Assembly (NCBI GenBank): GCA_963575745.1
Contig: CAUYUJ010020541.1
Coordinates: 1 to 64,000 of the forward strand
DNA: 64,000 nucleotides
Reading direction: 5' to 3'
Origin: Prorocentrum cordatum
Lineage: Eukaryota; Sar; Dinophyceae; Prorocentrales; Prorocentraceae
This document shows, piece after piece, positions 1 through 64,000 of the stretch (position 1 is the first letter of the stretch; every line of letters starts with the position of its first letter). The translations under genes and the position numbers were made by a program. The notes beneath the pieces are model-generated. The model saw only the letters and a program-made list of their open reading frames with translations, searched no databases and was not told the DNA's origin.

Positions 1-36
1 CTTCCAGCAACTAGCTAAGGGAAGCTCTACGAGTTA
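1..36 (-). mobile_element. HpB tail end (partial copy)
   Basis: The window opens inside the non-hairpin end of an HpB element. The characteristic tail (CTTCCAGCAACTAGC, then GGAAGCTCTACGAGTTA) is complete. The rest of the copy lies outside the window. Confidence 0.75.
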
Positions 37-1371
37 CTCACACAAACACAGCACACGCAGACGGCCCAGCGTGCGTGAAGCTCGGAAAATACGTTTTTTC
101 ATCCAACGTCCTCTCCCTGAAGTGTTTTGATAGTAACATTGCATCTACGGAACTAAGAATTGGACTGGCAGACGCCGCATAACCCACTACACGTGACAAC
201 TATATGGCTTCTCAAATGAATTGTCAAATATCTTTCAAATCGCACCAAAGCCGACCCCAAGTCACCACATTGTCTCTTAAGGTGGGATCTGCCAACTAGC
301 TCCACCCTGCGCCCGAATTCCTCTTATTATGTCCTAAGAATTAGCAGAGAACGAACAGTTGTTCAGCCCGAGCGCTGATAGCAGATGATCTCAGGCGTCT
401 AGATACATTTCACGATTGCCCCTGATGCTCTGTAGCTCATCTGCAGCGCGAGTAAAACCAAGAAAAACAGTACAATTTCCGAGGAAGTAGCACAGTACGA
501 ATGAGGGTCAGCCCTAGCGCTAATAGCAGACTCAGTGCGGGTGTCTAGATACTTTCAAATAGCGCGCATAATTAGTAGATCCCCATTGCAATGCCTAAGA
601 GCTCTCAAGCTCATCTGCCTCTCGAATTCAAACCAGGAACGAATTCCATCAACAGTAAAAAAAATGACTAGTTGTGCGGCGTCTGCGCTCATAACAGACC
701 CAGGCAAAACGTCTAGATACTTCAGACTATCGCGCGGACCTAGCTCGAGTAGCAGACTGTGTTCAGAGCTCTAGATGCTTGAGCCGAACGCCCCTGACGA
801 TTCTGGATCGGTTTCTGTGCGCATCAGCTTTCTAGCTCTGCTACAGCTTCAGTTAAGTACAGAAGACCGACAGCGCCTGTAACGAGAACTTGAAGAATAC
901 GAATAGTTTCGCGGACCTAGCTCGAGTAGCAAACCGAGTTCAGACCGCTCGATCGAACAGACGAACGCGCCTGATGATACTGGATCGGTTTATGTGCGTA
1001 CCAGCTCTGTAGCTATTCTACATCTAGAGTTAAGTACAGAAAACCGACAGCACTTGTCAAAATGACTCGAAGAATACGAATAGTTTTGCGGACCTAGCTC
1101 GAGTAGAAGACCAAGTTCAGACCTCTGGATGCAAGAGACGAACGCGCCTGATGATTCTGGATCGATCTGTCAAAATCAGCTCTGTAGCTCTTCTGAATCT
1201 CGAGCGACGTACAGAAAACCGTCAACGCGTGTCAAGATGGCTCGGAACACAGCCGGATCCTGCAAGTCTTTTGATAGTAGTACTGTAGCTACCAACCTGA
1301 GAATTGGACTAGCAGACGCGGCATAACCCACTACACGTTCGAAAAATATGGTTTCTCAAAATCAATGGTCA
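37..1371. repeat. Mosaic of HpC-like body and satellite units
   Basis: No gene. Positions of about 80-230 and 1235-1370 resemble HpC body (GTGTTTTGATAGTAA, then GCATAACCCACTACA). Between them are diverged satellite units with CTAGCTCGAG, CTCTAGATGC and CTGTAGCT...CTACAG landmarks. ORF-like stretches here are short and broken in each unit, so I call no protein. Confidence 0.6.
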
Positions 1372-2818
1372 CTATACGCCAGCGGTAAACCGTCAACCTT
1401 GGTTACCGCCGGGGGACTCGTAGAGCTTCCTTGCCATATACCATCTCCAAAGACTTAGCAGAGTACGAATAGTTGTCAGCCCAAGCGCAAATAGCAGACT
1501 GATTGCAGCCGTCTAGATACATTCGACTAGCGCCTCTGATGACTCCCTTCCGATGGCTGTGCTGAACAGCTCTGTAGCTCATCTGCAGCGCGAGTTATAC
1601 CAAGAAAAACAATACCATCTCCAAGAAATTAGCAGGGTAGGAATAGTTGTTCAGCCCGAGCGCTGATAGAAGACTGATTTCAGGCGTCTAGACATCAAGT
1701 AGCGCGCCTGATAAGATTGTCCAATTGCTGTGGCTAGAGCTCTGGAGCTCATCTGCAGCTCTCAGGAAAGTGAATTCTATCACCAGAGAAATAGCAAAGT
1801 ATGAATAGTGATTCGGCTTCTGTGCTGAGAACAGACCGAATCCAAGCGTCTAGATACTTCCGACTAGCGCGGCTGATGATTCCCTCCGCATTCTGTGCCA
1901 GAGAGCTCTAAAGCTCAAACGCAGCTCGAGTTCGGACAGGGAGCTCACTATCATCTTCAGAAAATCGGTAGAATAGGAGTAGTCTCGCGGACCTAGCTCC
2001 AGTAGCGGACTGGATTGAGACCTCTAGATACTTCAAACGAACCCGCCTCCTGATTCTGAATCGATTACGATTGCGTATCAGCTCTGTAGCTATCCTACAG
2101 CTCGAGTTGAGTAGAGACAACCGACAACAGCTGTGAAGGAAATTCGTACAATACGAACAGGCTTGCGGACCTAGCTCGAGTAGTAGACCGAGTTCAGACC
2201 TCTAGATGCTGCAGACGACCGCGTCTGATCATTCTGGATCGGTTGCTGTGCGTACCAGCTCTGTAGCTCTCCTACAGCTCGAGTTAAGTACAAAAAACCG
2301 ACAGCATATGCCAAGAAAATCAATAGAATACGAATAGTTTCGCAGATCTAGCTCGAGTAGCAGACCGAGTACAGACCTCTAGATGCTTCAGACGACCGCG
2401 TCTGATGATTCTGGATCGGTTCATGTGCGCATTAGCTCTGTAGCTCCCCTACAGCTCGAGTTAAGTACGAAAAACCGACAGCATATGTCAAGAAAATTGA
2501 CAGAATAAGAATAGTTGTGTATCTAGCTCGAGCAGCAAACTGAGTTCAGACCTCTGGATGCTTCAGATAAATACGCCTGATGATTCTGGATTGGTTTCTG
2601 TGAATACCAGCTCTGTAGCTCTCCTACAGCTCGAGTTGAGCACAGAAAACCGTCAACGCGTGTCAAGATGACTCGAAACGGCCGATCCCGCCTGGATGCT
2701 TTTTGGCAGTAATAGGTACCCGATCGAGCTGAGATTCGAACGGCGAGCGGGAATAAGATCGAATACCACGGGAAAAAATACTAGAGCCCAAACGAATTGT
2801 TGAATTTCGAGAACATAA
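1372..2818 (-). mobile_element. HpB element with satellite array, degenerate head
   Basis: The head starts after an A at 1371. Its hairpin outer arm is damaged (CGCCAGCGGT instead of CGCCGGCGGT), but GGTAA...TTACC and ACTCGTAGAGCTTCC remain. The body is a satellite array of about 1 kb, then the HpB core. The far end is interrupted by the next HpB at 2819. Confidence 0.65.
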
Positions 2819-4396
2819 CTGGGCGCCGGCGGTCAACCGTCAACCTTTCTTACCGCCGGGAGACTCGTAGAGCTTCCTTGCCACAAATTATGTCCAAAGA
2901 ATTGGCAGAGAACGAATAGTTTTTCAGCCTCAGCGCTGATAGCAGACTGATCTCAGGCTTCTAGATATACTTCACTGTTGCCCCTTACGATTTCCTTCCC
3001 ATTGCTGTGCTGAACATCTCTGTAGCTCATCTGCAGCATCAGTAAAACCAAGAAAAACAATATCAATTCCAAGAAGTAGCAGAGTACGAATCGGTGTTCA
3101 GCCCTAGCGCTAATAGCAGACTGAGCGCGGGTGTCTAGATACTTTCAAATAGCGCGCATGACGATTATCTTCTCATTCCAATGCCTCAGAGCTCTCCAGC
3201 TCATCTGCACCTCGAATTCAGCCCAGGAAACGAATTCCATCACGAGAAAAAAAAAGAGTATGACTACTTATTTGGCGTTTGCGCCCATAACAGACCCAAG
3301 CCAAGCGTCTAGATACTTTGACTCGCGCGCCTCCTGATTTTCGTTTGATTTATGTGCGGAAGAGCTCTCGAACTCATCTGCAGCTCGAGCTAAGTGAAGA
3401 AATTCACCATCATTTCGAAAAAAAAACGGTCGAAAACAAATAGTTTTGCGAACCTAACTCGAGTACAAGACTGAGTTCAGAGCTCTAGATGCAACAGACG
3501 CGCGCGCCTGATGATGCTGAATCGATTGATGTGCGTACCAACTCTGTAGCTCTCCTACATCTCGAGTTAAGTACAGAAAACCGACAGCATCTGTCAAGAT
3601 GACTCGAAGAATACGAATAGGTTCGCGGACCTAGCTCGAGTAGCAGACCCAGTTCAGACCTCTAGATGCAACGGATGAACGCACCTGCTGATTCTGAATG
3701 GGTTTCTGGGAGTATCAGCTCTGCAGCTGTCCTACAGCTCGAGTTAAGTCCAGAAGACTGACAGCAACTGTCAAGATGCCTCGAATAATACGAATAGGTT
3801 CGCAGACCTAGCTCGAGTAGCAGACCGAGTTCAGACCTCTAGATGCAACGAACGAACGCGCCTGATGATTTTGGATGGGTGTCTGTGAGTATCAGCTCTG
3901 TAGCTGTCCTACAGCTCGAGTTGAATATAGAAACCGACAGCATATGTCAAGATGACTCGAATAATATAAATAGTTTCGAGGATCTAGCTCGAGTAGCAGA
4001 CCGAGTTCAGAACTCTGGATGCAACAGACAAACGCGCCTGATGATTCTACGAGGGTTTCTGTAAGTATCAGCTGTAGCTGTCCTACAGCTCGAGTTAAGT
4101 ACAAAAAACCGACAACGCCTGTCAAGATGACTCGAAACAGCCGATCCCGCCCGGATGCTTTTTGACAATAATATCTACCCGATCAACCTGAGATTTAAGA
4201 CGGCGAGCGGGAATAAGATCGAATACGGTGGAAAAAATTCTAGAGATGTAACGAATGCTTGAACTTCGAGAAAAAAGTTTCAACCGACAAAAAGTCACCG
4301 AAAGGTCCGTCGAGATTTTCCTTGCCAACTAGCTTCCAGCGCTCCGGAATTATTCTTAAGCTTCCAGCAACTAGCTAAGGGAAGCTCTACGAGTTA
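2819..4396 (-). mobile_element. Complete HpB element (1578 bp), nested in another HpB
   Basis: This copy has the hairpin head (GGTCA/TTACC with one mismatch at the arm base), ACTCGTAGAGCTTCC, satellite units and the GGAAGCTCTACGAGTTA tail. The left flank ends TTTCGAGAACATAA and the right flank starts TTTTTAACCGACC. Together they rebuild the HpB core ...GAACAAAA^TTTTCAACCGACC without extra bases, so the insertion left no duplication, or one A. It is the best complete HpB in the window. Confidence 0.75.
3440..4110. repeat. Satellite array (~165-176 bp units)
   Basis: Successive units share CGGACCTAGCTCGAGTAGCAG, CTCTAGATGCAACAGACGAA, TCAGCTCTGTAGCT...CCTACAGCTCGAG and AAGTACAGAAAACCGACAGC in fixed order. 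Each unit holds an inverted repeat CTGTAG/CTACAG. It is one example of the array type found throughout HpB bodies. Unit length varies by indels, which breaks reading frames. Confidence 0.8.
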
Positions 4397-4491
4397 TTTT
4401 TAACCGACCAAAAATCAGCAAAAGGTCCGTCAAGATGTTTCTTGCCAACTAGCTCTCCAGCGAACCGGAATTACTTTTAAGCTTCCAGCAA
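4397..4491 (-). mobile_element. HpB core/tail remnant (host of the nested copy)
   Basis: This is the continuation of the HpB interrupted at 2819: TTTTTAACCGACC, GGTCCGTCAAGA, CCAACTAGCTCTCCAGCG, ending TTCCAGCAA, where the next head starts. Confidence 0.6.
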
Positions 4492-5832
4492 CTAGGCGCC
4501 GGCGGTAAACCGTCAACCTTCTCACCGCCGGGAGACTCGTAGAGCTTCCTTGCCACATGGTATGTCCAAAGAATTGGCAGAGAACGAATATTGTTTCAGC
4601 CTCAGCGCTGATAGCAGACTGATCTCAGGCTTCTAAATATATTTCACTATTGCCCCTTACGATTCCCTTCCCATTGCTGTGCTGAACAGCTCTGTAGCTC
4701 ATCTGCACAAGTAAAACCAAGAAAAGCAGTATCATTTCCAAGAAGTAGCAGAGTACGAATCGGCGTAAGCAGACTCAGCGCGGGTGTCTAGATATTTTGA
4801 AATAGCGCGCATGACGATTATCTTCCCATTTCAATGCCTCAGAGCTCCCCACTCATCTGCACCTGGAGTTCAGCCCAGGAAACGAATTCCATCACAAGAG
4901 AAATTGAAGAGTATGACTAGTTCTTTGGCGTTTGCGCTCAAAACAGACCCAAGCCAAGCGTCTAGATACTTCGACTAGCGCGCCTCACGATTTTCTTCTG
5001 ATTCATGTGCGGAAGAGCTCTCGAACTCATCTGCAGATCGAGCTAGGTGAAGAAATTCACCATCATTTCGACAAAAATCGGTCGAATCCAAATAGTTTTA
5101 CGAACCTAACTCGAATACAAGACTGAGTTCAGACCTGTACATGCAACAGACGACCGCGCCTGATGATTCTGAATCGATTCGTCTGCGCACCAGCTCTGTA
5201 GCCCTCCTACATTTCGAGTGTTAAGTACAGAAAAACCGGCAGCATCTGTCAAGATGACTCGAATAATACGAATAGGTTCGCGGACCTAGCTCGAGTAGCA
5301 GACCGAGTTCAGACCTCTAGATGCAACAGATGAACGCGCCTGATGATTTTGGATGGTTTTCTGTAAGTGTCAGCTCTGTAGCTTTCCTACAGCTCGAGTT
5401 AAGTGCAGAAAACCGGCAGCCCCTGTCAAGATGACTCGAATAATTCGAATAGTTTCGCGGACCTAGCTCGAGTAGCAGGCCGAGTTCAGACCTCTGGATG
5501 CAACAGACGAACGCGCCTGATGATTCTGAATCGGTTTCTGTAAGCATCAGCTCTGTAGCTGTCCTACAGCTCGAGTTAAGTACAAAAAACCAGCAACGCC
5601 TGTCAAGATGACTCGAAACAGCCGATCCCGCCAGAGTGCTTTTTGACAGAACAAGGAACCCGATCGAGCTGAGATCAAGACGGCGAGCGGGAATAAGATA
5701 GAATATCACGAGAAAAAATATTAGAGCTCTAACGAACTGCTGAATTTCGAGAACATAATTTTCAACCGAGCAAAAGTCATCAAGAAGTCCGTCGAATTTG
5801 TTCTTGCCAACTAGCTCTCCAGCGCGTTCGAA
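4492..5832 (-). mobile_element. HpB element with satellite array, tail missing
   Basis: The head at 4492 (CTAGGCGCCGGCGGTAA) has right arm TCACCGCCGG, so one position of the stem is mismatched. Satellite units follow to about 5600, then the HpB core (TTCAACCGAGCAAAAG) and CCAACTAGCTCTCCAGCG. The tail is replaced by an HpC head. Confidence 0.6.
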
Positions 5833-6247
5833 CTGGGAGCCGGCGGTAAACCGTCAACCAGGTAACCGCCGGGAGCCTCGTAGAGCTCTTTCCCTCGCGC
5901 AGCGCTGCTCGGAACACATGGAAAGAGCTTCATCAAGCGTCAGCTGAAAAACTCGAAAAATACATTTTTTGGTTTTCATTGAAAGTCGGTTCCGCCAAGT
6001 GTTTTGATAGTAATACTGCAGCTACGGACCTGAGAATTTCACTGGCAGACGCGGCACAACCCACTACAGGTGCAAAAAATACCGTTTCTTGAAACGAATG
6101 TTCAAATATCTCACAATGTTTGCCCAAGCGGCCCAAAGTTCCCACATTGTCCGTCGGGGCCGGGTCGGCCAACTAGCTGCACCCCGCGCCGGAATTCCTC
6201 TAGCTCATCGATACCGAAGAGCTCATACCGAAGAGCTCTACGAGGCA
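5833..6247 (-). mobile_element. Complete HpC element, copy 1 (415 bp)
   Basis: Hairpin head CTGGGAGCCGGCGGTAA, then GAGCCTCGTAGAGCTCTTTC, HpC body (GTGTTTTGATAGTAATACTGCAGC, GCAGACGCGGCACAACCCACTAC) and tail ending GAGCTCTACGAGGCA. It abuts a second HpC head to tail. I see no coding potential. Confidence 0.75.
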
Positions 6248-6648
6248 CTGGGAGCCGGCGGTAAACCGTAAACCAGGTTACCGCCGGGAGCCTCGTAGAG
6301 CTCTTTTCTTGCGTGGCGCTGCTCGGGACACATGAAAATAGCTTCCTCAAGCATGTGCTGAAAAAATCGAGAAAATACGATTTTTCGAATTCATCTACAG
6401 TCGGTTCCCCCAAGTGTTTTGATAGTAATACTACAGCTAGGGACCTGAGAATTTAACTGGCAGACGCGGCATAACCCACTACAGGTGCGAAAAATATCAG
6501 TTCTTAAAACGAATGCTCACATCTCGCGAAATCTCCGCCCAACTGACCCAAAGTTCCCACATTGTCCGCCCCGGCCGGGTGGGCCAACTAGCTGCACCCC
6601 GCGCCGGAATTCCTCTAGCTCATCCATGCCGAAGAGCTCTACGAGGTA
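6248..6648 (-). mobile_element. Complete HpC element, copy 2 (401 bp), in tandem
   Basis: It starts CTGGGAGCCGGCGGTAA directly after copy 1 and ends GAGCTCTACGAGGTA. The right flank TTTTCAACCGCGC is HpB core. Two elements are joined head to tail with one shared boundary base. Confidence 0.75.
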
Positions 6649-6794
6649 TTTTCAACCGCGCAAAAATCAGCAAAAGGTCCGTTCAGATTTTTCTTGCCAA
6701 CTAGCCCTCCAGCGCCCCAGAATTACTCTTCTAGCTTCGCCGCTAACGCTCTAAGGGAAGCTCTACGAGTTACTAGCTCTCCAGCGCGCCGGAA
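6649..6794 (-). mobile_element. HpB tail segment
   Basis: HpB core and tail: TTTTCAACCGCGC, CCAACTAGCCCTCCAGCG, GGGAAGCTCTACGAGTTA, followed by a second partial tail start CTAGCTCTCCAGCGCGCCGGAA, where the next HpC head sits. Confidence 0.55.
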
Positions 6795-7391
6795 CTGGTA
6801 GCCGGCGGTAAACCGTCAACCAAGTATTTTTTGCGTCTTTGCTGGGACCATCTTGGCCACTGAGGCCAGGCCCTACAAAGTCTCAGGCGAAACAGAGCCT
6901 CTTATTCGTCACGCAAGCCGTCAGCTCTTATTTCACAACAGCGAAACTGTAGGAATAAAGAGAACCAAAAGCATGCAATGACACAATCAATCGCAAGCAC
7001 ACAGAAGAACATACAAATAACAAACAAAACAGCGGAGCAGTAAGAGCCTCGTGGAGCTCTTTTCTCGCGCGGCGCTGGTTCGGAACACATGGAAGGAGCT
7101 TCATGAAGCGTCAGCTGAAAAACAAAAAAATGTTTTTCGAAAGTTGGTTCCGCCAAGTGTTTTGATAGTAATACTGCAGCTACGGACCGGAGAATTTCAC
7201 TGGCAGACGCGGCACAACCCACTACAAGTGCGAAAAATACCGCTTCTTGAACCGAATGTTCAAATATCTCACAATGTTTGCCCAACCCGCCGAAATTTCA
7301 CACATTGTCCGTCGGGGCAGGGTCGGCCAACTAGCTGCAGCCCGCGCCGGAATTCCTTTAGCTCATCGATGCCGAAGAGCTCTACGAGGCA
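6795..7391 (-). mobile_element. HpC element interrupted by a retrotransposon fragment
   Basis: The left part of the hairpin (GTAGCCGGCGGTAAACCGTCAACCA) is cut in the loop by the insert at about 6824-7043. The element resumes at GAGCCTCGTGGAGCTC and runs to GAGCTCTACGAGGCA. The right arm of the hairpin is lost. Confidence 0.7.
6824..7043 (-). mobile_element. 3' end fragment of an nLTR-1-like retrotransposon
   Basis: Reading the minus strand, this is about 220 bp ending in a GGCC(TCAGT)GGCC hairpin, GACGGTCC-like tail and GCAAAGACGC plus A-rich tract. It matches the 3' end of nLTR-1 (20609-20830) almost base for base for long stretches. It has no coding sequence, so it is a severely 5'-truncated, dead-on-arrival copy. 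Its position in the hairpin loop equals that of nLTR-1, 2, 3 and 4. Confidence 0.8.
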
Positions 7392-7416
7392 TTACTCTTA
7401 AGCTTCCAGCAACTAA
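7392..7416 (-). mobile_element. HpB tail remnant
   Basis: TTACTCTTAAGCTTCCAGCA belongs to the HpB tail and is cut by the next head. Confidence 0.45.
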
Positions 7417-8290
7417 CTGGGAGCCGCGGGGAGCCTCGCAGAGCTCTGTCCTCGCGCGGCACTGCTTAGAACAATTCAGGGAAGTGTTCTCTCAAGCGTA
7501 AGCTGAAGAGCTCCAGACAGAAAATTGCTTCATGTTCTTACGAAGTCGGTTCCGCCAAGTGTTTTGATAGTAATACTACAGCTACGGACCATGGAATTTC
7601 ACTGGCAGACGCGGCATAACCCACAACTCCATTTTTCGGTGTCAACATGATGTCGGTTGCTCCAAATGTTTCGATAGTAAAACTCTCTCTAGAGAGCTGA
7701 GCTGCTCTCAGAACGAAGTTCAGACACTAATGCTCGGAGTAAAAATCTGCTTTCTCAAAATGAATGGTCAACTGGCGCCGGCGGTGAACCGTCAACCTGG
7801 TCACCGCCAGGAATCTCGCACAGCTCCTTGCACGCCCAAGAATGCTCAGAATCGGAACAGGGAGCTTTGCAGAAGATTTTCTGAAAATCTTGATTTCTGT
7901 ATTTTTTGATGTCAATATGCGGTCGGTCCCTGGAAGTGAACCGATAGTGAGACTTCCTCAGGAGAGCTCAGCTGCTCTCAAGCGGAGTTAATCTGCCAAT
8001 GCTCGGTCTGCTTTCTCAATATGAATGGTCAAATATCTTTCAAATTTTGGCAAAACCCACCCAGAGTTGTCACATTGTCTCTTCTGGTCGGGTCGGCCAA
8101 CTAGCTCCACCCCGCGCCGGAATTCCTCTAGCTTATCGATGACGAAGAGCTCTACGAGGTAATATCTTTTAAATCTTCGCAAAACCGACCCGAAGTTACC
8201 ACATCTTCTTTTCTGGTCGGGTCGACCAACTAGCTCCACCCCGCGCCGGAATTCCTCTAGCTCATCGATAACGAAGAGCTCTACGAGGTA
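7417..8290 (-). mobile_element. HpC/HpA composite with collapsed hairpin and nested HpA
   Basis: The head reads CTGGGAGCCGCGGGGAGCC, so the hairpin (both arms and loop) is missing between CCG and CGG. The body is HpC-like, then HpA-like (TGCTCGGAGTAAAAATCTGC), interrupted by a complete HpA at 7772-8161. It then continues ATATCTTTTAAATC to the tail GAGCTCTACGAGGTA. Confidence 0.6.
7772..8161 (-). mobile_element. Complete HpA element (390 bp), clean insertion
   Basis: Head CTGGCGCCGGCGGTGA...TCACCGCC, CTCGCACAGCTCC, body with the typical HpA landmarks (TGCTCGGTCTGC, AATGGTCAAATATC), tail GAGCTCTACGAGGTA. Flanks GAATGGTCAA and ATATCTTTT restore the common HpA/HpC sequence AATGGTCAAATATCTTT exactly. 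There is no duplication beyond a possible A. Confidence 0.8.
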
Positions 8291-8407
8291 CTAAAGGAAG
8301 CTCTACGAGCTACTAGCTAAGGGAGGCTCTACGAGTTAAATATCTTTAAAATCTTAGCAAAACAGACCCCAAGTCATCACATTGTCTCTTAAGGTGGGGT
8401 CCGCCAA
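8291..8407 (-). mobile_element. Tail scraps of HpB and HpA/HpC
   Basis: It holds two short tail copies (GGAAGCTCTACGAGCTA, GGAGGCTCTACGAGTTA), then HpC body from AAATATCTTTAAAATC to CCGCCAA, where the next head begins. Confidence 0.5.
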
Positions 8408-8504
8408 CTGGCGCCGGCGGTCAACCGTCAACCTGGTCTTTTGCGTCTTTTGCGAAGGCCGTCTCGAGCTCCCATGGGAGCAGGCCTAAACACAAAGAAC
8501 CTAA

Positions 8505-8554
8505 GCAGCGAAGCTGCAAAGATTAAAGCAGAGGTGCATCAACAGCGAAGCTGT
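8505..8554 (-). repeat. Two 3'UTR stem-loops (GCAGCGAAGCTGC type)
   Basis: GCAGCGAAGCTGC (8505-8517) and ACAGCGAAGCTGT (8542-8554) are perfect 5-bp stems. The outer pair changes from G:C to A:T between them. Equivalent stem-loops are in the 3' region of nLTR-1 (20725-20735, 20813-20825) and in the fragment at 6938-6950. Confidence 0.55.
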
Positions 8555-9088
8555 ACAGATATGCACAAGACTGCAAGTATACGCGAAAACAACTAAAACA
8601 ACTAAAATGTAAAGGGGGATAGAAGCAGTGAGAGACCATACAGCAACCACTGGTTTATACAGCGATTACCGTCTCAACACCACTGAGAATGTACAAGAGA
8701 TTAAAGGTCAGAATGCAGGTAAGAAAGTGAAACAAAGTGAAAATCAGCGAGTACAATCAAAGCAAGTGGCCTATGCACCTGCCCCGATAGGAGCTGCCCC
8801 AATCCTCTTATGAGACCAGTCAGCGCATCGAACTTTGCCGAACGTCTTTCCGGATCCTCGGCCCATCACGTCTGAGACGAGAAACGACCGACTCAAGAAA
8901 AGCATTCATGAGCTCTTCATCGTGGACGACACCCAGCACTACTTCGAGCGAATGCGGGCTCTTAGCAGAACAAAGTGACAATCAGGCGAAGCTCTTATTC
9001 AACACACGCGCATGCACGACAACACACACAGGCATGAAGAAAGGCAACGCAATGACAAATCAAGCGCGCAGGATCAATCACATGTGCA

Positions 9089-10336
9089 TCATCTGTGCCG
9101 TTTCCGATGCTTCTTGCCGCTCCGCGTCAATGCACTCCTGGAAGTAGAACTCTGAGGACACCCTTGTTGCGAATCATCCTCCTCGGAACATTCAATTCCC
9201 AATTGCAGCCTGTATGCATTAAGAGCCTCAGTCCTACGCTGAACCTCCTGTGTCGGGAGTCGGTGTGGCTCAAGCCAAAGAGCCCTTACATCGACACCGG
9301 CAAGGGCCCTGTCCCTGGCAGCTTGGCACTCAGAGCGTGTCTCACTCGGTCGATCTGCAGAACTCCCATTCATGGAACTCCCTACTGCATCAGCTGAACT
9401 CCCAACTGCAGAACTCCCAGCTGTTGAACTCCCGACTGCATCCTCAACTGCATCAGCGGAACTCCGAACTGTGGAACTTCCTACTGCACTCCCAAGTGTT
9501 GAACTCCCGACTGCACTGGAGCTCCCGACTGCATCAACTGTACTCAAAACTGCGGTACTCTCCACCGCACTCCCGTTGGTCGCATGCAATTCTGAAGTGC
9601 GCAACTTTGCACTCTCGATAGCCTCCGCTCGTTTGAAACAATATCTCTTCATTCTGAGAGAAGCATCACCCCGATCGACGTGCACTCGATGACACCCCTC
9701 CTTCTCCTCCTCACCAACAAAGAGAACACAACAATCAGTCTGAGTCCCACACTCAATGTGAACACAAGGATCTGTCTGAGTCCCACAATCGGAACACTGC
9801 GAACACAAAGAGTTGCCAGCCAATTCAACAGTATCCATATCAGTCAGTTTCCCACAAGTGTCCTCAACCCATTCCTCTTCCTCAGAATCGTCCAAACAAA
9901 AATTCCGATAATATCTGGGCGCGCGAATGCCCGCGCGAACAAGGCACGACGAATCTGGCCCCCGAGCCGTGGACCACAAACGATATCTGGTACGTTTCGC
10001 CCTCAGGCGGCGCAACTTCGATTGAGAAACTTTGACACCATGCCCATACAGCTGGTCTCGCTCATGCAGGCAAGACTCACCTCTGTACGAAGGGCGAACA
10101 CGGCAATATAGATCACTAACACACACTTCGACCGTAGACAAACGAGCAGACAAACAAGCGAGAAACTCGGAAGTAAACAGCGCCGTATCTGTCCAATCTG
10201 AAGCAACAAAATCCGCGCCTGACAATTCAGATGACACAAACTCCATATATAAAACGTGGACTCGCTCAACAAGAAGAAGGCAAATCACAAGCAATAACAA
10301 GATGGACAGTTGAGTACGATACGTGTGCATGCACAA
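9089..10336 (-). CDS. Unrecognised 415-residue protein with N-terminal hydrophobic segment
   Basis: This is the only long ORF of nLTR-4, starting with ATG and ending in TGA. Residues 9-23 (LSILLLLVICLLLVE) form a hydrophobic stretch that could be a signal anchor. Residues 105-145 are strongly basic and 149-160 acidic (SEEEEWVED). Residues 178-203 are Cys-rich and contain CGTQTD twice. Residues 256-330 are a low-complexity S/A/V/G region built on VGSS-like repeats from a minisatellite. The C-terminus is basic (KKHRKRHR). I do not recognise the family. It carries no endonuclease, RT or RNase H motif. It could be a diverged ORF1-like protein or a captured host sequence. The consistent frame across a repetitive stretch supports coding, but expression is unproven. 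Confidence 0.55.
   Translation of the reverse strand: MCMHTYRTQLSILLLLVICLLLVERVHVLYMEFVSSELSGADFVASDWTDTALFTSEFLACLSARLSTVEVCVSDLYCRVRPSYRGESCLHERDQLYGHGVKVSQSKLRRLRAKRTRYRLWSTARGPDSSCLVRAGIRAPRYYRNFCLDDSEEEEWVEDTCGKLTDMDTVELAGNSLCSQCSDCGTQTDPCVHIECGTQTDCCVLFVGEEEKEGCHRVHVDRGDASLRMKRYCFKRAEAIESAKLRTSELHATNGSAVESTAVLSTVDAVGSSSAVGSSTLGSAVGSSTVRSSADAVEDAVGSSTAGSSAVGSSADAVGSSMNGSSADRPSETRSECQAARDRALAGVDVRALWLEPHRLPTQEVQRRTEALNAYRLQLGIECSEEDDSQQGCPQSSTSRSALTRSGKKHRKRHR
9355..9580 (-). repeat. Minisatellite encoding VGSS-like repeats
   Basis: Degenerate repeats of GAACTCCCGACTGCA-like units (about 15-18 bp) lie inside the nLTR-4 ORF and stay in frame. They explain the S/A/V/G-rich tract of the protein. 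Confidence 0.65.
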
Positions 10337-10838
10337 AAACCTGTCCGCACAAAGCGGCTCGAGGAGGCCCCCAACGGGCCAGGTCGCCGCTGAGCTCCCC
10401 GAGGAGGGACAGCAGCAACCTGGTCACCGCCCGACACCTCGTAGAGCTCCTCGGACAGAAGCAACCTGGTCACCGCCAGGAACCTCGTAGAGCTCCTTGC
10501 ATGCGTGAGAGTGCTCAGAATCGAAGCAGAGAACTAAAATAAAGATTGTCTTCAAATCTTTATTTTTCCCTTTTTCGATGTTAATATGAAGTCGGTTCCA
10601 AGAAGTGAACCGACATTAAAACTCCCTCAGGAGAGCTGAGCTGCTCTCAGAACAAAGTTCAGGCACTAATGCTGGGAGTAAAAATCTGTTTTTTCAAAAC
10701 GAATGGTCATATATCTTTCAAATTATAGCAAAACCGACCGAAAGTCACCACATTGTCCGCCCGGGCTGGATTGCTCAACTAGCTCCACCCGCGCCGGAAT
10801 TCCTCTAGCTCATCGTTGCCGAAGAGATCTACGAGGTA

Positions 10839-10967
10839 CTCGCGCCCGCGGTGAACCGTCAACCTGGTCACCGCCGGGAACCTCGTAGAGCTTCTCGCGT
10901 AACAGTGCTGAGGATCACTTTGTCACTTCTGGTCGGATCGACCAACTAGCTCCACCCCGCGCCGGAA
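10839..10967 (-). mobile_element. HpA head and truncated body
   Basis: The head starts CTCGCGCCCGCGGTGAACCG, with a damaged outer stem and TCACCGCCGG as right arm. A short HpA body with an internal deletion runs to GCGCCGGAA, where an HpB head follows. Confidence 0.55.
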
Positions 10968-12007
10968 CTGGGCGCCGGCGGTAAGCCGTCAACCTTTCTT
11001 ACCGCCGGGGGACTCGCAGAGCTTCCTTGCCATATATTATGTCCAAAGGATTGGCAGAGAACGATTAGTTTTTCAGCCTCAGCACTGATAGCAGACTCAA
11101 CTCAGGCTTCTAGATATATTTCACTATTGCCCAGAGCTCTAGATGCAACAGACGCACGCGCCTGATGATGCTGAATCGATTGATGTAAGTACGAGCTCTG
11201 TACCTCTCCTACAGTTCGAGTTGAGTACAGAAAACCGACAGCATCTGTCAAGATGACTCGAAGAATACAAACAGTTTTGCGGAGCTAGCTCGAGTAGCAG
11301 ACCCAGCTAGGCGCTCTGGATGCAACAGATGAACGAGCCTGATGATTTCGAATGGGTTTCTGTAAGTATGAGCTCTGTAGCTGTCCACAGCTCGAGTTAA
11401 GTACAGAAAACCGACAGCACCTGTCAAGATGACTCGAATAATACGAATAGATTCGCGGACCGAGCTCGAGTAGCAGACCGAGTTCAGACCTCTGGATGCG
11501 ACAGATGAACGCGCCTGATAATTTTGAATTGGTTTCTGTAAGTGTCAGCTCTGTAGCTGTCCTACAGCTCGAGTTAAGTACAGAAAACCGACAGCACCTG
11601 GCCAGATGACTCGAATAATATGAATAGTTTCGCGGACCTAGCTCGAGTAGCAGACCCAGTTCAGGCCTCTAGATTCAACAGACGAACGCGCCTGATGATT
11701 CTGAGTCGGTTTCTGTAAGCATCAGCCCTGTAGCTTTCCTAAATCTCGAGTTAAGTACAAAAAACCGTCAACGCGTATCAAGATAACTCAAAACGGCCGA
11801 TCCCGCCTGTGTGCTTTTTGGCAGTAATATCTACCCGATCGACCTGAGATTAAGACGGCGAGCGGGAATAAGATCGAATATCATGGGAAAAAATACTAGA
11901 GCTCAAACGAATTGTTAAATTTCGAGAACAAAATTTTCAACCGACCAAAAGTCAGCAAAAGGTCCGTCGAGATTTTTCTTGCCAACTAGCTCTCCAGCGC
12001 CCCAGAA
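10968..12007 (-). mobile_element. HpB element with satellite units, tail missing
   Basis: Head CTGGGCGCCGGCGGTAA...TTACCGCCGG, ACTCGCAGAGCTTCC, then about four satellite units. The HpB core (GGCGAGCGGGAATAAGATCGAA, TTTTCAACCGACCAAAAG) ends GCGCCCCAGAA at the next head. Confidence 0.65.
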
Positions 12008-12344
12008 CTGGGCGCCGGCGGTGAACCGTCAACCTGGACACCGCCGGGAACCTCGTAGAGCTCCTTCCACGCGTAAGAGTGCTTAGATTCAAAGCAGAGA
12101 CTTATCGAAGCATTTCTAGAAAAACGTCGAAATTGCATTTTTCGTTATCAACTTCATGTTGGTTGCTCCTTTTTTTCGGTAGTAAAACTGGCTCTAGAAA
12201 GCTGAGCTGCTCTGGGAACAACTTTTTATCCCAATGCTCGGCGTGAAAAACCTACTTTCTCAAAATGAATTGTCACATATCTTTCAAATACCAGCAAAAC
12301 CGACCAAAAGTTATCACTTTGTCTCTTCTGGTCAGGTCGACCAA
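12008..12344 (-). mobile_element. HpA element, tail missing
   Basis: Head GGGCGCCGGCGGTGA with right arm ACACCGCCGG. Typical HpA body, cut at GTCGACCAA by the HpB head at 12345. Confidence 0.6.
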
Positions 12345-13551
12345 CTGGGCGCCGGCGGTAAACCGTCAACCTTTCTTTCCGCCGGGGGACTCGTAGAGCT
12401 TCCTGACCATATATGTCCAAAGAATTAGCAGAGAACGAATAGTTTTTTCTGCCCGAGCGCTGATAGCAGACTGATCTCAGGCGTCTAGTGATATCCCATT
12501 GCTGTGCTGAACAGTTCTATAGCTCATCTGCAGCGTGTAGAAAATACCATTAGGGAGAAAATAGCAGAGTACGAATCCGTGTTCGGCGTCTGCGCTCACA
12601 ACAGACCCAAACCAAGCGTCTAGATGCTTCGCGCCTCATGATGTCCTTCTGATTTTACGGCCGAGGAGCTCTCGAGCTGCTCTGCAGCTCGAGTTCAGTG
12701 AGGAAATTCACCATCATTTGGAAAAGCATATCGGTCGAATACGAATAGTTTTGTGAACCTAGCTCGGGTAGCAGACCGAGTTCAGACCTATCGATACAAC
12801 AGACGAACGTTCCTAATGCTTCTGGATCCGTTTCTGTGCGCACCAGCTGTGTAGCTCTCCTACAGCCCGAATTCAATACAGAAAATGGAGAACATCTGTC
12901 AAGATGACTCGAAGAATACGAATAGTTTTGCGGACCTAGCCCGAGTAGCAGACCCAGTTCAGACCTCTGGATGCAACAGACGAACGGGCCTGATGAAACT
13001 TAAAGAATACGAACAGTCTTGCGGACCTAGCTCGAGTAGCAGACCGAGTTCAGACCGCTAAATGCAACAGACGAACGCGCCTGATGATACTGAATCCGTT
13101 CATGTGCGAAACGGCTCTGTATCTATTCTGAATCTTGAGTTAAGTACAGAAAACCGACAGCACTTGTCAAAATAACTCGAAGAACATGAATAGTTTACAA
13201 CCCTAGCTCGAGCAGCAGACCGAGTTCAGACCTCTGGATGCAAGAGACGAACGGGCCTGATCATTCTGAATCAGTTTGCGCAAGCATCGGCGTTGTAGCT
13301 CTCCTATATCTCGAGTTAAGTACAGGAAACCGTCAACGCGTGTCAAGATGGCTCGGAACACAGTCGGTTCCTCCAAGTGTTTGGATAGTAATACTGCACC
13401 GACGGGCCTGAAAATTTCACAGGCGCAAGCATCATAACCTACTACAGGTGCGAAAAAACTGGTTTCTAGAAATGAACTGTCAAATATCTGTCAAATCTCA
13501 GCAAAACCGACCCCAAGTCGTCACATTGTCTCTTAACGTCGGGTCTGCCAA
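12345..13551 (-). mobile_element. HpB head with satellite units and HpC-like end
   Basis: Head at 12345, satellite array to about 13340, then HpC-like body (TCGGTTCCTCCAAGTGTTTGG, CATAACCTACTACAGG) to GTCTGCCAA. The switch from HpB to HpC sequence marks a recombinant. Confidence 0.55.
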
Positions 13552-14990
13552 CTGGGCGCCGGCGGTAAACCGTCAACCTTTCTTACCGCCGGGGGACTCG
13601 TAGAGCTTCCTGACCATCTATTATGTCCAAAGAATTAGCAGAGAACGAATAGTTTTTCAGTCCGAGCGCTGATAGCAGACTGATCTCAGGCGTCTAGTGA
13701 TACCTCATTGCTGTGCTGAAGAGTTGCGTGTAGAAAATACCATTAGGGAGAAAATAGCAGAGTACGAATCCGTGTTTCGCGTCTGCGCTCACAACGGACC
13801 CAAACCAAGCGTCTAGATGCTTCGCGCCTCATGATGTCCTTCTGATTTTTCGGCCGAAGAGCTCTCGAGCTGCTCTGCAGCTCGAGTTCAGTGAAGAAAT
13901 TTACCATCATTTGGAACAACATTGTCGGTCGAAGACGAACAGTTTTGTGAACCTAGCTCAGGTAGAGGATCGAGTTCAGACCTCTCGATGCAACAAACGA
14001 ACGCTCCCAATGCTTCTGCATCAGTTTCTGTGCGTACCAGCTCTATAGCTCTCCTACAGCCCGAATTCAATACAGAAAATGGACAACATCTGTCAAGATG
14101 ACTCGAAGAATACGAATAGTTTTGCGGACCCAGCCCGAGTAGCAGACCCAGTTCAGAGCTCTGGATGCAACAGACGAACGTGCCTGATGATTCCGACTCA
14201 GTTTCTGTGCGCATCAGCTCTGTAGCTCTCCTACAGCCCGAGTTACGTGCGAAAACGGACCGCACCTCTCAAGATGACTCGAATGATACGAATAGTTTCG
14301 CGGACCTAGCTCGAATAGCAGACCGAGTTCAACCTCTGGATGCAACAGACGAACACGCCTGATTATTCTGCATCGTTTTCTGTGCGCATCAGCTCTGTAG
14401 CTCCCCTGGAGCTCGAGTTAAGTACAGAAAACCGACAGTCCCTGTCGAGATGACCCGAGCGATACGAATAGTTTTGCGGACCTAGCTCGAGTAGCAGACC
14501 CAGTTCAGACCTCTGGATGCAACAGACGAACGGGCCTGATGTCTCCGAATCGGTTTCTGCGATAACCGAGGTAAGTACAGAAAACCGGCAGCACGACAGC
14601 ACCTCTCAAGATGACTCGAACAATACGAATAGCTTTGCGGACCTAGCTCGGGCAGCAGACCGAGTTCAGACCTCTGGATGCAACAGACGAACGCGCCTGA
14701 TGATTCTGAATCGGTTTCTGAAAGTATCAGCTCTGTAGCTGTCCTACAGCTCGAGTTAAGTACAAAAAAAAACAAAACAAAAAAAAAAAAACGTCAACGC
14801 GTGTCAAGATGACTCGAAACAGCCGATCCCGCCGGGATGCTTTTTGGCAGTAATATCTACCCGATCGAGCTGAGATTAAGACGGCGAGCGGGAATAAGAT
14901 CGAATATCACGGGAAAAGATACTAGAGCTCTGTTGAATTTCGAGAACAAAATTTTCAACCGACCAAAAGTCACCAAAAGGTCCGTCGAGA
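13552..14990 (-). mobile_element. HpB element with satellite array, host of HpD
   Basis: Head CTGGGCGCCGGCGGTAA...TTACCGCCGGGGGACTCG. Six or so satellite units, a short A-rich tract at 14763-14791, then the HpB core to GGTCCGTCGAGA, where the HpD at 14991 is inserted. The HpB resumes at 15387. Confidence 0.65.
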
Positions 14991-15386
14991 TGGGAACCGG
15001 CGGAAAACCGTCAACCAGGTTACCGCCGGGCACCTCGTAGAGCTCTTTTCTTGCACAGCGCTCCTCGGAACACATGAAGGAAGCTTCTGAAGCGAGAGCC
15101 GAAAAACTCGAAAAATTACAATTTTTCGGTTTTCATCAAAAGTCGGTTGCTCCAAATGTTTTGATAGTAATACTGCACCTACGGTCCTGAGACTTTGACT
15201 GGCAGACGCGGCATAACCCACTACAGGTGCGAAAAATCTGCTCTCAAAAAAATGTCAAATATCTTTCAAATATTTGCAAAACCCACCCAAAGTTGTCACA
15301 TTGTCTCTTTGGTCGGGTCGACCAACTAGCTCCACCCCGCGCCGGAATTCCTCTGGCTCATCGATGCCGAAGAGCTCTACGAGGTA
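14991..15386 (-). mobile_element. Complete HpD element (396 bp), clean insertion in HpB
   Basis: It starts TGGGAACCGGCGGAAAACCG (the usual first C is absent), with right arm TTACCGCCGG and CACCTCGTAGAGCTC. The tail ends GAGCTCTACGAGGTA. Flanks GGTCCGTCGAGA and TTTTTCTTGCC restore the uninterrupted HpB sequence. Confidence 0.75.
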
Positions 15387-15490
15387 TTTTTCTTGCCAAC
15401 TAGCTCTCCAGCGCCCCGGAATTACTCTTAAGCTTCCAGCAACTAGCTAAGGGAAGCTCTACGAGTTACTAGCTCCACCCTGCGCCCGAA
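15387..15490 (-). mobile_element. HpB tail plus an HpA/HpC tail scrap
   Basis: TTTTTCTTGCCAACTAGCTC through GGGAAGCTCTACGAGTTA completes the HpB of 13552. CTAGCTCCACCCTGCGCCCGAA is the start of an HpA-type tail. Confidence 0.55.
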
Positions 15491-16905
15491 CTGGGCGCCG
15501 GCAGTAAACCGTCAACCTTTCTTACCGCCGGGGGACTCGTAGAGCTTCCTGACCATATATTATGTCCAAAAAAACAGAGAACGAATAGTTTTTCAGCCCG
15601 AGCTGATGGCAGATTAATCTCAGGCGTCTAGTGATATTCCATTGCTGTGCTGAACAGTTCTATAGTACGCATCCGTGTTTAGCGTCTGCGTTTACAACAG
15701 AACCAAAACAAGCGTCTTGATTCTTCACGCCTCACGATTTCCTTCTGATTTTCCGGCCGCTCAAGTTGAGTGAACAAATTCACCATCATTTGACAAATCA
15801 TTACGCTCGAATACGAATAACTTTGTGAACCTAGCTCGGGTAGCAGACCGAGATCAGACCTCTCGATGCAACAGACGAACGCTCCTGATGCTTCTGGATC
15901 GGTTTATGTGCGCACCAGCTCTATAGCTCTCCTACAGCCCGAGTTCAATACAGAAGATTGACAACATCTGTCAAGATGACTCGAAGAATACATATAGTTT
16001 TGCGGACCTAGCCCGAGTAGCAACCAGTTCAGACCTTTGGATGCAACAGACAAACGCACATGATGATTCCAAATAAGTTTCTGTGCGCATCAGCTCTGTA
16101 GCTCTCCTACAGCCCGAGTTACGTGCGAAAACCGACAGCACCTCTCAAGATGACTTGAACGATGCGAATAGTTTCGCTGACCTAGCTCGACTAGCAGACC
16201 GAGTTCAGACCTCTGGATGCAACAGACAAACGCGCCTGATTATTCTGCATCACTTTCTGTGCGCATCAGCTCTGTAGCTCCCCTAGAGCTCGAGTTAAGT
16301 ACAGAAAACCGACAGTCCCTGTCGAGATGACTCGAGCGATACGAACAGTTTTGCGGACCTAGCTCGAGTAGCAGACCGAGTTCAGACCTCTGCATGCGAC
16401 AGGCGGACGCGCCTGATGTCTCCGAATCGGTTTCTGTGATTACCAGCCCTGTAGCCCCCCCACAGCCCGAGTTAAGTACAGAAAACCGACAGCACCTCTC
16501 AAGATGACTCGAATAATACGAATAGCTTCGCGGACCTAGCTCGAGCAGCAGACCGAGTTCAGACATCTGGATTCAACGGAAAAACGCGCCTGATGATTCT
16601 GAGTGGGTGTCTGGAGGCATCAGCTCTGTAGCTCTCCTATAGCTCGAGTTATGTTCAGAAAAGCGTCACCACGTGTCAAGATGACCCGAAACGGCCGATC
16701 CCGCCGGTGCGCTGTTTGGCAGTAAAAGGTACCCAATCGAGCTCAGATTAAGACGGCGAGCGCGAATAAGATCGAATATCATGGGAAAAAATACTAGAGC
16801 TCTAACGAATGGTTGAATTTCGAGAACAAAATTTTCAACCGACCAAAAGTCAGCAAAAGGTCCGTCGAGATTTTTCTTGCCAACTAGCTCTCCAGCGCCC
16901 CGGAA
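15491..16905 (-). mobile_element. HpB element with satellite array, tail missing
   Basis: The head has CGGCAGTAA/TTACCGCCGG, with one mismatch in the left arm. About five satellite units, then the HpB core (GGCGAGCGCGAATAAGATCG) to GCGCCCCGGAA. Confidence 0.65.
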
Positions 16906-17241
16906 CTGGCGCCAGCGGTGAACCGTCAACCTGGTCACCGCCGGGAACCTCGCAGAGCTCCTTGCACGCGCGAAAGTGCTCAGAATCGGAAGAGAGAGCT
17001 TCTGGAAGCATTTCTCGAAAAGTCGAACTTGATCTTTCTCATGTCGAAATGAAGTTGGTTCCGCCAAGTGTTTTGATAGTAAAAAGGCGCCTACGGAGCT
17101 CATATTAAGACGCAGATGCTCTCATAGTCTTCCACAGGTGCGAAAAATCTTGTTTCTCACAATGAATGGTTGAATATCTTTGAAATCTTAGCAAAACCGA
17201 CCCAAAGTCGTCACATTGTCCGCCCGGGCCGGGTCGGCCAA
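16906..17241 (-). mobile_element. HpA-like element, tail missing
   Basis: Head CTGGCGCCAGCGGTGA...TCACCGCCGGG, then a body that mixes HpA and HpC landmarks (GTGTTTTGATAGTAAAA, CACAGGTGCGAAAAATC). It ends GGTCGGCCAA at the next head. Confidence 0.6.
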
Positions 17242-17525
17242 CTGGCGCCGGCGGTGAACCGTCAACCTGGTCACCGCCGGGAACCTCGTAGAGCTCATTG
17301 CACGCGTAACAGTGCTCAGGATCGAAGTAGGCAGCTTCTCGGAGTATTTCTAGAAAAACGTCAGATTGACATTTTTTCGTGTCAACATGAAATCGGTTCC
17401 TGGAAGTGAACTAATACTAAAACTGGCTCTAGGGAGCTGAGCTGCTCTGGGAACAAAATGTATATGCAAATGCTCGGCGTAAAAATCTGCTGTCTCAAAA
17501 TAGATGGTCAAATATCTTTCAAATA
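17242..17525 (-). mobile_element. HpA element, tail missing
   Basis: Perfect head CTGGCGCCGGCGGTGA...TCACCGCCGG. The body ends at CTTTCAAATA, where the HpB head of 17526 starts. Confidence 0.6.
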
Positions 17526-19019
17526 CTGGGCGCCGGCGGTAAACCGTCAACCTTTCTTACCGCCGGGGGACTCGTAGAGCTTCCTGACCATACATTACGT
17601 CCAAAGAATTAGCAGAGAACGAATAGTTTTTCAGCCCGAGCGCTGATTGCAGACTGATCTCAGGCGTCTAGTGATATCCCATTGCTGTGCTGAACAGTTC
17701 TATAGCTCATCTGCAGCGTGTAGAAAATACCATTAGGGAGAAAATAGCAGAGTACGAATCCGTGTTTGGCGTCTGCGCTCACAACAGACCCAAACCAGGC
17801 GTCTAGATGCTTCGCGCCTCATGATGTCCTTCTGATTTTTCGGCCGAAGAGCTCTCGAGCTGCTCTGCAGCTCGAGTTCAGTGAAGAAATTCACCATCAT
17901 TTGGACAAAAAATTGTCAATCGAATACGAATAGTTTTGTGAACCTAGCTCGGGTAGCAGACCGACTTCAGACCTCTCGGTGCACCAGACGAACGCTCCCA
18001 ATGCTTCTGCATCAGTTTCTGTGCGTACCAGCTCTGTAGCTCTCCTACAGATTCAATACACAAAATTGACCACATCTGTCAAGATGAATCGAAGAATACG
18101 AATAGTTTTGCTGACCTAGCCGAGTATAGCAGACCTAGTTCAGACCTCTGGATAACAGACGAACGGGACTGATGATTCCATATAAGTTTCTGTGCGCATC
18201 AGCTCTCTAGCTCTCATACACCCCGAGTTACGTGCGAAAACGGACAGCACCTCTCAAGATGACTCCAACAATACGAATAGTTCTGCGGACCTAGCTCGAG
18301 TAGCAGACCGAGTTCAGACCTCTGGATGCAACAGACGAACGCGCCTGATTATTCTGCATCGGTTTCTGTGGGTATCAGCTCTGTAGCTCCCCTAGAGCTC
18401 GAGTTAATAAGTACAGAAAACCGACAGTCCCTGTCGAGATGGCCCGAGCGATACGAAGAGTTTTGCAGACCTAGCTCGAGTAGCAGACCGATTTCAAACC
18501 TCTGCATGCGACAGGCGGACGCGCCTGATGTCTCCGAATTGGTTTCTGCAATTACCAGCCCTGTAGCCCCTTACAGCCCGAGTTAATAAGTACAGAAAAC
18601 TGGCAGCACCTCTCAAGATGACTCGACCAATACGAATAGCTTCGCGGACCTAGCTGGGGCAGCAGACCGTGTTCAGACCTCTGGATGCAACAGACAAACG
18701 CGCCTGATGATTCTGAATCGGTTTCTGTAAGTATCAGCTTCGTAGCTGTCGTACAGCTCGAGTTAAGTACAAAAAACCATCAACGCCTGTCAACATAACT
18801 CGAAACAGCCGATCCCGCCCCTGCGCTTTTTGACAGCAAAAGGTACCCGATCGAGCCGAGATCAAGACGGCGAGCGGGAATAACATCGAATATCACGGGA
18901 AAGAATACTAGAGCTCAAAAGAATTGTTGAATGTCGAGAACAAAATTTTCAACCGACCAAAAGTCACCAAAAGGTCCATCGAGATTTTTCTTGCCAACTA
19001 GCTCTCCAGCGCCCCGGAA
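17526..19019 (-). mobile_element. HpB element with satellite array, tail missing
   Basis: Perfect head. About six satellite units, then the HpB core and GCGCCCCGGAA. It is one of a set with closely similar spacing of satellite units (13552, 15491, 17526, 19020). Confidence 0.65.
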
Positions 19020-19407
19020 CTGGGCGCCGGCGGTAAACCGTCAACCTGTCTTACCGCCGGGGACTCGTAGAGCTTCCTGACCATACATTATGTCCAAAGA
19101 ATTAGCAGAGAACGAATAGTGTTTCAGCCCGAGCGCTGATTGCAGACTGATCTCAGGCGTCTAGTGATATCCCATTGCTGTGCTGAACAGTTCTATAGCT
19201 CATCTGCAGCGTGTAGAAAACACCATTCGGGAGAAAATAGCAGAGTACGAATCCGCGTTTGGCGTCTGCGCTCACAGCAGACCCAAACCGAGCGTCTAGA
19301 TGCTTCGCGCCTCACGATGTCCTTCTGATTCTTGGGCCGAAGAGTTCAGTAAAGAATTCCACCGTCATTCTGAAGGGGAAAGAGATAGAAGGGGGGGGAA
19401 GATTTTT

Positions 19408-19458
<51 letters not shown>

Positions 19459-20578
19459 TCGATTACAAATATGTGTGAACCTAGCTCGGGTAGCAGACCG
19501 AGTTCAGTCCTCTCGATGCATCAGACGAACGCTCCAAATGCTTCTGGATCGGAGTCTGTGCGTACCAGCTGTGTAGCTCTCCTGAATTCAATACAGAAAA
19601 TGGACAACATCTGTCAAGATGACTCGAAGAATACAAATAGTTTTGCGGACCTAGCCCGAGTAGCAAACCCAGTTCAGACCTCTAGATGCAACAGACGAAC
19701 CGGCCTGATAATTCCGAATCAGTTTCTGTGCGTATGAGCTCTCTAGCTCTCCTACAGCCCGAGTTACGTGCGAAAACGGGCAGCACCTCTCAAGATGACT
19801 CGAACGATACGAATAGTTTCGCGGACCTAGCTCGAGTAGTAGACCGAGTTCAGACCTCTGGATGCAACAGACGAACGCGCCTGATTATTCTGCATCGGTT
19901 TCTGTGCGCATCAGCTCTGTAGCTCCCCTAGAGCTCGAGTTAAGTACAGAAAACCGACAGTCTCTGTGGAGATGACTCGAGCAATATGAATAGCTTTGCG
20001 GACCTAGCTCGAGTAGCAGACCGATTTCAAACCTCTGCATGCGACAGGCGGACGCGCCTGATGTCTCCGAATCGGCTTCTGTAATTACCAGCCCTGAAGC
20101 CACCCTACAGCCTGAGGTAAGTACAGAAAACCGACAGCACCTCTCAAGATGACTCGAACAATACGAATAGTTCCGCGGACCTAGCTCGAGCAGCAGACCG
20201 ATTTCAAACCTCTAGATGCCACAAAAAAAAAAAAAAAAACGTCACCGCGTGTCAAGATGACCCGAAACGGCCAATCCCGCCTGTGTGCTTTTTCGCAATA
20301 ATATCTACCCGATCGACCTGATATTAAGATGGCGAGCAGGAATAAGATCGAATATCATGGGAAAAAATACTAGGAGCTCAAACGAATGGCTCAATTTCGA
20401 GAACAAAATTTTCAACCGACCAAAAGTCTGCAAAAGCTCCGTGGAGATTTTTCTTGCCAACTAGCTCTCCAGCGCCCCGGCACTACTCTTAAGCTTCCAG
20501 CAACTATAGCTAAGGGAAGCTCTACGAGTTATTACTCTTAAGCTTCCAGCAACTAGCTAAGGGAAGCTCTACGACTTA
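19020..20578 (-). mobile_element. HpB element with satellite array and poly-A tract
   Basis: The head has a one-base deletion after the right arm. The satellite array holds a long A run (about 19416-19456). The body ends with the HpB core and two partial tails (GGGAAGCTCTACGAGTTA, then GGGAAGCTCTACGACTTA). Confidence 0.65.
19402..19456. repeat. T-run / TATA / A-run microsatellite
   Basis: About eight T, TATAT, then about 41 A. It can fold on itself. A similar but larger block is at 42075-42225. Confidence 0.9.
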
Positions 20579-20608
20579 CTGGGAGCCGGCGGTAAACCGT
20601 CAACCAGG
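20579..20608 (-). mobile_element. HpC head, left half, target of nLTR-1
   Basis: CTGGGAGCCGGCGGTAAACCG followed by TCAACCAGG, then the T-rich 3' terminus of nLTR-1. The right side of this HpC resumes near 26502 without its right arm. Confidence 0.75.
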
Positions 20609-20724
20609 TTTTTTTTTTTGCGTCTTTGCTGGGACCGTCTTGGCCACTGAGGCCAGGTCCAACAAAGTCTCAGGCAAAACAGAGCCTCTTATTCATCACG
20701 CAAGCAGTCAGCTCTTATACCACA

Positions 20725-20825
20725 CAGCGAAGCTGAAGGGATAAAGAGAATCACATGCCGCAATGACACAATCAAACGCAAAGAACACACAGATAAACGA
20801 GGAAGTCAGTGAGCAGCGAAGCTGC
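20725..20825 (-). repeat. 3'UTR stem-loops of nLTR-1
   Basis: CAGCGAAGCTG at 20725-20735 and GCAGCGAAGCTGC at 20813-20825, on the minus strand a short stem with a UUC loop. The same motif occurs in nLTR-4 and in the 6.9-kb fragment. I infer a role in template recognition by the RT. Confidence 0.5.
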
Positions 20826-20869
20826 AGGAATATACAAGACACAGAAAAGAAGAAACAATGTGTGTCAAA

Positions 20870-23800
20870 TCACTGCGAATGATCAAAGAAGGTCTGCACA
20901 ACCTGTGGGAGCACCTCGCATATGCGCTCCGCCGCCGATAGCTCCGTATCTGTAACAGTGGCGCTCGGTGGTAGACACCAAGCCGCAAGATACACATCCT
21001 TGAAAATGATGTCGGTCCGCGAGAAGATATACTTGTTTCGCAGACCAATCTGTATCCATGCACCACAGGCACTTCCGCGGCTACAAACTCCCCCATCAAA
21101 GCCGGCTTTGATAAGGCAAGGAATATAACACTGAGATTCAAAGTCGTTGAGGTAAACGAAATCGGCGTACACATGGCCCTGACGGGCCTGATGGGTCAGT
21201 AAGTCTGCTTTCTGGTTCCATTCCCGAAACGAATGAGAGAAGAAGTCACGGCCGGCCTCTGGAGGCCTCACCAAGTAAGTTTCCTGCATTTCGTCCAACT
21301 TATTAATCAGAGTATCCACCCTTTTCTGATATACCTGAGCTAATACTTTCCATTTCCCGCAGAGCCAGTTAATAACAAGCAGTGAGTCCCCTTGGATGTC
21401 CAGTGGTATCCCATCTGTATCGAGGTCCCACTGTGTACAACGCATATTATGCAACGCAATACGTTTGCTGAGGCGATCCCTATATGCTGGTGTATCCTCC
21501 CGATCCTGACCGATATGAACCCCTCCATCCTCATCCAAGTTCAAGAATACAGGCACCCCTGAGGACGCCAACCCTTTACACTTCTTTTGGAAGTACTTCA
21601 ACATAGTACTAGAACAAACATTAGCAGCGAAATCCATGAAATGCTCAAAACTTCCAGCAAAGAACTCCCACCAGGATAAACCGTAAAACGATTCCAATGA
21701 ATAATACCACGGACGGAGTCCGACGCTCTCCTGTCCCCCCCGATGCCTTTTCATAGAGCTGGCCTCCTTCCAGTTTCCCCAACATCTGAGAGCCTCACTT
21801 GAATCCGTCCTCATTCTATCCCACAGTCGGCCAAACGCCAGACATGAGAAACGAGAATCTCTCCAAGCTCTCATCGAGTTCGCCTCCAGCTCCCCCCGAT
21901 CTGTGATCAGCCTGTGTGCAAAGTCCTGGATGTCAATTGCCCACATCCAATGCACTCTGAGAAACTTCTGTACAATGCCCACGAAGTGAGCATCATGAAA
22001 TTTTTGTCTCGCACGTTCATACCTCCTCGTATTCCATTCCTGGTAACTTTCCCCCTCCCTCCGTATACAGCGAGACATTACAGACAGGCACTTGCCCTCA
22101 AAGATATGAAGGGCGCTCAATGAACTTGAATCGACCGTGCATCCTTCCGCCGCGTAGAGCACAATACTCTGAACTCTCTGAGCATACCTCTCATACTTAT
22201 CTTTCAACGGGATGGCCGTGGAGCGGAAGAAGGTCGCCTGCCCCCAGAAGGCCCTGCGAGCACAGTCAATACGAGCGTCCAAATCATGATGTTCATTCAC
22301 ATGTAGTTCAGAACAAATATAAGCCCCCAGCACCTCCATCTCCGTCGTCCTTCTAAATCGATACACTCCAGACGCCTCCGACCCCACCGAGAGAGCAAGA
22401 TCAGCAGTGTGAAGTATTTCCCCTTCCACATCTCGCGGCGGCTCGACCCCGAACACCATATACAATAGGCTGGATTCCTTCCATCTCATTCCATAATCAT
22501 GTAACTGTGTAGTTAGACCGTGTAACATGCGTGTGAGTTCCTCTCGACTCCGAGCCAATACATAACAGTTGTCAGCCCAAAGGAAATGATTAATAATCGA
22601 AACACAGCTAGTCGAGCCAGTCACATACTCAATACGATAACCTAGTCCTAGTACGTCCCATTCTCGAATCGTGGAGCCCCACATAGCAGCAACGATGAGA
22701 TTGAAGGCCAACGGTCCCTCGGGCCCTCCCGTCCGAATACATTTGCCCCACCTAACCTCCACCACCTCAATCCCATCATAATAGACAGTGCCTACACATT
22801 CGCACAAGGGGTCAAGTAGAGCATACTGTAGGTAAAGGGGTACATCCGCATGATCCAACCCGCGCCTGACATTGGCCACCGTGCAGTGATCGAACGCCTG
22901 AAGGACATCAGCGTTCGCCAAGTGTGCCGTTTCCCCTTTTCCCCATTGTGCAGCATGTTGACCTATGTGTTTGATGCTAGCCGTGATTTCGTGTGTACGA
23001 CGGTGTTCCTGGAAACCATACAACCCAATATGACGAAACACTCCTTTTCTTTCAATATGACCCTCAACCAAGAGAACAACACAGGAACTGAACCATCTCG
23101 AAACAGCATTCTGCATACACAGCAAACGTCCGTCTTTTAACTTAGTGATCCCTGGAGTTTTTGGCATAAAAGAGACGAGAATCTCACGCCACGACTGAGG
23201 ATACGGAATCGTGAGCTTGATGATTTTATCGAACAACTTCTGGATCGCTCTGAGAGCACACCACGGCAAGCTCCTTAGAATCTCGCACGGTATCCCGTCT
23301 GGCCCAGTAGCCCTCTGGGTCTTCAGCCGAGCTCGTGCTCTGAGAAGCAGCGCCATACTAATTCCCACAACTGATGTGGAACGTATCTCATGTACAGCCC
23401 TCATCCTGATCTCCTCCATCATACTGTTGGTGGAATTGCGTATCTCTTCGGACGACACCTTGCAACGAACGAACTTGTCGAGCTCCTCCTTCCACTCCTC
23501 ACGGTCCTCCGTCTCCCTCCCATCCACCACTAAATGTTTGATAGTATATCTGACCTTTCTTTTTGTTGGGGGACATCTGCACATAATCATATCACGTCGA
23601 TAACCTCTGCGTAGACGATTAGCCTCATTCTTTAACCTCCTCAACCTCTCCACTTCCTCCTTCGGACACATCTTAACCTCCTCCTCCGCTCTTGTGAGCT
23701 GCACCGGCCTGGACGGCTCTCTCTGTCTTCTCGCACCCGTGGTGGAGTAGTCCACCGTCGGTGACAAGTACGCCTCCAGCATAGTACTCTCCAGACCCTG

Positions 23801-24823
23801 TGGACAGGTCACAGACGGACACCTTGAAAAGGCAGCACCGCCTAGATACGAATCCACATGCTGTCGAGCCTGATGCTCATCAGCCCAAGTCGAACACTTG
23901 TATCCGACCAGAGACGGCCTAGACTTCTGACCAGGCTGGGGGTCAGGGCGACGAACAATCACGTTCCCAGGGTCAGTGAAACTCGCCGTGATGATTGCGC
24001 GATCGGATAATCTACTGAGCTGCTTCTTCCCACCCCTCTTGAAACACCACTTCACCTCCAGATCCGAGAACTCCCAACGGTGAGGGACCATTAGGTAATC
24101 CAGGACCCTCTTCGAAGTCAGAAACTTGTTCCCCCCCCACGACTCCCAGGTATGCCTCCTAGTACAGAAAGTGTTGGCGGCCTTCAGTCCATGCGATTCC
24201 ATGAACTCTAACAACAGCTCCTTCAGCCTCCTCCTCCGACTCCTCCTTTCAATCTGCTGTGTACCGTCTCCTCCTCTCTCCCACCTTCTGTCCGTACGAG
24301 TACCTTCCTTTCCAGTAGCCTCATACTCCTCCCCATTATACGTAAATCTGCATCCAGGCGGAATCTCCACGTTTGCATCTAGCAGAACACAAAAGCTGGC
24401 CTGAGGAAACTTAGTGCGGAGAACATTGCGAGCACGACCGATCTGCTCATATACCTCCGCAGCAATCTCAACACAATCCTCCACATGAGGGTCTGGCAAA
24501 TACGCTGACACAATAATGAGTGGTGACTTCTCTGACCCAAAGACACCGATAACGAACCTCGTGAAACAAGTGAAAAACATACGGACGGCAGCCGCCCAAG
24601 ATCTGTCGAAGATGAGAGCTGCCTTACTACACGAACTAGTTTTGATGCGCCACCCCAAGCGTTCAAATTCCCCGTGCACTAGGTATTGAGTTTCCTGACA
24701 TGCAAAGAGCCCACCACATGCCCTCATATGATGGAGAATCTCAGCACATTTGAAATGAGCCTCCCCTGCTTTGTTCAGGTTCCAGCTCGCTAAGCGCATG
24801 CCTCGGACGAGGCGCCGCAAACG
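20870..24823 (-). CDS. ORF2 of nLTR-1: APE-type endonuclease, reverse transcriptase, permuted RNase H
   Basis: The frame runs about 1317 codons from just after the ORF1 stop. Numbering from the TTG at 24820: endonuclease residues 10-280 with SWNLN (12-16), QE (E43), SAYLPD (Y107), LLDANVE (D148, N150), HTWES, LDYLMV and SDR (272-274, where SDH is usual). RT motif A NADVLQAFDHC (D638), motif B CIRTGGPEGPLAFN and motif C FLWADNCYV (D750; second Asp is Asn). A long connector with W-rich and basic helices follows. The end (about 1130-1310) contains D1145 (GDSLLV), H1196 and D1206 (HSFREWNQKAD), D1242 (FDGGVC) and E1293 (TDTELSAAE), an RNase H in permuted order. No internal stop is present. Known role of the family: target-primed reverse transcription. 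Confidence 0.85.
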   Translation of the reverse strand, partial: RLRRLVRGMRLASWNLNKAGEAHFKCAEILHHMRACGGLFACQETQYLVHGEFERLGWRIKTSSCSKAALIFDRSWAAAVRMFFTCFTRFVIGVFGSEKSPLIIVSAYLPDPHVEDCVEIAAEVYEQIGRARNVLRTKFPQASFCVLLDANVEIPPGCRFTYNGEEYEATGKEGTRTDRRWERGGDGTQQIERRSRRRRLKELLLEFMESHGLKAANTFCTRRHTWESWGGNKFLTSKRVLDYLMVPHRWEFSDLEVKWCFKRGGKKQLSRLSDRAIITASFTDPGNVIVRRPDPQPGQKSRPSLVGYKCSTWADEHQARQHVDSYLGGAAFSRCPSVTCPQGLESTMLEAYLSPTVDYSTTGARRQREPSRPVQLTRAEEEVKMCPKEEVERLRRLKNEANRLRRGYRRDMIMCRCPPTKRKVRYTIKHLVVDGRETEDREEWKEELDKFVRCKVSSEEIRNSTNSMMEEIRMRAVHEIRSTSVVGISMALLLRARARLKTQRATGPDGIPCEILRSLPWCALRAIQKLFDKIIKLTIPYPQSWREILVSFMPKTPGITKLKDGRLLCMQNAVSRWFSSCVVLLVEGHIERKGVFRHIGLYGFQEHRRTHEITASIKHIGQHAAQWGKGETAHLANADVLQAFDHCTVANVRRGLDHADVPLYLQYALLDPLCECVGTVYYDGIEVVEVRWGKCIRTGGPEGPLAFNLIVAAMWGSTIREWDVLGLGYRIEYVTGSTSCVSIINHFLWADNCYVLARSREELTRMLHGLTTQLHDYGMRWKESSLLYMVFGVEPPRDVEGEILHTADLALSVGSEASGVYRFRRTTEMEVLGAYICSELHVNEHHDLDARIDCARRAFWGQATFFRSTAIPLKDKYERYAQRVQSIVLYAAEGCTVDSSSLSALHIFEGKCLSVMSRCIRREGESYQEWNTRRYERARQKFHDAHFVGIVQKFLRVHWMWAIDIQDFAHRLITDRGELEANSMRAWRDSRFSCLAFGRLWDRMRTDSSEALRCWGNWKEASSMKRHRGGQESVGLRPWYYSLESFYGLSWWEFFAGSFEHFMDFAANVCSSTMLKYFQKKCKGLASSGVPVFLNLDEDGGVHIGQDREDTPAYRDRLSKRIALHNMRCTQWDLDTDGIPLDIQGDSLLVINWLCGKWKVLAQVYQKRVDTLINKLDEMQETYLVRPPEAGRDFFSHSFREWNQKADLLTHQARQGHVYADFVYLNDFESQCYIPCLIKAGFDGGVCSRGSACGAWIQIGLRNKYIFSRTDIIFKDVYLAAWCLPPSATVTDTELSAAERICEVLPQVVQTFFDHSQ

Positions 24824-24826
24824 TCA
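24824..24826 (-). promoter_or_regulatory. In-frame TGA between ORF1 and ORF2 (possible readthrough site)
   Basis: ORF1 ends ...NRRQ-TGA and the same frame continues CGT TTG CGG into the endonuclease. The TGA-C context is known to be leaky. The same order, TGA followed by a CG-starting Arg codon, is found in nLTR-2 at 35900-35902. Confidence 0.55.
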
Positions 24827-26221
24827 CTGCCTACGATTCACTTCCTGAAGTATATCATTCATGGGAACCTTCAGCGCCGGATAAAAAGAAACAATACGAG
24901 CCCATGCATCAGCATGAAGAACCCAAGCCCCTGTGGTATTCGTATACGTCGCAAAACAGACGGGTCGGAAATTCGTAACAGCTTGAGTCCAAATCTGACT
25001 TCTCGGTGGCCCCACCTCCCCACGGATCTCGATTTGAACATGAGCCGAGGTCATACTACGCCAAGTCCCACAGAAACGAGCAACCGCTTTCACATGATCA
25101 CGCTTCCAGGGTGCACACTCCACTAACGTACGAATCTTTCTGGGATCGATTGGCGTGTCCATATCATGAGTGAGAACATCGGCATCTGGATACGTATAAC
25201 CTGGGGGCGGGGCAATGCGGTCGGCGGGTTCCTTACAGACCATATCCATCCATTTCTTTATTCTCCAAAGAGTGTCCCGTGGTGTCCCTTCTTTGAAACC
25301 GACCTTCACACTGCCGTACATATATCTTCCTCCGTTTAAACGTTCAGTTTTATCTTTATCGTAAGCATTCCTTTCCTCCCCCTGAAGTGTCCCAATCATA
25401 TTAGATATTAACTGTGCCGCATCTGCCCAGGGTATCATTTGATTTCCCCGATTTACTTGATTCGACCAGTCCGTAACCCACCCTTTCAGCTCGAGATAAG
25501 TTGGTGCGAACTGGCTCGATCGCTCCTGTTGCACGCGAGGGAACGAACCTCCACCACCACCAGAGGAGCCACCAGGGCCCACACTAGTCGAAACCGAAGC
25601 TGCAGGAGATCCAGCCAAAATTTGCTTAACCTGTTTCTCCAAAATCTCTGTCCGTGCATCTGATTTGTCCATTCTCTCCGTATGCAACTTGAGTGTGTCA
25701 TCCACTCTTTTAATGTCCGTCTTCGTCGATTGAACAACATGGATCAGATCCTCATGGGCATCCTCCGTTTTCCAAACATGCTTCATCATCATCTGTTTGA
25801 AAGGATCCTTCTCCTTTTCTAACATCACTTTCCTCTCCTCCTCAATCTCTGTTCCACGTGCACGTTTGGATCGAGTCTCACCATCCCCAGTCATCGCGGC
25901 ATCCGCCGCTGCTGCAACATGAGTCATATCTTCAAGAATATTACCGTTCAATCCGTATTTATCTAACCAGCTCCTATCGTCCTCACGTTGACGTTTGTTT
26001 GATGCTGCCTCCAGTGCCTGCAGATCTTTCTGATCCCACGGCTGGTATTCCTCAAGGTAATCAAAGTTGACTCTCTCGTCCTGGTAGTCTTCTGTGGGTA
26101 TGTCCAAATTCCTTTGACGCCGAAACCACTCCTCAGTACTTTCACCCCAATGCTCGAGTCCTATCTCTCTCCTCAATGCCAGCTGAGCCTCAGGACTGTC
26201 GTACGACGTGATTGTCAACAA
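24824..26221 (-). CDS. ORF1 of nLTR-1: coiled-coil protein, probable RNA-binding chaperone
   Basis: An open frame of 465 codons. Acidic/aromatic N-terminus, basic patch SKRARG near 118, likely coiled coil about 150-202 (heptad-like KTDIKRVDDTLKLHTERM), Gly-rich linker 217-226, then a conserved domain from 240 (YLELKGWVTDW; WKRDHVKAVARFCGTWRSM) shared with nLTR-2. ORF1 proteins of other LINEs bind RNA; I infer that role, but I do not recognise a named fold. The frame opens after a TGA with TTG codons and its first in-frame ATG is residue 99, so the true start is uncertain. It ends with TGA in frame with ORF2. Confidence 0.7.
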   Translation of the reverse strand: MLTITSYDSPEAQLALRREIGLEHWGESTEEWFRRQRNLDIPTEDYQDERVNFDYLEEYQPWDQKDLQALEAASNKRQREDDRSWLDKYGLNGNILEDMTHVAAAADAAMTGDGETRSKRARGTEIEEERKVMLEKEKDPFKQMMMKHVWKTEDAHEDLIHVVQSTKTDIKRVDDTLKLHTERMDKSDARTEILEKQVKQILAGSPAASVSTSVGPGGSSGGGGGSFPRVQQERSSQFAPTYLELKGWVTDWSNQVNRGNQMIPWADAAQLISNMIGTLQGEERNAYDKDKTERLNGGRYMYGSVKVGFKEGTPRDTLWRIKKWMDMVCKEPADRIAPPPGYTYPDADVLTHDMDTPIDPRKIRTLVECAPWKRDHVKAVARFCGTWRSMTSAHVQIEIRGEVGPPRSQIWTQAVTNFRPVCFATYTNTTGAWVLHADAWARIVSFYPALKVPMNDILQEVNRRQ

Positions 26222-26257
26222 CGGTCAACAAGGACACGTCGAACGACGTGATAGTCA
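26193..26257. repeat. Short tandem duplication at the start of ORF1
   Basis: GGACTGTCGTACGACGTGAT (26193-26212) and GGACACGTCGAACGACGTGAT-like (26232-26252) are imperfect copies about 39-40 bp apart. They overlap the first codons of ORF1 and may have moved or destroyed its original start. Confidence 0.55.
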
Positions 26258-26467
26258 GTAACTACCACCCGTTCAATAAGAGGTAAAGAATGCTGACAGA
26301 CAATGAACAGCAGTGCAGCACACCAGAGAATCTCAATACCACGAAGAAGAATATAGCGTACAATACAAGAGATGTAGAGTAGCAGACAAAAACCTCGAGG
26401 GAACCCAGGCAAGCCGGGCTCACACCCCGAGGCCAGGGCTCGCTAGAACGTCTGGAGGTTCCCCAGG

Positions 26468-26501
26468 CAGAGACGTTCTTGAGCCGAGACGTTCTTGAGC
26501 C
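26468..26501 (-). repeat. 5'-terminal tandem repeats of nLTR-1
   Basis: On the minus strand the element begins with CGGCTCAAGAACGTCT twice. nLTR-2 starts with the related GGCTCAAGGGTTCCC three times. Confidence 0.7.
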
Positions 26502-26820
26502 GGCGCGGCGCTGCCCGGTGCACATTAAGGGAGTTTTCTCCCAGATTTCTGTGCGAAAGAGCTCTCAAGCTCATCTGCAGCTCGAGTTAAGTGGAAAAAA
26601 TCACCATCAGTTCGAAAAAAAATCGGTCGCACACGAATAGTTTTACGGACCTAGCTCGGGTAGCAGACTGTGTTCAGAGCTCTAGATGCTCCAGCCGAAC
26701 GCCCCTGATGATTCTGGATCGGTTTCTGCGCGTACCAGCTCTGCAACTCTGCTACAGCTTCAGTTAAGCACAGAAGACCGACAGCGCCTGTAAAGAGAAC
26801 TTGAAGAATACGAATAGTTG
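26502..26820 (-). mobile_element. HpC remainder plus satellite units
   Basis: Right flank of nLTR-1: GCGCGGCGCTGCCCGGTGC continues as at 52673, then satellite units (CTCATCTGCAGCTCGAG, TTCAGAGCTCTAGATGC) up to the palindromic junction. Confidence 0.55.
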
Positions 26821-26892
26821 AAGATACAAAAACTGGACGCCGGCGGTAACAAAGGTTGACGGTTTACCGCAGGCGTCCAGTTTTTGTATCTT
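26821..26892. repeat. Palindromic junction around an Hp hairpin (29-bp arms)
   Basis: Left arm 26821-26849 and right arm 26864-26892 are complementary with one mismatch, around a 14-base loop. The inner part is an Hp hairpin (GCGGTAA/TTACCGC); the outer part adds AAGATACAAAAACTGGACGCC and its complement. Module orientation flips here, from left-hairpin to right-hairpin. Confidence 0.85.
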
Positions 26893-27174
26893 TGTGTAAA
26901 ATTTGAAAGTTCGTTTTAAGAAGAAGTATTTTCCCACCTGTAGTGGGTTACGCCGCGTCTGCCAGTCAAATGCTCAGGTCCCTAGCTGCAATATTACTAT
27001 CAAAACACTTGGGGGCACCAACGTTGGATGAAAACCGAAAACACGTATTTGTCGATATTTTTTCTTCACGCTTGAGAAAGGTTTTTCCGTGTGTTTCGAG
27101 TAGCGCCGCGCGGGAAAAGAGCTCCACGAGGCTCCCGGCGGTGACCTGGTTGAAAGTTCACCGCCGGATCCCAG
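26893..27174 (+). mobile_element. HpC element in inverted orientation, 5' part missing
   Basis: HpC body reads in reverse (CTGTAGTGGGTTACGCCGCG, ATATTACTATCAAAACACTT). It ends with GAGCTCCACGAGGCTCCCGG, the hairpin CCGGCGGTGA...TCACCGCCGG and CCCAG at 27174. Confidence 0.65.
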
Positions 27175-27602
27175 TTCCGGGGCGCTGGAGAGCTAGTTCG
27201 CAAGAAAAATCTCGACGGACCTTTTGGTGACTTTTGCTCGGTTGAAAATTTGTTCTCGGAATTCAAAAATTCGTTTGAGCTCTAGTATTTTTTCTCATCA
27301 TGTTCGAACTTATTCCCGCTCGCCGTCTTGATCGCAGCTCGATCGGGTACCTACTGCTGCCAAAAAGCGTTCGGGCGGGATCGGCCGTTTCGAGTCATCT
27401 TGACACGCGTTGACGGTTTTCTGGACTTAACTCGAGGTTTAGGACAGCTACAGAGCTGATACTTACAGAAACCAATCGAGAATGATTATGCGTGTTCGTC
27501 TGTTGCATCCAGAGGTCTCAACTCGGTCTGCTACTCGAGCTAGGTTCGCGAAACTATTCGTATTCTTGCAGTCATCTTGATAGGTGCTGTCGGTTGTCTG
27601 CA
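27175..27602 (+). mobile_element. HpB core and satellite in inverted orientation
   Basis: Reverse complement of HpB core (GGACCTTTTGGTGAC, CCCGCTCGCCGTCTTGATCG) and one to two satellite units. From 27335 it is the left copy of a duplicated segment. Confidence 0.6.
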
Positions 27603-27898
27603 CTGGCGCCGGCGGTGAACCGTCAACCTGGTCACCGCCGGGAACCTCGTAGAGCTCCTTGCACCAGTAAGAGTGCTCAGAATCGAATGAGAATAATAAA
27701 TGAAGATTTCCTTAAAATCTCAATTTTGGATTTTTTCGATGTTCATATTAGCTCGGTTCCCGGAAGTCAACTCATAAGCAAATGCATCAGCAGAGCTGAG
27801 ATGTTCTCAGAGTGAAGCTTATATGCAAATGCTCAGCGTAAAAATCTGCTTTCTCAAAATAAATGGTCAATATCTCTCAAATCTTAGCAAAGCCGACC
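27335..27898. repeat. Segmental duplication, copy 1 (564 bp)
   Basis: Nearly identical to 30097-30661, from CAGCTCGATCGGGTACC to AAAGCCGACC, including the exact satellite/HpA junction. Only a few substitutions and a 1-base indel separate them. Confidence 0.9.
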
Positions 27899-27905
27899 CA
27901 AATAT
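27603..27905 (-). mobile_element. HpA element, tail missing
   Basis: Perfect head CTGGCGCCGGCGGTGA...TCACCGCCGG inserted after TGTCTGCA. The body breaks at GACCCAAATATCAC, where inverted HpB core follows. The sister copy at 30365-30761 is complete. Confidence 0.65.
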
Positions 27906-28858
27906 CACTCGGTTGAAAATTTTGTTCTCGGAATTCAACAATTCGTTTGAGCTCTAGTATTTTTTCTCATCATGTTCGAACTTATTCCCGCTCGCCGTCT
28001 TGATCGCAGCTCGATCGGGTACCTTTAACTGCCAAAAAGAACTCCGGCGGGATCGGCTGTTTCGAGTCATCTTGACAGGCGTTGCCGGTTTTTTTTACTT
28101 AACTCGAGCTGTAGAGGAGCTACAGAGCTGGTATTTACAGAAACGGATCCAGAATCATCAGGCGCGCTCGTCTGTTGCATCCAGAGGTCTGAACTGGGTC
28201 TGCCACTCGAGCTAGGTCCGCAAAACTATTCGTATTGTTCGAGTCATCTTGCCAGGTGCTGTCGGTTTTCTGTACCTAACTCGGGCTGTAGGAGAGCTAC
28301 AGAGCTCATAGGCACAGAAACCGATTCGGAATCATCCGGCGCGTTCGTCTGTTGCATCCAGAGGTCTGAACTCGGTCTGCTTCTCGAGCTAGGTTCGCGA
28401 AACTATTGGTATTGTTCGAGTTATCTTGACTGGTGCTGTCGGTTTTCTGTACTCAACTCGGGCTGTAGAGGAGCTACAGAGCTGGTACGCACAGGAACCA
28501 ATTCAGAATGAATCATGCGCGTTCGTCCATTGCATCCAGAGGTCTCAGCTCGGTCTGCTACTCGAGCTAGATCCGCAAAACTATTCGCATTCGACCAATT
28601 TGTTTTGAAATGATCGTTTAACTCGAGCTGCAGATAAGCTCGAGCGCTCTTTGGCACAGAAATGAAAAGAAAATCATGAGGCGCGCTAGGCTGGAGTATC
28701 TAGAGGCTTGGCTTGGGTCTGTTATGAGTGCAGACCCCAATCAACTAGTCATACTCTGCTTTTTTTCTGGTGATGAAATTCGTCTTCTCGACTGAAATCG
28801 AGGTGCAGCTGAGCTTGAGAGCTCTCAGGCATTGCAATTGGAAGCAAGTTTGGGCCTG
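27906..28858 (+). mobile_element. HpB core and satellite array, inverted
   Basis: Repeats HpB core from TCGGTTGAAAATTTTG and about five inverted satellite units (GAGGTCTGAACTCGGTCTGC, CTGTAGGAGAGCTACAG). Short ORFs differ from unit to unit. No gene. Confidence 0.6.
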
Positions 28859-29119
28859 TACCTCGTAGAGCTCTTCGGCATCGATGAGCTAGAGGAATTC
28901 CGGCGCGGGGTGCAGCTAGTTGACCCACCCGCCCCGGGCGGACAATGCGTGAACTTTGGGTCGGTTGGGCGAACATTGTGGAAGATTTGAACATTCATTA
29001 TGAGAACCAATATTTTTCGCACCTGCATCGGGTTATGCCGCGTCCGCCAGTGAAATTCTCAGGTCCGCAGCTGCAGTATTACCATCAAAACACTTGCAGC
29101 AACCGACTTTCGGTGAGAG

Positions 29120-29163
<44 letters not shown>

Positions 29164-29287
29164 TTCAAGTTTTTTGAGCTCACGCGTATGACAGCTTCTC
29201 CCATGTATTCCGAGCAGCGCCGTGCGGACAAGAGCTCTACGAGGCTCCCGGCGGTAACCTGGTTGACGGTTTACCGCCGGCTCCCAG
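28859..29287 (+). mobile_element. Complete HpC element, inverted (429 bp)
   Basis: It starts TACCTCGTAGAGCTCTTCGG and ends with hairpin CCGGCGGTAA...TTACCGCCGGCTCCCAG, so both ends are present. An A run (29120-29159) lies inside. Confidence 0.75.
29120..29159. repeat. Poly-A run (~40)
   Basis: Uninterrupted A run followed by T-rich sequence, inside an inverted HpC. Its length may be unreliable in any assembly. Confidence 0.9.
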
Positions 29288-29596
29288 TGGTAACTTTTGG
29301 TCGGTTTTGCTAATATTTGAAAGATATTTAACAATTCATTTTGAGAGAGCAGATTCTTACGCCGAGCATTGGCATATAAACTGTGTTCCCAGAGCAGCTC
29401 AGCTGTCTAGAGCCAGTTTTAGTATCAGTTCACTTCCAGGAACCGACTTCATGTTGACACCAAAAAATGTCAATTCGACGCTTCTCTAGAAATACTCCGA
29501 GAAGCTCCCTGCTTCGATCCTGAGCACTGTTACGCGTGCAAGGAGCTCTACGAGGTTCCCGGCGATGACCAGGTTGACGGTTCACCGCCGGCGCCA
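29288..29596 (+). mobile_element. HpA element, inverted, 5' part missing
   Basis: Inverted HpA body (CATTTTGAGAGAGCAGATTC, GCCGAGCATTGGC), GAGCTCTACGAGGTTCCCGG, and a head with GGCGATGA/TCACCGCC (one mismatch), ending GCGCCAG. Confidence 0.65.
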
Positions 29597-29935
29597 GTTG
29601 ACCGATCCAGCCCGGGCGGACAATGTGAGAACTTTGGGTCGGTTGGGCGAACATTATGGAAGATTTGAACTCATTACAAAAGCCTATATTTTTCGCACCT
29701 GTAGTGGGTTATGCCGCGTCCGCCAGTGAAATTCTCAGGTCTGTAGCTGCAGTATTACTATCAAAACACTTGAAGCAACCGACTTTTAGTGAAAACTGAA
29801 AAACGTAATTTTTTCAAGTTTTTCAGCTCACGCGTAAGAAAGCTTCCCCCATTTATTCCGAGCACCGCCGTGCAGAGAAGAGCTCTACGAGGCTCCCGGC
29901 GGTAACCTGGTTGACTGTTTACCGCCGGCCCCCAG
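29597..29935 (+). mobile_element. HpC element, inverted, 5' part missing
   Basis: Inverted HpC body from TTGACCGATCC to GAGCTCTACGAGGCTCCCGG and hairpin GGCGGTAA...TTTACCGCCGG, ending CCCCAG. Confidence 0.65.
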
Positions 29936-30364
29936 TTCGAACGCGCTGGAGAGCTAGTTGGCAAGAAAAATCTCGACGGACCTTTTGCTGACTTTTGCTC
30001 GGTTGAAAATTTTGTTCTCGAAATTCAACAATTCGCTAGAGCTCTAGTATTCTTTCCCGTGATATTCGATCATATTCCCGCTCGCCGTCTTAATATCAGC
30101 TCGATCGGGTACCTACTGCTGCCAAAAAGCGTTCGGGCGGGATCGGCCGTTTCGAGTCATCTTGACACGCGTTGACGGTTTTCTGGACTTAACTCGAGGT
30201 TTAGGACAGCTACAGAGCTGATACTTACAGAAACCAATCGAGAATGATTATGCGCGTTCGTCTGTTGCATCCAGAGGTCTCAACTCGGTCTGCTACTCGA
30301 GCTAGGTTCGCGAAACTATTCGTATTCTTGCAGTCATCTTGATAGGTGCTGTCGGTTGTCTGCA
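29936..30364 (+). mobile_element. HpB tail, core and satellite, inverted
   Basis: TTCGAACGCGCTGGAGAGC to the HpB core and one satellite unit. From 30097 this is the second copy of the duplicated segment. Confidence 0.6.
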
Positions 30365-30661
30365 CTGGCGCCGGCGGTGAACCGTCAACCTGGTCACCGC
30401 CGGGAACCTCGTAGAGCTCCTTGCACCAGTAAGAGTGCTCAGAATCGAATGAGAATAATAAATGAAGATTTCCTTAAAATCTCAATTTTAGATTTTTTTA
30501 GATGTTCATATTAGCTCGGTTCCCGGAAGTCAACTCATAAGCAAATGCATCAGCAGAGCTGAGATGTTCTCAGAGTGAAGCTTAAATGCAAATGCTCAGC
30601 GTAAAAATCTGCTTTCTCAAAATAAATGGTCAATATCTCTCAAATCTTAGCAAAGCCGACC
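30097..30661. repeat. Segmental duplication, copy 2 (565 bp)
   Basis: Direct repeat of 27335-27898 at an offset of 2762 bp. It includes the same HpA insertion point in the satellite, so the copies share one insertion event. Confidence 0.9.
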
Positions 30662-30761
30662 AAAAGTTATCACTTTGTCCGCCCGGGCCGGGTGGTCCAA
30701 CTAGCTCCACCCCGCGCCGGAATTCCTCTAGCTCATCGATGCCGAAGAGCTCTACGAGGTA
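30365..30761 (-). mobile_element. Complete HpA element (397 bp), clean insertion in satellite
   Basis: Head CTGGCGCCGGCGGTGA...TCACCGCCGG, tail GAGCTCTACGAGGTA. Left flank GTCGGTTGTCTGCA and right flank CTTAACACGGGCTGTAG rebuild the satellite (GTCGGTTTTCTGTA^CTTAACTCGGGC) with no added base. This gives the clearest view of the element's ends. Confidence 0.85.
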
Positions 30762-30889
30762 CTTAACACGGGCTGTAGAAGAGCTACAGAGCTGGTACGC
30801 ACAGAAACCGATTCAGAATCATCATGCGCGTTCGTCTGTTGCCTCTAGGGGTCTGAACTCGGTCTGCTACTCGGGCCAGGTCCGCGAAA
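30762..30889 (+). repeat. Inverted satellite unit
   Basis: CTTAACACGGGCTGTAGAAGAGCTACAGAGC to GTCCGCGAAA, one satellite unit between two short elements. Confidence 0.65.
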
Positions 30890-31285
30890 CTGGGAACCGG
30901 CGGTAAACCGACAACCAGGTTACCGCCGGGGCCCTCGTAGAGCTCTTTTCTCGCACGGCGCTCCTCGGCACACATGAAGAAAGCTTCTGGAGCGAGAAAC
31001 GAAAAACTCGAAAAAACACGTTTTTCTGTGTTTATCCAACGTCGGTCCCGCCAAATGTTTTGATAGTAATACTGCACCTACGGACCTGAGAATTTGACTG
31101 GCAGACGCGGCATAACCCACTACAGGTGCGAAAAATCTGGTTTAAATGAATTTGAAATATTTTTCAAATCTTCGCAAAACCGACCCAAAGTTACCACATC
31201 TTCTTTTCTGGCCGGGTCGACCAACTAGCTCCACCCCGCGCCGGAATTCCTCTTGCTCATCGATAACGAAGAGCTCCACGAGGTA
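30890..31285 (-). mobile_element. Complete HpD element (396 bp), clean insertion in satellite
   Basis: Head CTGGGAACCGGCGGTAA...TTACCGCCGG, GCCCTCGTAGAGCTC, tail GAGCTCCACGAGGTA. Flanks GTCCGCGAAA and CTATTCGCATTCTTCG rebuild the satellite GCGAAA^CTATTCGTATTC without duplication. Confidence 0.8.
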
Positions 31286-31694
31286 CTATTCGCATTCTTC
31301 GAGTCATCCTGACAGGTGCTGTCGGTTTTCTGTACGTAACCCGGGTGGTAGGAGAGCTACAGAGCTTGTACGCACACGAATCGATCCAGAATCATCAGGC
31401 GCGTTCGTCTGAAGCATCTAGAGGTCTGAACTCGGTCTGCTACTCGAGCTGGGTCCGCGAAACTATTCGTATTCTTCAAATCATCTTGACAGGTGCTGTC
31501 GGTTTTTCCGTACTTAACTCAAGCTGTAGCATAGCTACAGAGCTGGTACGCACACGTAATCGATTCAGACTCATCAGGCGCGTTCGTCTGAAGCATCCAG
31601 AGGTCTGATATCGGTCTGCTACTCGAGCTAGGCGTGCGAAACCATTTGTATTCTTCGAGTCATCTTGACAGGTGCTGTCGGTTCTCTGTACCTA
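31286..31694 (+). repeat. Inverted satellite array (two to three units)
   Basis: Units with GGTCTGAACTCGGTCTGC, TGACAGGTGCTGTCGG and GTAGGAGAGCTACAG/GTAGCATAGCTACAG. The array ends CTGTACCTAA before an HpD head. Confidence 0.7.
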
Positions 31695-31726
31695 ATGGGA
31701 ACCGGCGGTAAACCGTCAACCAGGTT
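31695..31726 (-). mobile_element. HpD head, left half, target of nLTR-2
   Basis: GGGAACCGGCGGTAAACCG then TCAACCAGGTT (31716-31726). The right half TCAACAAGGTT-ACCGCCGGGG lies at 37490-37510, so nLTR-2 is flanked by an 11-bp target-site duplication with one mismatch. Confidence 0.8.
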
Positions 31727-31926
31727 TTTGCGGACTTTGCGGTCGACTGTGCAGGCTTCCCAGCCTAGTCGGAGCAAGAGGCGGGCGTATCGGGAGCAGG
31801 CGGAAGCCTCACCGATCCAAACGATCAGGACGAAAGCCAGCTCTTATTAGGAGGATGAGAGGTCAAGCACACACACACGACACACACACACACACAGGCA
31901 AGGCGTGAGTGAGCACAATCACTTAT

Positions 31927-34900
31927 TCACATCCTATCCTGTCCGAAATACGCATGTACAACCCGCGGCAAGATCAGAATCGTATGCTCAACGGCCGAGA
32001 TCTCGGCATCTGTCACTGGTGAAGTCGGATCAATCGAGAACGCCGCACTATACACCTCCGTCCAGATAATCTCATGGCTGAGTGGCTGCCTTGAGAGCCT
32101 CGATATCCGTCCAACATCTATCCAGCACCCAACTCCCACGCCGTCGCAAGAAACGCCACCATCGAATCCAGCTCTGACGGCACAAACGCGAAACACCTGA
32201 TCTAAGTGAGGGGCGTAAAGCCCAATCCTGTCCCGAATCACTGGTGGCCCGACACGGGCCGCATGAGTGAGCACATCTGCACGCGCGTTCCATTCCCCCG
32301 TATGTGTGGTCGACAATTTCCCTCCCATGAGAAGCAGGCCTAATTCCGAACCTCTGACACATGTTGTCCAATTGATTCATCATTCTGTTAATCCTATCTT
32401 GATAAGTACGATTAAGCACCCTCCAGACACCCTGAAGCCAAGGCACCACCAGAAGACTGTCCCCAGAGATGTACACAGGGATCCCAAATGACTCGAGGTC
32501 GTACACAACCTCCTGCATATTTTGTAACGCAATACGTTTGGCCAGCTTGTCGTTGAAAGCTGGAGTGCCCTCTTGAGCCCCATAAGTGCGTAGGTCGTTT
32601 TGTGTGATTGCATGTACCTCCTGCAGGGCCCCACCTGTTGTACCCTACCCTTTTCTCTTCTGGAAATAACTCAGCATCGTCCGTGTACACATGTGCTCGC
32701 AGAACTGAACATACGCAGCATCTGTCGGCACAAAGGACTCCCACCATTTGAGTCCGTAGAATTCACAGAAAGAAAATAGCCAGTATCTCTGGCCAATAGC
32801 TCTACCTGAGCTGACATGCCTCCTTTTGAGCTGTGAGGCCTCCTGGACGCGAAAAATACACCGCAGGCACTCAGAAGCACCCGTCCTGAGCCTGTCCCAC
32901 AGTGGGCCGCACGCAACCGTAGTCATGTGGTGATCTCTCCATGTGCGCTGCGTCGAAGATATTTCCTCATGAGAATCAGCACGCAATATAGAAATTAAAT
33001 TTGCAGCATCCTTAGCGGGGTTCCACGCCATACGGAGAAATCGCTGCACCAAACTCGCAAATCCGTAAGATCGAAATTGCTCTCCGGCTTCATGGTACCG
33101 TCGCCGGCTCCAGTCCGCCATCGTCTCCTCCTCTCTCCTCGGCCGTCGAAACATACGGCACAAACACCAGCCCTCGAAGGCATTGAGCATATGTAATGAG
33201 GAAGTATCAGCAGTACATGTCTCTAGACAATACAACGTCAGAATCTGCACCTTATCCTGATAACGACAAAAATTATCACGAACAGCAACCGCTCTGTTAC
33301 GAAAGAAACCCGACTGTCCGATGAAACAAGCACGAGCCTCTTTGATGCGATATTCTACACCAGGATGCGCAGGCACTAGGTAGGTGGAGAAAACCTCGTG
33401 ACCCAATACTTTCATTCTGCACACACGTCGAAGCCTAAAGCCCTGATATCCAGAGCACGCAGGTATACACAAATCCTCACTGGCAAGTATATGTCCGTCT
33501 CCGTCCACTCTCGCATTCTCCCCACATGTCATGTACAACAGGCTGCAATCCTTCCATCTCATCCCCCAGTCGTGTAATGGTAGGGTTAGATCGTGAATCA
33601 TCTGAGCCAGCACGGTTGAGGAGGCAGACACAAGGTAGCAATTGTCCGCCCACACGAAGTGGTTCACGACTGGCCGTCGCTCATACTCTCCACAGACGCC
33701 CTCCAGCACATACCCCACTCCTCGACTGTCCCAGTCCCGAAATATAGGTCCCCACATGGCACATATGATAAGGTTAAAGAGAAGAGGCCCCTCGGGGCCG
33801 CCCGTCCGTATACAGACGCCCCAATTGATGTTGTGAATGGCCATACCCTCGACAACTAACGACCCCGTAGTGCAAACCAGCGGTGCAAGCAAGGCATACT
33901 GGAGATAGGCAGGAATATTGGCATGGCACATAGCCCTCTTGGCGTTTTGAAGGCTGCAATGGTCGAACGCTTGTTTGATATCGGCGTTAGCGATATGGAC
34001 CGTCCGATCCGTTCCCCAGATGTCCCCATGTTGAGCAAGAGCCTTGAGTGCCCCCACACTTTCCATAGTCTTACGTCCCTCCTGGAAGCCGTAGATGCCC
34101 AGAGGTCCCATGAGCCCAGCCCGAGAGACAAATTGTTCGACCAAGATCACCACACAAGCAGAGTACCAACGGCTGAGGCTGTTTTGCAGACAGAGGTACC
34201 GTGCATCTGTCAATGATGTCAAGCTCGGCAGCTTGGGCATGAAGGCAATCAAAATCTGCCTCCAGTCCTGCGGATACTGCCGTGTCAAACGAAATACCTC
34301 ATCAAACATCCGAGCTACGCTGCGCAACGTCGCCCACGGCAATGCCTCGAGTAGTTCACAAGGCAGCCTGTCGGGACCTGTGGCGCGCATGGACTTGAGA
34401 CGTGTCCGTGCCTGGCATGCCACCGCCATTGTCAGTCCCTCGGTGCAGTACCCATCACATACGTTCCGTCGTGCATCCTCCCTCAACTCCTCCAACATCT
34501 CCATATCCCGTCCTCTGACCTCCTCCGAAGTATATCTCTCTCTGGTGTACGCTCTGATCTCCTCCACCCACTCCTCCCTGTCCTCAGATATCCGTCCCTG
34601 CACAATGAAGTGCTTGATACCGTGACGTACTTTGCGCCTGGAAGCAGGCGAGGACCACGCGGCCAACGCCGCACGATACTCCCTCCGAAGTCCGTTGGCA
34701 CGTCTGCGAAAGCTGGGTACGTCCACCGACGCAGGCAAAGGCTTCCGTCGCAGAATCTCCTGGCAGGCCGTAAGCCCCGCAGGCCTAACTGGCGGTAATC
34801 CCCGTCCCATGGTGGCAGTCGTGAATTTGATTTCCTCCTGCTCTGTACAAGCCCGAATAGTGGTCGACACAAGGTCCCCAGGAGAACAAGTAGTGTTGGC

Positions 34901-35899
34901 ATCTCCTAAGACCCGATCGATTTCCTTTCGTGCCATATTGAGGCCCCCCCAATTCACCGTCTTATAACCCACCAAACTCTTTTCACGAGCTGCCGTCGGG
35001 ATATTACGTTTGACCAGCTCCGCGCCTGGATCACTAAGAGTCCCCTGAAGCAGGCCATGGTCGCTAAGACGACTACGATTTATCTTTCCCCCATTACTCG
35101 TGATCGTTTCAACCGCCATCTTATCGGCCACCCACGCCCTGGGAACAAAAATGTAATCAAGAACCTTCTTACACGCCCCCCACCGAGATATTCCGTAACT
35201 CTCCCATGTATGTAGTCGTCGTGGCAGGAACGAATTGGCAGCCTTCATCCCCAGGCGTCCTAAAAAGCAGAGAACACGCTCGCGCAGCTGTTGTCGTGCG
35301 TCCCTCCTCTCCCGTTGTGCACCTCCCTCCTCACAGGTCCTCCTCTCCTCCTTGGTAGCACTTCCCACCGCCTCATAGACTGTCCCAGTGCGTGAGCACT
35401 GCAGCTGAATTGATGGAGGTAGCTCGACGTTGGCATCGAGCAGCACAGAAACAGTCGCCCCTTTCCAGCGGCTGCGCAGAGCGAGAATAACTGACTCGAG
35501 CGTGTCCAAAAACCCGCACTGCACTTCTACGGCGTTCTCGACGCCGGGGTCGGGAAGATACGCAGAGGCAACTATCACAGGGGCACTACCGCTACCAAAG
35601 ACCACCACACAGAACCGTTCATACTGACATACTGATTCACGCACACATGTACTCCTCTCTTTGTTAAATAGTAACCCACACTTACCGTCACAACTCACAC
35701 GATATGATAGGCCACACCGTCTGATATATGCATCGAATTTGCCTCCGAAAAGATTCTGGCATTCCTGAACACCCCAGATGCTATCTCGCATTGAGAGGCT
35801 CCTCAGGATCTCATTCCCCTTAAAATTGGCCGACCCCGCCCGATTGAGGTTCCAGCTGCCCAGTCGGATCCCCTTGAACGGTGTACGGCGTCGTCGTCG
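31927..35899 (-). pseudogene. ORF2 of nLTR-2: endonuclease, RT and permuted RNase H, broken
   Basis: Same domain order as ORF2 of nLTR-1. The frame starts right after the ORF1 stop; the endonuclease has GSWNLN, VQECQ, SAYLPD, LLDANVEL, HTWES, LDYIFV and an intact SDH. The RT has ADIKQAFDHC, CIRTGGPEGPLLFN and FVWADNCYL. The first ATG after the ORF1 stop (35791) lies beyond SWNLN, so ATG initiation would lose the first catalytic motif. An in-frame TAG (32645-32647) follows YFQKRKG. A one-base length change in a C5 run (32295-32299) shifts frame next to the RNase H His. Beyond it come EWNARAD, FDGGVSC and TDAEISAVE, the same permuted order. Not functional as it stands. Confidence 0.85.
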
Positions 35900-35902
35900 T
35901 CA
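35900..35902 (-). promoter_or_regulatory. In-frame TGA between ORF1 and ORF2 of nLTR-2
   Basis: ORF1 ends DRRM-TGA and the frame goes on CGA CGA CGA CGC into FKGIRLGSWNLN. TGA-C context and frame are conserved with nLTR-1. No ATG lies between this stop and the first endonuclease motif. Confidence 0.6.
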
Positions 35903-37309
35903 CATCCTCCTGTCGGCTTCCGTCTCGATATCAGCCTTCGTCTTGGTAAACGCAGGTATGCGTTGATGCAATCTGTCGACACTCTCACTCGATACCTCCC
36001 ATGTCGCCCGTGTCGTGGTAAACTCGGCCAGAAGCATAGGCCTCGGAGCAGCAGTCGTGGGCACCGTCCATATAGTAGATTTGGGCGGTCCCATTTCACC
36101 TCGCACAGCGATGGCCTCTATACCAATATGTGTACACATGCTCCGAATAGTGCCGCAGAATCGCCCCACTGCCTTAACGTGGTCCCTTTTCCACTCAGGG
36201 CACTCGACACTGACTTTGATCGACTCAGGATTGGTTTTCTGCTCCATATTCTCGATGAGGCACTGTGGTGCTGCAGTCTGGATTCCTGGAGGAGGCGCGG
36301 GACGTTTGGCAGGGGGTACCGTCACAAGGTCGATGCACCGTTTAGCCCTCCATACAACATCCCTGTCAGCCCCTGGCTTGAATTCTATGTTGGCAGATCC
36401 GAACATGTAACGACCAGCATTGATGCGCTCGGTACCGTCAACACACACGTGGACACGATCATCCTCCGAAAGACAGTGATGTGTAATATTATCGATGAGC
36501 ACCTTCACATCCCCCCACATGAGCATCTCCTGAGACCTCCGATCCCTGTCATTCCAGTTGGTGACCCATCCCTTGAGTTCGACATATGTGGGAGAGAAGT
36601 AGGTGGTCCCAGGAGCCTGGTATCTGCCCGTCCTGGTATTATCAGGCCTCGTCGAAGCGTCACTGGCAACAGAACCCGCTCGAACCTGTCCCTGGAGCCC
36701 CTGGACAATCGTCTAAAGTTGGTTTTGTTTAGTCTCCAGGCTAGAAATCGCAACACCCTGCTTCTGGACCAGGGCCTGAACGTTGTCGATTTTGGTTCCC
36801 TGAACTCCAATGGCATCCTGGATCCTTTCAGTGTTATCATCCATTTTGTGCATCATCTGCAAAAGTAAACTCTGCATATCATCCTTCCCCTCCAAGGCGG
36901 CCTTCCTCTCAGCAAGCACCTCCTCACGATTACGCTTCACAGGGGGAGCACCACCATCCACCGTCACGTTGTCAGCATACTCTGGCATTGTGTCAATACA
37001 CTGAGGACCGTATCCCCACGAGTGCAACCACTGTCGGGTCACCGTCCGTTCACAGAGAGGTACAGCAGATTCACTATCTGGCGTGGAGTCGGCAGTATGC
37101 AATCTTCCGTCCAATGGATAGTCACCTGGGGTCTTCTCAATATCCTGAAGCTGTCTTTTACGAGACGCCCTTTCGATAGCAGTATCTGGCTTCTGACCGT
37201 AATCCTGTGAGTACTGCAGATATATGGTACTGTCGGTGAAATATCCTCCAGCTGAAATCTTCTCGCAAGAACCGACAAGTCGTATCCGTCCGTCTCCACA
37301 CACGAACAA
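35900..37309 (-). pseudogene. ORF1 of nLTR-2, broken by one TAG
   Basis: 469 codons in one frame with an in-frame TAG at 36713-36715. The N-terminal part is acidic with a basic VKRNREEV patch; MMHKMDDNTERIQDAI to SLETKQNQ looks like a short coiled coil. After the stop the frame continues into a domain matching nLTR-1 ORF1 (YVELKGWVTNW; WKRDHVKAVGRFCGTIRSM). Start and exact N-terminus are uncertain. Confidence 0.75.
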
Positions 37310-37440
37310 TAAAAGACAACAAGCACAGCAAACAAAGCAGGCGGCCTAGCTGACCTCGAAGATGCCGTACTCGCCGATGGCAGCGATGGCTGCCGCACCG
37401 TCTCCCCGCGACGCCGACACCCCCTAAGCTCCTGTGGGAT

Positions 37441-37489
37441 CCAGGAACCCTTGAGCCGGGAACCCTTGAGCCGGGAACCCTTGAGCCTT
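37441..37489 (-). repeat. 5'-terminal tandem repeats of nLTR-2
   Basis: Three copies of a 15-base unit around GGCTCAAGGGTTCCC at the 5' end of the element, comparable in place and core (GGCTCAAG) to the doublet in nLTR-1. Confidence 0.75.
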
Positions 37490-37590
37490 TCAACAAGGTT
37501 ACCGCCGGGGCCCTCGTAATCTTTTCTCGCACGGCGCTCCTCGGTACACATGAAGGAAGCGTCTGGAACAAGACCCGAAAAACCTAACTC
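37490..37590 (-). mobile_element. HpD right half after nLTR-2
   Basis: TCAACAAGGTTACCGCCGGGGCCCTCGTAATCTTTTCTCGC is the rest of the HpD hairpin and early body, cut short at about 37580 where inverted satellite begins. Confidence 0.65.
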
Positions 37591-38236
37591 GAGCCTGTAG
37601 CATAGCTACAGAGCTTGTAGGCACACGTAATCGATTCAGATTCATCAGGCGCGTTCGGCCGAAGCATCTAGAGCTCTGAACTCAGTCTGCTACTCGAGTT
37701 AGATCCGCAAAATTATTCGTATTCAACCTTTTTGGGGGAAATGATGGTACAAATCTTCACTGAAGTCGATCTGCAGATGAGCTTGAGAGCTCTCCCGCAC
37801 ATACATCAGAAGAACATCATGAGGCGTGCTAGTCTGAAGTATCTAGACGCTTGGCTTTGGTCTGTTATGAGCGCAGACGCCAAACAACTAGTCATACCCT
37901 TTTTTTTCTGGTGATGGAATACGGTTTCTGGACTGAACTCGAGGTGCAGATGATCTTTAGAGCTGTTAGGTATTCCAATGGGAAGAGAATCATCATGCGC
38001 GCTATCCGAAAGTATCTAGACACCCGCGCTCAGTCTGCTATAAGCGCTTGGGCTGAACACCGATTCCTCTGCTACTTTCTTGGAAATGGTACTAGACGCC
38101 TGAGATCAGTCTGCTATCAGCGCTCGGGCTGAAAACTAATCGTTCTCCGCTAATCTTTTGGACATAATATATGGCAAGGAAGCTCTACGAGTCTCCCGGC
38201 GGTAAGAAAGGTTGACGGTTTACCGCCGGCGCCCAG
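37581..38236 (+). mobile_element. HpB with satellite units, inverted
   Basis: Inverted satellite units (CTGTAGCATAGCTACAG), the HpB start region reversed (TTTGGACATAATATATGGC), AAGCTCTACGAGTCTCCCGG and the hairpin CGGCGGTAA/TTTACCGCCG, ending GCGCCCAG at 38236. Confidence 0.6.
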
Positions 38237-38290
38237 TTGGCCAGAAAAATATCGACAGACCTTTTTCTGACTTTTGCTCGGTTGAAAGTA
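38237..38290 (+). mobile_element. HpB core scrap, inverted
   Basis: TTGGCCAGAAAAATATCGACAG and CTTTTGCTCGGTTGAAAGTA are inverted HpB core, cut by the plus-side HpB head at 38291. Confidence 0.5.
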
Positions 38291-39332
38291 CTGGGCGCCG
38301 GCGGTAAACCGTCAACCTTTCTTACCGCCCGGGGACTCGTAGAGCTTCCTGACCATATATAATGTCAAAAAATTGTAGAGAACAAATAGTTTTTCAGCCC
38401 GAGCGATTTCAGACCTCTCGATGCAACAGCCAAACGCCCCTGATACTCTGGATCGTTTTCTGCGCGCACCAGCTCGTAGCTCTCCTACAGCCCGAGTTCA
38501 ATACAGAAAAGGGACAACATCTGCCAAGGTGACTTGAAGAATACGAATAGTTTTACGGACCTAGCTCGAGTAGCAAACCCAGTTCAGACCGCTGGATGCA
38601 ACAGACGAACGCGCACGATAATTTCGAATCAGTTACTGTGCGCATCAGCTCTGTAGCTCTCCTACAGCCCGAGTTACGTGCGAAAATCGACAGCACCTCT
38701 CAAGATGACTCGAACAATACGAATAGTTTCGCGAACCAAGCTCGAAAGCAGACTGAGTTCAGACTTCTGAATGCGACAGGCGGACGCGCCTGATGTCTCC
38801 GAATCGATTCCTGTGATTATCAGCCCTGTAGCCCCCCTACAGCCCGAGTTAAGTGCAGAAAACCGACAGAATCTCTCAAGATGACTCGAACAATACGAAT
38901 AGTTTCGCGGAGCTAGCTCGGGCAGCAGACCGAGTTCAGAGCTCTAAATTGAACAGACAAACGCGCCTCATTATTCTAAATCGGTATCTGTAAGTATCAG
39001 CTCTGTAGCTGTCCTATAGCTCGAGTTAAATACAAAAAAACCGACAACGCCTGTCGAGATGACTCGAAGAGGCCGATCCCGCCTGTGTGCTTTTTGGCAG
39101 TAAAAGGTACCCGATCGAGCTGAGATCAAGACGGCGAGCGGGAATACGATCGAATATCACGGGAAAAGATACTAGAGCTCTAACGAATGGTTGAATTTCG
39201 AGAACAAAATTTTCAACCGACCAAAAGTCACCAAAAGGTCCGTCGAGATTTTTCTTGCCAACTATCTCTCCACCGCCCCGGAATTACTCTTAAGCTTCCA
39301 GCAACTAGCTAAGGGAAGCTCTACGAGTTACC
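38291..39332 (-). mobile_element. HpB element with satellite array, complete tail
   Basis: Head CTGGGCGCCGGCGGTAA...TTACCGCCCG, about four satellite units, HpB core and tail GGGAAGCTCTACGAGTTA. Although flanked by other modules, it has both ends. Confidence 0.65.
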
Positions 39333-39415
39333 TCGTAGAGCTCTTCGGCATCGATGAGCTAGAGGAATTCCGGCGCGGGGTGGAGCTAGTTGGCCCACCC
39401 GGCCCAGACGGACAA
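39333..39415 (+). mobile_element. HpA/HpC 5' end scrap, inverted
   Basis: CCTCGTAGAGCTCTTCGGCATCGATGAGC to GGCCCAGACGGACAA is an inverted tail about 80 bp long with no hairpin end. Confidence 0.55.
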
Positions 39416-41048
39416 CTGGGCGCCGGCGGTAAACCGTCAACCTTTCTTACCGCCGGGGGACTCGTAGAGCTTCCTGACTATATATTATGTCAAAAAAAGC
39501 AGAGAAAGAAAGTTTTTCAGCCCGAGCTGATAGCAGATTGATCTCAGGCGTCTAATGATATCCCACTGCTGTGCTGAACAGTTCTGTAGCTCATCTGCAG
39601 CGTGTAGACAATACCATGAGTCCGGACCTCTCGATGCAACGGACGAACGCTGCTGATGCTACTGGATTGGGTTCTGTGCGTACCAGCTCTGTAGCTCTCC
39701 TACAGCCCGAGTTCAATACAGAAAAGGGACAAAATCTGTCAAGGTGACTCGAAGAATACGAATAGTTTTGCTGACCTAGCCCGAGTAGCAAACCCAGTTC
39801 AGACCTCTGGATGCAACAGACGAACGCGCATGATGATTTCGAATCAGTTTCTGTGCGCATCAGCTCTGTAGCTCTCCTACAGCCCGAGTTACGTGCGAAA
39901 ACCGACAGCACTTCTGAAGATGACTCGAACAATACGAATAGTTTTGCTGACCTAGCTCGAGTAGAAGACCGAGTTCAGACCTCTGGATGCAACAGACAAA
40001 CGCGCCTGATTATTCTGCATCGCTTCCTGTATCTATCAGCTCTGTAGCCCCCCTAGAGCTCGAGTTCAATCCAGAAAACCGACAGTCCCTGTCGAGATGA
40101 CTCGAGCGATAGGAATAGTTTTGCGGACCTAGCTCGAGTAGGACACCGAGTTCAGACCTCTGCATGCGGTTGGTTCCTGTGATTACCAGCCCTGTAGCCC
40201 CCCTACCGTCCGAGTTAAGTGCAGAAAACTGGCAGCACCTCTCAAGATGACTCGAACAATACGAATAGTTTTGCGGACCTAGCTCGACCAGCAGACCGAG
40301 TTCAGACCTCTAGATTCAACAGACAAACGCGCCTGATGATTCTGAATCGGTTTCTGTAAGCATCAGCTCTGTAGCTGTCCTATAACTCGAGTTAAGTACA
40401 GAAAACCGACGACGCGTGTCAAGATGACCCCAAACGGCCGATCCCGCCCGTGTGCTTTTTGGCAATAGTATCTACCCGATCGACCTGAAATTAAGCCGGC
40501 GAGCGGAAATAAGATCGAATATCACGGGAAAAAATGCTAGAGATCTAACGAATGGTTGAATTTCGAAAACAAAACTGGCGCCGGCGGTGAACCGTCAACC
40601 TGGTTACCGCCGGGAACCTCGTAGAGCTCTTTGCACGCGTACGAGTGCTTATATTTAAAGCAGACAGCTTATTGGAGCATTTCTAGAAAAACGTCGAATT
40701 TTCATTTTTCGTTGCGAACTTGATGTCGGTTCCTCCTAATTTTTCGATAGTAAAACTGGCTCTAGAGAGCTCGGCCTCTGGGAAAAACAAATTTCATATG
40801 CCAATGCTCGGCGTAAAAATCTGGTTTCTCAAAATGAATGGTCAAATATTTTTCAAATACCATCAAAACCGACCCAAAGTTACCACATTGTCTCTTCTGG
40901 TCGGGTGGTCCAACTAGCTCCACCCCGCGCCGGAATTCCTCTAGCTCATCGATGCCGAAGAGCTCTACGAGGTATTTTCAACCGACCAAAAGTCAGCAGA
41001 AGGTGCGTCGAGATTTTTCTTGCCAACTAGCTCTCGAGCGCCCCAGAA
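39416..41048 (-). mobile_element. HpB element with satellite array, carrying a nested HpA
   Basis: Perfect head, then about five satellite units and the HpB core. It is interrupted at GAAAACAAAA by an HpA (40575-40974) and resumes TTTTCAACCGACC to GCGCCCCAGAA. Confidence 0.65.
40575..40974 (-). mobile_element. Complete HpA element (400 bp), clean insertion in HpB
   Basis: Head with GGTGA/TTACC (arms mismatch at one pair), tail GAGCTCTACGAGGTA. Left flank TTTCGAAAACAAAA and right flank TTTTCAACCGACC rejoin to the HpB core AACAAAA^TTTTCAACC. No duplication. Confidence 0.85.
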
Positions 41049-41591
41049 CTGGGATCGGGCGGTAAACCGTCAACCAGGTAGCCGCCGGAGCCTCGTAGAG
41101 CTCTGAAATCGCGCGGCGCTGCTCAGAGCACACGAAAAAAGCCATCTCAAGCGTGAAGAAAAAAGCTCGAAAAATACTGTTTTTTATTTTGCATCTTCGC
41201 TTTGTGGACCTAGCTCGAGTGCCAGACCGAGTTCAGACCTCGATGAAAGAAAAAAACGCGCCGGGTGATACTGGATCGACGTATATGCGAACCAGCTCTG
41301 TAGCTCTTATAAACCTTCAGTTAAGGGAAACCGACAGCACCTGTCAAGATCACTCGTACAATACGAATAGTTTCGCGGATCTAGCTCGAGTAGCAGACAG
41401 AGTTCAGACCTCTCGATGGAACAGACGAATGCGCCTGATGAATCTGAATCGATTTCTGTAAATATCAGCTCTGTAGCTCTCGGAAATCTCTAGTTAAGTA
41501 CAGACAACCGTGACTCGTGTCAAGATGACTCATAACACACTCGGTTCCAGCAAATGTTTTTAATATTGCAGCTACGGACCTGAGAATTTAA

Positions 41592-41996
41592 CTGGCGCCG
41601 GCGGTGAACCGTCAACCTGGTCACCGCCGGGAGCCTCGTAGAGCTCTCTGCACGCGCAACAGTGCTAAGCATCGAAGCAGAAGCTCCTTGGAGTATTTCT
41701 AGAAAATCTGAATCATAACGTTCTATAGTTTTGAGAGTGAAAATACAGTTGGTTCCCGGAGGTAAACTAACACTAACGCTGGCTCTAGAGAGCTGAGCTG
41801 CTCTATAAACGAAGTTTATATGCCAATGCTTGGCGTAAAAATCTGCTTGTTCAGAATAAATGGTTAAATACCTTTGAAATTTTGACAAAACCGGCCAAAA
41901 GTCACCACTTTGTCCGTTCTGATCGGGTCGGCCAACTAGCTCGTCCCCGCGCCGGAATTCCTCTAGTTCATCGATGCCGGAGAGCTCTACGAGGTA
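41592..41996 (-). mobile_element. Complete HpA element (405 bp), clean insertion in HpC
   Basis: Head CTGGCGCCGGCGGTGA...TCACCGCCGG and tail GAGCTCTACGAGGTA. Flanks GAGAATTTAA and CTGTCAGAAGCGGCC rejoin to HpC sequence GAATTTAA^CTGGCAGACGCGGC. Confidence 0.8.
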
Positions 41997-42071
41997 CTGT
42001 CAGAAGCGGCCAAACCCACTACAGGTGGGAAAACTACCGGTTCTTAAAACGAATTGTCAAATGTTGCGGGA

Positions 42072-42228
<157 letters not shown>

Positions 42229-42288
42229 CAAGTCATGACATTGACTCTTCAGGTCGGGTCTGCCAACTAGCTCCACCCTGCGCCCGAA

Positions 42289-43441
42289 CTGGGCGCCGGC
42301 GGTAAACCGTCAACCTTTCTTACCGCCGGGGGACACGTAGAGCTTCCTGACCATATATAATGTCAAAAAAATGCAGAGAACGAATAGTATTTCAGCCCGA
42401 GCGATTTCAGACCTGTCGATGCAACAGCCGAACGCCCCTGATGCTTCTGGATGGTTTTCTGTGCGTACCAGCTCGTAGCTCTCCTACAACCCGAGTTTAA
42501 TACAGAAAAGGGACAACATCTGCCAAGGTGACTTGAAGAATACGAATAGCTTTGCGGACCTAGCCCGGGTAGCAAGCCCAGTTCAGACCTCTGGATGCAA
42601 CAGACGAACGCGCGCGATGATTTCGAATCATTTTCTGCGCATCAGCTCTGTAGCTCTCCTACAGCCCGAGTTAAGTGCAGAAAACCGACAGAATCTCTCA
42701 AGATGACTCGAACAGTACGAATAGCTTCGCGAACCTAGCTCGAGTAGCAGATCGAGTTCAGACCTCTGGATGCAACAGACGAACGCGGATTATTATGCAT
42801 CGGCTTCTGTGATTTATCAGCTCTGTAGCTCCCCTAGAGCTCAAGTTTAGTACAGAGAACCGACAGTCTCTGTTGGAATAACTCGAGCGATACGAATAGT
42901 TTTGCGAACGAGTAGCAGACCGAGTTCAGACCTCTAGATGCGACAGACGGACGCGCCTGATGTCTCCGAATCGGTTCCTGCGATTACGATCCCTGTAGCC
43001 CCCCTACAGCCCGAGTTAAGTGCAGAAAACCGACAGCACCTCTCAAGATGACTCGAACAATACGAATAGTTTCGCGGACCTAGCTCGAGCAGCAGACCGA
43101 GTTCAGAGCTCTGGATTCAACAGACAAACGCGCCTCATCATTCTAAATCTGTTTCTGTAAACGTCAGCTCTGTAGCTGTCCTATAGCTCGAGTTAAATGC
43201 AAAAAACCGATTACGCCTGTCGAGATGACTCGAAACGGCCGATCCCGCCTGCCTGCTTTTTGGCAGTAAAAGATACCCGATCGAGCTGAGATCAAGACGG
43301 CGAGCGGGGGTAACATCGAAGAGCACGGGAAAGAATACAGAGCTCCAACGAATGGTTGAATTTCGAGAACAAAATTTTCAACCGACTAAAAGTCACCAAA
43401 AGGTCCGTCGAGACTTGGTAGCGTCCAAAACCCGGAGAGCG
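42289..43441 (-). mobile_element. HpB element with satellite array, tail replaced
   Basis: Perfect hairpin head, about five satellite units, HpB core ending GGTCCGTCGAGA, then a 29-base module CTTGGTAGCGTCC...GCGA (43414-43442) before the next HpA. Confidence 0.65.
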
Positions 43442-43442
43442 A
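43414..43442. repeat. 29-base shared module, copy 1
   Basis: Starts CTTGGTAGCGTCC and ends CCCGGAGAGCGA, directly after an A. An identical copy is at 59805-59833. It may be the hairpin-side end of a further, otherwise unseen element family. Confidence 0.6.
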
Positions 43443-43780
43443 CTGGCACCGGCGGTGAACCGTCAACCTGGCCACCGCCGGGAACCTCGTAGAGCTCCTT
43501 TCGCACGTGAGAGTGCTCAGAATCGAAAGAGAGAGTTTTTCGAGGCATTTCTCAAAAAAAGATAATATTCATTTTTTTCATGTCGACATGATGATGGTTC
43601 CCCCAAATGTTTTGATAGCAAAAGTGCGCCTACTAAGCTCATATTAAGACTCAGAGGCCCTCATAGTCTTCCACAGGTGCGAAAAATCTGCTTTCTCAAA
43701 ACCAACGGTTCAACATCTTTCAAATCTTAGCAAAACCGACCAAAAGTTAACACATTGTCCGTTCTGGTCGGGTCGGCCAA
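43442..43780 (-). mobile_element. HpA-like element, tail missing
   Basis: Head CTGGCACCGGCGGTGA...CCACCGCCGG, body with HpC-like landmarks (CAAATGTTTTGATAGCAAAA), ends GGTCGGCCAA. Confidence 0.6.
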
Positions 43781-43969
43781 CTGGGAACCGGCGGTAAACC
43801 GTCAACCTGGTTACCGCCAGGAACCTCGTGGAGCTCTCTTCCTGCACGGCGATGGAGGAGCTCCTGGCGGGCACCACCACCGTCCGGCTTCTAATCTAAA
43901 ACCTTCTAGCTCTCAGAGAGCTCTCCGGGAATTTTTCTTGCCAACTAGCTCTCCAGCGCCCCGGAATTA
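43781..43969 (-). mobile_element. HpD head joined to an unrelated segment
   Basis: Head CTGGGAACCGGCGGTAA...TTACCGCCAG, then at 43850-43936 sequence unlike the Hp bodies, with GCGGGCACCACCACCG and TAGCTCTCAGAGAGCTCTC. A related copy is at 56177-56241. HpB tail follows. Confidence 0.55.
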
Positions 43970-45250
43970 CTGGGCGCCGGCGGTAAACCGTCAACCTTTC
44001 TTACCGCCGGGGGACTCGTAGAGCTTCCTGACCATATATCATGTCCAAAAAATAGCAGAGAACGAATAGTTGTTCAGCCCTTGCTGATAGCAGATTGATC
44101 TCAGGCGTCTGGTGATATCCCCTTGCTGTGCTGAACAATTCTATAACTCATCTGCAGCATGTTGAAAATACCATTAGGGAGAAAGTAGCAGAGCACGAAT
44201 CCGTGTTTCGCGTCTGCGTTCACAACAGACCCAAACCAAGCGTATAGATGCTTCACGCCTCACGATTTCCTTCTGATTTTCCGGCCGCTCGGGTTCAGTG
44301 AAGAAATTCACCATCGTTTGACAAAAAAATGTCGCTCGAATACAAATAATTTTGTGAACCTAGCTCGGGTAGCAGACCGAGTTCAGACCTCTCGATGCAA
44401 CAGACGAACGCTCCTGATGCTTCTGGATCGGTTTATGCGCGTACTCTGTAGCTCTCGTACAGCCCGAATTCAATACAGAAAATGGACAACATCTGTCACG
44501 ATGACTCAAAGAATACGAATAGTTTTGCGGACCTAGCCCGAGTAGCAACCCCAGTGCAGACCCCTGGATGCAACAGACGAACGCGCATGATGGTTCCGAA
44601 TCAGTTTCTATGCGCATCAGCTCTGTAGCTCTCCTACAGCCCGAGTTACGTGCGAAAACCGACAGCACCTCTCAAGATGACTCGAACAATACGAATAGTT
44701 TCGCGGACGTAGCTCGAGCAGCAGACCGAGTTCAGACCTCTGGATGCAACAGACAAACGTGCCTGATTATTTGGTACCCGTTTCTGTGCGCATCGGCTCT
44801 GTAGCTCCCCTAGAGTTCGAGTTAAGTACAGAAAATCGACAGTTCTTGTCAAGATGACTCCAGCAATACAAATAGTTTTGCGAACCTAGCTCGAGTACCA
44901 GACCGAGTTCAGACCTCTGAATGCACAGGCGGACGCGCCTGATGTCTCCGAATCGATTCCTGTGATTACCAGCCCTGTAGCCCCCTACAGCCCGAGTTAA
45001 GTGCAGAAAACCGACAGCACCTCTCAAGATGACTCGAACAATACGAACAGCTTCGCGGACCTAGCTCCGGCAGCAGACCGAGTTCAGAGCTCTGGATTCA
45101 ACAGACGAACGCGCCTGACGATTCTAAATCGGTTTCTGTAAGTATCAGCTCTGTAGCTGTCCTACAGCTCGAGTTAAGCACAAAAAACCGTCAACGCCTG
45201 TCAAGATGACTCGAAACAGCCGATCCCGCCGGGATGCTTTTTGGCAGTAA
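43970..45250 (-). mobile_element. HpB element with satellite array, host of a composite insert
   Basis: Perfect head, satellite units, HpB core start (GGATGCTTTTTGGCAGTAA). It is interrupted at 45250 by an HpD-HpA composite and resumes TATCTACCCGATCGAGC at 46009. Confidence 0.65.
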
Positions 45251-45608
45251 CTGGCGCCGGCGGTAAACCGTCAACCAGGTTACCGCCGGGGCCCTCGTAG
45301 AGCTCTTTTCTCGCGCGGCGCTCCTCGGTACACATGAAGGAAGAGTCTGCAGCAAGACCCAAAAAACTTGAAAAATGACGATTTATGTTTTTATCCAAAG
45401 ACGGTTCCCCCAAGTGTTTTTAATAATACTGCACCTACGGACCTGAGAATTTGACTGGCAGGCGCGGCATAACCCCCTACAGGTGCGAAAAATCTGTTTT
45501 CTCAAAATGAATGGTCAAATATCTTTCAAATCTTTGCAAAACCGACCAAAAGTTAACACTTTGTCTCTTCTGGTCGGGTCGACCAACTAGCTCCACCCCG
45601 CGCCGGAA
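45251..45608 (-). mobile_element. HpD part of a two-headed composite
   Basis: Head CTGGCGCCGGCGGTAA...TTACCGCCGG, HpD body, ends GCGCCGGAA where an HpA head follows. The HpD tail is not found after that HpA. Confidence 0.65.
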
Positions 45609-46008
45609 CTGGCGCCGGCAGTAAACCGTCAACCTGATCACCGCCGGGAACCTCGTAGAGCTCCTTGCACGCCTCAGGCTGCTCAGAATCGAAGCAGAGA
45701 GTTCCATAGAAGATTTTCTCGAAATTCATATTTTTGTATTTGTTGATATCCATATGCGGTCGGTTCCCGGAGTTCAACCGATAGTAAAACTGCATGCAGA
45801 GAGCTGAGCTGCTCTGGAAACGAAATTTATCTGCCAATGCGACGCGCAAAAATCTCCTTCTCCAAAACAAAAGGTCAAATATCTTTCAAATCTTGACAAA
45901 ACCGGCCAACAGTCACGACTTTGTCCGTTCTGGTCGGATCGGCCAACTAGCTCCACCCCGCGCCGGAATTCCTCTAGCTCATCGATGACGAAGAGCTCTA
46001 CGAGGTAT
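45609..46008 (-). mobile_element. HpA part of a two-headed composite, with shared tail
   Basis: Head CTGGCGCCGGCAGTAA...TCACCGCCGG, HpA body, tail GAGCTCTACGAGGTA. Together with the HpD at 45251 it forms one insertion in the HpB core (GGCAGTAA^TATCTACCC): two hairpin ends, one tail. Confidence 0.7.
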
Positions 46009-46187
46009 ATCTACCCGATCGAGCTGAGATCAAGACGACGAGCGGGAATAAGATCGAATATCATGGGGAAAAATACTAAAGCTCAAACGAATGGTTGAAT
46101 TTCGAGAACAAAATTTTCAACCGACCAAAAGTCATCAATAGGTCCGTCGAGATTATTCTTGCCAACTAGCTCTCCAGCGCCCACGAA

Positions 46188-46922
46188 CTGGCGCCGGCGG
46201 TGAACCGTCAACCTGGTCACCGCCGGGACCCTCGTAGAGCTCCTTACACTGGTTAGAGTGCTTAGAATCGACGTAGAATCATAAAATCAAGATTCTCCAA
46301 AAATCTTGATTTTTGACTTTTTCGATGTTTATATTGGCTCGCTTCACGGAAGTCAACTCTTGATAAAATACATCGGGAGAGCTCAGCTGCTGTCAGAGAG
46401 AAGTTTATATGCCAGTGCTCGGCGTAAAAATCTGCTTTCTCAAAATGAATGGTCAAATATCTTTCAAAGCTCAGCAAAACCGACCGAAAGTTAACACATT
46501 GTCCGCCCGGGCCGGGTCGACCAACTGGCGCCGGCGGTGAACCGTCAACCTGGGCACCGCCGGGAACCTCGTAGAGCTCCTTGCAGGCACGAAAGTGCTC
46601 AGAATCGGAGCCGACAGCTTATCGGGGCCTTTCTCAAAAAAACGTCAACTTTCCATTTTTCGACGTCACTCTGAGGTCGGTTCCCGCTAATTTTCAGATA
46701 GTAAAACTCTATCTAGAGCTGAGCTGCTTTCAGAACGAAGTTCAGATACTAATGCTACGCGCAAAAATCTGCTTTCTTAAAATAAACGGCCAAATATCTT
46801 TTAAATATTCGCAAAACCACCCAAAAGTTGTCACTTTGTCCTTTCTGGTCGGGTCAACCAACTAGCTCCACCCCGCGCCGGAATTCTTCTTGCCCATCGA
46901 TGACGAAGAGCTCTACGAGGTA
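46188..46922 (-). mobile_element. Two-headed HpA composite, copy 1
   Basis: Heads at 46188 and 46525, single tail ending 46922 (GAGCTCTACGAGGTA). The first HpA stops at GGTCGACCAA, exactly where the second head begins. Confidence 0.7.
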
Positions 46923-47102
46923 TATCTACCCGATCGAGCTGAGATCAAGACGACGAGCGGGACTAAGATCGAATATCATGGGGAAAAATACTAGAGCTCA
47001 AACGAATGGTTGAATTTCGAGAACAAAATTTTCAACCGACCACAAGTCATCAAAAGGTCCGTCGAGATTATTCTTGCCAACTAGCTCTCCAGCGCCCTGG
47101 AA

Positions 47103-47818
47103 CTGGCGCCCGCGGTGAACCGTCAACCTGTTCGCCGCCGGGACCCTCGTAGAGCTCCTTACACTGGTTAGAGTGCTTAGAATCGACGTAGAATCATAAG
47201 ATAAAGATTCTCCAAAAATCTTGATTTTCGATTTGTTCGATGTTTGTATTGGCTCGCTACCCGGAAGTCAACTCTTGATGAAATACATGAGGAGAGCTCA
47301 GCTGCTGTCAGAGAGAAGCTTATATACCGCTCGGCGTAAAAATCTGCTTTCTCAAAATGAATGGTCAAATATCTTTCAAATCTCAGCAAAACCGACCGAA
47401 AGTTAACACATTGTCCGCCCGGGCCGGGTCGACCACCTGGCGCCGGCGGTGAACCGTCAACCTGGGCACCGCCGGGAACCTCGTAGAGCTCCTTGCAGGC
47501 ACGAAAGTGCTCAGAATCGGAGCAGACAGCTTCTCGGGGCCTTTCTCAAAAAAACGTCAACTTTCCATTTTTCGACGTCACTCTGAGGTCGGTTCCCGCT
47601 AATTTTCAGATCGTAAAACTCTATATAGAGCTGAGCTGCTTTCAGAATCAAGTTCTAAAATCTGCTTCCTCAAAATGAATGGTCAAATATCTTTTAAATA
47701 TTCGCAAAACCACCCAAAAGCTGTCACTTTGTCCTTTCTGGTCGGGTCGACCAACTAGCTCCACCCGGCGTCGGAATTTCTCTAGCTCATCGATGACGAA
47801 GAGCTCTACGAGGTATAT
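47103..47818 (-). mobile_element. Two-headed HpA composite, copy 2
   Basis: Heads at 47103 (GGCGCCCGCGGTGA, arms damaged) and 47437, one tail ending 47818. Same layout as 46188-46922. Confidence 0.7.
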
Positions 47819-47995
47819 CTACCCGATCGAGCTGAGATCAAGACGACGAGCGGGAATAAGATCGAATATCACGGGAAAAAAAACTAGAGCTCAAACGAAT
47901 GGTTGAATTTCGAGAACAAAATTTTCAAGCGACCAAAAGTCATCAAAAGGTCCGTCGAGATTTTTCTGGGCAACTAGCCCTCCAGCGCCCCAGTA

Positions 47996-48435
47996 CTGGC
48001 GCCGGCGGTGAACCGTCAACCTGGTCACCGCCGGGAACCTCGTAGAGCTCCTTACACTGGTTAGAGTGCTTAGAATCGACGTAGAATCATAAAATCAAGA
48101 TTCTCCGAAAATCTTGATTTTCGATTTTTTCGATGTTTATATTGGCTCGCTTCCCGAAAATCAACTCTTGATAAAATACATCAGGAGAGCTCAGCTGCCG
48201 TCAGAGAGAAGTTTATATGCCAATGCTCGGCGTAAAAATCTGCTTTCTGAAAACGAATGATCAAATATCTTTCAAATCTCAGCAAAACCGACCGAAAGTT
48301 AACACATTGTCCGCCCGGGCCGGGTCGTCTTAAGGCCGGGTCGGCCAACTAGCTCCACCCCGCACCGGAATTCCTCTAGCTCATCGATGCCGAAGCTCTA
48401 CGAGGTCCATTGTCTGTCGGGGCCGGGTCGGCTAA
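47996..48435 (-). mobile_element. HpA element and tail scraps
   Basis: Head CTGGCGCCGGCGGTGA...TCACCGCCGG. The body matches 46188. A slightly deleted tail (CCGAAGCTCTACGAGGT) is followed by a short repeated TGTCTGTCGGGGCCGGGTCGG stretch. Confidence 0.6.
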
Positions 48436-48747
48436 CTGGCGCCGGCGGCGAACTGTCAATCTGGTCACCGCCGGGAACCTCGTAGAGCTTTTCTAGGAAC
48501 ACGTCAAATTGAAATTTTTTCGGAGCCAATATGAAGTCAGTTCCTGGAAGTCAAGTGGTACTTTAACTGGCTCTAGAGAGCTGAGCTACTGAGGGAACAA
48601 GAATACAAAGCTAATTCTCGGCGTAAAAAATCTGCTTTCTCAAAATGAATTATCAAATGTCATTCAAATCTTAACAAAACCGACCCAAAGTTATCACATT
48701 GTCCTTTCTAATCGGGTCGGCCAAACTAGCTCCACCCCGCGCCGGAA
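48436..48747 (-). mobile_element. HpA element, degenerate head, tail missing
   Basis: Head CTGGCGCCGGCGGCGAACTG with right arm TCACCGCCGG; a deletion removes part of the early body. Ends GCGCCGGAA. Confidence 0.55.
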
Positions 48748-49136
48748 CTGGGAACCGGCGGTAAACCGTCAACCAGGTTACCGCCGGGGCCCTCGTAGAG
48801 CTCTTTTCTCACACGACGCTCCTCAATGGACAAAGCATCCAGCAAGACCTGAAAAACTCAAAAAATCACGTTTTTATGTTGTTATCGAAAGTCGGTTCCG
48901 CCAAGTGTTTGATAGTAATACTGCAGCTACGGCCCTGAGAATTTGACTGGCAGACGTAGCATAACCCACTACAGGTGCCAAAAATATGTTTTCTCAGAAT
49001 GTATTGTCAAATATCGTTCAAATCTTAGCAAAACCGACCAAAAGTTGACGCTTCGTCCTTTGGTCGGATCGGCCACTTAGCTCCACCCCGCGCCCGACTC
49101 CTCTAGCTCATCAATGCCCAAGAGCTCTACGAGGTA
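48748..49136 (-). mobile_element. HpD element (389 bp), both ends present
   Basis: Perfect head CTGGGAACCGGCGGTAA...TTACCGCCGG and tail GAGCTCTACGAGGTA. The right flank GAATCGGATGATG does not match an Hp family, so the empty site cannot be rebuilt. Confidence 0.65.
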
Positions 49137-50300
49137 GAATCGGATGATGTATCTTGCTTCAAGCTGTTGTCAAATGCACGAGACCATAATCATTTTAGCA
49201 AAACTCCGGACAGCCAACGGTTCCTCCACGTTTTTGGACAGTAATATGAGTAGCAGAGTACGAATCCGTTTCTCGCGTCTGCGTTCACAACAGACTCAAA
49301 CCAAGCGTCTAGATGCTTCACGCCTCACGATTTTCTTCTAAGCTTTCGGCCGCTCGAGTTCAGTGAAGAAAGTCACCATCATTTGGAAAAAAATTAGTCG
49401 AATACGAATAATTTTGTGAATCTAGCTCGGATGGCAGACCAAGTTCAGACCTCTCGATGCAACAGACAGGCGCTCCTAATGCTTCTGGATCGTTTTCTGT
49501 GCGCACTAGCTCTGTAGCTCTCCTACAGCCCGAGTTACGTGCGAAAACCGACAGCACCTCTCAAGATGACTCGAATAATACGAATAGTTTCGCAGACCTA
49601 GCTCGAGTAGCAGACCCATTTCAGGCCTCTGGATGCAGCAGACCAACGCGCCTGATCAGTCTGCATCAGTTTCTGTGCGTATCAGCTCTGTAGCTACCCT
49701 AGAGCTCGAGTAAAGTACAGAAATCCGACAGTCTTTATCGAAATGAATCGAGTGATAAAAATGGTTTTGCGGACCTAGCTCGAGTAGCGGAGCGAGTTCA
49801 GACCTCCGCATGCGACAGGCGGACGCACCTGATGTCAACGAATCAGTTTCTGTGATTACCATCCCTGAGCCCCCCAACAGCCCGAGTTAAGAACAGAAAA
49901 CCGACAGCACCTCTCAAGATGACTCGAACGATACGAATAGTTTCGCGGAGCTAGCTCGGGCAGCAGACCGAGTTCACACCTCTGGATTCTGCAGACAAAC
50001 GCGCCTGATGATTCTGAATCGGTTTCTGTAAGTATCAGCTCTGTATCTTTTCTATAGCTCGAGTTGTCTTGAGAAAACCGTCACCGCGTGTCAAGATGAC
50101 CCGAAACGGCAGATCCCGCCGCAGTGCTTTCTGACAGTAATATCTACCCGACCGACCTGAGATCAAGACGGCGAGCGGGAATAAGATCGAACATCACGGG
50201 AAAAAATACCAGAGCTCAAACGAATTGCTGAATTCCGAAAACAAAATTTTCTCAACCGACCAAAAGTCAGTAAAAGGTCCGTCGAGATTTTTCTTGCCAA
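49137..50300 (-). mobile_element. HpB satellite body without head
   Basis: A 110-bp stretch (49137-49250) unlike other modules, then HpB body and about four satellite units and HpB core to CTTGCCAA. Confidence 0.5.
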
Positions 50301-51363
50301 CTGGGCGCCGGCGGTAAACCGTCAACCTTTCTTACCGCTGGGGGACCCGTAGAGATTCCTGACAATATATAATGTCGAAAAACTTGCAGAGAACGAATAG
50401 TTTTTCAGCCCAAGCGATTTCAGACCTCTCGATGCAACAGCCGAACGCCCCCGATGCTTCTGGATAATCTTCTGTACGAGCTCTGTAGCTCTCCTACAGC
50501 CCAAGTTACGTGCGTAAATCGACAGCACCTCTCAAGATGACTCGAACAACACGAATAGTTTGGCAAAACAAGCTCGAGTATCAGACCGAGTTCAGACCTC
50601 AGGCGGACGCGTCTCATGTCTCCGAATCGATTCCTGTGATTACCAGCCCTGCAGCCCCCCTACAGCCCGAGTTAAGTGCAGAAAACCGACAGCACCTCTC
50701 AGGATGACTCGAACAATACGAATAGTTTCGTGGACCTAGTTCGGGCAGCAGACCGAGTTCCGAGCTCTGGATTCGACAGGCGGACGCGCCTGATGTCTCC
50801 AAATCGATTCCTGTGACTACCAGCACTGTAGCCCCCCTACAGCCCGAGTTAAGTACAGGAAACCAAGAGCACCCCTCAAGATGACTCGAACAATACGAAT
50901 AGTTTCGCGATTCTAGATCGGGCAACAGACCGAGTTCAGAGCTCTGGATTCAACAGACGAACGCGAGTGATGATTCTGAATCAGTTTCTGTAAGTATCAG
51001 CTCTGTAGTTGTCATATAGCTCGAGTTAAGTACAGAAAACCGAGAGCGCCTGTCAAGATGACTCGAATAATACGAATAGGTTTGCGGACCTAGCTCGGCT
51101 AGCAGACCGAGTTCAGACCTCTGGATGCAACAGACGAACGCGCCTGATCATTTTGAATCGATAAAGTGTGCTTACCAGCTCTGTAGCTGTCCTGTATCTC
51201 GAGTTAAGTCCAATATACCGAGAGCGCGTATCAAGATCACTCGAAACGGCCGATCCCGCCACGAGAAAAAATACCAGAGCTCAAACGAATTGAGGAATTT
51301 CGAGAACAAATTTTTCAACCGACCAAAACTCACCAAAAGGTCCGTCGAGATTTTTCTTGCCAA
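50301..51363 (-). mobile_element. HpB element with satellite array, tail missing
   Basis: Head GGGCGCCGGCGGTAA with right arm TTACCGCTGG (one mismatch). Five satellite units and a shortened HpB core. Confidence 0.6.
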
Positions 51364-52598
51364 CTGGGCGCCGGCGGTAGACCGTCAACCTTTCTTACCG
51401 CCGGGGGACTCGTAGAGCTACCTGACCATATATTATGTTCGAAAAATAGCAGAGAACGAATTGTTTTTAAGCCCGAGCTGATAGCAGATAGATCTCAGGC
51501 GTCTAGTGATATCCCATTGCTGTGCTCGGAGGAAGTAGCAGAGTACGAATCCGTTGTTCGCGTCTGCGTTCACAACAGACTCAAACGCAGCGTCTAGATG
51601 CTTCACGCCTCACAATTTCCTTCTGATTTTTCGGCCGCTCGAGTTCAGTGAAGAAATTTCACCATTATTTGGAAAAGAATCAGTCGAATACGAATAATTT
51701 TGTGAGCCTTACTCGGATAGCAGACCGAGTTCAGACCTCTCGATGCAACAGACGAACGCTCCTGATGCTTCTCGATCGGTTTCTGTGCGTACCAGCTCTG
51801 TAGCTCTCCCACGGCCCGAGTTACGTGCGAAAACCGACAGCAACTCTCAAGATGACTCGAACGATACGAATAGCTTCGCAGACCTAGCTCGAGTAGCAGA
51901 CCCATTTCAGGCCTCTGGATGCAACGGACGAAGGCGCCTGATCAGTCTGCATCGGTTTCTGTGCGTATCAGCTCTGCAGCTCCCCAAGAGCTCGAGTGAA
52001 GTTCAGAAATCCGACATCTCTGTCGAAATGACTCGAGCGATACGAACAGTCTTGCGGACCTTGCTCAAGTCGCAGACCAAGTTGAGACCTCTGCATGCGA
52101 CAGGCGGACGCGCCTGATGTCTGCGAATCGGTTTCTGTGATTACCAGCCCTGTAGCCCCTCTACAGCCCGAGTTAGGTACAGAAAACCGACAGCACCTCT
52201 CAAGATGACTCGAACAATACGACTAACTTCGCGGACCTAGCTCGAGCAGCAGACCGAGTTCAGACCTCTGGACTCAACAGACAAACGCGCCTCATGATTC
52301 TGAATCGGTTTCTGTAAGTATAGGCTCTGTAGCTCCTCCATAGCTCGAGTTATCTTGAGAAAACCGTCACTGCGTGTAAAGATGACCCGAAACGGCTGAT
52401 CCCGCCGCAGTGCTTTTTGACAGTAAAAGGTACCCGATCGAGCTGAGATCAAGACGGCGAGCGGGAATAAGATCGAATATCACGGGAAAGAATAAAACGA
52501 ATTGTTGAATTCCGAGAACAAAATTTTCCAACCGACCAAAAATCAGCAAAAGGTCCGTCGATATTTTTCTTGCCAACTAACTCTCCAGCGCGCCGGAA
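51364..52598 (-). mobile_element. HpB element with satellite array, tail missing
   Basis: Head with GGCGGTAGACCG, right arm TTACCGCCGG. Satellite units and HpB core to GCGCGCCGGAA. Confidence 0.6.
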
Positions 52599-53427
52599 CT
52601 GGGAGCCGGCAGTAAACCGTCAACCAGGTTACCACCGGGAGCCTCGTGGAGCTCTTTTCTCGTGCGGGGCTGCCCGGTAAACATTGAAGGAATCTTCTTC
52701 AAGATTTCTGTGCGAAAGAGCTCTCAAGCTCATCTGGAGCTCGAGTTAAGTGGAAAAAAACACCTTGAGTTCCAAAGAAAATCTGTCGCATACGAATAGC
52801 GATGGGGACCTAGCTCGGATAGCAGACTGTGTTCAGAGCTCTAGATGCTCCAAGCGAACGCCCCTGACAATTCGAGATCGGTTCCCGTGCGTCCTAGCTC
52901 TGCAACTCTGCTGCAGCTTCAGTTAAGCACAGAAGACCGACAGCGCCTGCAAGAAGAACTTGAAGAATACAAATAGTTTTGCGGACCTAGCTCCGGTAGC
53001 AGACCGATTTCAGACCGCTCAATCCAGAAGACGGACGCGCCTGACGATACAGAATCCTACCATGTGTGCACCAGCTCTGTAGCTATTCTGGATCGTGAGT
53101 TCAATGCAAAAACCAACAGCACTGGTCAAAATGACTCGAATTACGAACAGATTTGCGGACCTAGCTCGAGCAGAGACAAACGCGCCTCAAGATTCTGAAT
53201 GGGTTTCTGTAAGTATCAGCTCTGTAGCTGTCCGAAATATCGAGATATATACAGAAAACCGCCAACGCGTGTCAAGATGACTCGAAACGGCCGTCGGTTC
53301 CAGCAAGTCTTTTGATAGTAATATTGCAGCTACAGACCTGATAATTGAAATAGCAGACGCGGCATAACCCACTAGAGGTGAGAAAAATACCGGTTCCCAA
53401 AACGAATTTTCAAATTTTGCACAAAGA
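52599..53427 (-). mobile_element. HpC head with satellite units and HpC end
   Basis: Head CTGGGAGCCGGCAGTAA...TTACCACCGG: the two middle changes are complementary only in part. Satellite to about 53280, then HpC end to ACAAAGA. It matches the right flank of nLTR-1 and so shows that flank's original form. Confidence 0.6.
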
Positions 53428-53684
53428 CTTGGAGCCGGCGGTAAGGCGTCAACGAGGCTTTTGAGTTTGAGTCAGGGCGCGGACAGCTGTGACAGCTGAG
53501 CCCTAAGACTCCCAAATGGAGCACAGGGTAGCTAGAGAAGGCATCTCTTATCATCACACTGCCGAGCCACTGAGGCATAGGCATCGGAATAGGACGGGGA
53601 CCTCGTAGAGCTCTATTCTCGCCCAGAGCCCCTGAACATACGTGAAGGAAGCTTTTCAAGCGAGAGCCAAAAAACTCGAAAAAT
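53428..53684 (-). mobile_element. HpC element cut by a retrotransposon fragment
   Basis: Head CTTGGAGCCGGCGGTAAGGCG, insert at about 53457-53609, then ACCTCGTAGAGCTCTATTCTCGC and short HpC body. Confidence 0.6.
53457..53609 (-). mobile_element. 3' end fragment of a further non-LTR retrotransposon
   Basis: On the minus strand the segment ends with the perfect hairpin AGCTGT-C-ACAGCT, CCGCGCC and CTCAAACTCAAAAG, next to CCTCGTTGACGCC of the HpC loop. Position and layout equal the other insertions, but sequence differs from nLTR-1, 2 and 3, so a fourth lineage is likely. Confidence 0.55.
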
Positions 53685-54079
53685 GACGCCGGCGGTGAAC
53701 CGTCAACCCGGTGACCGCCGGGAACCTCGTAGAGCTCTTTTCACGCGTGAGAGAGCTCAGAGTCGGAAGAGAGAGCTTCTGGAGGCATTTCTCGAAAAAT
53801 TGAACATTCTTTTTTTCATGTCGACATGAAGTTGGTTCCCCCAAGTGTTTTGACAGTAAATGTGCGCCTACAGAGCTCCTATAAAGACGCAGAGGCCCTC
53901 ATAGTCGTTTACAGGTGCGAAAAATTTGGTTTCTCAAAATGAATTGTCAAATATCTTTCAAATCTTAGGAAAACCGACCCAAAGTTGTCACATTGTCTCT
54001 TCTTGTTGGGTCGGCCAACTAGCTCCACCCCGCGCCGGAATTCCTCTAGCTCATCGATGCCGAAGAGCTCTACGAGGTA
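53685..54079 (-). mobile_element. HpA element (395 bp), both ends present
   Basis: Head GACGCCGGCGGTGA, right arm GTGACCGCCGG, HpA/HpC body, tail GAGCTCTACGAGGTA; right flank is satellite (CTCGGTCGCATACG). Confidence 0.65.
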
Positions 54080-54694
54080 CTCGGTCGCATACGAAGAGTT
54101 TTGCGGACTTAACTCGAGTAGCAGACTCTGTTCCGAGCTCTGGATGCTTCAGCCGAACGCCCCTTTTAACTCTGGATCGCTTTCTGTGCGCACCAGCTCT
54201 GTAGCTGTGCTACAGCTCGAGTTAAGCGCAGAATACCGACAGCGTCCCTTCAGAGAACATGAGAAATACGAAAAGTGTCGTGCACCTAGCTCGAGTGGCA
54301 GACCGAGTCAGAATTCTCGATGCAACAGACGGACGCGCCTGGTGATACTGAATTGTTTTATGTGCGTACCAACTCGTAGCTCCTCTAAATCTTCCGCTAA
54401 CTATAGAAAACTGACAGCACTGGCCAAAATGACTCGAATAATACGAATGGTTTTGCAGGTCTAGCTCGAGTAGCAGACCGATTTCAGACCTCTGGATGTA
54501 GCAGACGAACGCGCCCAATAATTATGAATTGGTTTCTGCTGGTATCAGCTGTAGCTCTGAAATCTCAAGTCAAGTACAGAAAACCGTCAACGCGTGTCAA
54601 GATGACTCGGAAGACAGTCGGTTCCAGCAAGTGTTTTGATTGTAATATTGCAGCTAATCACCTGATAACTTTACTGGCAGACGCGGCATAACCC
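54080..54694 (-). repeat. Satellite units and HpC end
   Basis: Three degenerate satellite units, then HpC end (GTCGGTTCCAGCAAGTGTTTTG, GCAGACGCGGCATAACCC). Confidence 0.6.
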
Positions 54695-55190
54695 GCCTCG
54701 CTCGAGACATCCTCCAAATCTGTTCCGAAAGCGAAGGATGTTGAGCCCAGAAACAAGCAAACCGCCTGAGACATCCCCACAAAATGGCCGCGAACGAGCC
54801 CGTGCAACCACCCCTGGCGGCTCCCCTTAGGGCCGCGAGCCTGGCCACCAAAACAAGCAAACCGATCGAGAGATCCTCAAAATCTGGCCCACCTGGGGGG
54901 GTGAAAATGAGCGCCCCCCTCGAGACATCCTCCAAATCTGCTCCGAAAGCGAAGAATGTTGAGCCCAGAAACAGGCAAACCGCCTGAGACATTCCCACAA
55001 AATGGCCGCGAACGAACCCGTGCAATCATGCCTGGCGGCTCCCCTTAGGGCCACGAGCCTGGCCACCAAACCAAGCAAACCGATCGAGACAGCCTCAAAA
55101 TCTGGCCCACCTGGGGGGTGAAAATGAGAGCCTCGCTTGAGACATCCTCCAAATCTGCTCCGAAAGCGAAGGATGTTGAGCCGCGCGCCA
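54695..55190. repeat. 217-bp tandem repeat, ~2.2 copies
   Basis: Copies begin at about 54701, 54919 and 55136 with CTCGAGACATCCTCCAAATC or a variant. Period 217-218 bp is not a multiple of three, and open frames do not persist across copies, so I call no protein. It is unrelated to the satellite of HpB. Confidence 0.85.
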
Positions 55191-55649
55191 GAACAGGCGC
55201 CGGTGGTGAACCGTCAGCCTAGTCATCGCCGGAAAGTACAACTCCTTTCGCACGTAAGAGTGCTCAAAATCAGAAGAGAGAGCTTCTGGAAGCATTTCTC
55301 GAAAAAGGCAAAATTGTTTTTTTTCATGTCGACATGAAGTTGGTTCCTCCAAGTGATTTGATAGTAAAAGTGCGCCTACAGACCTCAGACTAAGACGCAG
55401 AGGCCCTCACAATCGTTTACAGGTACGAAAAATCTGCTTCCTAACAATAAATGGTCAAATATCTTTGAAATATTCGCAAAAGCAGCCAAAATGTGTCACT
55501 TTGTCCTTTCTAGTCGGGTCGACTAACTAGCTCCACCCCGCGCCGGAATTCCTCTAGCTCAGTCGTCTAAAGAAGCGAAAAATCTGGTTTCTCAAAATGA
55601 ATTGTCAAATACCTTTCAAACCTTTCAAAAAAACCATCCAAAGTTATCA
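55191..55649 (-). mobile_element. HpA elements, degenerate
   Basis: Head CAGGCGCCGGTGGTGA with damaged right arm (TCATCGCCGG). HpA/HpC body with a tail start, then a second body stretch to AGTTATCA. Confidence 0.5.
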
Positions 55650-56014
55650 CTGGGAACCGGCGGTAAACCGTCAACCAGGTTACCGCCGGACCCTCGTAGA
55701 GCTCTTTTCTGACACCGCGCTCCTCGGAACACATGAAGGAAGCTTCTGGGGCGAGGCCCGAAAACTCGAAAAAATATGTTTTTTTTCTGGTTTTTTTCTA
55801 ACGTCGGTTGCTGCAAGTGTTTTGGTAGTAATACTGTACCTACGGGCCTGGAAATTCTACAGACGCACGCGTCATAACCGATTACAGGTGCGAAAAATCT
55901 GGTTTCTCAAAATGAATTGTCAAATATCTTTTGAAATCATAGCAAAACCCACCCAAAGTTGTCACATTGTCTCTTTTGGTCGGGTCGGCCAACTAGCTCC
56001 AAACCGCCCCAGAA
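55650..56014 (-). mobile_element. HpD element, tail missing
   Basis: Head CTGGGAACCGGCGGTAA...TTACCGCCGG. HpD body to GCCCCAGAA. Confidence 0.6.
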
Positions 56015-56702
56015 CTCGGAACCGGCGGTAAACCGTCACCAGGTTACCGCTGGGGCCCTCGTAGAGCTCTTTTCTCGCACGCGCGCAGGCACGAGTGGAC
56101 GCTTGCCGGAAGCGCTCCGGGGCCAACTGCCGGACGGGCGAGGCGCCGCGAGGGTCGTGGACCGCCGTGGAGAAGCCCCTGCGGGCACCACCACCGCACA
56201 GCTTCTACTCTAAAACCCTTTAGCTCTCAGAGAGCTCTCGGGGAACATAGAAAATGGTGAGCTCAAGGTCGCGAACAGACGGCGTCGGCAGGGAGTCGCC
56301 ACAGCCAGCCTATGGAGGGAAAGGAAACGAATTCACAGACTCCAAAAATTCATGGAAAGCACGCTGGGAGAATTCGGGTCGGGAAGGCGCGGAGACCGAA
56401 GCAAAGGGTCGAGAGTAAAACGTTGAGACATCTGGAGTGACTCGAAGAACTTCCCTTAGCTAGTTGCTGGAAGCTTAAGAGTAATTGCGGGGCGCCGGAG
56501 AGCTAGTACCTCGTAGAGCTGTTCGTTATCGATGACCTAAGAGGAATTCCGGCGCGTGGGGGACCTAGTTGGTCGGCCCGACCAGAAGAGACAAAGTAAC
56601 TCGTAGAGCTTCCCTTAGCTAGTTGCTGGAAGCTTGAAGGTAATTCCGGGGCGCTGAGAGCTAGTTGGCAAGAACAATCTCGACGGCCTGTTTGGTGGGC
56701 GG
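56015..56702. mobile_element. HpD head with foreign segment, then inverted tail scraps
   Basis: Head CTCGGAACCGGCGGTAA; from about 56082 GC-rich sequence including the shared module (56177-56241), then about 200 bp unlike the Hp bodies. After 56440 inverted HpB and HpA tails alternate (AACTTCCCTTAGCTAGTTGC, TACCTCGTAGAGCTGTTCG). Confidence 0.5.
56177..56241. repeat. Shared module with CTCTCAGAGAG palindrome, copy 2
   Basis: GCGGGCACCACCACCGCACAG to TAGCTCTCAGAGAGCTCTCGGGG parallels 43867-43934. Both follow an HpD head after a short GC-rich stretch. Confidence 0.6.
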
Positions 56703-57314
56703 GTGGTGGCTTCGCGTCTCTAGGGTGGTGCGCGGAGCGCTCGGCGCCGGCTCGGGAGTTGCAGGCGCGGGGCGACCGGGCGCAGGCGCGTTTGCTCGCA
56801 GAGCACGACGTGATCTACGAGGAGGTTGTCGATACTTCCGCGTTGCAGGCGGCGGAGTGCGAGCAGAAATCGCTCTGGAAAGCGTGGCGCGCGTCCTGCC
56901 GGCGGTCTCGGCGCGCGCGGCGGGACGCGGAGTGCTTGCGACGGACGGAGGCGGCAGCCGAGCGGAACGAGCAGGTTGCAAACCGTGTGCTGCACTCCGT
57001 CGTGCCCCGCCTCCTGCTGCGCGACGCGTCGCCAGAGCGGGCTTCGGCTGGGCGCACTGCGCGGGGGGCGGCCCTCAAGAACGGGCGCGCGCAGCATGCC
57101 AGACTCCTGTGCATCTGCTGCGCCAGCGGCAGCCCAACGGCGAAGCCCCTTGCCGAAGGCGCAACAGATGCCTCATCGACGAAGCGAGACGCGCCAGCGC
57201 CATGCACCCTGCGCGCAAGGCCGCGACCGCACGCGCGCTTCCCAGGAGGAGGAGAAGGAGGAGGAGGAGGAGGAGGAGGAGCAGGAGGAGGAGGAGGAGG
57301 GGGACAGCGACGAC
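56703..57314 (+). other. GC-rich foreign segment, possible captured gene fragment
   Basis: About 610 bp with far higher GC than its surroundings, between inverted HpB core (left) and HpC body (right, ACAGGTGCGAAAAATCTG). The frame from 56759 is open and shows an A/R/E-rich helical stretch (EHDVIYEEVVD; ARRDAECLRRTEAAAERNE) that looks more coding-like than the overlapping frames, ending in a GGA/GAG repeat (57243-57300). It reads on into Hp sequence, so it is at best a fragment. I do not recognise it. Several overlapping frames are open simply because GC is high. Confidence 0.4.
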
Positions 57315-57481
57315 AGGTGCGAAAAATCTGTTTTCTGAAAATGAATTGTCAAATATCCTTGAATTTTTAGCAAAACCACCGAAAAGTTATCACTTTGTCC
57401 TTTCTGGCCGGGTCGGCCAACTAGCTTCACCCCGCGCCGGCATTCCTCTAGCTCATCGATGCCGAAGAGCTCTACGAGGTA
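57315..57481 (-). mobile_element. HpC end with complete tail
   Basis: GGTGCGAAAAATCTG, AATGAATTGTCAAATATCC, GGGTCGGCCAACTAGCTTC, tail GAGCTCTACGAGGTA. Confidence 0.65.
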
Positions 57482-57610
57482 TGACGAAGGCCACCGGCGC
57501 CGGGGCGGGACCGCGACAGGACCTGGTCCCGGATGCAGACGGGCCCCACTGCAGCGCTTCCGAAGCGCTGCCAGGAGGCCTCCACGCGTGCTTGCACGCG
57601 TGCAGGCACA
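57482..57610. other. Second GC-rich foreign segment (~129 bp)
   Basis: TGACGAAGGCCACCGGCGCC to GCGTGCAGGCACA is unlike any Hp body. It lies exactly between an HpC tail and an HpA head. Confidence 0.5.
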
Positions 57611-58342
57611 CTGGCGTCGGCAGTGAACCGTCAACCTGGTCACTGCCGCAACCTCGTAGAGCTCCTTGCACCCGTAAGAAAGCTCGCGATCGGAGCGGAA
57701 AGCTTCTGGAGGCTTTCCTGGAAAAAATTCAAATTCAGATTTTTCGGAGTCAACGTGAAGTCGGTTCCGGAAAAACAGCTAATACTAAACCTGGCTTTAC
57801 AGAGCTAAGCTGCTGAGGGAACAAAGTACCTCGTAGAGCTCTTCGGAATCGATGAGCTAGAGGAATTCCGGCGCGGGGTGGAGCTAGCAGAATGACACCA
57901 AACAATACAATTTTGACGTTTTCCGAGAAATTATCCGAGAAGCTCTCTGCTCCTATTCTGCGCACTCTTTTGCGTGCAAGAAGCTCTACGAGGTTCCCGG
58001 CGGTGACTAGGTTGAGGGTTCACCGCCAGCGCCAGTTTATATGTCAATGCTCGGCGTAAAAATCTGCTTCCTAAAACGAAGTGTCAAATATCTTTCAAAT
58101 CTGAGCAAAATCGACCCAAAGTCACCACTTTGTCCTATCTGGTCGGGTCGATCAACTAGCCCCACCCCGCGCCGGAATTCCTCTAGCTCGCGCCCGCATT
58201 CTTCTTTTTTGATACCTCGTAGAGCTCTTCGTTATCGATGGGCAAGAGGAATGCCGGTCTGGGGTGGAGCTAGTTGGTCGACCAGGCCAGAAAAGACGAT
58301 GTGATAACTTTGGGTTGGTTTTGCTAAGATTTGAAAGATATA
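57611..58342 (-). mobile_element. HpA element with nested inverted HpA
   Basis: Head CTGGCGTCGGCAGTGA...TCACTGCCGC: the A in the left arm is matched by T in the right arm, a compensatory pair. The body is cut at GGGAACAAAG by an inverted HpA and resumes TTTATATGTCAATGC. After a damaged tail an inverted tail scrap follows. Confidence 0.65.
57827..58035 (+). mobile_element. Short inverted HpA (209 bp), clean insertion
   Basis: It starts TACCTCGTAGAGCTCTTCGG and ends with hairpin CCGGCGGTGA...TTCACCGCC and GCGCCAG. The middle of the body is deleted, but both ends are intact. Flanks GGGAACAAAG and TTTATATGTC rejoin to the HpA sequence GAACAAAGTTTATATGCC, with no duplication. Confidence 0.85.
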
Positions 58343-59478
58343 CTGGGCGCCGGCGGTGAATCGTCAACCTTCTTACCGCCGGAAGACTCGTAGAGCTTCT
58401 TGACAATATATAATGTAAAAAAAAAACGATTTAGAGAACGTATAGCTTTTCAGCCCGAACGCCCCCGATGCTTCTGGATTGTCTTATGTACGAGCTCTGT
58501 AGCTCTCCTACAGCCCGAGTTCGTGCGTAAATCGACAGCACCTTTCAAGATGACTCGAACAATAGAAATAGTTGGCATACCTAGATGAGTATCAGACCGA
58601 GTTAAGACTGTCAATGCGACATGCAGATGCGTCTGATGTCTCTGAATCGATGCCTGTCATTACCAGCCCTGCAGCCACCTACAGCCCGAGTTAAGTGCAG
58701 AAAGCCGACGCACCTCTCAGGATGACTCGAACAATACGAATAGTTTCGCGCACCGAGTTTGGGCAGCAGACCGAGTTCCAAGCTCTGGATTCGACAGGCG
58801 GACGGGCCTGATGTCTCCAGATCGATGCCTGTGACTCCCAGCACTGTAACCTCCAAACAGCCCGAGTTAAGTACAGAAAACCGACAGCACCTCTCAAGAT
58901 GACTCGAACAATACGAATAGTTTCGCGAATCTAGAGCGGGCAGCAGACCGAGTTCAGAGCTCTGGATTCAACAGACGAACGCGACTGATAATTATGAATC
59001 GGTTTATGTAAGTATCAGCTATGTAGCTGTCATATAGCTCGAGTTAAGTGCAGAAAACCGAGAACGCCTCTCAAGATAACTCGAATAGTACGAATAGGTT
59101 TACGGACCTAGCTCGGCTAGCAGACCGAGTTCAGACCTCTGGATGCAACAGACGAACGCGCCTGATCATTCTGAATCGATTAGCTGTGCTTACCAGCTCT
59201 GTAGCTGTCCTCTATCTCGAGTTAAGTAAAAAAATACCGACAACGCGTATCAAGATGACTCGAAACGGCCGATCCCGCCAGTGTGCTTTTTGACAGTAAA
59301 AAATATCCGATCGAGCTGAGATCAAGATGGCGAGCGGGAATAAGATCGAACATCACGGGAAAAAATACTAGAGCTCAAACGAATTGAGGAATTTCGAGAA
59401 CAAAATTTTCAACCGACCAAAAGTCACCAAAAGGTCCGTCTAGATTTTCTTGCCAACTAGCTCTCCAGCGCGCCGGAA
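58343..59478 (-). mobile_element. HpB element with satellite array, tail missing
   Basis: Head with GGTGA/TTACC (one pair mismatched), five satellite units, HpB core to GCGCGCCGGAA. Confidence 0.6.
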
Positions 59479-59867
59479 CTGGGAGCCGGCGGTAAACCGT
59501 CAAGCAGGTTACCGCCAGAACTCTCATAGAGCTCTGAATAGACCAAGTTCGCTCCCAGATAACAGTAGCAAATCGCTTCTCATAAAACAAAAACATGTTG
59601 TTTTCGGTGTTACACAATGTTGGTTCCCCCTAGTCTTTTAATCGAAATAATACAGCTAGAGCCCTCAGCATTGCACCATCGAAAGCGCCATGATTCACTG
59701 CATATAATAAATTCGAATTCTCGAAACGAATTTCAAAATCTCTCGCAATCTTTGAAAAACCGACCCGAGGTCACCACATTGTCCGCCCGGGCCGGGTTGG
59801 CCAACTTGGTAGCGTCCAAAACCCGGAGAGCGAAGACACCCTTTGGGGACGGGAAATCTGTCCTGGA
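59479..59867 (-). mobile_element. HpC head, body and 29-base module
   Basis: Perfect head; diverged HpC body; at 59805-59833 the 29-base module identical to 43414-43442, then 34 bp ending TCCTGGA before the next head. Confidence 0.55.
59805..59833. repeat. 29-base shared module, copy 2
   Basis: Same sequence as 43414-43442, again preceded by A. Here it extends a further 34 bp. Confidence 0.6.
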
Positions 59868-60186
59868 CTGGGAGCCGGCGGTAAACCGTCAATCAGGTTA
59901 CCGCCGGGACCCTCGTAGAGCTCTTTTCTGATGAAGGAAGCTTCTGGGGCGAGGCCCAAAGTACTAGAAAAATTACGTTTTGCGATTTTTATCTGTCGTC
60001 GGTTGCTCCAAGTGTTTTGGTAGTAATACTGTACCTACGGGCCTGGAAACTTTACAGGTGCACGCGTCATAGCCCATTACAGGTGCGAAAAATCTAGTTT
60101 CTCTAAACGAATTGCCAAATATCTTTCAAATCTTCGCAAAACCGACCCAAAGTCACCACTTTATCTCTTAAGGCCGGTTCGACCAA
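59868..60186 (-). mobile_element. HpD/HpC element, tail missing
   Basis: Head CTGGGAGCCGGCGGTAA...TTACCGCCGG, body to GGTTCGACCAA. Confidence 0.6.
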
Positions 60187-61338
60187 CTGGGCGCCGGCGG
60201 TAAACCGTCAACCTTTCTTACCGCCGGGGGACTCGTAGAGCTTGCTGACAACATATAATGTCGAAAAAAATTACACCGAAAAAAAATAGTTGTTCAGCCC
60301 AAGCAATTTCAGACCTCTCGGATGCAACAACCGAACGGCCCCGATGCTTCTGGAGCGTCTTCTGTACGAGCTCAGTGGCCCTCCTACAGCCCGAGTTACG
60401 TGCGTGAATCGACAGCACCTCTCAAGATGACTCGAGCAATACGAATAGTTTGGCAAACCTAGCTCGACTATCAGACCGAGTTCAGACCTCTGCATGCGAC
60501 AGGCGGACGCGTCTGATGTCTCTGAATCGATTCCTGTGATTACCAGCCCTGCAGCCCCCCCTACAGCCCGAGTTAAGTGCAGGAAACCGACAGCACCTCT
60601 CAGGATGACTCGAACAATACGAATAGTGCCGCGGACCTAGTTCGGGCAGCAGACAGAGTTCAGAGCTCTGGATTCGAAAGGCGGACGCGCCTGATGTCTC
60701 CGAAACGATTCCAGTGATTACCAGCCATGCAGCCCCCCTACAGCCCGAGTTAAGTGCAGAGAACTGACAGCATCTCTCAAGATGACTCGAACAATACGAA
60801 TAGTTTGCGATTCTAGATCGGGCAGCAGACCGAGTTCAGAGCTCTGGATTCGACAGACAACGGCCACTGATGATTCTGAACCAGATTCTGTACGCATCAG
60901 CTCTGTAGCTGTCCTGTAGCTCGAGTGAAGTACAAAAAACCGAGATCGCCTGTCAAGATGACTCGAATAATACGAATAGGTTTGCGGACCTAGCTCGGCC
61001 AGCAGGCCGAGTTCAGACCTCTGGGTTCGACAGGCGAACGCGCCTGATCATTCTGAATCGATTAGCTGTGCTTACCAGCTCTGTAGCTGTCCTAAAGCTC
61101 GAGTTATCTTGAGAAAACCGTCACCGCGTGACAAGATGACCCGAAACGGGCGATCCCGCCGCAGTGCTTTTTGGCAGTAAAAGGTACCCGATCGAGCTGA
61201 GATCGAGATGACGAGCGGGAATAAGATCGAATATCACGGGAAAAAATACTAGAGCTCTAACGAATGGTTGAATTTCGAGAACAAAATTTTCAACCGACCA
61301 AAAGTCCTCAAAATGTCCGTCGAGATTTTCCTTGCCAG
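60187..61338 (-). mobile_element. HpB element with satellite array, tail missing
   Basis: Perfect head, five satellite units with CCCTGCAGCCCCCCTACAGCC variants of the inner stem, HpB core to CTTGCCAG. Confidence 0.65.
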
Positions 61339-61401
61339 CTGGCGCCGGCGGTGAACCGTCAGCCTGGTTTTTTGGGTTTTCGGACCGATGCTCCAGCTGG
61401 G

Positions 61402-63574
61402 TCAACTGGCGGCCAGAATCTGCTGCGCCAAATGCACAACAGCGCTAGTAAGCGCCTCAGCAGCACTAAGTTCGGCGTCGGTTATCGTAGCACCCTCTAG
61501 GCACCACGCGGCTTCGCACACATCCCTCCAAACGAGAGGCATATTAGAGGACACGGAGTAGGGGGAGGAGGAGGGGAGAGGAGAGCACGAGACACTCTTA
61601 TTACAATCATATCTGTGATTGATGAAACCCACTTGAAGCCAAAAGCCGCACCCCGTCCCTTTGCTGCAAACTCCCCCATCGTATCCACCACGACAGGCGA
61701 TAGGTTGTAGAAAGTCCTCAAAGCTAAACATGTACTCATATTGGTTGTAGAAGCAGTGGCCCTCGCGGGCCAAATGTGTAAGTTCATCAGCTCGTGTGTT
61801 ATCTTCCCTGAATTCATGCCTATATAAGTCTTTCCCCAATCCAGAGCTTCGAATGCCCAGATCCCCCGCAGCTCGATCTAGAACGTTAATACATCGGTCC
61901 ACACGTCTCTGGTATTGTTTGTTGTCGCATCGCCATCGTCCCGTCAACCAGTTATTCACAAGTAAACTATCCCCTTTGATTTCTACCCCGAATCCTGGAC
62001 TTACAATGTCCCACACCGTCTGCCTCTCGTTGATAATCGCCAGCCTCTTAGCAAGTTTTTGTGCATCTTTCTCACTCGGTACACGCTCAGTATCACCCAC
62101 CATCTCGGGAGGTGTATAGTACGCCGCTGTGCCCTTCCAGTTCTGAACAAAATACAGGAATACCTTTGGTTTATCGTACATGCACAAAAGATTCTGCCAC
62201 ATCTCCAGGAAAGAACGATAGCTCGTCTCGACACTCGACCACCAGGAGCTGCCATATGTAAGAATGTATGGATACTGCCAGCTACGCTGGCCCACTCTTT
62301 CTGGGCCAGCTCTCAACCTCTTGATCGTGGATGCCTGAGTACGGTTCCCGTGTAGTCGGCAACATTCTGCCATAATGTCCCTGCGCGTAGTCCACTCAAC
62401 ATTGTACATGAGCAATCCCCTTCTGCTGTCCACGAAAGCCCTGTTATCAGGACTGCAGTGATCAATATCATGACCTGGCAGGGAGAGTGTGGGCAGTAGA
62501 GCCGCCGACCCACTCCCTGAATCAATATTCTCAGAAGCCAAAGAATCACCACCAAACCCTTGTCGTAGTCCCTGCAGTCGTCGTCTTTTCAAGGTCTGCC
62601 TGTTGAAGCTGGCGTCCTGGGTCGCAATGTGCCTGGCGAGCTCCTGTGAAACATCCTCCAGCCTATCACTCAATGCAATACTCTCAGCAACAACTTGTGA
62701 GATGGCTCCCGCGAAAGATTGCGAGGGTGTATCAGCAAAGCGTACTCTCTTCTGGGAAGGCCCAGGATCAGCACCAAACGTGGCGACGTGTGCCTGGGGT
62801 GTTCCCTCGCATTCGGGGCTTCCCCAGGACTTGCGTCCTGACGCCTCCTGCAAAATTTGGCGACGTTGCCTGAGGTGTTCCCTCGCACTCGGGGCTTCCT
62901 CAGGACTTGCGCTCTGACGCCGTTGAACATGTCGACGGTGACAATCTGACAAGATATACTCCTTGATACTTCTCATCATCGTCCAGCTCTTCCAAGCAAT
63001 CATCTGTACAGCTGATGGGAAATTGGCCTCAGCGAAATGCTGTCGCACCTTGTGGAGCATCTCAGGGCGCCAGACACCCCATGTTAGCGAAGACGGCTTG
63101 CGACGGCACCACATACGCAGCAGACACATGCCCTCAAAAGCATGTATGGTTCGCACCGCCTCAGCATCAAGCGTGAACATCTCTCCCGCATATAGCAGAC
63201 GCGATTGGACCTGAGCTTGATAACGACGATATTTGTGTTTCAGCGGTACCGATCTGCACCCAAAATATGATATCTGAGCGAAAAAGGATCCTCTGGCGCA
63301 TTTAAGTCGATGTGCTAGGTCCTCGTGTCCCTCGAGAAAGCTTTTGCAGACAACGCAGCCCAGAATGGAAAGCGACTCCACCGGTGTGAAGGCAACTCGT
63401 TGGTCTCCGACTTGGGCCAGAATCGGCGTAGGGTCCTGGGTCCCGCATACGAGTATCTGCAAGGATGATGACTTCCAACTCATTCCCCAGTCTGCTAAAG
63501 CAACGGTGAAAACATCAACGATCTTCTGGATTTCCTTAGCATTCCTCCCCACAAGGTACAGATTATCAGCCCAA
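61402..63574 (-). pseudogene. C-terminal part of nLTR-3 ORF2: RT motif C to permuted RNase H
   Basis: The element-derived frame starts at SWADNLYLV (motif C) and is open to TGA. It continues 5' into about 40 codons of HpA sequence by chance, so the apparent ORF (to 63693) is a fusion. After the RT come WGMSWKSSSL, a linker with RVRFAD and S/G-rich parts, then WTTRRDIMAECCR, WQYPYILTYGSSWW and FVQNWKG, aligned with the nLTR-1 connector. The end holds GDSLLVNNWLTG, HEFREDNTRADELTH, YDGGVCSKGTGCGFW and TDAELSAAEAL: D, H, D, D, E of RNase H in permuted order. RT motifs A and B and the endonuclease are gone, so it cannot act alone. Confidence 0.8.
62782..62921. repeat. Duplicated hairpin unit inside nLTR-3, 77-nt period
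   Basis: GGCGACGT..GCCTGGGG...CCCCAGGACTTGCG (62782-62845) and GGCGACGTTGCCTGAGG...CCTCAGGACTTGCG (62859-62921). Stems CCTGGGG/CCCCAGG and CCTGAGG/CCTCAGG differ by a compensated pair. The 77-nt period puts the copies in different frames of the ORF. Confidence 0.7.
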
Positions 63575-63923
63575 GAGCTCCTTGCACCCGTAAGAAAGCT
63601 CAGGGTCGAAGCGGAGAGCTTCTTGGAGCTTTCCTCGAAAAATGTCAGATTGAGATTGTCGGAGTGAAGATCAAGTCGGTTCCCGGAAGTCAACTAATAC
63701 TAAAACTGGCTCTAGAGAGCTAACCTGAGCAGGGAACAAAGTTTATATGCCAATGCTCGGCGTAAAAATCTGCTTTCTCAAAATGAATGGTCAAATATCT
63801 TTCAAATATTCGCAAAACCACCCGAGAGTTGTCACTTTGTCCTTTCTGGTCGGGTCGACCAACTAGCTCCCCCCCGCGCCGGAATTCCTCTAGCTCATCG
63901 ATGCCGAAGAGCTCTACGAGGTA

Positions 63924-63948
63924 CTAGCTCTCCAGCGCCCCGGAATTA
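63924..63948 (-). mobile_element. HpB tail scrap
   Basis: CTAGCTCTCCAGCGCCCCGG then AATTA, cut by the next head. Confidence 0.5.
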
Positions 63949-64000
63949 CTGGGTGCCGGCGGTAAACCGTCAACCTTTGTTACCGCCGGGGGACTCGTAG
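63949..64000 (-). mobile_element. HpB head at the window edge
   Basis: CTGGGTGCCGGCGGTAA...TTACCGCCGGGGGACTCGTAG; the body lies outside the window. Confidence 0.75.

Follow-up and report, generated by a model that had tools for sequence, protein, structure and literature searches.

Probable circularly permuted RNase H at the ORF2 C-terminus of a LINE clade in Prorocentrum cordatum

Few folds have been studied as thoroughly as RNase H, which retroelements and retroviruses carry as a standard module. The canonical order of its fold elements is beta1-beta2-beta3-alphaA followed by beta4-alphaB-alphaD-beta5-alphaE, and in LINEs the enzyme is credited with clearing the template RNA once the first strand has been made. 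According to two reports (PMC4640811, PMC5348765), plant L1 and oomycete Utopia elements encode an archaeal-like RNase H with the five residues in the usual order D-E-D-H/R-D, an R having been reported at the H place of archaeal-like enzymes, and in Utopia the domain lies upstream of the RT.

Here we analyse a 64,000-nucleotide stretch of Prorocentrum cordatum DNA (the window), in which the motif order D70-H124-D134-D10-E48 (E. coli numbering) closes ORF2 of three diverged LINEs. With a probability of roughly 0.9, we consider that ORF2 of this clade ends in a circularly permuted RNase H of the archaeal-like type 1 (RVT_3), whose chain is predicted to form one domain and would likely degrade the RNA of RNA-DNA hybrids in the course of retrotransposition. 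At the level of sequence, the order is permuted, the catalytic residues are conserved, and both halves match canonical RNase H. The enzyme family is a known one; the chain topology appears to be new.

Motif order and LINE features of the window elements

The three elements (nLTR-1, nLTR-2 and nLTR-3) carry the following features:

20870..24823, minus strand: nLTR-1 ORF2, open frame of 1317 aa with an endonuclease-like N-terminus (by motif only), RT and a putative permuted RNase H at the C-terminus
21158..21412, minus strand: C-half of the nLTR-1 RNase H, which comes first in the chain (beta4-alphaB-alphaD-beta5-alphaE), from motifs, model and canonical profile columns 80-139
21386-21388, 21233-21235 and 21203-21205, minus strand: D70-like, H124-like and D134-like codons of the nLTR-1 C-half, from motifs
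21128..21157, minus strand: part of the nLTR-1 linker from alphaE to beta1 (old C- to old N-terminus), from profile rotation
20873..21127, minus strand: N-half of the nLTR-1 RNase H, which comes last in the chain (beta1-beta2-beta3-alphaA), from motifs, model and N-half profile
21095-21097 and 20942-20944, minus strand: D10-like and E48-like codons of the nLTR-1 N-half, the end lying 23 residues past the E, from motifs
24824..26224, minus strand: nLTR-1 ORF1-like open frame of 466 aa, in frame with ORF2, with a TGA (24824-24826) between the two
32300..32644, minus strand: nLTR-2 permuted RNase H, piece 1 with upstream flank (D70 block up to H), from tblastn
31930..32295, minus strand: nLTR-2 permuted RNase H, piece 2 in the other frame (D134, D10 and E48 blocks), from tblastn
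61405..62172, minus strand: nLTR-3 permuted RNase H (its core at 61405-61998) plus flanking sequence upstream, from tblastn and motifs

The C-terminus of nLTR-1 ORF2 reads, in order, GDSLLVINW (D1146), HSFREWNQKAD (H1197 and D1207, a spacing of 10), FDGGVCSRGSACGAW (D1243) and TDTELSAAE (E1294), the D10 block being FDGGV. A preliminary description of this DNA had given the same order and spacing, both of which stand, with residue numbers that were one too low. The order had also been ascribed to nLTR-2 and nLTR-3, and is indeed present in both: nLTR-3 (61402-63693, minus strand) carries it in a single frame, and in nLTR-2 it is spread over two frames (32300-32644 and 31930-32295), the frameshift falling inside the domain, just past the H. 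When four domain sequences were used as tblastn queries, the places of the three elements were found at E ≤ 1.6e-26, and everything else in the window at E ≥ 0.046.

RVT_1 matched residues 601-782 of nLTR-1 (E = 9.4e-6; 25.9 bits, under the 29.6-bit cut-off) as well as nLTR-2 (E = 2.3e-6, below the curated bit cut-off). At E ≤ 1, Pfam returned one weak unrelated family besides RT for nLTR-1, and no match, RVT_1 included, for the nLTR-3 frame. No APE-type endonuclease was matched by Pfam in the window ORFs; SWNLN and SDH-like motifs, noted on visual inspection at the nLTR-1 N-terminus, may be endonuclease-like. RT motif C, usually YADD or FADD, is WADN in the permuted clade (nLTR-1, -2 and -3, P0004, P0005 and P0039), the second Asp being replaced by Asn; LINEs from this genome in which RNase H precedes the RT (L001, L009, L016) have WSDN or FSDN.

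ORF1 and ORF2 share one frame with a single TGA, followed by C, between them (24824-24826 and 35900-35902, minus strand). Across nine nLTR-1 junctions (the window copy and eight of the ten fetched regions L049-L058, L053 and L057 having missed the junction), the codon between the two frames was TGA in seven and TGG in two. The ATG located 24 bases past the stop in the window was ATA in 6/9 junctions, which means that this start codon is frequently missing from ORF2. The junction sequences suggest UGA readthrough between the two frames. Repeats flanking nLTR-1 resemble the dispersed repeats of the region, and some are direct and lie on both sides (for example 19633-20170 and 26633-26817). A 24-mer, CCTGGTTGACGGTTTACCGCCGGC, occurs at 51 window places with up to three mismatches (0 in 100 shuffles; for example 20585-20608, 31701-31724 and 61344-61367), with a copy 35-262 bases past each of the three ORF2 ends; this proximity may be due to chance, given the many copies, or may mark an insertion target.

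Profile rotation and predicted fold

Within the window ORFs, Pfam (E ≤ 1) reports no RNase H family in nLTR-1, nLTR-2 or nLTR-3, a miss that the permuted chain order would explain. RVT_3 domains from the same genome (80 RVT_3 matches among 150 scored) served as the canonical reference: 20 regions (L009-L028) and L001 were collected, 15 domains were aligned after dropping the partial L018 and near-duplicates, and the profile was built on 14, with L022 excluded as an outlier. The permuted profile (15 sequences) was rotated every four columns and compared with it. In native order it scored 58.1 over 57 columns, confined to the C-half, whereas a cut between the D134 and D10 motifs raised the score to 72.1-72.3 over 115-122 columns (E ~2.3e-11), with D10, E48, D70, H and D134 all in register; cuts at other points scored from 37.3 to 63.4. 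Shuffling the N-half columns (n = 60) gave a mean of 58.5 and a maximum of 63.3, and reversing the N-half gave 58.1. The N-half profile on its own scored 24.3 against the canonical one (hhalign probability only 21%), compared with a mean of 11.3 and a maximum of 19.9 in 60 column shuffles. Since rotation between the D134 and D10 motifs restores the canonical order, the linker was placed between alphaE and beta1.

In a PDB search, the best match of the swapped profile was 3u3g, a metagenomic RNase H1, with an alignment spanning the artificial join (E = 1.1e-4, against 0.017 for the native profile, the two being unequal in rows at 12 swapped versus 18 native); in the HMMER alignment to 3u3g the glutamate motif lies three residues out of register. 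Swapping single sequences raised the score above all 20 shuffles in only 5/16 cases, and the best match of doubled single sequences spanned the join in 7/16. Pfam RVT_3 matched swapped nLTR-3 across the join (E = 0.02), gave no match to swapped nLTR-1, and hit five of the 18 native rows (best E 0.011) and five of the 12 swapped rows (best E 0.0021), with at most 16.0 bits where bits are shown, below the gathering cut-off of 21.6. Among RNase H types, the archaeal-like/RVT_3 one is nearest to the domain. The five residues of type 1 RNase H are present and conserved, and the chain order departs from the canonical one. The proposal of a circularly permuted RNase H is upheld in that both halves match the canonical domain, with homology over the whole domain appearing only after rotation.

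AlphaFold2 modelled the 182-residue nLTR-1 core (residues 1136-1317) with a pLDDT of 94.0 and a pTM of 0.90 (pLDDT 92.8-94.0 across five models). The elements of the model are E4-10, H13-19, H28-48, E60-62 and H69-79 in the C-half, and E98-112, E115-128, E138-149 and H155-181 in the N-half. Every element of the RNase H fold is predicted, shifted to a rotated order whose new termini lie between alphaA and beta4, together with an ordered alphaE-beta1 linker of about 18 residues; the fold prediction put forward in the preliminary description as a check on the native C-terminus thus returns the RNase H elements it called for. In structural alignment, the first half of the core pairs with the second half of RNase HI, with unrelated folds scoring equally high; aligners that follow chain order are unable to trace a permutation, and fold searches match the C-half only. 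The length of the linker, along with the existence of dimeric RTs, could be taken to favour a domain-swapped dimer, in which two ORF2 chains come together, one contributing its N-half and the other its C-half; however, AlphaFold2 folds a single chain at the confidence given above, and we regard such a dimer as highly unlikely.

The same order might also be left by an ORF2 that has, or had, two RNase H domains, the first with a degenerate N-half, plus a trailing N-half. A low-confidence helix (model residues 42-57) does sit just before beta4, at the expected place of alphaA, and in a longer model the RNase H matches begin at residue 24-26 of the chain and residue 58-61 of the model, so that a few upstream residues pair with the N-half. 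Nevertheless, the 85 residues upstream of the domain score 6.8 against the canonical N-half, under the shuffle mean of 8.8 (57/60 shuffles reach 6.8), and so give no profile signal for a relic of a duplicated N-half, and the core folds without the upstream helix. A separate canonical RNase H elsewhere in ORF2, which had been named at the outset as evidence against permutation, is likewise absent from the window ORF2 frames according to Pfam. We hold a two-domain ORF2 to be extremely unlikely.

Relatives, genome copies and origin of the domain

Searched against 5.8 billion proteins, the nLTR-1 C-terminus returned 2 proteins (995 candidates), and a six-row domain alignment returned 33 (5459 candidates), of which 15 were read; 3 of the 33 are labelled Prorocentrum cordatum and 15 Pyramimonas sp. 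AAC, a green alga. Eighteen proteins were examined by motif, namely 14 of the 15 read, together with P0004 and P0005 and with nLTR-1 and nLTR-3, each of which has the domain in a single frame; P0032, a piece stopping after the D70 block, was omitted. All motif blocks stood in permuted order in 15 of these, three were incomplete (P0018 begins past D70, P0011 is without the E48 motif, P0020 without D10 and E48), and none of the 18 had the canonical order. P0039 is permuted likewise, and the nLTR-1 RT region, used as a query, returned three proteins (2311 candidates), all with the permuted domain. A scan of IMG/VR for relatives produced four pattern matches, none confirmed by tblastn. The 15 Pyramimonas sp. 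AAC entries (EukProt; P0019, P0022-P0024, P0026-P0031, P0033 and P0035-P0038) are fragments with at most 89% identity to the nLTR-1 domain, and may represent either contamination or horizontal transfer.

In the genome assembly (4.13 Gb, 21,875 contigs), at least 36 copies scored as identical to the nLTR-1 domain, counting that of the window, among 150 matches scored of 5495 candidates; these may partly be duplicated contig stretches. The 1317-aa open frame is present in at least 30 of the same 150. For nLTR-3, 148 whole or partial matches were scored of 5548 candidates, and these include a sister group at about 75-78% identity. Most of the scored matches of both elements follow the permuted order along the whole query. 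An artefactual order, whether from misassembly, a local rearrangement, reading across a frameshift or chance motif matches, could draw on the frameshift within the nLTR-2 domain, but nLTR-1 and nLTR-3 show the order too, as do public proteins of other origin and most scored genome matches, and the gain on rotation exceeds all 60 shuffles. The recurrence in public proteins and in the genome led us to reject this explanation, whose probability is practically nil, and bears out the earlier view that the order is no local rearrangement.

All five catalytic residues are kept in 13/15 complete permuted proteins, the exceptions being P0007 (N in place of D134) and P0016 (Y in place of D70), and in all 21 nLTR-1 domain copies compared (the window copy and 20 without stops, from the 150 scored). 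The two exceptions, each without one catalytic residue, could point to an RNase H fold without a nuclease role, a structural domain positioning the hybrid; PMC3985635 describes a connection domain that has an RNase H-like fold but not the catalytic residue. Conservation of D, H, D, D and E elsewhere in both sets argues against such a role, which we judge very unlikely. Pooled pN/pS was 0.208 (210 pairs from 21 copies; C-half 0.227, N-half 0.273), values biased low by the sampling, since the search for copies relied on protein similarity and only stop-free ones were kept.

When 11 permuted domains, re-ordered, were placed in a tree with 14 canonical ones, the permuted ones all fell on one side of a long branch with 100/100 support, consistent with one origin. 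We envisage that the permutation arose only once, in the clade's ancestor, possibly by duplication of the RNase H and subsequent loss of the outer halves. The D-H-D half comes first and the D-E half last; the two are predicted to close as one RNase H domain, probably with a two-metal active site, which may strip template RNA after first-strand synthesis and so aid second-strand synthesis. As the catalytic residues are conserved, the domain would have the same job as in other LINEs.

Relation to known RNase H domains

The preliminary description knew of no LINE with this arrangement, and our search of the openly licensed literature likewise found no natural circular permutant of RNase H. It is quite likely that the clade contains a natural, catalytically competent RNase H permutation, made once, fixed in recently active LINEs alongside unpermuted ones, and the first described in any retroelement. 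If active, it would mean that opening the fold within its core, between alphaA and beta4, still leaves it able to serve a very abundant element. RNase H may also be under-counted in protist elements, as profile annotation overlooks a permuted domain. A genome with both permuted and unpermuted RNase H offers a natural setting in which to study how permutations arise and persist.

The permuted domain has GDS...H..RE.N..AD-type and DGG...E motifs in common with LC11-RNase H1 (3u3g), Sulfolobus tokodaii RNase HI (3aly, 2ehg) and RVT_3 (PF13456). It also has an invariant R three residues past the H (H.[FY]RE.N..AD); as this H..R pair resembles archaeal-like RNase H with R at the H place, the role of H124 may be filled by either residue. 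On type 1 enzymes of the archaeal-like kind, the C-half superposes at 2.6-3.5 A (20-30% identity); the order of these enzymes is canonical, whereas the permuted domain is rotated, with beta4-to-alphaE first and beta1-to-alphaA last. Of the known elements, plant L1 and oomycete Utopia come closest: these too have an archaeal-like RNase H, that of the permuted clade being C-terminal and rotated. Within the same genome, L021 carries a canonical-order RVT_3 domain after the RT (residues 1230-1352 of 1360; L017 is its relative), and L009 carries one before the RT (595-732 of 1332; L001 and L016 have the same layout), the L009 RT being only weakly similar to that of the permuted clade (about 22% identity, E 5e-5 at best). 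The RNase H domains of L021 and L009 belong to the same RVT_3 family as the permuted domain and differ from it in their canonical order.
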